The notes beneath the pieces are model-generated. The model was given only the letters and a program-made list of their open reading frames with translations, was not told where the DNA came from and searched no databases. A program made the translations under genes and the position numbers. From the NCBI RefSeq assembly GCF_011397635.1, contig NC_064765.1, positions 29,602,632-29,666,631 of the forward strand: a stretch of DNA of 64,000 nucleotides, written 5' to 3'. Positions 1 through 64,000 of this stretch are shown one piece after another. This stretch comes from Epinephelus fuscoguttatus (Eukaryota; Chordata; Actinopteri; Perciformes; Serranidae). Position 1 is the stretch's first letter; each line of letters starts with the position of its first letter.

Positions 1-824
1 TTGATAATGACGTTATAACAGGTCAAATGCACATATTGTAGGTTGGTAGACCATTCCGAATAAGATTATTTCTATCTCAGCTGTTTTGGGAGTTGCTTCA
101 ATTTAAGAAGGAAAAAACAGCTAGATATCATTAATACTGGAACAGGTGTTTTCTTCCTCAAATTTTATGATTTCATTAATATTCTGTGGGCTGGATAGGA
201 AGCTTTGGCGGGCTGTTTGTGTGGCTGTTTGTTTGCCAGTTGACATTTGCTGCCATAGCGTATAAAGCAGCTGTGGATAACAAATACTGTAAGAATCACC
301 CATATTGATCTGACTATGTGCAGGACTATATCTAGGGCAAGCGCAATTGACTTTGAACAGTGTTGTCATCACTGTGAGGTTTCCAGGCAGCCAGTAAAGA
401 CTCCCTGTAAAACCACAACTTATTATATTTTAGTTTTTGTATGGGTAAAGCAAGCAAGATAATAAATGTTAGTTATGGAGCTGTAGGAGTGCTGCTGGTT
501 GGATTTTATTCCCTTTGTACAGAGCCAGGCTAGCTGTTCACCCTGCTATAGTCTTTCCACTAAGCTAAGCTAAGCTAAGCTAAGTTGTTAGCTGTAGCTA
601 CGTATTAGACGCACACATATGAGTGTGGTATCAATCTGATCATCAAACTCTCAGCAAGAAGGCACATAAGGATATTTCCCCAAATGTCAAACTTTTCTTG
701 AAGATAAAAACATGGGATAGCTTGAACATGAGTATGTTGAACAAATATCTACTGCCAATTTATGTCTGACCTCTCTCTTTAATTATCTCCAGTACTCCTT
801 TTACCCTCATCCTTCTATCCATAG
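1..824 (+). other. intron / upstream sequence of the CFAP100-like gene
   Basis: No exon could be supported here; the first recognisable acceptor (CCATAG) is at 819-824. The stretch is AT-rich and contains a short TAAGC tandem array at 561-584. Missing 5' exons of the gene may lie left of the window. Confidence 0.4.
561..584. repeat. short tandem repeat (TAAGC)n
   Basis: About five copies of the 5-base unit in an intron of the CFAP100-like gene. Confidence 0.85.
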
Positions 825-3800
825 AAATCCTTGATGAAGAAAAGGTCAGAGATTATGAGGATGGACAAGGCTATTGAAGCAAAGGAGCAACTTGTGAAGA
901 AGCTTGAACAGAAACTTGAGATGGAAGAGCAGCTTGAGAAACAGAAGAAGAAATCTGCGGATGCCAAAATACTGTAAGCAATAGTGGATTCTTTGTCATT
1001 GTAACTTCAGACTGATTTATCTTTCCAGTTTTGTAATAATTCTAATTTTATCTCTGTTGTCAGTTTTGAAGAAATGAGGAAGTCCAAACTGGAGTTGAAT
1101 TCTGCAATTGAGAAGTTAACTGATGAAGTAGAGAGCGTAAAAAGGTAGCACTGTGATAATATTGCAAGTTTAACATAAATATAGTATGTTCAAATTTCTA
1201 CATGTTGTGTATGTATGAAGTGATTAGCCACTAAGGGTTAGGAAAAGATCTATAAGCAATTTTGGAAGTATTAATCTGCAAAAATAGATCAAAAACCTTT
1301 TCTTCTTCACAGTGAAGCTGCCCAGCTTGAGGATACCCTGGATGAATATAAGCAATCCAAGAACATTCTGTTAAAGATGTTGACTCCGGAGTGGCATGAG
1401 GCCCACGAGGCAGAGAATTCGAAAGCTGAAGTCCTGTCTGACAGAGACACTCAGATTGAGCCAGGCAGGGAGCCTCATGAGTCAGCAGTTAGGCAGGGTA
1501 AGTGTTAGAACCCAGTGGATCAATGTTTAATGGACTGTAACTGCCACAGTGAGGTATGTTAATCACTCAGTGTTGGCCTTTAAAGCCAATGTGTAAGATT
1601 TAGGGGATATGGTGCCACCTAGTGGTGAGGATTGCAGATTGCAACCAGGTGAAGCTTTTCCCTGTAAAAATTCCTTCAGTGTTTGTTGTTCGGGAGGTTT
1701 TTACTGGGAGCTGAATTAACTGCAGAGGTCTCGTGCTCTTCAGAACAAACAGGCCAGGTGATTAAAACTGATAAAAACCCAGAATAAGGTTTTCAACAGG
1801 CATTATACACAGAGGTTGCTTCAAAACAAACAAAACCAGTGAATTAAGCTGATAAAAACACTGAATAAAGCAGTTTCCCATTACGAAGCAGTGGTTTTGT
1901 GATGCTGCTCATTGCAGATGGGCTTCTGACTTTAGTGGCTGACATGAAAATGTGAATGGCACTGTCTGAAGCCAGTGTTTGATTTGTGCATTCTTGGCTA
2001 CTGTAGAAACATGGCGGTGCAACATGGTGATCTCTGTAGATGAGGACCTGCTCCCTATGTTGATATAAACAGCTAATTCTAAGGTTATGAAAACCCAATT
2101 CTTATTCAGTTTCTGCCAAAATATCCCCCTAAATCCTACAGGCTGGAGCTTTAAATCAAATCTTTCTCAGCCTTTCCAGTGTATATGAGATGACTATTGC
2201 AAAATTAATAAACACTGCTCTTTGTGTATGAGATTTGGTAATATGTAAAAGAGCACTCCATCAGTTTATTCTGAACTTCATTATCACTGAGGAACTCACA
2301 AGACACAGATTACAAAAAAAGACTGGTCAGGATTGATGCAGCAGATGCCAGAGATCCTGCGCAGTATGGAAAAGTATGGAGGTTGATTTTTTTGTAGTTT
2401 CCAGGTCAGGATATGTATGGAAAAAAGAAAAGAGAGTATGGAAAAATATTTGGGTTTCCAGACCATTGCACCTTTTCTGTTCTCAGACCCCTAATATTCA
2501 GAATTTCTAAAAATGAAATTGATCATACACGCAAAGTGTTTCTCATGGTGTGAGAGAGTGCAGGCCAGAACAAGCTCACAAAAGATATTCTTGTAATGTT
2601 CTTGTGGTTATGCCACTCTCTTCATCTGCTGGCCCTGCGGTGTCTCCCTGGCAGAGCAAGGCTGCTATTGTGACTATTGAGCTGTTGCACACTTTGGTAC
2701 ATTTCTACTCGCACTTCAGTTTTATTTGCACTACCATATTTTATTTGCTCTATCTATACTACAGTTTTTATTGCACTTTTAATTATTATTAATATCGCCT
2801 GTGCTAGTGCAAACGGTGTTTTTCTTTTAGCCTTACCTGTTATGATAAAGTTGATGTATTTATTTCGCCTAGTTGTCTTGATTGTACGATCTTGCTGTAC
2901 TACATGGTTGTCTTCTGTGTGTCTTGATTGTACATGATGGTTGTATCTGCTACGCAGCTATGTCACACTGTGCGCTTAAAAGAGATTTCCCGTTTGGGAA
3001 GATAAAGTTTATCTTATCTTACTATATAATGACGAAAACTCTGTCTGTGTGTGTGTGTCTGTTCCACGTTTTTCTCCTCACTGACTTGGTCAATCCATGT
3101 GAAATTTGGCACAGTGGTAGAGGGTCAGAGGTAGAGGATGTGAATGAAGCAATATTACATCAATTGGCCAAAAGGGGGCGCTATAGCAGCCAACTGAAAT
3201 TGCAAACTTTGAATGGGCATATCTCATGCCCTGTATGTCATAGAGACATGAAGCTTTACACAGAGATGCCTCTCCTCATGAGGAACAAATTTGCCCCAAG
3301 AGCCCATAACTTCTGGTTATATAGATTTTCAGCCATTTTGAATTTTTTGAAAAACACTTCAAATCAATCTCTTCCTAGGAAGTTGAACTGATCTACATAA
3401 AGGTGTATAACATCTCAAGGGTTTCACCAATCACCACGCAACTTTGTAGGCATATGACCACACATAATCTGAGGGGACCCCTCCATTATTGACCCCATCA
3501 AACAAAATGGGGGCGCTACAGAGCTAATTTTTTTATAATATAATATACTGAATATACACAGTACACAGCATCACAAATCAACTTATCTTAGGGTCTGTGT
3601 CCACCAAACCGTTTTATTCCTAAGGTCAGCAGTTTTTTAATCATTTGCAGTGGGAGTGCTGATTATTTATGCCATGATACAAACACCAGCAGCGTGTCAA
3701 GGCACTGAGCTTCTATTTTGCTCTGAGTGCGGTCAGTTTGGTGTTGTTCTCCTGAGCGCCGAGAGCTGGAAAATGTTTATCTTCAGCCTTCCCTTCATTG

Positions 3801-6800
3801 AGAGTGATTACTGTGCCTTGTGTCAATGTGTTTACTACTGTGGATATTCTGTATCATAGCAACCAGATGCAACCAAACTGTCTCAGCTACAAAAAAAAAA
3901 AACAACAGACCCTCCAGAGCACCCTTGAGCACTCCCAGCCAGGCGTTTCCTGAGCAGCGCTTTTCAGCTGGGAAAGAATGCTTATGTGGACACAGGGCCT
4001 TAAGTTTGTCTGAACATTAAGTCGTGCAGTGATGTGGATATCAGAAAAGTAAACAGACTGTGCATAGAAACCATACCTTTATGGCTGTGTTCATCGCTGT
4101 TTCCAAGGTCAAAGTGAATAAACAAGGCTGCACAGACACCATGAAAATTAAATTATTTAACTTTTTTTTAGTTAGAATGTAAGTCTTAATAGTTGGATTT
4201 AAAAACTATGTATTCACATTCTAATCATCTAGATAGTTGCACTCAGATAGTCTGGAAAAGCATAGAATTTATAAATGGAAAATGTGTAGGAGCTCTGAGA
4301 GACTCTTCTATCCTGACTTGTAAGTATGAATAGTGCTGGCAATGTGATGTGAATGGTAACATGCACACAGGTTTGGAGTCCAGCCCAGGTAAAGCACCGC
4401 CCTCCACCACAGAGCCCACGCTGTCCTCAACCCACAACGACACACTGTAAGGACACACCAACACTCATTTACATCCATGGCGATGAGTGTTACGCTGCAC
4501 ATCTAGTATTTGTTTTGTAAATTCATGTACTCTGATGCATTATAATGCTTGTTGCTGCTGTTTCATAAAGCTATACAGACACCATCTACCCACACAAATC
4601 ATTACATCTTAATCTCTCTTGAGCTCAAACTCTGTCTTTGGCATTTCAGTGTCTCAAATTCTAAACTGGATAGCGACAGCTCGGACTATGAGGTCAGTAT
4701 TCCTTAACAGCCTCTTTTTAGCTTGAGTTTACTTGCAGCGCTCACAGTGTGATGTCACTACCCCCCTCCTGCAGGAGAAGCTGGAGCAATACTTAAGAGA
4801 TCCCCAGCAGCTACTGGATGCAATGATGGAGGTGAAAGACCAAATCCTGTCCCTGGCTTCAAACTGTACCACAAAGAATAAGATGTTGGAGGAGCTCGAG
4901 CAGATGATGGAGGCTGCCTCAAAGAAAACGTACGTATCATATTTATCCAAGAAGCTGGGAAAGGGTTTCTGGAGCAACTTGACCTACTTCCAAGGTGCAT
5001 GGAGAAGGGAGATGAATCAAAGGCGTAAACACACACGCAAAACTTAGTATCATCATATGCATTCAGAAGGCTGATTTTGATCAAGACAAAAGCCACTACA
5101 TTACTAAAGAATGTGGAGTATGAGGGGATACAGCATAAACAAAAAAACAACCACAAAAAAAGTATTAATAAGTAAATTAAAGTGATAATAGCAATTGTAA
5201 CGTCAAGGATGATTGTAACGTACAAAAAATAAAATAAAAAGCAGGCACGCAACCAAGGGAAACCAACACACAACCCACCATTACACATGAAAGACATAAA
5301 ATAAATAGAAAATACTGTGAACAATTTGTGGCATTCATCTCATCCAACACTAATTCCTCTGTGTCTAAAGGAAAGTAGATGACGAGCAGCTAATGTTACA
5401 GATAAATGACACTGAGGATAGAATCAGCAAGGAGAAGAAGCAAGCCGCCAACCTCAAAATGATGCTTCAGTTCCACCACTTACTCAAAACAGAGGACCAG
5501 GTAAGGCAGCAGACTGTACTGTACATTTAGCTACATTTTTATCCCAACACTGTGCTCGACAACTTAAAACAGAGGTTACGACACCCAGAAGTTATCTGAA
5601 GTGACGTCATTAAAGGGATACTTGTCCGATTTTTAAATGGCTTTGTATCATAACAATGTGGGTAGTAAATGTAAATGTGATAAACTTCTCTCCATTTACC
5701 AGCGCACAGATTTGCCTACTCATTGCCCAGCTCAGATCTGTTGGATGACAGATTTTGCGTCATTGTGCTTCCACATTTTCATATGCCTGCCACCAAAAAC
5801 ATGAAGGGTATGAAACAGAAAACCCGGGCAGAGCTGATCAAATATTAACCAAGATTCTGTTTCTGTATTTTCTTTTTTTTTTTTCTTTTTTTTTTTTTTT
5901 TGCCTAAAACGTCTTGACAGATTTAAGTGCACTGTTTGGCTGTAATACAAAAATTTGTGAACAGGAAGTGGGCACCATACTGTTTACTGCATTGCAAAAA
6001 CGGAGGCCGAGATCAAACAGTAGAAGTAAGCAGTGGTGATCCAATACGAACCCAAGCTCTGTTTATGCGTTGCCCATTGCTCGCCTAAAATGTGTTCAGA
6101 AACATGTTTTAGCTTACTGTTTAGCTGTAGTTTGAGATTGTTAATAATAATTTGGATTTATATAGTGCATTTCAAGGTACCCAAGGCCTCATTACAGAGT
6201 AAGAAAACAAATAAATAAACAAGCAAAATGAAAGAAAAAAAAAAAAAACAAGCACAGAAATAACAATAGCAAAGGAAGTAAGAACAAGTGGGTTTTCCCA
6301 CAGTTTTTTGTAAATATCTAGAGATGGGGGCTTGCAGTTAGCTGCCAGGAGAGGTCCAGAGGATGGGACTCTCAGTACTGGACGGGGTATGGGGTTGGAG
6401 GAGGCCAGATAGGTACTGGGGAACAAGGCCAATATGGCCAGCTGGCCGCCTCTTGTTTTCTGTGTCGGGGTATAGTCACACATGATCAAATGCAGGCGAG
6501 AGACTATTACCTGCCGTGCCGATATTCATGCCAAATGTGGGTTGTGCCAGGTGTGCTGCACACAGAAAGCTAGCTTGATAACTAATGTTAGCTGGCTTGC
6601 CAAGAAATACAGTGAAAAATAATGTTACTGTTACATTTACTGTTGTCCATGCCTGTTACCCGACTCACTGCCAGCCAGGCAGCATCTCTCATGTGGGGCA
6701 GTTAGTATATTTCATGGCCAGTATCACACAGTATCAACTGGTTTAACATGGCAACAATCAATGTCTCCCCTACATACAATTATCAATGCTAGTTTCACGC

Positions 6801-8755
6801 GTGTGACAGTGGTCTCAAAATGGCCAGGCCAACATTCTGGTAGTTGTAGGTTTTTTATCTCTTGAGCAAAAGTGAATGCCAAAGCCCATTTTCTCTTTTT
6901 TTTCTGGTCATGTAGCACCAATTTCAAAAATACTTGCGTCTTTCTACTACATAGGCAGCTATAGCAATATGAGAAGACCATCTCTCCAGCAATGAAATAC
7001 TTCTTTAAAGATTGTGTCACTATAGTGCATATTTCTTACCTAAAATGTCATAAGAAACATATTTTAGTGCACTGTTTGGCTGTAACATGAGAATTTGTGA
7101 CCAGGAAGAGGGCTGCCATACTGGTTCCTGTACTGTGACAAATGGAGGCTGGAAACTGAGATCAAACAGTAAAACTAAGATTCTGTTATTGTGTTGCCTA
7201 TTTCTCACCTAAAATGTTTTCAGAAACGTATTTCAACCTACTGTTTAACTGTAATTTGAGACTGTTTGTTACCAGCCGACTGCCATATTATTTCCTGTGT
7301 CAAAATGGTCAAGCCCGCATTACGTCACCCATCAGCTGGAGCATTTATTGGCCTGGTGTGGCGCAGTGTGTCCTAGTAGTTGTAGGTTTTCTATCTCTTA
7401 AGCAGAAGCAAATGCCACAGGCCTTTTCCTCTGTTTTCTCTTGTCATGTAGATCCAATTTCAAGTATTTGTATCTTTCTACTACATACACAACCCAGACC
7501 TTCTTTCCAGCAGAGAAGAACTGCACGTAGCATGCTAATTTGGACCAGATGCTTTCCCCCTTTCCCTTTTATCCATCCCATCTCCTCTCCATGCTTTCAG
7601 GATGCTGTGTTGGATGCTCTGAGAGTGAAGGTGACAGAAGTGTATTGCTGCTGCATGGGTAAGCCGTTGGCCAGCCTCAGCACCTTAGAGAAGCTGTCCA
7701 GTGTCGAGTACAGGATGACTTCACTGCTCGAGCAAATGGATAGCATGCCTAAAGGAGACTTGAAGACACTGAGGCAGATCAGGGGCCGTGAGAGGAGGAA
7801 CAGGTTTTTGTCAATTAGTGGCCTTACAGTAGACATTTATGTTTAGATAAGTGTATTGTTCATCACAGTATGTATTATATAGCTTAGAGTACATGGCATA
7901 TTAGCATGTAGAGGGTACATTTCATCCACTGATTGCAGGTACGTAATTCTTCTTTTTTGCACCACAGAATTCACATTTCAAGTTTTCTCAATAGAGTATT
8001 TTTGTAAATAAATGTTGGAAAAAATGATTGAATATATGTGTATATCATGTATGAGTCTACTGATAATGTAGGGTGGGAATGCTTAAGACAAATTTGCACA
8101 TTATCAACAGAGTAGTATTCTTCAGACTGGCTTCTCTGTCTCCAACGCATTGTTAAAATACAATGTGAAAACATATGGTAATGTGAGGAGCTCTGGGTAC
8201 AGATGCTTCTCCAAAGAGCACGTGACCTGAAAACTGCTACTCTTCCTGTTTATTGCATCATGTTCCAGGCTGCATGAAGAAAAGCGGAGACGTGAGATGG
8301 AGAAACGGAAAGAACGAGAGCAGAGGTGCATCCAGAGAGCCGTGGGTGACGCCAAGAAAATAGTGAGTCGGCTCAATGCAAACACATAGGGTGCTGCTCT
8401 CACACAGGAACGAATCCTTATTTGTGGGTAATGTAGTTTTAATTTGAACAAACACTATTAATATTACGTCTTTGAAATGAAGTTACTAAACCTCACAAAT
8501 TCACACAATTTTTTTTTTATTTTTAAAAAAGAAATTTTAATGGATCCGTTTGTTTTCTACCCAAACATGTCGTCAAAACTTTTACAGAAATAAACCAGGG
8601 GACTAAAATGTAGTCCTTTTTTCTCTTAGAGTGGAAGAAAGCTGATGCCCAGATGCTTCCCTGTTAAGCAGAAGACTGAAGTCAGCAATGAGGACAACAT
8701 TCCTTCTGAGGATGACCTCCATGCTTACATGTTTGGTACCGAGGATCTAGAGTAA
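825..8755 (+). CDS. cfap100: CFAP100/CCDC37-like coiled-coil axonemal protein, 3' part (9 exons)
   Basis: Exons read as 825-973, 1064-1144, 1313-1497, 4650-4692, 4775-4929, 5371-5500, 7601-7803, 8269-8362 and 8630-8755, each with AG acceptor and GT donor; stop TAA at 8753-8755, AATAAA at 8757. The 5' exons lie outside the window. The first three exons encode a charged heptad-rich coiled coil (start MDKAIEAKEQLVKK) ending EDTLDEYKQSKN then LTPEW, which fits a DUF4200 segment. A later stretch DPQQLLDAMMEVKDQILSL resembles the matching part of CFAP100. In the known family this protein works in the cilium with CFAP73 as the MIA complex that modulates the inner dynein arm. Phases agree at every junction except exon 1497 (phase 1) to exon 4650 (needs phase 2), so one small exon of 3n+1 bases is probably missed between them. 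Identity is from remembered family features; other DUF4200 proteins (CCDC38, CFAP73, CCDC42) are less likely. Confidence 0.68.
1579..2156. mobile_element. MITE-like element with terminal inverted repeats
   Basis: The left end begins TTTAAAGCC and continues into TTTAGGGG-ATAT. The right end is the approximate reverse complement (ATATCCCCCTAAATCC, then GCTTTAAA). It carries no coding capacity I can support. The interior motif GGTGCCACCTAGTGG is of a kind widespread in fish genomes (recollection, not searched). It lies in the CFAP100-like intron. Confidence 0.6.
3005..3535 (+). repeat. dispersed repeat (copy 1), possibly Helitron-like
   Basis: The stretch from TATATAATGACGAAAACT to about GGGGGCGCTACAG recurs in inverted orientation near 56890-57520 inside the IRG-8b intron. 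The two copies are very similar over several hundred bases. A TC-rich start and no terminal inverted repeats suggest a Helitron-type element, but the ends were not defined. Both copies keep a partly open frame of about 65 codons. Confidence 0.55.
3536..4640 (+). other. intron sequence, nothing recognised
   Basis: Part of the long intron between the exons at 1313-1497 and 4650-4692. Short open frames occur on both strands but none has family resemblance or paired splice sites. The exon needed to repair the reading phase may be hidden between 1500 and 4640. Confidence 0.4.
5915..6150. repeat. degenerate repeat block A in CFAP100-like intron
   Basis: Two units containing CCTAAAA(C/T)GT, then TTTAAG/TTTTAG, then ACTGTTTGGCTGTAA or ACTGTTTAGCTGTAG. 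The same arrangement recurs at about 7030-7275, so the block was duplicated within the intron. A long T run lies just upstream (5873-5901). Confidence 0.55.
6140..6490 (-). repeat. probable 3' tail of a LINE or SINE-type repeat
   Basis: The motif GGATTTATATAGTGCATTTC followed by CCAAGGCCTCATTACAGAG and an A-rich run resembles the conserved tails of fish L2-type retroelements. Boundaries are approximate. Confidence 0.4.
7030..7275. repeat. degenerate repeat block B, paralogue of block A
   Basis: Two units matching the 5915-6150 block (CCTAAAATGT ... ACTGTTTGGCTGTAA and ACTGTTTAACTGTAA). Intronic. Confidence 0.55.
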
Positions 8756-8759
8756 GAAT

Positions 8760-9155
8760 AAAGAAATAAACGCATGCCATAAAATGTAAAAAAAAAAAAA
8801 AAAAAAAAAAGTCGAAATAAAATACTACTGAAATGCTGCAAAAACTGTCTCTCATAAGATGTGTGAAAATTCACCTGTCCTCCAGAAATACATTTAATTG
8901 TTCTCGTGAAAACAGAGTGTATCAAGTTGACAGTTCTTGTCTGTTGTCACTCAGACTAACTGGGGTTATTTGGAAGGGCGACTGAAACAGTTTGCCTTCA
9001 TTGTACATTACGTACATCATTCAAAATGGTCCACACTACAGTACTGCTCCTCTGATCTACATCATAACCATGTCATGTGACTGAAAACAGGTCTTGATAA
9101 ACCTATGAAAGGCAAATACTGTTTGTAGAGTACCAGGGCATGTGCAGAATGATGC
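8760..9155. other. intergenic: 3' flank of CFAP100-like gene / 5' flank of IRG-1
   Basis: Begins with overlapping AATAAA signals and an A run at 8788-8810. No gene seen. The part from about 9090 (GATAAACCTATGAAAGGCAAA) is similar to the upstream region of the other group I IRG genes, so it belongs to the IRG-1 promoter. Confidence 0.5.
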
Positions 9156-9160
9156 AGCTC

Positions 9161-9399
9161 TATATAAATAAACCTCTCCTCTCCCCGTTTCTCATAAACC
9201 AGCTGGTTTTATAGATAATGTGCATGAGGAGAGGTGGCAGACACTGGTTAGTCTCTGTCGCTCACAGCGGGATGCTTGCATTGGCCACTGTATTGAATTT
9301 CTTATTGGATGGACTCTGTACAACTCTGAGCCTGAACCACTGTGCAGAAAGAGAAGTTCAATTTCTTGCTGTGTAACAACGTTCGATGTACCTCACACG
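9161..9399 (+). promoter_or_regulatory. IRG-1 core promoter and non-coding exon 1 (group I type)
   Basis: A TATA-like TATATAAATA at 9161-9170 precedes a conserved block with AACCAGCTG and ends in a splice donor CACACG|GTAAGG at 9399/9400. The same block, with the donor form CATACG|GTAAGAG, recurs upstream of IRG-2, -3, -4 and -7, which supports a shared 5' UTR exon. Only this copy keeps a good TATA box; the others read CTCTAATAAACG or CTGATGTAAACG at that place. The transcription start is inferred to be near 9190. Confidence 0.6.
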
Positions 9400-9744
9400 G
9401 TAAGGGATAGATTCACAGCTACACCATGCGCTGTATTGTATATTATTTTTTTTATGACTGTTAAAGTTGCATCTGTTTAATTTTAGTTAATGTTTGTGAC
9501 ATTGCTGTGCTAATGACTGCAGCTTTTTTTCAGTGTAGACTACACAAGCTCTTAATTTTAGAAGGAAAAAAGTACGCTTATTTAAATGCAATCCCTAAAC
9601 GTATATGCATATTGTAAGTAATTATATTGTAATTGTACTTGCTGTGTTTTTATGCATGTTTAGATGAAGGTGCATTTTAAATAATGCAAGTCCCTAAATC
9701 AAAATGCAGTGATTTTATGTTTCCTTTATTTTTCAGGGAGCACT

Positions 9745-12180
9745 ATGGATAATTCATTTCATTATGAACCAATAGAAAAAATTAAAGAGGAGCTGGAAAC
9801 CAATGGACCTGCCTCAGCAGCTGCAAAGATCCAGGAGTATTTGGATCAGCAGGATAATATTCCACTTAATATTGGCATCACAGGAGAGTCTGGCTCTGGT
9901 AAATCCACCTTTGTTGATGCCTTCAGAGGCATAGACAACAGGGATGAGAGAGCCGCCCCTACTGGTTGTGTAGAAACCACCACGGAGGGTACACCATCCC
10001 CCCATCCCAACTATCCCAATGTCACACTGTGGGATCTTCCTGGTATTGGCACCCCCAACTCAGCTAGGAACTACCTGGAGCGTGTTGAATTTGAAAAGTT
10101 TGACTTCTTCATCATCATCTCAGCTGATCGCTTCAGAGAAAATGATGTGAAGCTCGCTAAGGAGATTCAGAGGATGGGGAAAAAGTTCTACTTTGTTCGT
10201 TCAAAGATTGACAATAACGTACGTGATGAGGAAAGACGCCTGAGGTCAGAGTTCAATGCAGAAAGGACTCTTAAACAAATCAGGGACAACTGCATTCAAG
10301 GTAAGCCTCCTCAGGTTAGAGGGTGAAATCACAAATGCCGAAAACCTAAAGGCATAAGCAACAAGGGTCACAAAGTAGACTGATTTATTTTAAAGTAATG
10401 CTAATAACCATTTGTATATCAGTTACTCACCCCATGTTACGCTGAACTTTTGAAGAAAACTGTGTTTCTCACATGCCTCTATGGTGAGGAAAGAATCAAA
10501 GAAATGGAAAAAATATTCAATGAATTGAAGTCGTAGGGGGCCGTGTTTAACAACAGCAAGACTGTATCAAAACGTGTGTTCACAAACTCACACACCTCAT
10601 TCAGTGTAATCCAAGTGTAATTTATCCAGCTGTGTGCTCTACCTCCCAAACAGGCAGCCCTTTGTGACAGGAAGTTTAAGAGGAAACGGAAATTTATCTA
10701 TGCTCTCTTCAAAGCCAGACTCCATTGACACAAACAGTAGTTTTACCTGGCTGAACACAGGAGCTGCTGGTCTACCAGTGCCTCTATCCTAGTTTGTGTT
10801 ATTGTGTGACTTTGGTTCATTAAAGTTGTTTTTTTCCAGACTGACCAAAATCACACAATATTACAAACAAATGAACTGATTGAGGCAGCAGTAGATGAGC
10901 AGTGTCTGTGATCAGCAAGGTAATATTACTGTTTTGTTAATGGAGTCTGGCTTTAAAGAGATTATAGGTAAGTTTCATTTTCAGTTGCCCCTTTGGAAAG
11001 AGCTGTCTGACTGGGAAGTACATGACTGGAGAATTGGATGTTACTGCATGAGTTGTGTGACAGTTTGTAAACATGTTTTAATATAGTTTTGTTAAATGAA
11101 GACGCCTGTGAGTTCAAGTACAGAATTTTCTGTTTTTCCGATTCATTTGTTGACCGTGGAGGCATTTGAGAAAAACAAAGTTCTCTTCATGAATTCAAGG
11201 TAACACAGGTGAGTAACTGCTATACAAATGGTCATTTGGGGGGGTGGGGGGTGAGTGGTCATTGCAGGGTAAAAGAGCCAAAAAGAACTGAACACATTGG
11301 CTGCCCAAGTTGAGAGGAAGAGCTTGCAATGTTAACAGGTCATAAACGGAGTCATATTAACACTGGCAGAGCCCCCTTATGAGGGTGTGTTGGCTTGACC
11401 ACTCATCTTGTCAAGTCTTAAAAAAAACTACCTGTTTTTGTGTTTGAGAGGGCCACTGGGAAGTGTATCCTGACATGAAGAGCTCGGGGGTTTTTTCTCA
11501 TTTTATTTTAATTTCATCATTTGAATCTCTGTTTTCTTTGTGACACAGGTCTTGAAAAACAAGGTGTCAAGTCTCCACAAGTCTTCCTGGTGTCCAGCTG
11601 TGATCTCCACCTGTATGATTTATGTCTGTTAGAGGAGACCCTGGAGAGAGACATCCCTGCACACAAGAAGAATACGCTGGTGTCGGCCATGCCCAATGTC
11701 AATCGAGGGATCATCAGCAAGAAGAAAGAGAATTTAAAGGCAAAAATAAAGTACCTTGCCTCTATATCTGCTCTCACAGCATGTGTACCAGTGCCTGCTC
11801 TCTTTTCAGATGCTGATGTAACCATGCTGGTTGCTACCATCAGAAAGTACAAAGTTACTTTTGGTCTTGATAGCGAGTCACTGCAGAGTCTTGCTCGTAG
11901 TGCACACGTGCCTTTGGATGATCTTACAGCAGTGATGACATCACAACTGGCTGCAAATGAAATTACCAAAGATCTTATTATTAAGACACTGTCTGCGAGT
12001 GATGCTGCATTAATGGCAGCAGAGGAAGGGTTCAGATTTATTCCAATACTTGGAATCCCTGCAGCAATGACCCTCTCTTTTATCTTTACCTACAGAGTTC
12101 TCAATACGTCCCTGGACATGCTCGCTGAGGATGCACAGAAGGTGTTTACAAAGGCCCTGGGTCTGAACACCTCAGTGTGA
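9745..12180 (+). CDS. IRG-1: immunity-related GTPase (p47 GTPase), group I
   Basis: Coding exons 9745-10300 and 11549-12180, phase-1 junction (CAA G|GT), 395 residues. Start is the MDNSFHYEP methionine eight bases after the TTTTCAG acceptor; upstream in-frame ATG is intronic. The G domain has P-loop GESGSGKS at residues 47-54, DLPG at 97-100 and SKID as the G4 motif, so it is of the GKS subclass and lacks an N-terminal Gly for myristoylation. The second exon is the helical domain, with two hydrophobic stretches and the end GLNTSV. IRG proteins are interferon-induced cell-autonomous effectors that act on pathogen vacuoles; that this fish copy does so is inference. One residue is missing before NYLERV compared with IRG-3. 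The intron is enlarged to 1.25 kb by a MITE. Polyadenylation signals lie at 12395 and 12415. Confidence 0.88.
10404..11239. mobile_element. MITE-like element in the IRG-1 intron
   Basis: The left end (ATAACCATTTGTATATCAG then TTACTCACC) is the approximate reverse complement of the right end (GGTGAGTAACTG then CTATACAAATGGTCATT). No transposase frame is visible. It is absent from the introns of IRG-2 and IRG-3, which are only about 350 bases, so it inserted after duplication. Confidence 0.65.
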
Positions 12181-12940
12181 TATCATGAGCTGAATGGAAG
12201 TGTGTCACATTTAAAACTGTTATTGTACAATGCAAATGAGCTTCTGAATTATTCCTGTAAATGTAATACTACTGTAGTGAATTTACTGTATACAAATCAT
12301 ATTTTCTAATCTAGAGGCACATTACATCAAACACTTTGAGCAAATCATAAAATGTGATGGTTTCTATCAAAATACTATATATTTTTTTAAGTGAAATAAA
12401 TGTTTGAGTGATCAAATAAAATGTTCATTAAAATGAGCTGAAGTAATTGATTTTGTCATAACATGAAACCCTGTGTTTGCTCTATATGAATTCTTCATGT
12501 CACATACCAGAAGAGACAGAACACAAGATATTCTGCTCCTTCACAACCATCGAGTGAACACATGCTGTCATTATATTGTTATGACATTTTTAATGGCAGC
12601 CTCAGTGAAAATGTATAATTAAAAAAATGTTACACTATAAACATATCTGTTCTCCTGAATGTAATTCCTTCCTCTGTCCACAATGGATTGGACTGTACTG
12701 ACTGTGTTTGCATCTTGATGAAAAATGAACTGTACTACTTTGCAAAACTCTTCATAAATAAACCTGATTTAAATCTCATCAACATGTAAATGAAGAGACG
12801 TCACCTTTTGTTATAGTTGGAAGGACCTCCAGTGGTTAAAATGCTTGGCAACATCCAGACATGGTTTGTGTCAGATTGTGCAGATTTTGTGTTGATCAGT
12901 TTAACAAGTAGGCTGGTGTGGTCTGCTTTTAGAGAAATGA
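12181..12940 (+). other. 3' UTR and 3' flank of IRG-1
   Basis: AATAAA at 12395-12400 and 12415-12420. The flank (for example CATGTAAATGAAGAGACG near 12784) recurs after IRG-2, IRG-3 and IRG-4, so it is part of the duplicated unit. Confidence 0.55.
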
Positions 12941-13145
12941 AAGAACAAATTGATGAGTGATGTGAGCTGCATAGTTCCAGAGTATTTGGATCAGCACAAT
13001 AATACTGCACAGTTTGTCATCACAGGAGAGTCTGGCTCTGGTAAAACCACCTTTGTTAATCCCTCAGGAAGCATAGACAAGAGAGCTGCCCTTTCTGGTT
13101 GTGTAGAAACCATTCACCATCCAAACTATCCCAATGTTACAGATA
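12935..13145 (+). pseudogene. IRG fragment psi-1 (G-domain remnant)
   Basis: Matches the start of the G domain: EYLDQ, a P-loop GESGSGKT, then a shortened stretch ending near HPNYPNVT. It lacks the N-terminus, switch regions, G4 motif and helical exon, and internal deletions remove parts around RGID and ETT. The flank AGAAATGAAAGAACAAATTG is shared with psi-2 at 17493, so the same dead fragment was copied. Confidence 0.8.
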
Positions 13146-13439
13146 CAGAAAGACACACACAGGTAAAAACAACACAACAAGGTGAAAGTCAACAATTAAC
13201 CACTTAAAACAATTGACTGAGGGCAGCAGATTGCATATGGAGGGTGACTGAAATGATTTGCTTTCATTATACTTTCCTTTTAATTAAATGAACAAAGACA
13301 CACTGAATATGTTTCTGACTTCATTTTTGCATGTTTAAATTTTTAATTTTTATTTTTTGCCGCCCAGTAAAGATCACTGACTGCTGGCCACAATCTAGCT
13401 GATAGTGTCAGTATAAGTTCTTAATTTTTAAAGATTCAT

Positions 13440-13710
13440 GTACTCAAGTGAGTTATGAGTCAGCATGTGAGGCTCTCTAATAAACGCACCCTCCTCTCTG
13501 CAATTCTTGTAAACCAGCTGCTTTCACTGACGGTGGGGATGAGAACAGAGGACAGACACTGACTGGTCATGTGGCTCACAACAGACTTTTTCACGGGTCA
13601 CTTCTCTGATGTGTAAGGAGCTGAACACTGTACACCTCTAATTGTACAACTGTGCAGAAAAAGGAGTTAAACCTTTTTGCTGAGTAACAACGATCCAAGT
13701 GCCTCATACG
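13440..13710 (+). promoter_or_regulatory. group I promoter / non-coding exon 1, presumed for IRG-2
   Basis: Conserved block with GTAAACCAGCTGCTTTCACTG and donor CATACG|GTAAGAG at 13710/13711. The TATA position reads CTCTAATAAACG. TTTCACTG is half of an interferon-response-like core but no full ISRE is seen. Exon 1 is about 1.8 kb from the IRG-2 coding exon because of inserted repeats. Confidence 0.5.
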
Positions 13711-13816
13711 GTAAGAGATATATTTACAGCTACACCATGCACTGTGTTGTGTGTTACAATGCATGTTTATGATTGATAAAGGTTCATCGGTTTAATATTA
13801 ACTCCATATTAATGAT

Positions 13817-14040
13817 CAGTGTTGGGCAGTAATGACATTACTATTTCCAGTAACAAGTAGTGTGATTACAAATAAAGTTCCAGTTACAACATCACAGTTA
13901 CCCTCAAACCAAATAGCTCGTTACAGTTTTATGTAATCACATCACCACTGACTTGAAATACAACAATCACAGCAGTGGGTTCATTTTTTTAATCATGGAG
14001 CTGCTTGTGCACATCACAAAGCAGCAAGTCTGGAAGATAG
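13817..14040. mobile_element. hAT-like non-autonomous element, left part (copy 1)
   Basis: Starts CAGTGTTGGGCAGTAATGAC, as does the copy at 18379. This copy is cut off or interrupted after about 14035, where the sequence departs from the IRG-3 upstream copy. Confidence 0.5.
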
Positions 14041-15340
14041 GGTTGGATATATTCCCGTGATGCTGTGTGTCAGGGAGGGAGGCGGAAGAGAGCAGGGTGA
14101 GAGGCTGCACATGAGATGAGGAGAGCAAGCGATGCACTATGGGAGGGAGTGTCTCAGATACAGATGTATTGACAGAAGGAGAGTGACCAGGTGCACCGGT
14201 CTCTGGACAGCCGAGTGTTCGGTGACCATGACGGGGGCAGAAGCCCAGCCGAGCCAGCTATATGGTGCACTCATAACCAGGGAGCGAGTGCTATTCGCAG
14301 ACTGCTCAGGATAGTTAGTGGGGTCAGGGAGAGAGTCCTGTGTGAGGCACGAGTGAGTTTGTCCGTTCTCCAGCCTGTAACAAGGCTCTGCTGCCGTCTG
14401 GAGAGACCTCTGCACTGGACCAGCGGTGGTCTCCAGGCCAGACTGTGACTGAAGCCGGAACAGCACCAAAGCTCAGATCTAGAGGAGGGTCTCAAACTCA
14501 GGTGAAGTTAAGTGGTTTTTATTCACTGACGTATTCATTCGCAGCTGCTTGTTTTGTATGTATCTGGTGTCATTTATTGTTAAATGTTATTGATTTTAAA
14601 CATCAGCTAAGAGCCAGAGTGCCGGGATGTTGGAAAGCAGTTAAAGGTACCTAAATAAATCCTCTGGGGCTGCTGCCCTGATAGCACAGGTGTGTTTGTG
14701 GTGCAGTGATTTTCCTTGTGGTGCAGTGTGGTGTGTGTTGTGCCCTGAGAGGGTTGTGATTCTGGAGTCAACTACAGTGCAGTGTTTGGTTGCACTGCCC
14801 TAAAGGGGTGTAATTCATTTGTGGTGATCTATATTGGCATGAGCCCCTGTACACTTGTTTTGGCCAGTGTGAGTGGCACTTAGGGGGAGCATAGGGCTCA
14901 GACTGTCTCCACATACCTGTGTGCAAGGCTGTTGGCTATATGATTTTGTCCTAATAAAGATTATTGTTTATTACTCCTTGATTTCCTCCTCCATTCAACG
15001 GGAGAGCGTCATCACTTACATTGATGATGCATACCAGCAGGGTACCCTGTTGAGCCTTACAGACTACCCGGGCCACCGTAACATTACAAGGATTAGACAC
15101 TGATTCAGCTGGCTCCAGCATTCCCTCTCAACCAGGCACAGTACAATGGCGTTTTGGCAAGGGACATTTATAGTGGTTTGTCCATGGAGGCTAACAACTA
15201 TTATGTGTTGCTGAAAGCAGCCCCGACATGATATTTTGTGCTGTGTGATAGTGATGGAGCAAGGCAGCGACGGCCTTATGAGACAGCTGGCTGACTGATG
15301 GCCCAATTTATTCTGCAGTATAGATGACACGCAGCTCTTA
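14040..15340. repeat. unassigned inserted sequence upstream of IRG-2
   Basis: This stretch is absent from the matching place upstream of IRG-3 and is richer in GC than its surroundings. It includes a TCCTAATAAAGATTATTG stretch near 14948 that looks like the 3' end of a transcribed element. Short open frames on both strands (about 60-110 codons) resemble no family I know. It may be a compound of retroelement pieces. Confidence 0.35.
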
Positions 15341-15506
15341 AATTTAGAAAATTGTTGTAATTTAATGTAATCACCTATCTTTGCATTATATATTATGATC
15401 AGACTTATTGTATTTTATTGCATGATTAGATGAGGGTAAGCTTTTATATTCTGCAAATCAAACTTCTGCAATGATTTTCTGTTTTCTTTATTTTTCGGGG
15501 AGCACT

Positions 15507-17053
15507 ATGGATAATTCATTTGATTATGAATCAATAGTAGACTTTAAAGAGGAGCTACTAACCCATGGACCTGCCTCAGCAGCTGCAAAGATCCAGGAGT
15601 ATTTGGATCAGCAGGATAATATTCCACTAAATATTGGCATCACAGGAGAGTCTGGCTCTGGTAAATCCACCTTTGTTAATGCCTTCAGAGGCACAGACAA
15701 CAGGGATGAGAGAGCCGCCCCTACTGGTTGTGTAGAAACCACCTCAGAGGCTCCACCATACCCCCATCCCAACTATCCCAATGTCACACTGTGGGATCTT
15801 CCTGGTATTGGCACTCCCAACTTTTCAGCTAGCAACTACCTGGAGCGTGTTGAATTTGAAAAGTTTGACTTCTTCATCATCATCTCAGCTGATCGCTTCA
15901 AAGAAAATGATGTGAAGCTCACTAAGGAGATTCAGAGGATGGGGAAAAAGTTCTACTTTCTTTGTTCAAAGACTCACCATAACTTACGTGATGAGGAAGA
16001 CAGTCAGAGGGACTTCAACGCAGAAAGGACTCTTAAACAAATCAGGGACAACTGCATTCAAGGTAAGTCTGAGGTTAGAGGAGAACAAATGTCTAAATTT
16101 AAAGGTATATGCAGCAAGGGTCACAGGTAGACACTGCTTCATTTTGAGGAGACGAGCCAAAAATAACTTTTGGCAGCCCATGTTGAGAGGAAGAGCTAAC
16201 AATGTTATCAGGTCATAAATGATTCATATGAACAGTGGCAGAGCCCCCCAGTGAGAGTCTGTTGGCTTGACCACTCATCTTCTAAGATCTAAAACAACCT
16301 TTGTGTCTGGCCTGGAGAGAGCTGCTGGTGTATCCTGACACGAGGAGGCTCAGGATGTTTTCTCATTCTATTGTCATCATCTGAAATAAACTTCTTTGTT
16401 CTGTTTGCGACACAGGTCTTGAAAAACAAGGCTTCGAGTCTCCTCAAGTCTTCCTGGTGTCCAGCCGTCATCTCCACCTCTATGATTTCCATCTGTTAGA
16501 GGAGACCCTCGAGAGAGAACTTCCTGCACACAAGAGGAACACTCTGCTGTTGGCCATGCCTAATATCAGTCATGGTATCATCAGCAAGAAGAAAGAGGCT
16601 TTACAGGCAAAAATAAAGTACCTTGCCTCTATATCTGCACTCATAGCAGCTGCACCAGTTCCTGGTGTCTCTGTTGCCACTGATGTAACCATGCTGGTTG
16701 CTACCATCAATGAGTACAAAGTTACATTTGGTCTTGATAGCAAGTCACTGCAGAGTCTTGCTCGTAGTGCACACGTGCCTGTGGATGATCTTAGATCAGT
16801 GATGGCATCACAACTGGGTTTAAAGGAAATAAACAAAGAGCTTATCATTAAGATGTTGTGCTTGTCTGTAAGTGATGCTGCATTAATGGCAGCAGAGGAA
16901 GGGTTCAGATTTGTTCCATTATTTGGAATCCCAGCAGCAGCATCCCTCTCTTTTATCTTTACCTACAAAGCTCTTCATACTTTCCTCAACATGCTCGCTG
17001 AGGATGCACAGAAGGTGTTTACAAAGGCCCTGGGTCTGAACACCTCAGTGTGA
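15507..17053 (+). CDS. IRG-2: immunity-related GTPase, group I, with damaged G4 motif
   Basis: Coding exons 15507-16062 and 16416-17053, phase-1 junction, 397 residues, open throughout. P-loop GESGSGKS at 47-54 and DLPG at 97-100 are intact, but the G4 motif reads SKTH at 154-157 where paralogs have SKID. The Asp that normally reads the guanine base is therefore His. The acceptor before the coding exon reads TTTTTCGGGGAG where paralogs have TTTTTCAGGGAG, so the usual AG is gone; the next AG, five bases before the ATG, could replace it. The helical exon is nearly identical to that of IRG-3 and ends GLNTSV. Together these changes suggest a copy that has lost or altered nucleotide binding while keeping an open frame. 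It might still be a partner or decoy, or an early pseudogene. Confidence 0.8.
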
Positions 17054-17500
17054 TATCATGAGCTGAATGGAAGTGTGGCACATTTAAAACTGTTATTGTA
17101 CAATGCAAATGAGCTTCTGAATCATTCTTGTGAATGTGATGTAATACTACTGCAGACAGCTCATACAAATCATAGTTTTCTAATCTAGACCGTACTGACT
17201 GTGTTTGCATCTTGCTGAAAAATTAACTGTACTACTTTGCAAAACTCTTCATGAATAAACCTGATTTAAATCTCATCAACATGTAAATGAAGAGACGCCA
17301 CCTTTTGTTGTAGTTGGAAGGACCTCCAGTGGTTTTAATGCTTGGCAACATCCAGACATGGGTTGTGTCAGATTGTGCAGATCTTGCATTGATCAGTTCA
17401 TCAAGTAGGCTGGTGTGGCCTGCTATACCTTAAATAAAAACAGTGCAGTTATTTTACATCTTTTTTTTCTTGCACTTTTTTCTTTTTATAGAAATGAAAG
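17054..17500 (+). other. 3' UTR and duplicated 3' flank of IRG-2
   Basis: Matches the IRG-1 3' region with an internal deletion of several hundred bases. It resumes near 17187 at the stretch corresponding to about 12695. No gene seen. Confidence 0.5.
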
Positions 17501-17720
17501 AACAAATTGACGAGTGATGTGAGCTGCAAAGTTCCAGATTATTTGGATCAGCAGAATAATAGTCCACTAAATATTGGCATCACAGTCTGGATCTGGTAAA
17601 TCCATTTTTGATAATGTCTTCAGAGGCATAGACAGCAGTATTGGTAGTATAGTGCTTCATTTGTTAATCATGAGGTGCTGGACGTCAGAGAGCCTGCTGG
17701 CCCAGTGGGTTATGAGTTAG
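17493..17720 (+). pseudogene. IRG fragment psi-2
   Basis: Remnant of a G-domain exon: a stretch like DYLDQQNNSPLNIGIT, then a 5-base deletion inside the P-loop codons (CACAGTCTGGATCTGG against CACAGGAGAGTCTGG in intact genes), ending at CAGAGGCATAGACAGCAG. The tail TAGTGCTTCATTTG and the same 5-base deletion recur in psi-6 at 43.7 kb. Confidence 0.8.
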
Positions 17721-17724
17721 CATG

Positions 17725-17880
17725 TGAGGCTCTCTAATAAATGCACCCTCCTCTCTGCAATTCTTGTAAACCAGCTGCTTTCACTGACGATGGGGATGAG
17801 AACAGAGGACAGACACTGACTGGTCATGTGGCTCACAGCAGACTTTTTCATTGGTCACTTCTCTGATGTGTATTTCATCA
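17725..17880 (+). promoter_or_regulatory. truncated duplicate of the group I promoter block
   Basis: Repeats the GTAAACCAGCTGCTTTCACTG block of 13510 but stops before the exon 1 donor. It is probably a leftover of tandem duplication just upstream of the fuller copy at 17985-18273. Confidence 0.5.
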
Positions 17881-17984
17881 AAATCATATTTTCATTACAA
17901 GCCACATATGCATATTCTGAGTAACTAATGTCATCTGGTTGAAAACAGCTCTTGATAAACTATAAACCAATAAAAAGCAAAGAG

Positions 17985-18273
17985 TGTTTGTCTGAATGAG
18001 TGCCAGTGCATAACTCAGAGGGTGTACCTCTCTGATGTAAACGCACCCCTCCTCTCTGCACTTCTTGTAAACCAGCTGCTTTCACTGATATATGGGGCCG
18101 AGGAAACAGGACAGATACTGATTGGTCATCGTGGCTCACAGCAGACGTTTTCATTGGTCACTTCACAGACTGTGTAAGGAGCTGAACTTTGTACAACTAT
18201 GACACTGTGCGGCTGTGCAGAGAAAGAAGTTAAACCTTCTCGCAAAGTAACAACGATCCAAGTGCCTCATACG
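17985..18273 (+). promoter_or_regulatory. group I promoter / non-coding exon 1 of IRG-3
   Basis: Same conserved block and donor ACATACG-type (CATACG|GTAAGAG at 18273/18274). Some 1.16 kb separates it from the IRG-3 coding exon, filled largely by the hAT-like element. Confidence 0.5.
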
Positions 18274-18378
18274 GTAAGAGATATATTTACAGCTACATGT
18301 TGCACTGTCTTGTGTGTTACAATGCATGTTTATGATTGTTAAAGGTTTATTAGTTTAATATTAACTCCATATTAATGA

Positions 18379-19066
18379 TCAGTGTTGGGCAGTAATGACA
18401 TAATTATTTCCAGTAACGAGTAGTGTGATTACAAATAAAGGTCCAGTTATAACGTTACAGTTACCCTCAAACCAAATAGCTCGTTACAATTTTACTTTTG
18501 TAATCACATCACCGCTGACTTGAAATACAACAATCAGCAGTGGACTCATTTCTGTAATCGTCGCGCTGCGCGTGCGCGTCACAAAGCATCAAGCTTGGAA
18601 GAAAGAAACAGCTGTATACTCCCATGACTATGTCGGGAGGAAAGAAGACAGGAACACTATTGCTGTAGGTAGTGGTACTAAAGTTCACTGCGAAAACCAC
18701 GTCCTCAAACCTGCCGAGTGAAATACTTAGTGCGACTGACAGCGCAACAACGCAAAGCTCCAGGAAATACGCCCCACCATGGGTGCGCCCTTCTTGGCCG
18801 CGGAGGTCGGCTGTAGCCCCGCAAAGGCTGAGTTGCAGGCTACAAAAGGACTAATAATGCTTGTGGCTTGTTATGTGGGGGGGAAATACCGGTCACAGGT
18901 AACTGAAGCCCCCAAGTAGAAAAAAAACAAACATTTTCAAGCTACCTAGCCTTGGCTACAATTACCCTGATCCTTACTGTTGGCAGGGAGTAATCAGTCA
19001 AGTAATATTACTTTTGAAAAGGGTAATGAGTAATGTACATTTTTGGAGAAACAACCCAACACAGTT
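18379..19066. mobile_element. hAT-like non-autonomous element (copy 2)
   Basis: The left end CAGTGTTGGGCAGTAATG is roughly mirrored by the right end ACAACCCAACACAG. No transposase is visible. The interior contains a GC-rich part around 18560-18850 with no recognised gene. Confidence 0.5.
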
Positions 19067-19436
19067 TATGGCTTTGCTTATCACTGCAGCTTTGTTCTGT
19101 GCAACATACTTGGCACTGTCCTAAGTAGTATAAGATAATAAGGTTACAGTAGCCATCTCAGACACAGTGCATGTATTTCTGAATTCATATTTCATATTTC
19201 CCTAATCTGATGTTTTTGCTGCCCATTAAAGATCACTGACTGCAGACCAAAATTTACCCTGTAGTGTACACCACACAGTTTGGCACAACAATTGGCAACA
19301 GATGTCCTCAAATGTAATCTCCTATCTTTGCATTATATATGATTTATATATATCATTAGATGAGGGTAAGCTTTTATATTCTGCAAATTGAAATACCACA
19401 GTGATTTTCTGTTTTCTTTATTTTTCAGGGAGCACA

Positions 19437-20989
19437 ATGGATGATCCATTTGATTATGAACCAATAGAAGACTTTAAAGAGGAGCTGCTAACCAATGGAC
19501 CTGCTGCAGCAGCTGCAAAGATCCAGGATTATTTGGATCAGCAGGATAATATTCCACTAAATATTGGCATCACAGGAGAGTCTGGCTCTGGTAAATCCAC
19601 CTTTGTCAATGCCTTCAGAGGCATAGACAACAGGGATGAGAGAGCCGCCCCTACTGGTTGTGTAGAAACCACCACAGAGGCTACACCATACCCCCATCCC
19701 AACTATCCCAATGTCACACTGTGGGATCTTCCTGGTATTGGCACCCCCAACTTTTCAGCTAGCAACTACCTGGAGCGTGTTGAATTTGAAAAGTTTGACT
19801 TCTTCATCATCATCTCAGCTGATCGCTTCAAAGAAAATGATGTGAAGCTCGCTAAGGAGATTCAGAGGATGCAGAAAAAGTTCTACTTTGTTCGTTCAAA
19901 GATTGACCATAACTTACGTGATGAGGAAGACAGTCAGAGGGACTTCAACGCAGAAAGGACTCTTAAACAAATCAGGGACAACTGCATTCAAGGTAAGTCT
20001 GAGGTTAGAGGAGAACAAATGTCTAAATTTAAAGGTGTATGCAACAAGGGTCACAGGTAGACACTGCTTCATTTTAAAGGTGTGAGCCAAAAATAAAATA
20101 TCACATTAGCAGCCAATGTTGAGAGGAAGAGCTAATAATGTTATCAGGTCATAAATGATTCATATGAACACTGGCAGAGCCCCCCAGTGAGAGTCTGTTA
20201 GCTTGACCACTCATCTTCTAAGATCTAAAACAACCTTTGTGTCTGGCCTGGAGAGAGCTGCTGGTGTATCCTGACACGAGGAGGCTCAGGATGTTTTTTC
20301 ATTCTATTGTCATCATCTGAAATAAACTTCTTTGTTCTGTTTGTGACACAGGTCTTGAAAAACAAGGCTTCGAGTCTCCTCAAGTCTTCCTGGTGTCCAG
20401 CCGTCATCTCCACCTCTATGATTTCCATCTGTTAGAGGAGACCCTCGAGAGAGAACTTCCTGCACACAAGAGGAACACTCTGCTGTTGGCCATGCCTAAT
20501 ATCAGTCATGGTATCATCAGCAAGAAGAAAGAGGCTTTACAGGCAAAAATAAAGTACCTTGCCTCTATATCTGCACTCATAGCAGCTGCACCAGTTCCTG
20601 GGCTCTCTGCTGCCACTGATATAGCCATGCTGGTTGCTACCATCAATGAGTACAAAGTTACATTTGGTCTTGATAGCAAGTCACTGCAGAGTCTTGCTCG
20701 TAGTGCACGCGTGCCTTTGGATGATCTTAGATCAGTGATGACATCACAACTGGGTTTAAAGGAAATAAACAAAGAGCTTATCATTAAGATGTTGTGCTTG
20801 TCTGTAAGTGATGCTGCATTAATGGCAGCAGAGGAAGGGTTCAGATTTGTTCCATTATTTGGAATCCCAGCAGCAGCATCCCTCTCTTTTATCTTTACCT
20901 ACAAAGCTCTTAATACTTTCCTCGACATGCTCGCTGAGGATGCACAGAAGGTGTTTACAAAGGCCCTGGGTCTGAACACCTCAGTGTGA
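19437..20989 (+). CDS. IRG-3: immunity-related GTPase, group I
   Basis: Coding exons 19437-19992 and 20352-20989, phase-1 junction, 397 residues. Acceptor TTTTTCAG precedes the MDDPFDYEP start. All G motifs are intact: GESGSGKS 47-54, DLPG 97-100, SKID 154-157. Helical domain ends GLNTSV. The G-domain exon is almost identical to those of IRG-2 and IRG-4, and the helical exon to that of IRG-2, which points to recent duplication or gene conversion. Polyadenylation signals at 21131 and 21151. This is the cleanest group I gene in the cluster and a good reference for the others. An antiviral or anti-vacuolar role is inferred from the family. Confidence 0.9.
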
Positions 20990-21130
20990 TATCATGAGCT
21001 GAATGGAAGTGTGGCACATTTAAAACTAAATTCTAGTTTTCTAATGTAGCGGCACATTACATCAAACACTTTGAGCAAATCAGAAAATGTGATGGTGTCT
21101 TTCAAAATACTATATTTTTTTTCTAAGTGA

Positions 21131-21156
21131 AATAAATGTTTGAGTGATCAAATAAA
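21131..21156 (+). terminator. IRG-3 polyadenylation signals
   Basis: AATAAA at 21131-21136 and 21151-21156, in the same arrangement as after IRG-1. Confidence 0.6.
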
Positions 21157-21307
21157 ATGTTCATTAAAATGAGCTGAAGTAATTGATTTTGTCATAACAT
21201 GAAACCCAGTGTTTGCTCTATATGAATTCTTCATGTCACATACCAGAAGAGACAGAACACAAGATATTCCACTCCTCCACAACCATCGAGTGAACACATG
21301 CTGTCAT

Positions 21308-21914
21308 TACACTATTACATTTTTTGTTTTTATAACTTCAATTTTTATTAAGTTTTCACATGCATATAGACAAAACAATACAGCAAACAAGGTACAAATT
21401 AAAATAACAATAGTAATAACACTAACAAACTGTCTGGAGATGAGCCACTATTGAGTCCACTGTTCCATTTGGCATTTGTTCAGTTGGTGTCACGTCTCAT
21501 ATAAATGTTCCATTTTTCCCAGTTCTTTTCAAATATATTCTCTTTGACTCTCAAAAGGTATGTCAATTTTTCCATAACAAAGATTTCCTGGACAATTTCC
21601 AACCACTGTTCCTGTCTTGGGATATTTACATTGAGCCAGATTCTTGTGACTGCTTTCTTACTTGCTGTGAGTAATATATTAGTCAAGTACAGATCTTCTT
21701 TCATTACAACCTTCTCAATATTCCCAAGATACATCACTGCACAAGTCTTTGGGATTTCATATCCCAAGACATTTTTTACAACTAAATTAACATTTTTCCA
21801 GTATATCCTCATTTTTGTACAGTTCCAGAAGATGTGTGCATGGTCTGCCTCCACACTCCCACATAGTCTCCAGCAGTTTTGTTGTATAGCGAGTTGTACA
21901 CTATTACATTTTTT
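21308..21914 (-). mobile_element. 5'-truncated L1-like LINE insertion with 18-bp target-site duplication
   Basis: The direct repeat TACACTATTACATTTTTT occurs at 21308-21325 and 21897-21914. The sequence between encodes, on the minus strand, the C-terminal part of an L1-type ORF2 (frame 21480-21854, with EADHAHIFWNCTKMRIYW). The orthologous place after IRG-1 is uninterrupted, so the insertion is specific to the IRG-3 unit. Confidence 0.85.
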
Positions 21915-21999
21915 AATGGCAGCCTCAGTGAACTGTAAAAAAAAAAAAAAAAAAAAGATTAAGTATCTGTTGTGTAAATATCTGAATGTAATTCATTCC

Positions 22000-22350
22000 A
22001 CTGTCTACAATGGATTGGACCGTACTGACTGTGTTTAAAATATTATTTTACAAAACTCTTCATAAATAAACCTGATTTAAATCTCATCAACATGTAAATG
22101 AAGAGACAGCAACTTTAGTTATAGTTTGAAGAACCTCCGGTGGTTTTAATGCTCAGCAGCATCCAGACATGGTTTGTGTCAGATTGTGCATGTCTTGCGC
22201 TGATCCCCTCTATAGCGTAAAAGTTTACTAAAACGTGTCTATCCCAATTGTAGTATAGAAAGAAATAATTTAATTTGGCTCCATTGTCCAGATTCTGGAA
22301 GGACCAGCCTGCACAGGAACACCACCTGACCTTGTCTGAAATAGTGACGT
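22000..22350. other. duplicated 3' flank of IRG-3
   Basis: Shares CATGTAAATGAAGAGACAGC and neighbouring sequence with the flanks of IRG-1, -2 and -4. No gene seen. Confidence 0.45.
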
Positions 22351-22354
22351 AAAC

Positions 22355-22600
22355 CTGTATTCAAGGTAAGTCTGAGGTTAGAGGGTAAAATCACAAATGC
22401 CTAAATTTTAATGTCATATGCAAAAAGGTCCACAAGTACACCCTGCCTCATTATAAAGGGACAAGAGCCACAAAGAACTTTTTACATGGACAGCCCAAGT
22501 TGAGAGGACGAGCTTACAATGTTATCAGGTTGTAAATTGATTCTTTCTATTATCGCTGGCAGAGCCCCCTATCGAGGCTCTCCTGCCTTGACTCAGAAGT
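22355..22600 (+). pseudogene. IRG fragment psi-3 (exon end plus intron)
   Basis: Begins ATTCAAG|GTAAGTCTGAGG, the end of a G-domain exon with its donor. It continues through the group I intron (AAGTTGAGAGGACGAGC, then CTGGCAGAGCCCCC) and stops before any helical exon. Confidence 0.7.
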
Positions 22601-23430
22601 TGATAACAAGCAGCTCCAGGGTCACGTGCAGCTCTTTAGCCCCTCTCCAGCAGCTCCTTGAGGCTTTGACAAAATATTATATGGAATTGAAACTTTTTTT
22701 TTTTGAACAAAATAGTAAAAGATAAATATTTTGATTTTGTTTTTCCCCCATTTGTGGCGCCCCCTGTGGATGATGGGGCCCTTAGCATTTTCCTGTATCG
22801 CCTATGCCACAGGTTGACACTGAGATGAGTGGACGTGACCGCAGCCAGATGGCTCGACATGACTTGGACCTTTGGGTAGCTTAGGAAGTGCAGCAGTTCT
22901 CAGAGCTGGTTATCAGAAAAACAGGAAACAGGAAACGCCCTTTAATGTGTATTGGAAAGCTTGTGTGTGTGTCAGCTGATACTGCTTGTTTGTTAGATGT
23001 TATAAATTGTTATGATGTATTAAATAGTTTGGATTTCAACCCTGAAATGTCCAATTCTGTGTTTTGAGCATTTTTATTCCACAACAATCACTGCAGCTTT
23101 GTTTTTGTAACATACTTTGAATTATCCTTCATGTAGTTTATTAGTAGTCTTGTGTAATGAGGTTACTTGGGTTATTTAAAGGAACAAAGACACAATGAAT
23201 ATGTTACTGAATTCATTTTTCCATGTTACAATGTTTTCTGCTGTCCCCAGTAGCTCACTGACTGCAGGCCAGAATCTAGCCTACAGTGTGGACTACACAC
23301 GTTCTTAATTTTGGAGGAAAAAAACATATTTAAAGGCAATCTTCTAATGCAATTTGTATGCATGTTATAGTTATATTATAATCAGAGTTATTGTGTTTTT
23401 GATAAGCTATAAACCTAGTAAAGGCAAATG
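22600..23430. other. intergenic, mixed repeat remnants
   Basis: No gene supported. The stretch around 22918-22935 has repeated GGAAAC motifs that look like interferon-response half sites with wrong spacing. The part from about 23180 resembles sequence upstream of other group I genes. Confidence 0.35.
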
Positions 23431-23434
23431 GTGT

Positions 23435-23709
23435 TTGTCGGAGTAAGTGCCAGTGCATACCTCAGAGGGTGTAGCTCTCTGATGTAAACGTACCCCTCCT
23501 CTCCACATTTCTTATAAACCAGCTGCTTTCACTGATAATGGGCCCAAGGAAACAGGACAGACACTGACTGGTCATGTGGTTCACAGCAGATGTTTTCATT
23601 GGACGCTTCACAGACTGTGTAAGGAGTTGAACTTTGTACAACTCTGACACTGTGCGGCTGTGCAGGGAAAGAAGTTAACCCTTCTTGTTGTATCCAAGTG
23701 CCTCATACG
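23435..23709 (+). promoter_or_regulatory. group I promoter / non-coding exon 1 of IRG-4
   Basis: Same block (ATAAACCAGCTGCTTTCACTG) and donor CATACG|GTAAGAG at 23709/23710. Only about 480 bases from the coding exon, the closest spacing in group I apart from IRG-1 and IRG-7. Confidence 0.5.
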
Positions 23710-24186
23710 GTAAGAGATATATTTACTGCTACACATTGCACTGTGTTGTGTGTTACAATGCATGTTTATGATTGTTAAAGTAGAATCTGTGAAATAGTCC
23801 ATTTTCATGACTTTGCTGTGCTTATCACCACAACTTTGTCCCATGTAACACACCCTGCATTGTCCTTGCATGTAGTGTACTAGTAGTCTTATGTAATGAG
23901 GTTAAAAGAACAAAGACACAATGATTATGTTTCTGAATTCATTTTCTGTATGTTTTGATGTTTTGCCGCCCATTAATGATCACTGATCATTAAAGATCCA
24001 GGCCACAATTTATTTTACATTATAGACTATGCAAGCTTGTCATTTTCAAAGAAAAAAAGATTAACTGCAATCTTCTAATGCATCTTATAAGAGTTGTTGC
24101 ATTTTTATGCATGATTAGATGAAGGTGAGTCTCTAAATCAAACTTCTGCAGTGATTTTCTGTTTTCTTTATTTTTCAGGGCGCGCT

Positions 24187-26158
24187 ATGGCTAATCCATT
24201 TGATTATGAACCAATAGAAGAAATTAAAGAGGCGCTGCTAACCCATGGACCTGCCTCAGCAGCTGCAAAGATCCAGGAGTATTTGGATCAGCAGGATAAT
24301 ATTCCACTAAATATTGGCATCACAGGAGAGTCTGGCTCTGGTAAATCCACCTTTGTTAATGCCTTCAGAGGCATAGACAACAGGGATGAGAGAGCCGCCC
24401 CTACTGGTTGTGTAGAAACCACCACAGAGGCTACACCATACCCCCATCCCAACTATCCCAATGTCACACTATGGGATCTTCCTGGTATTGGCACTCCCAA
24501 CTTTTCAGCTAGCAACTACCTGGAGCGTGTTGAATTTGAAAAGTTTGACTTCTTCATCATCATCTCAGCTGATCGCTTCAAAGAGAATGATGTGAAGCTC
24601 GCTAAGGAGATTCAGAGGATGCAGAAAAAGTTCTACTTTGTTCGCTCAAAGATTGACCATAACTTACGTGATGAGGAAGACAGTCAGAGGGACTTCAACG
24701 CAGAAAGGACTCTTAAGCAAATCAGGGACAACTGCATTCAAGGTAAGTCTGAGGTTAGAGGAGAACAAATGCCTAAAATTTAAAGGTATATGCAACAAGG
24801 GTCACAGGTAGACACTGCTTCATTTTAAGGAGACGAGCCAAAAATAACTTGGCAGCCCATGTTGAGAGGAAGAGCTAACAATGTTATCAGGTCATAAATG
24901 ATTCATATGAACACTGGCAGAGCTCCCCTGAAAAAACTAGGCTGTATGTGACGGTGGTTCAGGGGAGCATCCAGTGTGGTGTGCACATTTAAACACAGGA
25001 ACCAGCAATCTGTTCTTGGCAATTTATTTGAGGTTACAAGGATGAGCAGAGTGGAACAAAGGGTGGTGGATGATTTCCTGCACAGAACAAACATAGAGGA
25101 TAAGTCATAAAACATAAATTTTCACCTTCACACAGACTTTAACAATAAATCAAGGTCCATGAACTTAACTTACTTCACATTTATGCATCCACAATTTACC
25201 ATTATAGAAAAGGAGGGTACTTCAGGCAACTTTCTTTGTCTGGTGGTTTTGGAGGGAAGGAGAGAAAAGGAAGGGCTGAGGTTCGAGGCGGGTTTATATC
25301 ACCTCAGGAGGTGGGCGGTTCCAACAGGGTGGAGTCAAGTCTCTTGTGATTTTTAACACCCCCAGTGAGAGTCTGTTGGCTTGACCACTCATCTTCTAAG
25401 ATCTAAAACAACCTTTGTGTCTGGCCTGGAGAGAGCTGCTGGTGTATCCTGACACGAGGAGGCTCAGGATGTTTTTTCATTCTATTGTCATCATCTGAAA
25501 TAAACTTCTTTGTTCTGTTTGTGAGACAGGTCTTGAAAAACAAGGCTTCAAGTCACCTCAAGTCTTCCTGGTGTCCAGCCGTCATCTCCACCTCTATGAT
25601 TTCCATCTGTTAGAGGAGACCCTCGAGAGAGAACTTCCTGCACACAAGAAGAACACTCTGCTGTTGGCCATGCCTAATATCAGTCATGGTATCATCAGCA
25701 AGAAGAAAGAGGCTTTACAGGCAGAAATAAAGTACCATGTCTTTAAGTCTGTACTCATAGCAGCTGTACCAGTTCCTGAGCTCTCTTTTGCCACTGATAT
25801 AGCCATGCTGGTTGCTACCATCAATGAGTACAAAGTTACATTTGAGATTGATAGCGAGTCACTGCAGAGTCTTGCTCGTAGTGCACGCGTGCCTGTGGAT
25901 GATCTTAGAGCAGTTATGACATCATCACTGGCTGCAAATGAAGTAAACACAGATGCTGTTAAGACACTTTGTGCCGATGACACTGCATTAACTGTAGCAA
26001 GGGAAGCATCTACATTAATTCCATTATTTGGAATCCCAGCAGCAATGATTGCGTCTTTTATCTCCACCTACAAAGCTCTTTATACGTCCCTGGACATGCT
26101 TGCTGAGGATGCACAAAGGGTATTTGCAAAGGCCCTGGGTTTGGACACCTCAGTGTGA
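24187..26158 (+). CDS. IRG-4: immunity-related GTPase, group I, divergent helical domain
   Basis: Coding exons 24187-24742 and 25530-26158, phase-1 junction, 394 residues; start MANPFDYEP after TTTTTCAGGG. G motifs intact (GESGSGKS 47-54, DLPG 97-100, SKID 154-157) and the exon is nearly identical to IRG-3. The helical exon is much more diverged in its middle and later part (for example NTDAVKTLCADDTALTVARE), yet ends in GLDTSV. The contrast between a conserved G exon and a changed helical exon suggests gene conversion limited to the first exon, or selection on the second. The intron carries a candidate solo LTR (24929-25358). Polyadenylation signal at 26368. Confidence 0.88.
24929..25358 (-). 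mobile_element. candidate solo LTR in the IRG-4 intron
   Basis: A 430-base insertion relative to the IRG-2 and IRG-3 introns, beginning TG and ending CA, placed in a run of C that is repeated on both sides (4-5 base target duplication). On the minus strand a GATATAAACC stretch precedes an AATAAA, as expected for an LTR. Orientation is tentative. Confidence 0.5.
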
Positions 26159-27180
26159 TCATGAGGTGAATGGAAATGTGGCACATTTAAAACTGCTATT
26201 GTATAATGCAAATAAGCTTCTGAATTAATTCTGTGAGTGCAATGTAATGTTACTGCAGCAAACTAAATCACGTGGCACATATTACCCAACACAAATCATA
26301 AAATGTGATTGTTACTCTCAAAATACAATATTTTATTCTCAATGAAATGAAAATGTTTGATTGGTCAAATAAATTGTCCATTAAAATGAGCTGAAGTAAT
26401 GGATTTTGTCATAGCATGAAACCCAGTTTTCCTCTATGAATTCTTCATGTCACATACCAGAAAAGACAGAACACAGAATACTCTGCTCCCTCACAACCAT
26501 CTATGTTATGTGCTGCCATTATACTAGTATGACTTTTTTAAAGCAAAAAATGTATATTTAAAAAACAATGGATTGGACCGTACTGACTGTGTTTGCATCT
26601 TGCTGAAAAATTAACTGTACTGCTTTGCAAAACTCTTCATGAATAAACCTGATTTAAATCTCATCAACATGTAAATGAAGAGACGTCACCTTTTGTTATA
26701 GTTGGAAGAAATTCCATTTGTTAAACTACACTGAGACATGGTTTGTGTCAGATTGTGCATATCTTGGTCAGTTTATCAGACTATATATGCAGGCATCAGT
26801 TACTATGATGAAAGAAAATACTGGGATTAACAAAGCTCTTACAGCATAAAAGTTATTTAAAACTTGCCTATCCCAATTGAAGTGTAGAAAGAAAGTTTAA
26901 CTGGAACAACAAAGTAAGTTTCCAGACCTCCTAATTTAAATTTCAGTATTCTGTGTTCTTTATTGACCAATCCTGCTACATGCAAACTGCACCTAAATTG
27001 AGCATAGTGTTAGTTCAGGTAGGACATGATGTCAAGCTCAGCTCACATCCCAGCCACATCAGCTGATGGAGCAAACAGCCCAGTCAACTAATGGAGCAGC
27101 TGATTGATGGAAGGGAGTCAGCTGACAGATCACATGATTCCTCTCTATGCAACCAATTGACGAAACTCATTCAGGGAGCC
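26159..27180 (+). other. 3' UTR and duplicated flank of IRG-4
   Basis: AATAAA at 26368. Shares the CATGTAAATGAAGAGACG flank with IRG-1 to -3 up to about 26770. Beyond that nothing is recognised. Confidence 0.45.
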
Positions 27181-27349
27181 CTGTTTAAACTGCTCTGGCC
27201 ATCCTACTGTTAATGCTTCCTCTGCAAGCCGCTTTGCAACCCGCCTCCACCCCAGCTCCTCCTTTTCATGCTGTGTCTGACTTATCAGTGTCATTTCCGT
27301 TTGTCACTGATGCTGCTCTGTTCTGTTCCCAGAGGGGTCTTTGCTACTG

Positions 27350-27530
27350 CTCTCCCTGCCTTAGGCTTTCCATGTAGGCGCATGGAAGGGCAGAGAAGTG
27401 TGCTCTTTATGCCTTATGGCTTTTCACGCTGGCACGCAGAAGGGTGGAGAGGTGTACTTTCCCCGCCTTATGCTTTCCCCGTAGGCACGTGGAAGAGGCT
27501 TTCTGTATAGGCCCGAGGAAAGGCAGAGAG
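27350..27530 (+). repeat. degenerate minisatellite, about three units
   Basis: Three diverged copies of a unit of about 55 bases containing CTTAGGCTTTCC / CTTATGGCTTTTC / CTTATGCTTTCCCC, followed by GGCAC or GGCGC and GGAAGGGC-like stretches. Confidence 0.5.
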
Positions 27531-27557
27531 GCCTCAGAACAGAGCCATACCACCAAA

Positions 27558-28226
27558 TATAATATCAATCAATCAGTCAAATTTATTTATAAAGCCCAAT
27601 ATCACAAATCACAATTTGCCTCACAGGGCTTTACAGCATACGACATCCCTCTGTCCTTAGGACCCTCACAACGGATAAGGAAAAACTCCCTTTAACAGGG
27701 GAAAAAAACAGTAGAAACCTCAGGAAGAGCAACTGAGGAGGGATCCTTCTTCCAGGACGGACAGATCAACATGATAAATTAACAGTAATCTGTATGACAC
27801 AATGAGACAGAAAGAGGGAGAGAAAGAGACAGAGAGAGAGAGATGCAGGACAGATGGTAATGACAGTAGCTTACAACAACATTAATGAAAGTAATAATAT
27901 TATAATTATAATTCTGGCTGTTGTGGTACAACATGTTGAAAGTATATATTAATATCTGATAGTATACGTACATATGTGACAATAATCATATGTGTATAAT
28001 AACAGTAGAAGTATGACTAATGATAACAGCAGCAGTAGGAGGCATCTGGCAGGACCACGGCAGCAGCACAACCACACACGTCACACCATCCAGGCATGGC
28101 TGCAATACGAGTTAACCTGAGAGACAGTGGAGCACAAAGGCTCCGGAGAAGAAGCCGAGTTAGTGACATGCAGTATAGCCAAGTTAGCAAGATGCAGTAA
28201 CAGGACACGAGAGAGAGAGTGAGAGA

Positions 28227-28266
<40 letters not shown>

Positions 28267-28700
28267 GCCCGGTGTATTATAGGGGGGTCCTCCGGCAGAC
28301 TAGGCCTAAGTCAGCCTAACTAGGGGCTGGTACAAGCTGAGCCTGAGCCAGCCCTAACTATAAGCTTTATCAAAGAGGAAAGTCTTAAGTCTAGTCTTAA
28401 ATGTGGAGACGGTGTCTACCTCCCGGACCGCAACAGGAAGATGATTCCACAGGAGAGGAGCCTGATAGCTGAAGGCTCTGGCTCCTGATCTACTTTTGGA
28501 GACTTTAGGGACCACGAGTAACCCTGCGTTCTCAGAGCGCAGTGTTCTGGTGGGATAATAAGGCACTATGAGCTCTCTAACAAATGATGCAAATGGAAAT
28601 AAAGTTTTCTTTAACAAAAGTGTTCCTGACTGAAATATCTTTAATTTTGCCATCTTAACTCCTCTAATTAGAAAACCTGCAATCAAGTGCAACAAATTCT
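27558..28700 (-). mobile_element. LINE (L2/CR1/Rex-like) 3' portion
   Basis: The minus-strand frame 28354-28695 encodes the C-terminal end of a LINE ORF2 (LIVPYYPTRTLRSENAGLL, then APLLWNHLPVAVREVD). It is followed by a long 3' UTR with CAGGGCTTTACAGCATACG and a terminal ATCAATCAATCAG simple repeat at the plus-strand left end. The same family recurs on the plus strand at 35.2-36.0 kb. Confidence 0.8.
28207..28262. repeat. (GA)n microsatellite
   Basis: Nearly pure GA run inside the LINE 3' UTR. Confidence 0.9.
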
Positions 28701-28743
28701 CTTAGGAACTAAGTACACTCATTTGTTTGAATTTATGTGATGT

Positions 28744-29070
28744 TTAAGATCTCTTTGCTTTCAGCTTTCCTTTTCCTGGCAGAACCTGCAGTAGTACATA
28801 AGCAGATGCACCTGTAATTATCTCACTGGTGTGACAGTACAGGCTGCAGAAGGCAGTGAGAAGCGAATACATAAACCATAACATCAAAACTCCATCAGAC
28901 AAAAACACACCAGGCTCCTCCTCCCTTTGTTGACTGTCTGCTCCATTACATGAATCACTGAAGCCTCCACAACAATAAATCGTAATAGTAAAGAGAGATA
29001 TCTTTGGTTTAGACTCTCTGCTCATCACAGCAGGATGTGGAAACTTCCACTGTCTAAAAGACTGAATTCA
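28744..29070 (-). other. unassigned duplicated block with an open frame of 94 codons
   Basis: The minus-strand frame 28744-29028 starts MMSRESKPKISL and contains a hydrophobic stretch (VLMLWFMYSLLTAF). A decayed relative lies at about 51405-51560, sharing CACACCAGGCTGCC/CTCC and AGACTCTCTGC-CATCACAGC, where the frame is broken. It could be an old exon or part of a repeat. No family is recognised. Confidence 0.3.
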
Positions 29071-29099
29071 AGTTGTTGAGGAATTTTTTTTACCTTCTA

Positions 29100-29815
29100 G
29101 TTTTGGTTGTATCTTAATGTATTATCATCCTTTCTGTTCTTCTGATTGAGTTACAGACTGTTCAACACTGATCAATAGATCCCTATTTATAATTCTTGAA
29201 CCTCTCATCCAGGAAGACAGTATTTTAGGTGTTGAAGGGATTAGGGCAGATTGAATCAGATAGTATTGTTAATTAGCCTGTCCTAAATTTCCTGACTTCT
29301 ATATATCTTTGTTGCCACTCCGAAGTCTTGATTAGCGCAGCTCACAACCCCTTGTTTTAGCCTTTAGTGTCATAGTATAAAACCTTGTTCTTAATATTGA
29401 TCTTCAGATAGGATTCCACACCCTTGCAGTGATACTGTCTCTACTGCACAGTGTATAAAAGTCATCTGAACCAGCCACAGAATTGGAAATGAAAGGTTTT
29501 TTTTCTTCAACAAAGTATAAAGGGAAGTTCAGGCATCTGTAAAGGGTCTGTAGCCATTAATCATATCTTGAATTTACTGTAAAATCCTGTCTCTTCTCCA
29601 GCCATACTATCAGAAGAGAAGGCACTTTGAAAATCTGTTAATATTGACTTGATGTTTTAAGTATCTGAAAATCTTTTCCCTGAAAAGCAATGAAAAAAAC
29701 AGCTAGTTTTTTTTTTGTTTTTAAAAAGTACATATCTGTCTCATTTTGATTCTGACATTTTGAGTGTGTTATTTTTGAAAAATAGGCTATCCTATTTCGT
29801 ATGATTATAATGTCA
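29100..29815. other. intergenic, nothing recognised
   Basis: AT-rich, no paired splice sites or family motifs. Confidence 0.4.
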
Positions 29816-29817
29816 AC

Positions 29818-30060
29818 TTGAAAGGTTTGACTTCTTCATCATCATCTCAGCTGATCGCTTCAGAGAAAATGATGTGAAGCTCGCTCAGGAGATTCAGAGG
29901 ATGAAGAAAACATTCTACTTTGTTCACTCAAACACTGACCATGACATATATGATGAGAAAAGATGGCAGAGGTCAAAGTTTAACGCAGAATGGACTCTTT
30001 AACAAATTAGGGACACCTGCATTCAAAGTAAGTATAAGGTTAGAGGGGTAGCCTGAGTAA
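29818..30060 (+). pseudogene. IRG fragment psi-4 (second half of a G-domain exon)
   Basis: Begins at RFDFFIIISADRF and runs through KLAQEIQRM to the exon end. Lesions: the G4 region reads HSNTDHD, an in-frame TAA replaces the Lys codon of the TLKQIRD stretch, and the donor context is CAAAGTAAG. The following group I intron piece (to about 30150) is kept but no helical exon follows. Confidence 0.85.
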
Positions 30061-30189
30061 AGAGGAAGAGCTAACAATGTTAACAGGTCATAAATGAATC
30101 ATATGAATACTGGCAGAGCCCTCTAATGAGAATCAGTTGGCATCAGGGAAGTGTTTTCTGACACAAGGAGGCTCAACAGGCTTTTTCTA

Positions 30190-30262
30190 ATTAATTAATT
30201 AATTAATTAATTAATTAATCTAATTTTATAATTACAGCTTGTGTGTGTGTGTGTGTGTGTCA
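30190..30262. repeat. (TTAA)n and (GT)n simple repeats
   Basis: About eight TTAA units followed closely by about ten GT units, directly after the psi-4 intron remnant. Confidence 0.85.
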
Positions 30263-30264
30263 TT

Positions 30265-31780
30265 CTGGCAAATCGTGGTCGTATCGATACCTATAACAGA
30301 AGTGTATTTCTCAGTATCCGCCTGTGGACAGATTTATCAATGCAATAGCATTGGATTCTAGTTTCATTAAATGTGTCTTAGCAATCGAGGAAAACTGTAA
30401 TAGTTATAAAAACTGCATTACTTTTTATGTGTCAGTGGCTGCATACAATAGACAATAAGACATTTTATAATTCAGTTTCCTTTATTGCAGACAATTCTAC
30501 ATCTTTTGGTCAAGTATCAAATGCTTGTATTTTTGTGTGTTGCAGTAAAAGCTTTGTTAGCAATCTGAGATTGCTGACAGTGATCAACAAAAAAATCCAC
30601 CAGACATTGCATTTGCTTCCAAATGTGTAAAAATGATATACACAAATACAATGAAAAGAGTAAAAGATACAAAAAACAGTTTCAGGCAGTCTGTTCTAAT
30701 CTTTGCAGTTTCCACTATGTTTTTCCTGTATGCACATTAAAAAGAAACAATTGAAAAAGTCCCATTTTTCCCGTAAAACATCCATGTAATCAGAAAACTT
30801 CAATCCCGGATTATGTCTCCAATTGAGACTTGAATCAATGGTGGTTGGTCTATTTACACAACTTAAATTAGCTATTTATCAGTGTTTCAATTCAGAAATG
30901 AGTATCAGCTGTTTCAATGTAGCTTTTGAGCTGCTGTTGTTGCAGAAGTGGGACTCTATGCTATATTTAAGGTCTAAACATTAGGTTTTCATTTCTGGCA
31001 TGCTGTGTGCAAGCATTTGTAAATTACACGTGACAGATCTGCATGTTTGGTATTGGGTAGGCTTGTATGTAAAAAGAAAATTTAAGCAATTTAGAAACGT
31101 GTGAGTTGACTATATATTCTATATAACACAACATAATTTGTGTTAAAGGTACGGATGTTGTGCTAGTTGTGTTTGGAGTGTTTCAAAATGTGACTACAGA
31201 TTGGACAATAGGATGTTAGCGATTGTAAAAAACTGTAAGACCTTTTGAAATAAAACAATGAAAAAATTCAGCTGTGTTTTTAATATTCTTTCCTTTATTT
31301 GAGTAGATAGCATTACGTGGTATCGAGGCCCATTAGAATACAGAAACTATACCAATAACTACAGTCATGACACACAGTGTAAGATAGATTACCAAGCTAT
31401 GTTTGGAAAAAATACTAAGAAATAGCAATGCATCACAAAAATAATTCAAAGCATTTGCATTATACAGTTTTGTATAAAAATATTCCTTCCTGTATTAAAA
31501 TGATTAAGAGGCATGTTATAATGTGCTATAAGCAATAAGACATTTTCCATTGATACCTGCTCTTATAAGAGTAAACAAATTCTGTGTAGGGACCACTGGA
31601 TAGATTGATCAGCTGTAAAACATGTAATGCCTGATTGCTAAAATGTGCAGCTAGAACACAACAATATGATTTGAGCACTTAAAAAATTAAAATGCATTCT
31701 ACTCACAAAAATAATTCAAAAGCTCCTTCTCTGCAGTTTTTAATGTGCCATTAAACACCACTGCCATTCACTTTACAAAA
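30265..31780. other. intergenic between psi-4 and IRG-5, including the IRG-5 3' UTR
   Basis: No gene supported. The part from about 31370 to 31780 is the reverse complement of sequence after the stop of IRG-8b (59.2-59.6 kb), so it is the duplicated 3' flank of group II genes. Part of 30350-30450 resembles 47.7 kb, probably an old repeat. Confidence 0.4.
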
Positions 31781-34004
31781 TCACACTGAGGTGTCCAAAC
31801 CCATGACCCTTTTAAACACCCTCTCTGCATCCTCAGCAAGTGTGTCGAGGAAATAATTGAGAGCTCTGTAGATGAAGGTAAAAGAAAGGATCATTGCTGC
31901 AGGGATTCCAAATATTGAAATAAATCTGGACACTTCCTCTGCTGCCATTAATGCAACTGTGCCTGCGCATCTAAGAAGCACCTTCAACAGAAGATCTCGG
32001 GTTATTTCTGTTGCAGCCAGTGGTGAAACTATGATGTTAATCAAATCCCTAAATGGCACACCTCTTCTATCAGTGAGTCTCCGCAGTGACGGGATGTCAA
32101 GGCCAAACCCATTTACATACTGTGTAACAACAGAAAGCAACACACCCACATCAACTGCAGCAGAAAGCCCAGGAACTGGTACAGCTGCTACACCTGCACT
32201 AAGCATAGCATAGTATTTTATTTTGGATTGGTAAGCCTTTTTCTTCTTGCCGATGAGCTCCAGGCTGATGTTGGGCATGGCCAGCAGCAGAGCATGCTTC
32301 TTGTGTGCAGGAAGTTCCCTCTCAAAGGTGTCCCCTAAGAGAGGGAAGTCATACAGGTGGAGATCAAAGCTGGACACCAGGAAGGCTTGAGGAGACTCAA
32401 CACCTTGTCTTTGAAGACCTGTGTGACAACAGGAATACATGATATGATGATAAGATATATAAAACAATTAGAACTTTTAAACTGTAAAACATAATATGCA
32501 TATCTATTGAATTATTATTTTCTATATATTCTTCCTGACACCCCATGCTTTGATTTAGTGGATATTATAAGAACAACAGATCACACTGTGCTTTGTAATT
32601 TTACTTTTGTGGAAAGGTGCCTGAGATATATTTTGAGTGGAAATAAAGTAAGAGAAGACTTGAGAGACTAATCTCTCTCTCTATCATTTTTTCAGTGAAG
32701 CTAGACTTGAGAAAAACACGAGACGATTTTAGAGAGTAATACACGACTGTGAGGAAAAATATCCTATATTGTTTATATTTGCAAAATATATTTTTCCCCC
32801 ATCAAATAGATCAGTTCACAAAAATCTAAACTAAGTCAGAAAGTTAAACGTCACAGCATCTAACAATCTTAGCACTGCGTGTATATCTGATTCACTGGAC
32901 TTCATGATTCACAGATGATGTTGAAGCTTGTCTTTGCAAAATTTTATATAAAAATATCAGGATTTAATACAAAAACATCAGTCTGATCTATGAGCCTAAA
33001 TGATGAGTGCAAAGGATAACAATGTCTCATCAGTCATGATTTTGTCATGATGTCTCCTTCTACCAGGTAACTGCTCTTTATACTGAAAGTAACCCCTAAC
33101 CCTGACCCTTCAGTGTGGAAGGCGAAGGCCTTTGCCTCCTACTACCAGTTGGACAACATGGTGGTTACTGTGGGTGTTAGCATGTTAGCATGGCATGGAG
33201 ACCAATGGCATGCAGTGTGAAGCCTTTGGATGGAACAAGTATATGGTGGATGGACATGATGCGGATTTCCTAACTTTGAGAAATCAATACCCCAAATAAA
33301 AGTGAATTGGAGTCAGACAAACATAATGACTATAAGCACTGATGTAAAGACACATATTCTTTGCCTTTTTTGTGACTTCTTTTTAATCGCGGACATTTTG
33401 TAATGAATCTCACTATTAGTATATGTGATAACATAAGTCTCTTACCCTGAATGCAGTTGTCCCTGATTTGTTGAAGAGTCATTTCTGCGTTGAACCTTGA
33501 CCTCTGACTTATTTCCTCATTTCTTAAGTCACTATCAATCTTTGAGCGAACAAAGTAGAACTTTTTCTTCATCCTCTGAATCTCCTGAGCGAGCTTCACA
33601 TCACTTTCTCTGAAGCGAGTGTCTGAGATGATGATGAAGAAGTCAAACCTTTCAAATCCAACAAGCTTCAGGTAGTTGTCAGCTGGAAAGTTGGGGGTGC
33701 CAATACCAGGAAGATCCCATAGTGTGACATTGGGATAGTTGGGATGGGGGTATGGTGTAGCCTCTGAGGTGGTTTCTACAGGACCAGTAGGAGCGGCTCT
33801 CTCATCCCCATTATTTATGCCTCTGAAGGCATTAACGAAGGTGGATTTACCAGAGCCTGTCTCTCCTGTGACAGCAATATTTAGTGGAATATTGTTCTGC
33901 TGATCCAAGTACTCCTGGATCTTTGCATCAGCTAAGGCTTGATTATTGCTCTCTAGTGCTTTTTTAATGTCTTCATGGATCCTGGAGGATCCTGGATCGT
34001 CCAT
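31781..34004 (-). CDS. IRG-5: immunity-related GTPase, group II
   Basis: Minus strand; coding exons 34004-33446 and 32418-31781, phase-1 junction (CAG G|GT), 398 residues. Start MDDPGSSRIHED, just after a CTGCAG acceptor and the ATTACC that precedes every group II ATG. All G motifs are intact: GETGSGKS 47-54, DLPG 97-100, SKID. Residues ADNYLKLVGFERFDFF and GPVETTSE mark group II. The helical exon starts GLQRQGVESPQ and ends GLDTSV. It is the only complete IRG in this orientation and faces IRG-6 head to head. Its promoter has a GAS site (see 34386-34530). The intron is about 1 kb and shares blocks with the IRG-8 introns. Confidence 0.9.
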
Positions 34005-34385
34005 GGTAATCCTGCAGTAAAATGGAGTGAAAGAGGAGGTAAAAGTCATTAGTGTCTTTGATAAATAGAAGAAAATGTAGTCCTGCAATGATCAAACATC
34101 ATGTACATAGAATCCTGGATACCAATGAAAATCTGACAGGTAGAATACATCTTTAGAAATCCTGTCTTCTTTTAAAATATTTTATGATGCTGTATAGCTT
34201 TGAACACAGCAGATCAGTTTGGCGCACTCAGGTATGCACATAATAACACAGAGAAAGGTGAAATCTTTTCAGTTTTAGTGGATCTTGTGTATCATACCAT
34301 GCCAGTTTATGCAGCAATAAGCAGCTTCCTTATATTTTTCATCAGGATAAAAAGATGGCTTTGCTGAATATTAGAAGCTACTCAC

Positions 34386-34530
34386 CTGGAGTCTTAATGT
34401 TGAAACAGATGAGACAAGAGCACACCAGCCTCTGAGTTACGAGTTTATCAAGCAGTGATTATGAGGACAGTAGCCAATGAAAATGTCCGATTGTGAGTTA
34501 GAGAAAAGCAGCTGACTTCCAAGAAACACA
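34386..34530 (-). promoter_or_regulatory. group II promoter and non-coding exon 1 of IRG-5 with GAS site
   Basis: On the minus strand TTCTTGGAA at 34525-34517 fits the STAT-binding GAS consensus TTCNNNGAA. About 130 bases downstream lies the exon 1 donor CTCCAG|GTGAG (exon end at 34386). The same TTCTTGGAAGTCAGCTGCTT block and donor are found upstream of IRG-6 and IRG-8a. A CATTTTCATTGGCTACTG stretch with an inverted CCAAT box follows. Confidence 0.65.
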
Positions 34531-34682
34531 CACATTTACATGAAACATGAAACATAGAGAGCTGCAGGCACCCCCTGCTGGCTACTATCTGCAGGTGAAT
34601 GACACCTCAGTATGGTTCTCTGCCTTTACACATGTATGGTATTCTTTAATAGTTTTTTGGTAATTAGCGTAAATTAAGTCTG

Positions 34683-34683
<1 letters not shown>

Positions 34684-34737
<54 letters not shown>
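34684..34737. repeat. (CA)n microsatellite
   Basis: Pure CA run of about 26 units. Confidence 0.95.
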
Positions 34738-34739
34738 TA

Positions 34740-35235
34740 AATTTCGCATTAAATGTGTTCCTATAAGAGAGGGTGTGCTTTCGTCTTTTATTTTGTAAAT
34801 CTTGCATTGAATTACTTACATTAGTGCTTACAGGTGCTATATAAATAAAGTTATTATTATTAGTTCTGCTATTACAATCTGTTTGCAAGATCATCCAATG
34901 TTGTTATTTATTTTATTTTTTTTTTTGCTGATGTTAGTTATTTTCTTTAAAATCTAGTAGGTACTAGGAAACTAATGAGGACTGAATGAGCAACTGATAA
35001 TTAGTTAAAGGTCAGTTCATGAGTAATTCCCAATCAAATGTCTTAAAGTAACTCATCAGTATTAGTAGTTAACCGCAATTTCCTGATATTAAGCTAAAAA
35101 AACTAAACTTATTGTACTTGGCCCTTAAATAAAACTATCCCATACATTTGTCATGTCTAGGCTGGATTGTCGCAATTACTTATTATAGGTTTCTCCAAGT
35201 CCCTACAAAAATCGTGCTGCAGCATGTGTGCTGAT
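34740..35235. other. intergenic, nothing recognised
   Basis: AT-rich spacer between the CA repeat and a LINE fragment. Confidence 0.4.
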
Positions 35236-35239
35236 GGAA

Positions 35240-35965
35240 ACAGAGAAAAAAGATCTTTTTTTCTGTTTTAGCTTCTCTGCACTGACTCCCTGCAAAATCC
35301 TGAACTGAATTTAAATTCTGTCTCCTTACTTACAAAGCTCTAACTGGTCAGGCTCCGTCATATCTTAGAGAGCTCATAGTGCCCTGTTATCCCACCAGAA
35401 CACTGTGTTCCGAGGATGCAGGGTTACTTGTGGTTCCTAAAGTTCTTAAAGGTAGAATGGGAGCCACAGCCTTCAGGTTTCAGGCTCCTCTTCTGTGTGT
35501 CGCGGGGTTCTGTTTCAAAACTCCTCAAAAACTGGGAAAGACACAGGCGTAGTTGGAAAGATATTGTGATGGTATGATTTATTTTGCCGGCCTCCCAAAG
35601 TGCAGACAGTGATGTTTACAAACAGTGAAAAAAAAAAAACATGAAAAAAATACTCTTCACAAAATGTCAGAATGTCCAAAAAAAGAGAGTTCTTCAGTAA
35701 CTCAAAATACCTCTCCAAAACCACAGGTTCCAGCAAACAGTCTGGAGGCCAAGCAGTGTTACCTCCTCTTGGAGTTTGGCGATGGGCGGGGCAGCTTCGT
35801 CACACTGTGTAACCATCTTTCGGCCTTGGTTGGAAAGGCAAACACTGTCTCCAGCAGACTTAAACCTTTCCTCTTTTATGAAGCTCATAGTTAGGGCTGG
35901 CTCTGGCTTACCTTGGACCAGCCCCTAGTTAGGCTGATATAGGCCTAGTCTGCAGTGGGACTTCC
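35240..35965 (+). mobile_element. LINE (L2/CR1/Rex-like) 3' fragment, interrupted by an LTR
   Basis: Plus-strand remnant of the same family as 27558-28700: translated pieces match LxELIVPCYPTRTLC and, after the interruption, SSRLKPFLFYEAHS. The 3' UTR has GGACCAGCCCCTAGTTAGGC. Carries stops and frameshifts. Confidence 0.75.
35498..35804. mobile_element. solo LTR nested in the LINE fragment
   Basis: 307 bases beginning TGTCGCG and ending CGTCACA, flanked by the direct repeat CTGTG (35493-35497 and 35805-35809). Removing it restores continuity of the LINE. Confidence 0.7.
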
Positions 35966-36199
35966 TGTGACACACTGAGCTCGTCTCTCCTTTTTGTTGG
36001 AATATTTTAAATCTGTGAATGATGATAAAGTGTCATAAGTGAGTTTTAACTGTTTGTTTGTTGGTTGTGTGACAGAAGTGTTTATTATACCTGCTTTACA
36101 GAATATTATACAATATGTTATATGAGTCAACCACTTAAACACAGCAGTTGTTTATATCACATAATTATCTATTAAACCATCTAACTGCTGACCCACGGG

Positions 36200-36790
36200 C
36201 CGTCAGATGGTTTACAGGCATAGAAGATGGAAATGAGAGAGCTGCCCCTACAGGTTGTGTAGACACCACCTCAGAGGTTATACCATACCCCCATCCCAAC
36301 GATCCTGATGTTACATTATGGGATCTTTTGGTATTGGCTCTACTAACTTTTCAGCTGACGAGTACCTGACACATGTTGGATTTGAAAATGTTGACTTCAT
36401 CATCATCATCTCAGCCAATCGCTTAAGAGAAAATGATGTGAAGCTTGCTCAGGAGATTCAGAGGATGAGGAAAGAAATCTACTTTGTTTGCTCAAAGACT
36501 GACCATGCCTTACATGACAAGTTGTCAGAGATCAGAGTTCAACGCAAAAAAGACTCTTAAGTAAATCAGGGAAAACTACATTCAAGGGAAGTCAAGGTTA
36601 GATGGTAGTAGACACTGCCTTATTTTAAGGACAAAAGAGCCAAAAAAACTTTTCATATTGGCAGCCCAAGTTGAGAGGAAGAGCTACAAATGCTAACAGG
36701 TAAGAAAATGAGTCATATGAACACTGGCAGAGCCCCCCAGTGAGAGTCTGCTGGCTTGAGCACTCATCTACTCAGATCTGACATATACAG
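36200..36790 (+). pseudogene. IRG fragment psi-5 (G domain plus intron)
   Basis: Starts at RGIEDGNERAAPTG, with no P-loop. One base is lost in the DLPG codons (GATCTTTTGG against GATCTTCCTGG), which shifts frame. The frame is then open through ADEYLTHVGFENVDF to a stop at 36558. The donor region is degraded and the group I intron follows to about 36790 without a helical exon. Confidence 0.85.
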
Positions 36791-37300
36791 TAAACACTTG
36801 CCAGAATACTCAAAATTACTTCTGTGGTCAGTCCTGCTACAGTAGGTGCCACAACTATTTTGTCATGATGACACACACATACACACACATTTATCGGGTG
36901 AAAACAATACTAGCCATCACACCGTTGTTGCAGCTAGTACTGAGACACTGAATGCGTTTAATGATTTAGGTTGGTCTTCTCTGAGGTGTCATATTGATTG
37001 ATGCATGTGGGTGTGAATGGTGTAGCAATGTATGCTATAATATTTCATTGCATCATTTACTGTGAGCTGGGATTAGCTTCATGATCATAACTGGATTAAT
37101 ACCCTAATGCTTAACATCTAATTTGATCCCAGTCGGTCTGATGGTGGCACTATAGTTGACAGCTGAATAAACGAAAATGTTGACAGGCCACACCGCCCAC
37201 ACCAAGAGTATTATAGATATGAAATGTGACAAAAATCTATATCTCAATGTGCTGTATAAAAAAGCCCCTTGGAAAATTGATGAAAAAAATGAATACGTTC
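36790..37300. other. intergenic, nothing recognised
   Basis: No gene or repeat family recognised; short CA-rich stretch near 36870. Confidence 0.35.
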
Positions 37301-37304
37301 ACAT

Positions 37305-37635
37305 AAGTTAGACTCTTTATAAGGATAGACTGATTTACACTAATTACCAAAAAATACAACTACAACTCATTCACCAGCAGATAGTAGCCAGCAGGGGGTG
37401 CTGCCTGCAGCTCTCTATGTTTCATGTAAATCCAATGCAAGATTTACAGTTCTTTTAAAAATAAGATATGCTCTTTATGAGGATAGACTGATTTACACTA
37501 ATTACCCCAAAATAAAAACAAATAATGAATATCATACATCTGTAAAAGCAGAGGGCCATGCTGAAGTGTCACTCACTTGCAAATAGTAGCCAGCAGGGGG
37601 TGCTGCCTGCAGTATTCTATGTTTCATGTAAATGT
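37305..37635. repeat. imperfect tandem duplication upstream of IRG-6
   Basis: Two copies of a unit of about 165 bases, each with AGGATAGACTGATTTACACT and AGTAGCCAGCAGGGGGTGCT, at about 37320-37425 and 37480-37630. A single related unit is found upstream of IRG-8a (52.5 kb) and, inverted, near IRG-5 (34.57 kb). Confidence 0.7.
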
Positions 37636-37639
37636 GTGT

Positions 37640-37862
37640 GTTTCTTGGAAGTCAGCTGCTTTACAGCTGACCAATCAGTTTTCTCTCTCATGGCAGGACA
37701 TTTTCATTGGTTACTGTTATCATCACATCACTGCTTGAACTCTGATGAACTCAAGTGGGTCTTTTTTCGACTGGATATCGACTTTTCTTGCAGCTGAACA
37801 ACTCATAGTAACTCAGAGGCTGGTGTGCTCTTGTCTCATCTGTTTCAACATTAAGACTCCAG
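37640..37862 (+). promoter_or_regulatory. group II promoter and non-coding exon 1 of IRG-6 with GAS site
   Basis: GAS-type TTCTTGGAA at 37642-37650, then GACCAATCAG (CCAAT box) and a pyrimidine-rich AGTTTTCTCTCTCA that weakly recalls an inverted ISRE. The exon 1 donor is CTCCAG|GTGAG at 37862/37863. IRG-5 and IRG-8a share the arrangement. Confidence 0.65.
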
Positions 37863-38216
37863 GTGAGTGGCTTCTAATATTCAGCAAAAGCCTTCTTTGT
37901 ATCCTGATGAAAAATACGAGGAAGCTGCTTATTGCTGCATAAAACTGGCATAGTGTGAGTAAACAGTCACTAAAAATGTGCTAATGTAAATAGATTTTAC
38001 CTTCATCTGTCAAAAAGATCTGCTGTGTGCCAGGTTATACATGATATTTTCAAGGACGTGGGGATTTCTAAAGATGCAGTGTGCATGTCAGATCATTGTG
38101 TTTAAGATTGTATATACATGACGTTAGGTCATCATAGGACTAAATTTTTTTCACTATTTCCCAAAATACAATGATGGCTTTTTACTTCTCTTGTACTCCA
38201 GTTATCAAGGATTACC

Positions 38217-39923
38217 ATGGAGAGTGGACAATGGACTGAAGACATTAAAAAAGCACTAGAAAATAATGATCGGGCCTTAGCTGTAAAAAGGATGCAGGAG
38301 TATTTGGATCAGCAGAACAATATTCCACTAAATATTGCCGTAACTGGAGAGACTAATTCTGGTAAATCCACCTTCGTTAATGCCTTCAGAGGCATAAATA
38401 ACGGGGATGAGAGAGCTGCTCCTACTGGTCCTGTAGAAACCACCTCAGAGGCTACACCATACCCCCATCCCAACTATCCCAATGTCACGCTGTGGGATCT
38501 TCCTGCTATTGGCACCCCCAACTTTCCAGCTGACAAGTACCTGAAGCTTGTTGGATTTGAAAGGTTTGACTTCTTCATCATCATCTCAGCCACTCGCTTC
38601 AGAGAAAATGATGTGAAGCTCGCTCAGGAGATTCAGAGGATGAAGAAAAAGTTCTACTTTGTTCGCTCAAAGATTGACACTGACATACATGATGAGGAAA
38701 GACGTCAGAGGTCAGAGTTCAATGCAGAAAGGTGTCTTGAACAAATCAAGAAAAACTGCATTCAGGGTAAGTGACTTATGTAATCACATATCGTAATGAT
38801 GAGATTAATTACAAAATATGCATCATTAAAAACAGGTCTCCCCTCCAAAATACACAAGTCTGACAACTTTCATAGTAATAGGTTTGTAGCAATTTTCTAA
38901 ATCATTAAGTAAAATCACGTAACAGTTCTGCTAACGTATTTTCAATATCCAACAAATTGTAGACGTACATTAAAACTTTAAACCAAATCAAAGACTGTCA
39001 TTAATACCACACTGCTGCCTCTTTTGGCAAACAAAGCTGTCATACTGGTGACCATGGAGTAACTAACACTTCCTGTATGGGCCCCTGACTTTAATAGAGT
39101 TGGTGGAGAAGGTTAACAGTTTCAGTGTGATGTCCACTGAATCAAAACACAGGGTGCCTGGAAAATTTAAACAAAATAATAATTCAATAATCCTAGATCC
39201 TAGATCTGCACCTTATTTTACACATTTTAAAAGTTCTAATTGTTTTATATATCTTATCATCATATCATGTATTCCTGTTGTCACACAGGTCTTCAAAGAC
39301 AAGGTGTTGAGTCTCCTCAAGTCTTCCTGGTGTCCAGCTTTCATCTCCACCTGTATGACTTCCCTCTCTTAGGGGACACCTTTGAGAGAGAACTTCCTGC
39401 ACACAAGAAGCATGCTCTGCTGCTGGCCATGTCCAACATCAGCCTGGAGGTCATCGACAAGAAGAAAAAGGCTTTTCATGCCCAAATAAAATACTATGCT
39501 ATGCTTAGTGCAGGTGTAGCAGCTGCACCAGTTCCTGGTCTTTCTGTTGCAGTTGATGTGGGTGTGTTGCTTTCTGTTGTTATAAAATATGTAAATGGGT
39601 TTGGCCTTGATAAACCATCACTGCGGAGACTCCCTGATAGAAGAGGTATGCCATTTAGGTATCTGATTAACATCATAGTTTCACCACTGGCTGCAACAGA
39701 AATAACCCGAGATCTTGTGTTGAAGGTGCTTCTTAGATGTGCAGGCACAGCTGCATTAATGGCAGCAGAGGAAGTGTCCAGATTTACTCCACTAATTAGA
39801 ACCACAGCAGCAATGAGTCTCTCTTTTATCTTCACCTACAGAGTTCTCAATACTTTCCTCAACAGACTTGCTGAGGATGCAGAGAGGGTGTTTAAAAGGG
39901 TCATGGGTTTGGACATAGTGTGA
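38217..39923 (+). CDS. IRG-6: immunity-related GTPase, group II, with altered G3 motif
   Basis: Coding exons 38217-38766 and 39289-39923, phase-1 junction, 394 residues; start MESGQWTED after GGATTACC. P-loop GETNSGKS at 44-51 still fits GxxxxGKS. The G3 motif reads DLPA at 94-97 where every other intact copy has DLPG, so the conserved Gly of DxxG, which contacts the gamma-phosphate in small GTPases, is Ala. SKID is kept. The helical exon opens GLQRQGVESPQ, and the C-terminus is GLDIV rather than GLDTSV, so the conserved TSV end is missing. The frame is otherwise open and both splice sites are normal. It may be expressed with impaired hydrolysis or switching; this is inference from the motif. 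Confidence 0.87.
38767..39288 (+). other. IRG-6 intron
   Basis: 522 bases, GTAAGTGAC donor and TCACACAG acceptor. Nothing else recognised. Confidence 0.6.
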
Positions 39924-40054
39924 TTTTGTAAAGTGAATGGTAGTGGCATTTACTGGCACATTAAAAACCGCAGAGAAAAAGCTTTTGGATTATTTTTTGA
40001 GTAGCCTGCGTTGTAGTATTTATAACAACTGTATACAAATCATGGTCTTGTGTT

Positions 40055-40385
40055 GTAACTGGGCATTTTTGCTGCTTTTGAAACAATTGATCGTGACATT
40101 CTTTCAGACAGACTGAGGCACTGGGTGGGTGAAACTGGTGCTGCTTTAGACTGGTCCTCATCGTATTTGACAAAAGGGAAGTTTTTTGTCTCTGTTAACA
40201 ACTTCATGTCATCCCTTTTCCACCTCAAGTACAGTGTGCCTCATGGGTCAATCCTTGGATCAAATTTGTTAATACTATAGTACATGTCTCTTTAAGAGAT
40301 CTCATCCACAGACATGGTGTCTCTTTTCACTGTTATGTGGATGACAAACACTTGTGCCTCCCCGCTGAACCCACTGACCTCAACA
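40055..40385 (+). mobile_element. non-LTR reverse transcriptase fragment
   Basis: Plus-strand translation gives AAFETIDRDILSDRL, then a stretch like SVPHGSILG, and after a break HCYVDDKHLCL, the YxDD catalytic box of the RT palm. The fragment is frame-broken and lies in the IRG-6 3' flank. Confidence 0.8.
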
Positions 40386-40870
40386 TGTTGAGTTCTGGGA
40401 AGAAGTACAACACAATGTCCTTCAAAGAAAATCACACTGCTATTGATTTTAATGTTCATAATCATTATTCTTATTAATACTGTATCACTACTGCTAAAAA
40501 ATGTCGTACTTATGTTGACAGTGTTCATGATACATCCCAACATGTGTTAGAAATATCACAGAGATGACGCCAGCATCAGCACAGTCTTTATTCTTGTTGT
40601 GCAAGCAATCCCATTATTAAATATTTTATTTATCAATCAATCTATTGGTCTTTTTTCTTTGATGTCATGCCTTCGCACAAGGCTGGAGGCATTATGTTTT
40701 CAGGTTGTCGTCCATCCCATTCTGGTGTACACAGTATCTCCAGAACACCTTGAGGGAATTTCTCAAGGTCAGGCCAAGATCGGGTTTATGGTCGCCTGTC
40801 AGCTCCCTTATAGTGCTGGTCTTCTTTGTCTTGATGTAGGTCAAATTTCAACATTCTCGTGAGAGTTTTT
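40386..40870 (+). repeat. duplicated 3' flank shared with IRG-8b
   Basis: From GGAAGAAGTACAACACAATG to the CACCTTGAGGGAATTTCTC region this matches 59690-60026 and then 61656-61745. The second locus is interrupted by a Tc1 element. Confidence 0.75.
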
Positions 40871-41325
40871 ATTCTTTTATATCCTGTGTCCAGCCACATC
40901 TTTACATCCTGTGGTTTTAAGTTTCGTTAAGGACACAGCTTTTAAATTGTATTAGTGTACTTTCCAGTCTTTTTTACACTAATACATTTATCTAACTGAC
41001 TTTTTGAACCTGATCATTTTGTCTTGTGGTATGATTGTTTCTGTTAAATAAATATATTTTCAATGATAAATGTGTGTTTTTGTCTCTGTGTCTGTACTCA
41101 CATTTTAATAAACATTTGTGCAGATGCTTTGCTACAGTGCAGGTGCTCTTCTTGCTTTCTCTCTGCTTTGCTCTTATTTTTCCTATTTTTCCTTCTTGTC
41201 ACAAACTCCTACACATTTAAGGAGGTTTCCTAATACAGCTAAATCACTGGGAGGATAACTTTTGACATCTCAGGGTTGCAACTCTCTGCTATTTCTTAAG
41301 AGGAAACTACGGATATTGACATACA
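40871..41325. other. intergenic, nothing recognised
   Basis: AT-rich; no family motifs. Confidence 0.35.
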
Positions 41326-41329
41326 CACA

Positions 41330-43110
41330 GAGCCATGGCAGGGGACAGCTCAGACCAGCCGGAGCTGCAACATGAACAATCTCTGTGTGACAAGAGTGTG
41401 TTGAATCCTGCAAAATCCACAACAGGCTCATCATGCCAAAACTGTTGGAAAGATCTACAGGAAATTGCTGTGCTACTGACAAGGATTTTTACATTGGCAG
41501 CTGAGAAAGGACTTCATGAGACACTCCCCATAACAACTAGTGGTAAAACAGCTAAGTTTGCTACCACTAATCAAAGTAGTGTTAAACATAATGCTACCCA
41601 AAATATCCTAAACCTGGATGATACAGTGTCTTTCCTGACACTTGTTAAAGTGGGTCCCAAACAGACTGATCCCACTGCTGCCTGGCATACACTTGCTGCT
41701 TAGCCAAAATGGAAATCTCAAAATCTGGCATCACAGGAAGAAATACAGCATCACCGGGTATATGGCTCAAAAACAAATATCAACCACTGTCTGAACTAAG
41801 TGTGAACGAGTCGGAAAGCAATTTTATAAATAGGAAGCAGGGAATAAAAAAAGTGAAACCATGCAGCTAGCCAAGTCCCATGGTCAGTGATATAACTGGA
41901 CTTTTCTCCTAGGTACTGTCAAACCACTCTGGATTCAAACATGTTATTGTGCATGTGGGACCTGTGGACACCAGGAAAGGAGAATCAGAAGTTTTCAAAA
42001 GAAGATTTTATGAAACTTTTTAACAGACATGACAAGCTGGAAGTATAATCATTCACCAGTGGGCCTCAGCCATTGACAGAAGGATAAATAAATTCAGCCT
42101 CCTACTTGCACTCAATACATGGCTTTTTAATGCATGTGAGTCTCAAGGAAAAAACTTCACTGATAGCTTTAATTTGTTTAAGCAATGGGACAGCTTCCTC
42201 AGAGGAAAGGGTCCCCTCCTTTATGGACGTGGACTGAGGCAGCTAACAATTTTCAACTTCCTGCCCCCTTTTCCATCAGCCAAAGTCTCCCCTGCAGAGT
42301 GAGAGCCACGACGGGATGACAACAATGACACTGCCCTCCCTGTGGATTCCCCTTCACTCCCCCCACCCCAGGTCTTGACCTCCCCACCTAAACCCTCACT
42401 CTCCTCTGACCCTCTACCATCCAATCCCTCCCGTTTCACCTCTCAGACTCACAAGCCAGATGGAGGACTTGGTAAAGTCTGGGATGAAAATGATCCTGCT
42501 CACCCCCAGTATAGCCACGCCGTGGGCATTGCCATCACCTATACTCCACCCACAAACATTCCCCAGCTAACCTGTCCCCCAAAGCCCTCTAGGTGGCCCT
42601 CCCCTCCATCCTCAACACCCTGAATTGGGCCACCTTGTCCAGCACAAGGGCATTGTCTATCACTGTTGGCAGCAACTAGAACACCCAGGGCCTCTGCTAG
42701 TCCAACATCTGTCCTTTAGCAACCTGAGGCCCAGGGAGAGAACAGCCATCCCTAGTACAACAGCGCCCGTGTCAAGGCAAAGATTAGATAAGAGGATGAC
42801 AGTAAGATCCTCCAGTGCCACACATCTGATTCAGTTCCCTGTAAGCAATGTATATCAGGCCCTGCTCCAACAAATGTAAAACTAGTTGTATTCAATACCA
42901 GGTCACTGGGTAATACGTCAGCAAACAAGAATAGCTGAATAGCTTCATGCATCAGAGTTTATTCTCTACAGAGGAGGCGCAACCTCTGGCTCAGAGCACA
43001 CAGGTTGTGCCCAGAACAGTGAATACAGGGCAACTTTTTTACCTACACTCAGACGACAGGATGATGAGAAATCAATTTTAGCTTTCTTGGGCTTTCCTGA
43101 TGTTCTCTTG
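41330..43110 (+). mobile_element. LINE 5' half remnant (CR1/L2-like ORF1 with esterase-like part)
   Basis: The open stretch 41335-41703 starts MAGDSSDQPE. Further on the translation reads HVIVHVGPVDTRKGESEVF, FSLLLALNTWLFNA and FNLFKQWDSFLR, which fits the SGNH/GDSL esterase part of CR1/L2 ORF1. From about 42880 LVVFNTRSLGNTSANK resembles the start of ORF2. Multiple stops show it is dead. Confidence 0.65.
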
Positions 43111-43269
43111 ATTATATCAGAGGAACATACCTGTTGCAACATGTTAGGTATTCGGCTGTATCTGTTAGACAGTCAATGGACTGTGTTTGAAGGCGAAATT
43201 ATAGTGAATGTTAAATCTCTTGATGATGTGAAGTAACAACAGATAGATACAAAGGGGGATTCAAAAATC

Positions 43270-43700
43270 ACACACTTACAAACACATGGGAAGAATGAAA
43301 CAATACACTGCAGCGTTATCCTATGTAACACACTTTACACTGTCCTACATGTCGTGTAAAGTCTTGTGTATTGAGTTTACTTATACTTGAGGTTATTTAA
43401 ATGAACAAAGACATGATGAATATGTTTATGAATTTATTTTCGATGTTTTGATGTTTTTTTGCTGCTCATTAAAGATAAAGTACTGCAGGCCACATCTAGC
43501 TTACAGTGTAGACTACACAAGTTTTTAATTTGGAAAGATTCATGTACTTTAGTTTGATCTCTTTACTTTGTAAATTAGAATTATATTAAAATCTGTCTTA
43601 CTGTATTTTGATGCATAATTGGATGAGGCCAAGCTTACATAACCTGCATGTCCCCAAACCAAAATGCAAAGTGTAATGATTTACTGTTTCTTTTTTCTTG
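43270..43700 (+). other. remnant of the group I 5' intron before psi-6
   Basis: Similar to the sequence just upstream of the coding exons of other group I genes, ending in a normal-looking TTTTTTCAG acceptor at 43701-43709. Confidence 0.5.
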
Positions 43701-43709
43701 TTTTTTCAG

Positions 43710-43955
43710 GGAGCTACGAATAATCCATTTGATTATGAACCAGTAGAAGAAATGAAAACAGAGCTGCTTACCAATAGACCTGCCTTTAGGAACTACAAAG
43801 ATTCAGATAAATACTGGCATCACAGTCTGGATCTGGTAAATCTACCTTTGTTAATGCCTTCAGAGGCATAGACAACAGTACTGGTAGTACAGTGCTTCAT
43901 TTGTAATCATGAGGTGCTGGACGTCAGAGAGCCTGCTGGCCCAGTGGGTCACGGA
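43710..43955 (+). pseudogene. IRG fragment psi-6
   Basis: Starts GGGAGCTACGAATAATCC, where the ATG has become ACG, then NPFDYEPVEEMKTELL. A deletion removes the EYLDQ region, and the P-loop shows the same 5-base loss as psi-2. It breaks off after AGAGGCATAGACAACAG and shares the tail TAGTGCTTCATTTG with psi-2. Confidence 0.85.
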
Positions 43956-44084
43956 CAGAAAAGAAGTCAGAACATATTTAGAGATTTCATCAAAACCACA
44001 TTTTCATGAGCCACATATTCATATTCTGGATGACTAATGTCATCTAGTTGAAAACAGCTCTTGATAAACTATAAACCAATAAAG

Positions 44085-44377
44085 AGCAAAGAGTGTTTGT
44101 CTGAATGAGTGCCAGTGCATAACTCAGAGGGTGTAGCTCTCTGATACAAACACACCCACCTCTCTGCACTTCTTGTAAACCAGCTGCTTTCACTGATAAT
44201 GGGGCCGAGGAAACAGGACAGACACTGACTGGTCATGTGGCTCACAGCAGACATTTTCAACGGTCACTTCACAGACTGTAAGGAGCTGAACTTTGTACAA
44301 CTTTGACACTGTGCGACTGTGCAGAGAAAGAAGTTAAACCTTCTCGCAGAGTAACAACGATCCAAGTGCCTCATACG
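44085..44377 (+). promoter_or_regulatory. group I promoter / non-coding exon 1 of IRG-7
   Basis: Conserved block GTAAACCAGCTGCTTTCACTG and donor CATACG|GTAAGAG at 44377/44378. It closely resembles the IRG-3 block at 17985-18273, including the CTATAAACCAATAAA stretch upstream. Confidence 0.5.
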
Positions 44378-44792
44378 GTAAGAGATATATTTACAGCTAA
44401 TCCATGCTTATGACTGCAACTCTATGTAACACAGTTTGCACTGCTCTACATGTAATGTGTAAGTAGTGTTAAATAATAAGGTTATAATAACCATCATAGG
44501 GAACAAAACATAATAAATATAATTTCTGAATTCATTTTGCATATTTTGATGTTTTTTGCTGCCAAAAATACATCACTGACTGGAGGCAACAATTTATCCT
44601 GCAGTGTAGACTACACAGGCACTGATTTTGAAAAATTCATGTATTTACAATGCAGTCTCCTAACTTTGCATAATACAACTGTATTAAAATCAGCCTCATT
44701 ATATTTAATGCATTATTAGATAAAGGGTGAACTTACTACAAATGCAAAATACTACAGTGATTTTCTGTTTTCTATATTTTTCAGGGAGCACT

Positions 44793-46538
44793 ATGGATAA
44801 TCCATTTGATTATGAAAAGATTAAAAAAATTAAAGAGGAGGTGCAAACCAATGGACCTGATGCAGCAGCTGCAAAGATCCAGGAGTATTTGGATGAGCAG
44901 AATAATATTCCACTAAATATTGCAGTCACTGGAGAGACAGGCTCTGGTAAATCCACCTTTGTTAATGCCTTCAGAGGCATACTAGATGAAGAGGATAAGA
45001 GAGCTGCTCCTACTGGTCCTGTAGAAACCACCTCAAAGGTTACACCATATCCCCATCCCAACTATCCCAATGTCACACTCTGGGATCTTCCTGGTATTGG
45101 CACCACCAAGTTTCCAGCTGACAAGTACCTGAAGCTTGTTGGATTTGAAAGGTTTGACTTCTTCATCATCATCTCAGCTGATCGCTTCAGAGAAAATGAT
45201 GTGAAGCTCGCTCAGGAGATTCAGAGGATGGGGAAAAAGTTCTACTTTGTTCGCTCAAAGATTGACAATACCATACGTGATGAGGAAAGACGCCTGAGGT
45301 CAAAGTTCAACGAAGAAAGGACTCTTAAACAAATCAGGGACAACTGCATTCAAGGTAAGTCTGAGGTTAGAGGGTAAAACCACAAATGCCTAAAACTCAA
45401 AGCTATATGCAACAAGGGCTACAAGGGCAAAAAATACATGGAACAGTCTGCCAACACTCATCAGAGACTGTGACACATATTATTCATTTAAAATCACCTA
45501 AAATTGTGGCTAAAAAATATCAAGTGTGTGACCATAGTCTGAAATGTATCCAGCATCTGAAGTGTGCCTTGTTTTTATGTTTGATGTATTGTTGTCCCTG
45601 TTTTCATATATTTGATGTGCTCTCATGAAGTGTGTTCTGTTGCATGTACTGTATTGCTGATCCTGTTTTAATGTATTGTGTTTTCTGTAGTTTTCATCAC
45701 ACCTGCACAGAGACAGTTGGGAATCAGCCAAGACAGCTAAACTGGCACATTTAGAGAACTGTTTGTTATTGTGCACTGTCCCTGTAAATAAACTGTATAA
45801 ACAAATTACACCATACTGATTTGGTGTTGCAGCAGGTGTGATCCTATTGCAGGATGGTCTCTCATTCTGTCTTGACTCTTCTGTTCTGTTTGTGACACAG
45901 GTCTTGAAGAACCAGGCTTCAAGTCTCCTCAAGTCTTCCTGGTGTCCAGCTGTGAGCTCCACCTCTATGATTTCCATCTGTTAGAGGAGACCCTCGAGAG
46001 AGAACTTCCTGCGCACAAGAGGAACACTCTGCTGTTGGCCATGCCCAATGTCAATCCTGAGATCATCAGAAAGAAGAAAGAGGTCTTTGGGTCTAAAATA
46101 AAGTACCTTGCCTCTATATCTGCACTCATAGCAGCTGCACCAGTTGCTGGGCTCTCTTTTGCCACTGATGTAACCATGCTGGTTGCTACCATCATTGAGT
46201 ACAAAGTTACATTTGGTCTTGATAGCAAGTCACTGCAGAGTCTTGCTCTTAGTGCACGCGTGCCTTTGGCAGATCTTAGATCAGTGATGACATCACAACT
46301 GGGTTTACAGGAAATAAACAAAGAGCTTATCATTAAGATGTTGTGCTTGTCTGTAAGTGATGCTGCATTAATGGCAGCAGAGGAAGGGTTCAGATTTGTT
46401 CCATTATTTGGAATCCCAGCAGCAGCATCCATCTCTTTTATCTCCACCTACAAAGCTCTTCATACTTTCCTCGACATGCTCGCTGAGGATGCACAGAGGG
46501 TGTCCAAAAAGGCCCTGGGTTTCAACACCGCAGTGTGA
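44793..46538 (+). CDS. IRG-7: immunity-related GTPase, mosaic of group I and II
   Basis: Coding exons 44793-45354 and 45901-46538, phase-1 junction, 399 residues; start MDNPFDYEKIKK after TTTTTCAG. The N-terminus, the end of the G exon, the intron start and the helical exon are group I. The middle of the G exon (about 44920-45170: NIAVTGETGSGKS, GPVETTS, ADKYLKLVGFERF) matches group II. G motifs are intact: GETGSGKS at 47-54, DLPG, SKID. A two-residue insertion gives RGILDEEDKRAAP. The C-terminus is GFNTAV, which keeps the Thr-x-Val pattern. The pattern suggests gene conversion from a group II copy. Polyadenylation signal at 46739. Confidence 0.88.
45425..45830 (+). repeat. probable LINE 3' end inserted in the IRG-7 intron
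   Basis: The translation WNSLPTLIRDCDTYYSFKI resembles the C-terminal end of L2-type ORF2, followed by AT-rich sequence with AATAAAC at about 45786. The other group I introns lack it. Confidence 0.5.
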
Positions 46539-47600
46539 TCATAAAGGTGAATGGAAATGTGGCACATTTAGAAATATTAGTGTACAATGTAATCTTACTG
46601 TATGTACAGCGTACAAATCAGAGTGTTCTGATCATGTTGCATATTTAATCAAACACATTGAGCAAATCAGGTAGTGTAATGCTTACTGTCTGAATACTTT
46701 ATATTAATCTGAATGAAATGAAGGCCTCTGAGTGATCAAATAAAATGTTCATTGAAATGTACTAAAATGAGTGATTTTGTCTTTACATTATCTTAGTGAG
46801 CTCTCCATCTCATGTTCTATAAGGTTGTACAAACAAAATATTCTGTTCCCACATTACCATCTTGTAGATGTATGCTGTCTTTATGGTATATTAACATATT
46901 TAGTTAAAATGTACACATTAATGATTATTGACTGTATGTTCTCATGAATGTTTTTCATTCATTCTGACTGTGCTCATATCTTACAGAAAAAGTCACTGGT
47001 TCCTGTGACTTTGAAAAAGTCCTCATAGAATAAATAAATCAATAAACTGACTCAAACCTCATCAACATTGAAATGCAACAGTCACCATCTTGTAGTTGAG
47101 AGACTACATTGTTTTGAGTTTTGGACACTTGCCGGTGTTTACACCACGGGACACGTATTAAAATAGTTCAAGTCATTATTCAGACGACAGTCCCTCGAGC
47201 TGATGATGCACACCCATCACTGCAGCTTGCAGCAGATGAGCAGATGCAGTGCAGAAGATGAGCCATTAATTCCTTCTGGAACTTCAAATCTCTTGAAAAA
47301 AAAATTAATAATAGAAATAATGACCACTTTTGGCCAGCGTTTATATCCACTTTAATATGAGACACTGACAACTGATGTGTTTCATGATTTATGTATTTAT
47401 GTTTATGTATAAAACAGTTGACACCAGGCCTAAACTGAAAGTTGCTGGCCTGACATTAAACATTAAAAACATGCAACAAAAGCAAATATGTTCATCAAAC
47501 AACACATCTTATAGTCACATGTATTCTTTCAATCAGTCAACACACATTGGATAACAACAAGGTAACACGGTGAATCCAATCAAGTTTTGGGTCTTTGTTT
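46539..47600. other. IRG-7 3' UTR and intergenic
   Basis: AATAAA at 46739-46744. Beyond about 47050 nothing recognised. Confidence 0.4.
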
Positions 47601-49560
47601 GAGATCTGTGTTAATTGTTTTGAAAAAGGGTGTGAAAAAGTGTCAGTGCATTTGCAAGAGAAGACTTCTGCTGCGCTAGGTGAAGGTGATGATGAAGATC
47701 AAGTGGATTCCAGTTTCATTTAGCGTGTCTAAGCAATTGAGAAAAAACTGTGAACTTGTGTGCAGGTCTTTCTGTGCCCATCGATTGCCGTACAGTAAGC
47801 ATGACAAATTCAGACTTTCTTTATGGAACTGCTTCTGTACTGCCTATGTTCTTCAACAAAGAGACAATAAAGAATGACATTCAAAGTCAGAAATACAAAG
47901 GAAGATTTTTATCACGTCAGTCTTTTTTGTTGGACTGCAACAGCCACACATCAGGTTTGTCTTTTTTCCATACTTTTCAAACTCAGAAATGCTGAATACT
48001 TGGATTCCCTGTGTCATGGCCTCTTCTTGTCCTAATGTGCCTTTGGCCTCTTTGATGAATGCTCGCAAACAGCAACACAGAGCTGATATCTTTTCTAGAT
48101 GGGTGAGGACTGGTTGCTGATTGAAGAGCTGTGCAAAGGATTTTCACACAGATGCATTCGAGATCTATAATTGTGCAAGTCATTTCTATGAGCTGTGAAG
48201 ACATGTTTTCCTTCTGTTTAACACAGTTAATCCAATAGAGTTTGAGGTTTCTCAGTAAGATCTGTGTGAACTGTTTTCAAACAGCCTGGTCTCAACAAAT
48301 GGCGTATGAATAACACCCAGTTTTTAAAGTCATTTTGCGTGTTATCAACACGCATTTTAGGCTTTTCGCATGTCATTTAACGCCGTTTATTCCTCATAGA
48401 TTTACATTGCAACCCAGTACACGTCACGTAACTTTCTGTCTGTGAAAACAAAACAAAATGGCTGACACTGATAACATTTCTAGAAATGTCCTATTTATTC
48501 TATTAATCTTTGTTCAGTGAATGTTTATGAAGTTTTGTTTGTTAATTATTACAAAGATTTTCAGGTTAGGTCTCGCCAGGTTGCTATGATGGTTGCCATG
48601 GACGCAACCCAGTCTCATGGCACTAGTAATGAAATTTAATCTATAGATTCGTGTACATGGACACAAATTTTCCATGTTTTTGTGTCACTCAGCACAACTT
48701 TTAAAACTGAAATATTTTATATTTTTCGTGCCTGCAGCACGTTTTTGGTCGGGACTCAGGAGCACAAAAGCTTTGTTTTGTCTCATTTGTTATTCTTTTT
48801 TTCCTTCTTTTTAATTATAACCGCTACATTACTCAACATTTAATCACAAGATTTTATCCTTGGTTTTCTTTCCTTCTTTTTTTTTAATTTTATAAGTCAG
48901 GTGGGCAGGGGCAGACCAGAAGACCTGCGGCCCGGAAGTAGCCTATTTCCTCACCGTGTTAAGGTTTTCTTTTAATGATATTTTTACCATTTCCCAACAC
49001 AAAAACACTAAAGCATTCTTGATAACTCACCAGTATGATGGGATAATGGTCATCGGTTTGAATTATTTATCCTTCGATTGTGAGAAATAAAGTTGTTTTT
49101 ATCAGTTTTTAATAAGGGAAAGCTACAGAAGTGTGATTGTGTTGTGGGCACGTTCCACTTCTGTTTTGGGTTGTCTGCTGGCAGTGGGCTTCATTCCATT
49201 TCAAATTGCCACCATCGGCCACAACTGTTAAGAAAAGGTGTTTTATAGCCTGTGATTGTAAAATGTGAAGTTGATCGTTTGATTTTATATTTTCAAGAAT
49301 ATGTGGCTGAGGCTGCAGCCAGCTGTGGGTAACAAACAAAGCATCAATACTGAAGTTTCTGTGAAATCCTGGATACACTCAGTGACACCCAGGGCTGGAC
49401 TGAGATATAAAATCCGCCCTGGACTTTTGCCCAGACCAGCCCACCACAATCAGCTGGACATCAGGTGAGCGCTGAGTACAAGTACATGAAATAATACAAA
49501 TACAATAAAACAAATAATATATACCCAAGATAAAACCATGAGACACATTTAAAAACATTA
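47600..49560. other. intergenic, unassigned
   Basis: No gene supported. A plus-strand frame of 81 codons (47750-47995) has no splice or family support. The part near 48300-48470 (AACACGCATTTTAGGC, GACGTCACG-like) looks like repeat sequence. 47690-47750 resembles 30.35 kb. Confidence 0.3.
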
Positions 49561-49574
49561 TGTTACATTCATCT

Positions 49575-49900
49575 TTATATTATTATTATTTTGGTTTTTA
49601 ATTTGTTACATGATAAAAGGAATTGGAGCTGTAGGGAGTTTTGTAGATCATTCCATTTGAGTGATGCTTCAAACCTAAATGATGTTTTTCCTAGTTCAGT
49701 ATTTACATGTGGGATTTCTGATATTAATTTGCTCTGACCACAGGTTATGTTTGCTGGTTTTATATTGGAGTAGAGTGCAGACAGACTTATATACTGTACA
49801 AACAATATGTGATGTTGGGCCCTCCTTACACTGAGGGAGGACCAACCTACTTTCTTATAAAGATCACAGTGGTGTGTTTTGTTTTGTTTTTTTTTTTTAA
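49575..49900 (-). mobile_element. LINE 3' fragment
   Basis: The minus-strand translation ends HVNTELGKTSFRFEASLKW then NDLQNSLQL, the conserved tail of a LINE ORF2 found in fish. Confidence 0.6.
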
Positions 49901-50575
49901 TCAGGGACCATGTACAGAGAACATTGGACTCAACAGAGTAAAGATGCACTGCACCAGATTATAGCTGAGGCAGGCAAAAGAAGAAATAACAAAAGAAAAA
50001 TTCTAATATTACAAAGAGACATATAAAAAGACGGACTGAAACGGTACAAGAAAATAGAGTGCATTGAAATCCATGGGACAATGCACACACAGCGTCACAA
50101 AGTGCGAGTGCTCACAGTTCCAGATAACAGTCATACACGCCCATACAGAGCGCACAGTGCAATGAAGCAGATAGAACACCCACATGTCTCATTGGTCTTC
50201 ATGTAATGCGTACATAAAGTACATAGTGCAAAATGAGAACAGGATATTCACAGGTCATATAAGCAATAGATCTACACACTAAAATAGGAGACACATACAG
50301 GGGACCTACACCAATATGCAATGGAACAGTAACTCGATCGACCGCTTATGAAAAGAAAAAGAAAACAGGACAGCACACCTCGACAGCAGAGACAGAAATG
50401 ACATGCCATCATGTAAATAAGATAAATAACATAAATAACATAAGGCTATTTAGTTTGTTTAATAAAAGGACAGGGTAGGCTATAGACATGTTCTATAGGC
50501 CTGGATATGAAGCGTCCATAGCACCAAATAATATAACGGTAGTTTCTAAAGAGCTAAGACAAAAAAAAAATAAAA
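49900..50575. other. intergenic, unassigned repeat-like sequence
   Basis: Possible retroelement UTR between two LINE fragments; no coding evidence. Confidence 0.3.
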
Positions 50576-50579
50576 AAAA

Positions 50580-51345
50580 TCATGCAATCATATTTCAGCA
50601 GCAGCAGTGCGCGGCATATTGTAGCATATGACATTCCTGGGGTAGTGTTCGTCAAAAGAAAGAAGTCTATTTGGTCAGAGATACATTTTTCAAATGATGT
50701 CTGTGTTAGTCATAGCGGGTCAAGTTGCCATGAGCGCTGGGGTATAGAGCTGTTTGGAAATGACATGTCCAGCTATACAGGGCAGTGATCAGAAATTGAT
50801 GTTCTATAATATCTGCTATCAGTTACAAAGGACATTGTTCTATAATCAATTAGGAAAAAGTCGATTCTAGTATATGAAAGGTGGACTGGTGGAAAAAAAG
50901 AAAACTGTCTGGCAGAGGGGTTGGTGTGTCTCCAAGGATCGTATAGGCCTAATCTATATGATTGCATGAAAGACACATTGGACACCTTCCTGTTTTGTTT
51001 AGGAGTAGATTTGTCTAAGGCTGGCTGTAACATGCAGTTAAAGTCTCCCCCTAATATCAGCAAATGCGAATTAAGGTCTGGGAGGCTCTTGTCCATGTCA
51101 GTCATGGTATTTTTTAGTGAGGCTAGCTCTTTAGCAACTGAGCTCTGGTAGGATTGCAGTTCAGTTTTTACTGTGTTGATGTCTCCTCGAAGCCCCGCCA
51201 TCTCCCTCTCCAGCACCTCTCTGATTTCTAGCTTGATAATATGTCCGATATCTTTGCGTAGTGACTTAAGAAGCTCGCGCCTGAAAGTCTCCGTGGCTAT
51301 CGCTGAGGTCATGTCAACGGGAGTCGGGTTAACGCTCCCGCATGT
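50580..51345 (-). mobile_element. L1-like LINE fragment with ORF1/ORF2 joined by an internal deletion
   Basis: The minus-strand frame 50773-51312 starts in a coiled-coil ORF1 segment (RREVLEREMAGLRGD-like) and passes directly into an endonuclease segment with LILGGDFNC, YTRIDFFLID and ISDHCPV. These are the APE-type endonuclease motifs of ORF2. The stretch between has been lost. Confidence 0.8.
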
Positions 51346-51399
51346 GGGTGTTGTAAGAAAACATTTCTTTCACATGAAACCTGAGTGTAACATCGGAAG

Positions 51400-51600
51400 T
51401 CTGTCAGACAACAACACACCAGGCTGCCTTTGTTGAAAGTCAGCTATCAGATATCACTGAAGTCTCCACAGCAGGAAACACATGAAGGTTCTTTGGTTCA
51501 GACTCTCTGCCCATCACAGCAGGATATTAAAACTGTCACTGTCTAAAGAAACAGAATTCCAGTATAAAGAGGAGTTAAATCAACTATAAAATGATTTCAT
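51400..51600 (-). repeat. decayed paralogue of the 28.74-29.07 kb block
   Basis: Shares ACACCAGGCTGCC and AGACTCTCTGCCCATCACAG with the first block. The reading frame is broken. Confidence 0.5.
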
Positions 51601-51673
51601 GATTGGACTGCTGCTGTGGTCCTTCCTGATGCCTACTACTACTGATGTAATTATAAGTATATACTATCATATA

Positions 51674-52290
51674 CAGTGACATGCAAAAGTTTGGCATCTC
51701 AATCTTTTCCAGATTCAAAACAATTAAAAAAGAAAAGGGCCTGGTGCAAAAGCTTGAGCACGCTGCATGGTCAGTACGTGGTCGCCCCCGTTAGCAAGTA
51801 TCACAGTTTCGCAACACTGTTTATAAACAGCTAAGAGTCTTTCAGTTCTTGTTTGGAGGATTTTCACCCATTCTTCCTGCAAAAGGCTTTGAGCTCTGTG
51901 AGATTCTTGGGCCGTCTTACTTGCACTGCTCTTTTGAGGTCTATCCACAGATTCTTAATGACATTAAGGTCGGGGGACTGTGGGGGCCATGGCAAAACCT
52001 TCCGCTTTGTCTTCTTGAGGTAGTCCATTGCAGATTTGGAGATGTGTTTAGGATCACTGTCCTGTTGTAGCAGACATCCTCTCTTCATCTTCAGCGTTTT
52101 TGCAGACGGTGTAATGTTTGCCTCCAGAATTTCCTGGAATTTAACTGAATCCATTCTTCCCTCTACCCATGCAATGTTCCCTGTGCCACTGGCTGCAACA
52201 CAAGCACAAAGCATGATCCATCCACCCCCGTATTTATCAGCTGGACAGGTGTTCTTTTTGTGAAGTGTCACGAGAATGTTGAAATCTGTC
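51674..52290 (-). mobile_element. Tc1/mariner fragment, inactive
   Basis: The terminal sequence CAGTGACATGCAAAAGTTTG at 51674 is preceded by TA. The minus-strand frame 51864-52271 matches the transposase C-terminal half, with the second catalytic Asp in LLQQDSDPKH. The place of the third acidic residue reads NVIKNLW instead of IENLW, so the catalytic Glu is Lys. The N-terminal half and other end are missing. Confidence 0.8.
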
Positions 52291-52376
52291 CTGGATCAAG
52301 ACAAAGAGGACGAGCACAATGAAGGAGCTGACAGGCACCCATAAGCCTGATCCTGGCCTGTCTCACAACTCATCTA

Positions 52377-52378
<2 letters not shown>

Positions 52379-52430
<52 letters not shown>
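52379..52430. repeat. (GT)n microsatellite
   Basis: About 25 GT units. Confidence 0.95.
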
Positions 52431-52431
<1 letters not shown>

Positions 52432-52619
52432 TGAATGTGTTGTTTTTTCACATCATATATTATGCTCTTCATCAGAATGGACTGACGCACACTAATTTCA
52501 AAAGATTCCTATTGATGAACTGTTGATGAATACCGAAAGCACTGAAGTCTCATTCACCTGCAGACAGCATCCAGCAGGGGGTGCTGCCTGCAGCTCTCCA
52601 TGTTTTTGAAAATTTGAGC

Positions 52620-52840
52620 ATTTCTTGGAAGTCAGCTGCTTTACAGCTGACCAATCAGTTTTCTCTCACTCATAGTGGGACATTTTCATTGGTCACTGTC
52701 AAAACTCTGAGCAACTTTCCTAAAAGTAAAGTAAGGAAGTGAAGAAACTGGGAGGTCGACTTTTCTCTCAGCTGAACAACTTATAGTAACTCATCAGCTG
52801 GTGTCCTCTTGTCTCATCTGTTTCAACATTAAGACTCCAG
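52620..52840 (+). promoter_or_regulatory. group II promoter and non-coding exon 1 of IRG-8a with GAS site
   Basis: TTCTTGGAA at 52622-52630, CCAAT at 52651-52655, then AGTTTTCTCTCACTC. Exon 1 ends CTCCAG|GTGAG at 52840/52841. It is the only intact promoter for the IRG-8 locus, because that of 8b has been deleted. Confidence 0.65.
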
Positions 52841-53100
52841 GTGAGTAGCTTCTAATATTCAGCAAAAGCCTTCTTTATTTTGATGAAACATACACTGAAC
52901 TGATGTGGTGTGTGTGTGTGTGTGTGTGTGTGAGGTTATACTGCATCATGATATGAGGAGATTTATAAAGATGCGACACATCAGATTTTCATTGTATTTA
53001 ATATTCCATATACATGATGTTAGATCAGTCTAATACTACATTTCCCAAAAGATAATAATGGCTGTTTACTTCTGTTGTACTGCAGTTATCAAGGATTACC

Positions 53101-54997
53101 ATGGAGAGTGGACAATGGACTGAAGACGTTAAAAAAGCACGAGAAAATAATGATCGGGCCTTAGCTGTAAAAAGGATACAGGAGTATTTGGACAAGCAGA
53201 ATAATACTCCAATAAATATTGCCGTCACAGGAGAGACAGGCTCTGGTAAATCCACCTTCGTTAATGCCTTCAGAGGTATAGACAACTGGGATGAGAGAGC
53301 TGCTCCTACTGGTTGTGTAGAAACCACCTTAGAGGCTATATCATACCCCCATCCCAACTATCCCAATGTTAAACTATGGGATCTTCCTGGTATTGGCACC
53401 ACCAAGTTTCCAGTTGACAAGTACCTGAAGCTTGTTGGATTTGAAAGGTTTGACTTCTTCATCATCATCTCAGACACTCGCTTCAGAGAAAATGATGTGA
53501 AGCTCGCTCAGGAGATTCAGAGGATGGGGAAAAAGTTCTACTTTGTTCGCTCAAAGATTGACAGTGACTTAAGAAATGAGGAGATAAGTCAGGGGTCAAG
53601 GTTCAACGCAGAAAGGACTCTTCAACAAATCAGGGACAACTGCATTCAGGGTAAGTGACTTATCAGTATGTAACCACATATAATAATAGTGAGATTATTA
53701 ATTACAAAATGTGCATAGTTAAAAACAAGTCACAAAGAAGATAGTAAAGAACTATGTGTCTTTAAGTCAGTGCTTATGTTTGTCTCCAATTCACTTCATT
53801 CTGTTTAATTTGAAGTATTAAGGTCTCAAAAATAAAAAAGTCAGACAGCTTTCAGTATAAAGAGCAGTTACCTGGTAGAAGGAGACATAAGGGAGCACTT
53901 GGTCACTGAGGTGGTGAAGAGGTTGAGCCATTGTTGGACAGTTCACATTTCTTTTGACAGAGATCCCAGTCAGCAGCAGATGTTTACTGGGACAAACTGA
54001 CCTGCACAGAAAATCATGACTGATGAGACACTGTTATCCTTTGCACTCATCATTTAGGCTCATAGATCAGACTGATGTTTTTGTATCAAATGCTGATGTT
54101 GTTATATTAAAATTTTGCAAAGACAAGCTTCAACATCATCTGTGAATCATGAAGTCCAGTGAATCAGATATACACGCAGTGCTAAGAATGTTAGATGCTG
54201 TGACGTTTAACTTTCTGACTTAGTTTAGATCTTTGTTGAACTGATTTATTTGATGGAGGAAAAATATATTTTGCAAATATAAACAACATATTGTATTAAT
54301 GAGCTGTTGTTCTGATAATTAAATATTACTGTCTAGAATAGTTTTCTAGTCTATAACCTTCACTATATCGATGGTAGAGTGAGAGAATAGTCTCTGGTCT
54401 TCTGTCTTTTTATCATTACTCAAATTTTATCAGACACTTTTCCAAAAAGTTTTTAGTAATTAAAGAAAAAATAAAGCTACAAAACCCAGTTCTGCTTTTG
54501 TATTTGCAATATCTGAGAAAATGTAAGCACACATTCAAACTTTAAAGCAAATCACAGACTGACATTAATACCACTCTGCTGCCTCTCTTGATTGTTTTGA
54601 AAATGGGGTTTTACATAAATTCTAATAAAGTGAAAAGGGATTTGGAGGAGGTGAGTTCAGAAGTGAGTTCAAACTTCATATTTGGGCCTCTGACTGTAAT
54701 ATAACATTTGAAGGAGGTTTCAGAGTGATGTCATTTTATATTTTTAGTGTCCACTAAATCAAAGCAAATGATGCCAAGAAAGAAAAATAGATAATGTGTC
54801 CCTAGAGACATATTACATTTTAAAAGTTCTGATTGTTTTATATATCTTATCATCATATCATGTATTCCTGTTGTCACACAGGTCTTCAAAGACAAGGTGT
54901 TGAGTCTCCTCAAGTCTTCCTGGTGTCCAGCTTTCATCTCCACCTGTATGACTTCCTTCTCTTAGTGAACACCTTTGTTTCAACGTTCAGACTCCAG
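53101..54997 (+). pseudogene. IRG-8a taken alone: G domain intact, helical exon truncated
   Basis: Start MESGQWTEDVKKAR; G motifs complete, donor at 53650/53651. The second exon begins normally at 54882 but homology stops after AACACCTTTG (about 54968), where sequence of a group II exon 1 begins. If the hybrid exon is not spliced, translation ends at TAA 12 bases into the next intron. A truncated protein of about 226 residues without the helical domain would result. Whether this unit is dead or part of the fusion needs transcript data. Confidence 0.6.
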
Positions 54998-55177
54998 GTG
55001 AGTGGCTTCTAATATTCAGCAAAAGCCTACTTTATTTTGATGAAACATACAGCTGCTTCTCGCTGTCTAAAACAGGCACATTACAATACAGAGGATTCAC
55101 TGTAAATGTGCTAATGTGAGTAGATTTCACCCTCCTCTGTGTTATTATATACACACCTTAGAATGCTAAACTGATAT

Positions 55178-55234
<57 letters not shown>

Positions 55235-58200
55235 TTATACTGCATCATGATATGAGGAAGACAGGATTACTAAAGATGTGTCACGTCAGATTTTCATTGT
55301 ATTTAATATTCTACCTACATGATGTCAGATCATTCTATCACTACATTTTCTGTTTATCAAAAGACAAACACTTTTAATTTCTCTTTTACTCCAGTTTTCA
55401 AGGATTACCATGGAGGATCCATCTGATCGCAAATCAACTGAAGACATAAAAATAGCAGGAAAAAGCAGCAATCGGGCCTTAGCTGTAAAAATGATCCAGG
55501 AGTATTTGGACAGGAAGAAAAATATTCCACTAAATATTGGCTCCACAGGAGAGTCTGGCTCTGCTAAATCCACCTTTGTTAATGCAAAAACAAAAATACT
55601 AGAAAGCAATAATCAAGTCTTAGCTGAAGAAGTTATACAGGAGTATCTGGACAAGGAGAATGATATTTCACTAAATATTGGCATCACAGGAGAGTCTGGC
55701 TCTGGTAAATCCACCTTCGTTAATGCCTTCAGAGGCATAAATAACGAGGATGAGAGAGCTGCTCCTACTGGTTGTGTAGGAACCACCTCAGAGGCTACAC
55801 CATACCCCCATCCCAACTATCCCAATGTCACGCTGTGGGATCTTCCTGGTATTGGCACTCCCAACTTTTCAGCTGACAACTACCTGAAGCTTGTTGGATT
55901 TGAAAGGTTTGACTTCTTCATCATCATCTCAGCTGAACGCTTCAGAGAAAATGATGTGAAGCTCGCTCAGGAGATTCAGAGGATGAAGAAAAAGTTCTAC
56001 TTTGTTCGCTCAAAGATTGACTCTCACATACGTGATGAGGAAAGACGTCAGAGGTCAAAGTTCAACGCAGAAAGGTGTCTTGAACAAATCAAAGAAAACT
56101 GCATTCAGGGTAAGTGACTGATGTTATCACATATGATAATGATGAAATTTATTACAAAATGTGCATAATTAAAAACAAGTCACAAAGAAGATAGTAAAGA
56201 ACTATGTGTCTTTAAGTCAGTGCTTATGTTTGTCTCCAATTCACTTCATTCTGTTTAATTTGAAGTATTAATGTCTCAAAATAAAAAAGTCACACAACTT
56301 TCAGTATAAAGAGCAGTTACCTGGTAGAAGGAGACATAAGGGAGCACTTGGTCACTGAGGTGGTGAAGAGGTTGAGCCATTGTTGGACAGTTCACATTTC
56401 TTTTGACAGAGATCCCAGTCAGCAGCAGATGTTTACTGGGACGTGTGGTATTATTGCATGTTGGTTCATAGTATGATGTATTGACACTAGTCCATACCCA
56501 TTGGTAGCTTTGTCACCTTCTACCTATGCCAGTCCTCAATGCCTATGTGCAGTTTCACATAGATTGACCACGTCAGTGAGTAGAAAAACGTGGGACAGAC
56601 AGAATGACTGACTGACAGAATGACACACTAACAGTTTCCATGATTATGTACAGCATACCATACCATGACTTAGTCATACCAAAAATTAGAAATAAAACAA
56701 CAACATTGGGCCACAGGGGGAGCCACAGCGATCGGTTGCATTTTAGCCATTTTTAAGCATTTTTCTGTTGTTATAACGCCACCCAGTTGCCAATTAGAGT
56801 TAAATTTCTCCAGTCACCTTGAGGCGTCCTGTTCTACATATCTACCAAGTTTAGTAAAAATCGATATGGCGGTTAGGCCTAGATAAGAAATGAGCTCTCT
56901 AGCGCCCCCATTTTGTTTGATGGGGTCAATAATGGAGGGGTCCCCTCAGATTATGTGTGGTCATATGCCTACAAAGTTGCGTGGTGATGGGTGAAACCCT
57001 TGAGATGTTATACACCTTTATGTGATGAGCCACGCCCTCCGCAATATTCATTGCCTTATAGAAGCTCAGTTTTAGTAAGTTTTCCAACTTTTGCCAAGAG
57101 GGAACTTTAGATATTGGTCCCTAGATTATGAGTTTCATGCAGATCGGTCAAACTTCCTAGGAAGAGATCGATTTGAAGTGTTTTTCAAAAAATTCAAAAT
57201 GGCAGAAAATCTATATAACCAGAAGTTATGGGTTCTTGTGGCAGATTTGTTCTTCATGAAGAGAGGCATCTCTGTGCAAAGTTTCGTGTCTCTACGACAT
57301 ACGGGGCATGAGATATGCCCATTCAATGTTTGCAATTTCAATCAGTTGCTATAGCGCCTCCCTTTGGCCAATTGATGTAATATTGCTTCATTCGCATCCT
57401 CCCATGACCCTCTACCACTGTGCCAAATTTCACATGGATTGACCAAGTCAGTGAGGAGAAAAATGTGGAACAGACACACAGACAGAGTTTTCGTCATTAT
57501 ATAGAAAGATAAGATGGGAGGTCTTGTGTGATGTGAACATGTGGGGGCGCTGTGGGTGTATCAGGCTGTATTTATTCTCATGTGGTAGCAGAGCAAGAAG
57601 TTGATTAAAAGTTGCTCATACAGTACACAGTTTGTCTCATGGTATAAACTTAAAATACACGACAGGACAAACTGACCTGCACAGAAAATCATGACTGATG
57701 AGACGCTGTTATCCTTTGCACTCATCATTTAGGCTCATAGATCAGACTGATGTTTTTGTATTAAATCCTGATGTTGTTATATTAAAATTTTGCAAAGAAA
57801 AGCTTCAACATCATCTGTGAATCATGAAGTCCAATGAATCAGATATACACGCATGTTAGTTGCTGTGGCGTTTAACTTTCTGAATTATTTTAGATTTTTG
57901 TTAAACTGATTTATGGATGGAGGATAAAATATATTTTGCAAATATAAACAATATTGTATTAATGAGCTGTTCTCATAGACATGTATTACTGTCTAAAAAG
58001 TCCTAAGTTTTTCTCAGGTCCCTCAGGTTAGTCTCTGAAGTCTTGTGTCACTTTATTTTCACAGACACCTTTATAAACAGTTTATAATATATACATTTTT
58101 TAAATCACAAAGTAAAATTATTAACAGTTCTGCTTTTGTATTTGCAATATCTGAGAAAATGAACATTAAAACTTCAAATCACAGACTGTCATTAATACCA

Positions 58201-59166
58201 CTCTGCTGCCTCTCTTGATTGTTTTTAAATTGAGATTGTACATAAATGCTAATAAAGTGAAAAAGGGATTTGGAGGAGGTGAGTTCAGAAGTGAGTTCAA
58301 AAAATAAAACTTCCTGTGGACCTGTAATTTTAATATAACATTTGAAGAAGGTTTCAGGGTGATGCAATTTGTTATTTTTTAATGTCCACTAAATCAAAGC
58401 AAATGATGCCAAGAAAAAAATAGATAATGTGTCCCTAGATAGACATATTGCAGTTTAAAAGTTCTATTTGTTTTATATATCTTATCATCATATCATGTAT
58501 TCCCTTTGTCACACAGGTCTTCAAAGACAAGGTGTTGAGTCTCCTCAAGTCTTCCTGGTGTCCAGCTTTCATCTCCACCTGTATGACTTCCCTCTCTTAG
58601 TGAACACCTTTGAGAGAGAACTTCCTGCACACAAGAAGCATGCTCTGCTGCTGGCCATGTCCAACATCAGCCTGGAGCTCATCGATAAGAAGAAAAAGGC
58701 TTTCCAGTCCAAAATAAAATACTTTGCTACACTTAGTGCAAGTGTAGCAGCTGTACCAGTTCCTGGTCTTTCTGTTGGGGTTGATGTGGGTCTGTTGGTT
58801 TCTGTTGTTACACAATATGTAAATGGGTTTGGCCTTGACGTCCTGTCTTTACAGAGACTCGCTGACAGTACACATGTGCCATATGATGAACTGATTGCCA
58901 TCATAGTTTCACCACTGGCTGCAGTTAAAATAACCCCTGATCTTGTGTTGAAGGTGCTTTCTCAGTGTGCAGGCACAGCTGCATTAAGGACAGCAGAGGA
59001 AGGCTCCAGATTTATTCCAATACTTGGAATCCCTGCAGCAATGAGTTTCTCTTTTACCTTCATCTACAGAGCTCTCAATTATTTCCTCGACACACTTGCT
59101 GAGGATGCACAGAGGGTGTTTATAAAGGCATGGGTTTGGACACCTCAGTGTGATTTTGTGAGGTGA
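53101..59166 (+). CDS. IRG-8 (8a-8b): predicted tandem-GTPase IRG fusion gene
   Basis: Proposed coding exons 53101-53650 (8a G domain), 54882-54997 (hybrid exon), 55395-56109 (8b G domain) and 58517-59166 (8b helical domain); 2031 bases, 676 residues, all phases matching. Residues 1-183 hold GETGSGKS at 44-51, DLPG and SKID. The hybrid exon is the first 87 or so bases of a helical exon (GLQRQGVESPQ to LLLVNTF) joined to the last bases of a group II exon 1 (VSTFRLQ). Five more codons from the 8b 5' UTR read FSRIT before the 8b Met at 228. 8b then carries a broken P-loop GESGSAKS (274-281) and an intact GESGSGKS (321-328). The helical domain ends WTPQCDFVR through a frameshift. Splicing 53650 directly to 58517 is also in phase and would give a normal 399-residue IRG. 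The joining of the exons is inference; the exons are seen directly. Confidence 0.55.
53651..54881 (+). other. IRG-8a intron
   Basis: Shares long blocks with the IRG-8b intron (56110-58516) and, inverted, with the IRG-5 intron, e.g. ATGAAGTCCAGTGAATCAG. No gene within. Confidence 0.6.
55171..55232. repeat. (GT)n microsatellite
   Basis: About 30 GT units in the intron before the 8b coding exon. A shorter GT run sits at the same place before 8a (52909-52932). Confidence 0.95.
55410..59166 (+). CDS. IRG-8b: group II IRG with duplicated P-loop segment
   Basis: If translated from its own ATG: exons 55410-56109 and 58517-59166, 449 residues, about 50 longer than its paralogs. Residues 1-59 repeat the N-terminal segment of the family up to the P-loop (GESGSAKS at 47-54, Gly to Ala). 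A second N-terminal segment follows (KILESNNQVLAEEVIQEYL) with an intact GESGSGKS at 94-101, then DLPG and SKID. CVGTT replaces the usual CVETT. Near the C-terminus one base is lost (TTTATAAAGGCATGGG), so the usual GLDTSV end becomes a frameshifted tail. Its own promoter and most of exon 1 are deleted. It probably depends on the 8a promoter, so it is listed here as an alternative reading of the fusion gene. Confidence 0.6.
56443..57664. mobile_element. inserted sequence in the IRG-8b intron, containing an inverted copy of the 3.0 kb repeat
   Basis: The paralogous 8a intron is continuous here. The insertion is flanked by GGAC on both sides (56439-56442, 57665-57668). Inside, 56890-57520 is the reverse complement of 3005-3535. 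Confidence 0.65.
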
Positions 59167-60026
59167 ATGGCAGTGGTGTTTAATGGCACATTAAAAACTG
59201 CAGAGAAGGAGCTTTTGGATTTTTCTTTTAATACATTGCATTGTTTTTAATAAGCACTGTATTCAAGTCACAATATTGTATTCTAGCTGCACATTTTAGC
59301 AACCATGCATCACAGGTTTTGCAGCTGATCACTCCATCAGTGGCTCCTGTATAAATGTTATTTGCTCATATAAAAGCAAATATTAATGGAAAATGTCTCA
59401 CAGCTTGTACGCACATTAAAACATGCCTCTTTATCCTTTTAAAACAGGAAAGTCACTATAACACTGAATAATTCATAATATGTTTTTAATTATTTTCTGG
59501 TTTATTATGATTTTTAATTATTTCTATATAACTTGGTAATCTATCTCACACTGTGTGTCATGAATATTAGAAACACTGCTGTCTTCTCTGATTGTTTTTA
59601 TGTTCAGAAGTTCTTGATGTGTGTTACTGTGTCTTGTTGATGCCTGGAGATGGTGTAATGAGGGGTTGCTGCCCTCCAGTGGTCACTGGGAGGAACTACA
59701 ACACAACATCCTTTAAAGGAAATCACACTGCTACTGATTTTAATGTTCATTGTCATTGTTCTTATTAATACTGTATCACTACTGCTAATAACAATTTTAG
59801 TACTAATGTTGACAGTGTTCATGATACATCCCAACATGTGTTAGAAATATCACAGGGATGACGCCAGCATCAGCACAGTCTTTATTCTTGTTGTGCTTTG
59901 TGTGAATGAAGATCATAGACTGAAGCTGCAACCCCATTATTAAATATTTTGTTCATCAATCAATCTATTGGTCTTTTTTGTTCGTCTTTATGCCTCCACA
60001 CAGCGCTAGCCGAGGCTGAAGGCATT
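59167..60026 (+). other. 3' flank of IRG-8b
   Basis: Matches, inverted, the IRG-5 3' flank and, from about 59690, the IRG-6 3' flank. No gene. Confidence 0.5.
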
Positions 60027-60027
60027 A

Positions 60028-61655
60028 CGGTGGTGGAAAAAAGTTTTCGGACACCCCATGCATTTGTGAAATATTGCATTAAGAATCACTCTTAGGTCCT
60101 CAAGTGCAATTTCTTTTAGTACAGTCACAGCCAAAATACTAAGTAAATCCTAAAAAAGCCATTAAAAACTTAAAATTGATTGGTTCCATGAAAATACATA
60201 AGAAATTTTGAGTATTGGGTCATTTTGGTACCAGTGATGAAGGTCGTTCTTTTTATTAAAAGACACAATTTTTGTTGCCAAGCTTCATGTCTACATAAAG
60301 CCAGCACATTTGAAAGTTCTTCAGACACAAAAATGGCTAAAACAAGGAACCTAACGCAGGAAACACGCCTGACAATAAAGATTCTCAGCCAGGAAGGGTA
60401 CAGCTGCCGCCAGATAGCCAGGAAGTGCAGATGCAGTCCTTCAGCAGTTGGATACACTCTGCAGAAATACAGACGAACCAACAGCTTGGAAGACAAACCA
60501 AGATCTGGGCGTCCAAGGGTTTCTTCAGCAAGAAATGACTGCATCCTGATCCGCATGTGCAGGCAAAACCGCCGAATGACATCACAGGAGCTTCAGCAGC
60601 AGTGGTCAAACCAAACTGGTGTCCAGTGTTCCACCCGCACTGTACGTGGCCACTTTTAGATCATGGCTTAAGGTCCTACAAGGCTATCAAGAAGCCCCTG
60701 ATCAATGAGAGACAGAGGTTAGCCCGGCGTCGTTGGGCCCAGGCACACAAGAACTGGACAGCCAGGAACTGGAAGAAGATTTTGTGGTCAGATGAGTCCA
60801 GTTTCCAGCTTTATCTTCCTCCTACTAATGTGAGGGTACGCAGAAGGCCAGGCGAAGCATTATCTCCAGCATGTACAGTACCTACTGTCAAGCATGGTGG
60901 AGGCAGTATCATGGTTTGGGGATGCATGAGTGCTGCTGGTGTTGGTCATCTCACTGTCTGTGATGGCACATTGAACTCTACCAAGTATTGTACCATTCTC
61001 CAAACCCACATGCTCCCTTCTGCGCGTGCACTGTTCCGTCGAGGTAAAAACTGGATGTTTCAACAAGATAATGCCCCTTGCCACACATCCAAGGCCAGTA
61101 GAACTTGGCTGCAGGAGCACAGTATCCAGGTCTTAGAGTGGCCAGCTCAATCCCCGGACATGAGCCCCATTGAAAATCTGTGGTGGATTATCAAAAGGTC
61201 TGTTTCAAAGCATAAACCAAAGAATTTAGAAGAATTAAAAGCAGTAATTCAAGAAGAATGGGACAAGATTACCCCTCAACAGTGTGAAAGGCTCGTGGGG
61301 AACATGCCAGCCAGGATTAGAGCTCTACTACGTGCCAATGGCAGGACTACTAAATATTAATTTGATGATGTGATGGTTTATTTATTTTTTGTTCAGTTTT
61401 GAACACATTCTCTGTTATTTGTTGACTTTGATACCGACAATGTTGAGAACTGACATATTGAAACTGTCAAGAATTTAGTTTTGTTAGTTTTTCTTGTAAA
61501 CAATAAACAAAAAAATATAATTTGTATTTGTTTGTATCTGTCTAATGCAGCCACACCTTTTGAAACACAAAAAAGATTTTTCCACAAATATTTCATGATA
61601 ATATTTGAGATTGTGTAAAATTTTAAGGGTGTCCGAAAACTTTTTTCCACCACTG
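60028..61655 (+). mobile_element. Tc1/mariner element, near complete
   Basis: 1628 bases between TA dinucleotides (60026-60027, 61656-61657). The left end CGGTGGTGGAAAAAAG and the right end (inverted CAGTGGTGGAAAAAAG) are matching terminal inverted repeats. The empty site is visible in the duplicated flank of IRG-6 (GGCATTATG at 40.69 kb), proving insertion after that duplication. Confidence 0.92.
60333..61360 (+). pseudogene. Tc1-like transposase, single frameshift
   Basis: The N-terminal frame starts MAKTRNLTQETR and has the paired helix-turn-helix region (GYSCRQIARKCRCSPSAV) and a GRPR box. It hits a stop at 60657-60659. The other frame, in step from about 60645, continues LLDHGLRSYKA to the end at 61360. 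It holds the DDE residues: Asp in WSDESSF, Asp in QQDNAPCH and Glu in PIENLWW. A single indel near 60640-60656 separates the parts, so the element is probably immobile but recently so. Confidence 0.88.
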
Positions 61656-61657
61656 TA

Positions 61658-62190
61658 TGTTTTCAGGTTAACCAATCATTTGTATGATCGTCTGTCCCAT
61701 TCTGATGAGCGCAGTATGTCAAGAACACCTTGAGGGAATTTCTCCAAATCTGACACAACCGTGCCCTTGGACTCAAAAAATAAAACTGATGAGAATTTGG
61801 TGGTCAAAGGTCAAGATCAGTGTGACCTCACAAAACATGTTTTGGACCATGACTCTGGAACTGATGTACTAATAAAGACAAAATGTCTCACAAATGTCAA
61901 ATAGGAAAAAAATGATGAAGTGATGACTTTTTATACCCAAAAGGTCAAAAGTCAACTTCACTGTGATGTCATAATGTTCTGCAGAAACACTTTTCTGTTT
62001 GACTTTTTTCTCAACATATTACAAACCATCACTTTATCAAAGTTGTTGTTGATTATAGACCACAGGATCCAACTTTGGAGCATGAGACATATTCTAACAG
62101 TGTTAGCATCATGCATCAGCACACACCACTGAGTTCCTTCTGTGTCAGTACACCTTGACCCAAACATTCATCTCAATAACTGATTGTGAA
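61658..62190. other. continuation of the duplicated flank, then unassigned
   Basis: Resumes the sequence interrupted by the Tc1 element (TGTTTTCAGGTT; ACCTTGAGGGAATTTCTC). No gene. Confidence 0.5.
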
Positions 62191-62194
62191 GAAA

Positions 62195-63410
62195 AGAACA
62201 CAATCAGTTGTAAGGGACAAAAGTTTATTGTAACCCTACAAAAGACACAGGGTGAGAAAAAAATACAAAACAAAAATAAAATTATAGAAAGAAAAAAAAA
62301 AGATTCTCATTCTTATACAAGTCTCAAAACTATCCATCATACACGGACCACAGTTTAATTATTCATATTCATATTTTTAATATAACATTTTGTTGTAATG
62401 CTGTGTGTACATACAAAATATAGCAAACTAAATAAGGCAAATAAATAGAGGTACAATTTACAGGAAAATGGAACATTCCTCAATGTTTTAATCTTTTTTC
62501 AATCTTATCTCAAACATCAAGAATGGTGTACAAAATCCTTTTTTTTCCAACTGTACATCTTTCGGTGGAGGATTTTTTTTTTCCAACCATAAAAAATACT
62601 GACTCCTCACAATTATACAACCTCTAAAACTGGGTGCAACTTTTTCTCAGGCAGTACAAATTGTTGTGTAACAGGTGCGTTCCATATTGCAAGCAATTTT
62701 CTATTAAAGTCAACACATCACGCTTTGTGCACCCTTCTTTAGGCATGCAGGTCGACGCCAAGTGTGTGATTTGACAGAAATGTGGTGGTGTGAGAAACAT
62801 TCCCCCCATTTTTGTCTTTTACACCAAGGCAGGTGACACAGACAGGTGAGGGTTTCAAACTCAGTACACTCCTGATGCGCATGAGTGTCCCCTCTTTCTG
62901 TCTGCGTCCCTGTAAATCCCATCTCTGCCATCAAACAGACTGTTAATGTGTTTCCAGCGGCCCAGCCGGAGTCTCAACCTCACTTGCCTATTTCTCTCTT
63001 TCTCCTTTTTGCACCACTCTTTCGTTGCACCCTTCTCATTTCTAGAGGGATCTAAGCCCCCAAAACGGCGCTGCAAATGGAAATGTCCCATAATAAAAGT
63101 GCATTGAACAAGCTACTAATTTCATTCCTCTGATTTCCATCTGTACACTCCAAAAATCAGCCAGTCAATGGCCAAATAAACATCCAAACATGTAACAATA
63201 TAAACGTGTAATAATACTGACAATGTTGCAATACCCCCTCAGTAAATAGTCTGCACTACAATATGGGTTAAAGCTCTGGATTAAGAGTTTAAAGGGTCTG
63301 CCAAAGTCTGATATACTAACTCTGATTAACTTGAAAGACAAAGGAGCAGAGGTTAGGAAATCATATAGCTCAAATATACATGAGATGCTGGTTAAAGAAT
63401 TAGGCAATCA
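62195..63410 (-). other. possible 3' UTR of a minus-strand gene
   Basis: TTTATT at about 62223 would be an AATAAA on the minus strand. The stretch is less repeat-like than its surroundings. A minus-strand frame of 76 codons (62861-63091) is rich in Arg and Lys but has no recognised family. The gene body would lie to the right of the window. Confidence 0.25.
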
Positions 63411-63789
63411 TACGTCATTTACCCCCTTAAGATTTAGAACTTCTCTGATTAATCAAAGTGTCTGAACATTTTAATCTATTTGGTTTACCGGTTAATCTCT
63501 AAAGTGTGGGACATGGGAACTCAAAGATCCTCTCTGCACTCACATTGTCTTATCAACCTCACATCAGCTTGTCTCTGCTTCAGTCTGAGGAACAATGTAC
63601 GGACTAAACCCCTGGTAGGATGACTTGTCTCTGTAAGGTGACAGATTATGGATAACTTAAAAGTTTAGGTGAAAAGGAATTTTCTCTGTACAGGTCAAAC
63701 CTCTCTGATGACATGCCAGCCACACTGAAGCACACCTGTTTGACTTCACATTTGGAGACTTTGAGTTATCGTGCAGAGCTGGGGTCGAG

Positions 63790-64000
63790 AGCCACATCAT
63801 GGTAAAGGGACAATTCAACCTAAAATCAGAAACTCATATTTCTTCCTCTTACGTGTTGTGCTGCTCATGTGAACAGCTGAGTGTTGGAGAAATCGAGAGA
63901 TGTCTGCCATCTAGTTCTATTATACGAGTAAGGCAGACATCTCTGCGGCCGATATCTCAAACACTCGGCAACTTGCACCAAGAAAAATAATTTGGATCGA
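63790..64000. repeat. dispersed repeat with hairpin at the window edge
   Basis: AGAGATGTCTGCC at 63896-63908 pairs with GGCAGACATCTCT at 63932-63944, and the pairing extends imperfectly outward (GTGTTGGAGA / TCTCAAACAC). The sequence resembles a MITE seen widely in spiny-rayed fish (recollection). The element is cut by the window end. Confidence 0.55.

Follow-up and report, generated by a model that had tools for sequence, protein, structure and literature searches.

Exon structure and reading frame of the 8a/8b locus

Two adjacent IRG units, here called 8a and 8b, lie in the 64,000-nt stretch of Epinephelus fuscoguttatus DNA that was analysed (the window), and the question they raise is whether they belong to a single gene for a protein with two GTPase domains and, if so, by which route that gene arose. 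The layout found in the sequence is 5'UTR exon, GTPase exon, hybrid exon, GTPase exon and helical exon (Table 1). Joined from the 8a ATG, the exons 53101-53650, 54882-54997, 55395-56109 and 58517-59166 give 2031 nt that translate into 676 residues and a terminal stop, with neither an internal stop nor a frame break within the 676 codons of the four joined exons. All three introns begin with gt and end with ag. The exon 53101-53650 ends in phase 1, the hybrid exon of 116 nt brings the frame to phase 0, and the 15 nt preceding the 8b ATG are open, the former 5'UTR being read as FSRIT in frame into the 8b methionine, which becomes residue 228. Such a four-exon frame, with these phases and these 15 open nucleotides, had been proposed in a sequence-only reading of the same DNA and is borne out by joining and translation, as is the order of GTPase, short join, GTPase and helical domain in one open frame. 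From its 676 residues, the predicted tandem protein is estimated at ~ 76 kDa.

The same reading had described the central exon as a hybrid that keeps an acceptor and a donor, with a helical part of about 87 nt. Both splice sites are present, but the helical-derived part measures 96 nt. It runs to 54977, while the 5'UTR-like part starts at 54976, hence 2 nt (TG, 54976-54977) are common to both. The acceptor of the hybrid exon is that of units 5 and 6, identical over the 24 nt compared, and its donor, CAG/gtgagt, is the exon 1 donor of 8a, 6 and 5. The GTPase-exon donor gtaag is found in all nine IRG units of the window, and the acceptor of the 8b GTPase exon is a normal one (ctccag). The tandem structure is real in the sequence, and it has a precedent in kind.

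Table 1. Positions of the features of the 8a/8b locus, in nucleotides of the window
Feature	Position	Strand	Remarks
GAS-like element TTCTTGGAA	52622..52630	+	upstream of the 8a 5'UTR exon; consensus match only
3' end of non-coding exon 1 of 8a	52819..52840	+	donor gtgagt at 52841; 20/22 nt identical to 54976-54997
8a exon	53086..53650	+	15 nt of 5'UTR, ATG 53101, GTPase domain 1 (183 codons + 1 nt)
Hybrid exon	54882..54997	+	54882-54977, start of helical exon; 54976-54997, tail of 5'UTR exon
8b exon	55395..56109	+	15 nt of former 5'UTR (FSRIT), 8b ATG 55410, GTPase domain 2
P-loop segment of 8b, copy 1, degenerate (GESGSAKS)	55449..55586	+	111/138 aligned nt identical to copy 2
P-loop segment of 8b, copy 2, canonical (GESGSGKS)	55587..55727	+	repeat comparison
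Insertion in 8b intron 2, not in 8a	56443..57664	.	parts match 3011-3533, other strand
8b helical exon	58517..59166	+	end of GTPase domain and C-terminal helical domain; C-terminus altered by 1-nt deletion

Domain content of the predicted protein

The Pfam family IIGP (PF05049) matches the 8a exon (E = 3.3e-69), the 8b exon (1.5e-74, in two matched stretches) and the helical exon (5.1e-25). Comparison with PDB sequences gave, for each of the two queries, 13 distinct sequences, all of them named IRG proteins. Nucleotide-binding motifs were searched for as GxxxxGKS (G1), DxxG (G3) and [NTS]KxD (G4). The 8a domain carries GETGSGKS, DLPGIG and SKID, and the main domain of 8b carries GESGSGKS, DLPGIG and SKID. 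Given IIGP matches over the GTPase and helical parts and the presence of G1, G3 and G4, the predicted protein is, as judged from its sequence, a member of the IRG (p47) GTPases. The altered nucleotide-binding motifs that characterise the IRGQ quasi-GTPases are not seen, since both main domains keep G1, G3 and G4.

Where the first unit is cut was next located on a known structure. In an alignment of the 399-residue product obtained when the two middle exons are left out, the 8a cut point NTF, at residue 215, corresponds to approximately residue 247 of the Irga6 chain 1tq4. The residues encoded by the hybrid exon before this point (184-215) align with the Irga6 chain ungapped, as in any IRG, and contain the strand QVFLVSS and the beginning of the next helix. 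We take this strand and the start of the following helix to stand at the end of the GTPase domain, the domain bounds being our assumption. The sequence that is new at the join comes to ~ 12 residues (216-227), VSTFRLQ and, from the former 5'UTR, FSRIT. Hence the linker of about 40 residues that had been proposed between the two GTPase domains does not hold up, being for the most part the 32 residues that end GTPase domain 1. The first unit has thus lost its C-terminal helical domain while its GTPase domain is nearly whole, losing little or nothing. A structure prediction of the 8b GTPase exon, run on an alignment of eight of the nine units (unit 2 omitted), reached a mean pLDDT of 45.2 and a pTM of 0.39 and was discarded.

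In the paralogous units the single coding intron follows NCIQG, before the strand QVFLVSS; the tandem frame itself has three introns. In the Irga6 alignment this intron site presumably falls at the end of helix 4. On the intron position of the paralogous units, the gene is provisionally filed as an irgf-type IRG.

Further changes in 8b

The earlier description of 8b, sound as to its exons, mentioned neither a repeat within its GTPase exon nor a change at its C-terminus, and both were found here. The P-loop segment of 8b is repeated in frame at 141-bp spacing. Copy 1 has its highest identity with 8a (115/138 nt) and copy 2 with unit 5 (115/138, against 114/138 with 8a), and it is possible, judging from these identities, that the two copies come from different sources. 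At the other end of the unit, in the 59085-59166 region, 8b carries a 1-nt deletion compared with units 3, 5 and 6, which shifts the frame of the C-terminus and turns last residues of the family's GL.TSV type into AWVWTPQCDFVR.

The insertion in the second intron of 8b contains three pieces that match 3011-3533 at 75.9, 90.3 and 95.9% identity, and it is probably a transposable element. Just downstream of 8b, at 60192-61360, reading frames were observed that we presume to be of a Tc1-type transposase.

Exon combinations and transcription

Four combinations starting at the 8a ATG and containing exon 4 were tried, of which only 1-2-3-4 (676 residues) and 1-4 (399 residues) reach the normal end; 1-2-4 and 1-3-4 run into an early stop, as does 1-3. 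The 1-4 joining (53650 to 58517), which leaves out the hybrid exon and the 8b GTPase exon, is in frame and gives an ordinary IRG of 399 residues, of which residues 18-384 align with Irgb10 in the PDB sequence comparison. A product of 8b alone, of 449 residues, would need its own transcription start. The most likely reading is one gene with a predicted tandem GTPase and the ordinary 399-residue IRG as an alternative product.

The emphasis could also be the reverse, the gene mainly making the ordinary IRG while the duplicated exons are a tolerated passenger. The open 1-4 combination, most of which aligns with IRG structures, speaks for this, and so does the degenerate extra P-loop segment within the 8b GTPase exon. 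On the other hand, the acceptor and donor of the hybrid exon and the 8b donor are those of the paralogues and the 8b acceptor is normal, with nothing seen that forces skipping, and the main GTPase motifs of 8b are intact. We regard a mainly ordinary product as unlikely and keep the tandem GTPase as the predicted main product. Three AATAAA sequences in the intron that separates the 8a GTPase exon from the hybrid exon (53831, 54470 and 54624) may lead to early polyadenylation.

The promoter side of the locus was examined for the GAS consensus and for ISRE-type patterns. The 9-mer TTCTTGGAA is found upstream of exon 1 in three of three regions (units 5, 6 and 8a, 401-424 nt each) and was not found in the 516 nt that end with the 5'UTR-exon remnant of 8b. 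Three ISRE-type patterns gave zero matches in the promoter regions of 8a, 5 and 6. The same 516 nt contain one TATA-like match and one loose TTNCNNNAA match, and no 5' part of exon 1; a weak promoter may be present there. Transcription would begin at 8a, perhaps in an interferon-responsive manner, and the hybrid exon would be spliced as an internal exon. For the mouse tandems, it has been argued from the lack of separate 5'UTR exons that the downstream units are expressed only in tandem (as set out in PMC1297648).

Proposed origin of the tandem structure

In intron 2, 1044 of the 1161 positions aligned between 8a and 8b are identical (89.9%), whereas either of the two units shows 72.4-74.6% identity with units 5 and 6. 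The 117 differing positions (10.1%) are accompanied by 19 indels, 12 of them not multiples of three. Within its exact bounds, intron 1 of 8a and of 8b agrees at 211 of 245 positions. The relationship is not uniform along the locus: at 54019-54218 unit 5 is locally equally close (95-99%), and at 53019-53118 8a is nearer to unit 6 (85%) than to 8b (71%). Homology to units 5 and 6 on the promoter side is present before 8a and absent before 8b, and the helical exon beyond 54977 is absent from 8a, its remainder being present only after 8b.

The simplest origin, which we prefer by parsimony alone, would be a single intragenic tandem duplication that began within the 5'UTR exon and ended within the helical exon. 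In this event the middle of an irgf-type gene would have been duplicated in tandem through one break in the 5'UTR exon and one early in the helical exon, at a place where 2 nt are shared. The sequence-only reading had spoken of a fusion of two genes; the joined structure stands, while a two-gene origin is not required, as one intragenic duplication would by itself yield such a structure. The alternative, in which a duplication is followed by a deletion that merges two genes, takes one step more and was rejected on parsimony only, since the resulting sequence is identical by either route.

It could also be asked whether the hybrid exon results from an assembly or haplotype error in which two paralogous units were merged, since similar paralogues are clustered in the window, a setting where misjoins can happen, and one haplotype was seen. 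Assembly collapses usually join homologous places, whereas the join here connects non-homologous places with only 2 nt in common. Moreover, the second introns of 8a and 8b differ to the extent given above, and within 21 nt at the tail of the hybrid exon there are 2 changes absent from units 5, 6 and 8a, which are identical there. An artefact is hence very improbable. Taken as a whole, we lean, with slightly better than even confidence, towards a tandem-duplicated irgf-type gene whose 676-codon frame would encode two tethered GTPase domains and a single helical domain.

Chance, selection and gene conversion

How much an open in-frame join says about function was estimated by simulating breakpoints in the actual 8b helical exon and the actual 8a 5'UTR exon, both breakpoints being varied. 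In 27840 pairs, 33.3% restored the frame and 33.1% were in frame and open. The open join is consequently weak evidence of function or of a selected fusion. Given that openness is an outcome of about one in three, it is the homology and the splice anatomy of the locus that exceed chance.

Under a simple neutral model at the intron 2 rate, the probability that neither a stop nor a frameshift arises in 8a or in the helical-derived part of the hybrid exon is p = 0.009, a value weakened by the possibility that intact paralogues preserved the 8a frame through gene conversion. This helical-derived part differs from 8b at 1 of 94 nt where 9.5 differences are expected (p(<=1) = 0.0008; 0.05 for one lineage), and this stretch is alike generally among 8a, 8b, 5 and 6 (94.7-98.9%). 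The changes private to 8a, 9 nonsynonymous and 3 synonymous, stand at the neutral ratio (0.721 to 0.237). Among the 99 columns that are invariant in the other eight units, 8a alters 6. The dN/dS of 8a against 8b is 0.89; for the GTPase exons of other pairs it is 0.55 (5-6), 0.61 (5-7), 0.67 (6-7) and 0.29 (3-4), and for the helical exons of seven pairs it ranges from 0.66 to 2.78, the highest value having a dS of only 0.007.

Gene conversion was approached through the distribution of informative sites among 8a (53101-53650), 8b (55410-56109), unit 5 (33330-34091, minus strand) and unit 6 (38175-38774). With the second P-loop copy kept, 32 informative sites fall in 7 runs, and 0 of 20000 shuffles had as few; with the first copy kept, 28 sites fall in 9 runs, as few as in 16 of 20000 shuffles. 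The GTPase exons are a mosaic whichever copy is used, 8a grouping with unit 6 close to the 5' end and, at the 3' end, with unit 5, which suggests gene conversion. Divergence of the exons by selection alone was considered and rejected, as the informative sites fall in blocks. Selection on the first unit is unsupported, since the private changes are at the neutral ratio and conversion can hold a frame open. The mosaic GTPase exons and the high dN/dS in several pairs would fit a fast-evolving resistance family.

These results bear on the view that the locus is a decaying duplicate, its frame open by chance and through gene conversion, from which a stable tandem protein is not made. The neutral ratio of the 8a changes and the 8a-8b dN/dS agree with decay, as do the C-terminal frameshift and the degenerate P-loop copy of 8b and the presence of broken IRG pieces elsewhere in the window. 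However, 676 codons persist without a stop or a break of frame, dN/dS is high in other pairs of units too (though low in 3-4), and the six altered columns of 8a all lie outside G1, G3 and G4. We consider decay improbable and continue with the duplicated gene and its tandem frame.

Known tandem IRG proteins and proposed function

As described in PMC1297648 and PMC3810784, the tandem transcripts of mouse Irgb2-b1 and Irgb5-b4 each comprise two full-length units and give proteins of ~ 94 kDa, with the spacer spliced out, and in the account of PMC1297648 a dedicated 5'UTR exon was not found for the downstream unit. The fish locus resembles them in having adjacent IRG units in one frame, the frame being known here from the sequence. 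In contrast, both mouse units are full length while the first unit here ends at 54977 and continues through the hybrid-exon join; this difference had already been pointed out and agrees with the description in PMC1297648.

A closer precedent is the zebrafish tandem of a truncated irgg with irgq1 (Bekpen 2005, PMC1297648), which, compared by description, is likewise from a fish and truncated in its first IRG unit. The zebrafish irgq1 is itself truncated and is described there as an unlikely GTPase (PMC1297648), whereas both main domains keep their motifs at the present locus. The statement that no IRG of this form had been described is hence too broad as regards a truncated first unit, for which the zebrafish tandem is a precedent in that account, though not one for the exact form seen here. 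Fish irgf genes are described as having a single intron, located where helix 4 of the G domain ends (PMC1297648), as in the paralogous units here. Furthermore, a Fugu irgf pair was annotated in ENSEMBL as one tandem gene and judged by the authors of PMC1297648 not to be a tandem; unlike that pair as described, 8a and 8b share a hybrid exon.

The protein would hold a nearly complete GTPase domain 1 and, after a short join, a second IRG unit that is complete and has the sole C-terminal helical domain. By analogy with the mouse tandems, its most likely function would be that of a covalently linked pair of IRG GTPases, in which the extra N-terminal domain would pair with the second domain or with partner IRGs and the single helical domain would do the membrane work. 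Alternatively, the N-terminal domain could be a divergent surface turned toward a pathogen factor, as in mouse Irgb2-b1 versus ROP5/ROP18. Irgb2-b1 of the mouse CIM strain is reported to counter the Toxoplasma ROP5/ROP18 complex, its direct binding to ROP5 being termed preliminary in that report (PMC3810784). It is conceivable, though we give this full scenario well under even confidence, that the locus encodes a working IRG with two catalytic GTPase domains on one C-terminal helical domain, which arose from one intragenic duplication, has been kept since (~ 10% intron divergence) and acts either as an obligate intramolecular G-domain pair or through an N-terminal decoy evolving apart from the membrane-acting unit.

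If expressed, the gene would show, as a natural experiment, which IRG parts have to be present twice, and G-domain pairing would be separated from membrane action in a protein whose two tethered GTPase domains share one helical domain. A duplication reaching from the 5'UTR exon into the helical exon moreover suggests a one-step route by which tandem IRGs may arise in fish.

Other IRG sequences in the window

Two further units depart from the nucleotide-binding motifs: unit 6 (38175-38774) has DLPAIG in place of the G3 motif DLPGIG, and unit 2 (15426-16130) has SKTH in place of the G4 motif SKID. Judging from these motifs, both are possible quasi-GTPases. Short matches to the P-loop segment were also seen outside the listed units, at 12976-13139, 17522-17634 and 43798-43876, the first of which matches IIGP at E = 0.00025, below the Pfam cut-off. 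Partial pieces of the GTPase exon at 36211-36592 and 29818-30033 match 8a and 8b at 81-88%.
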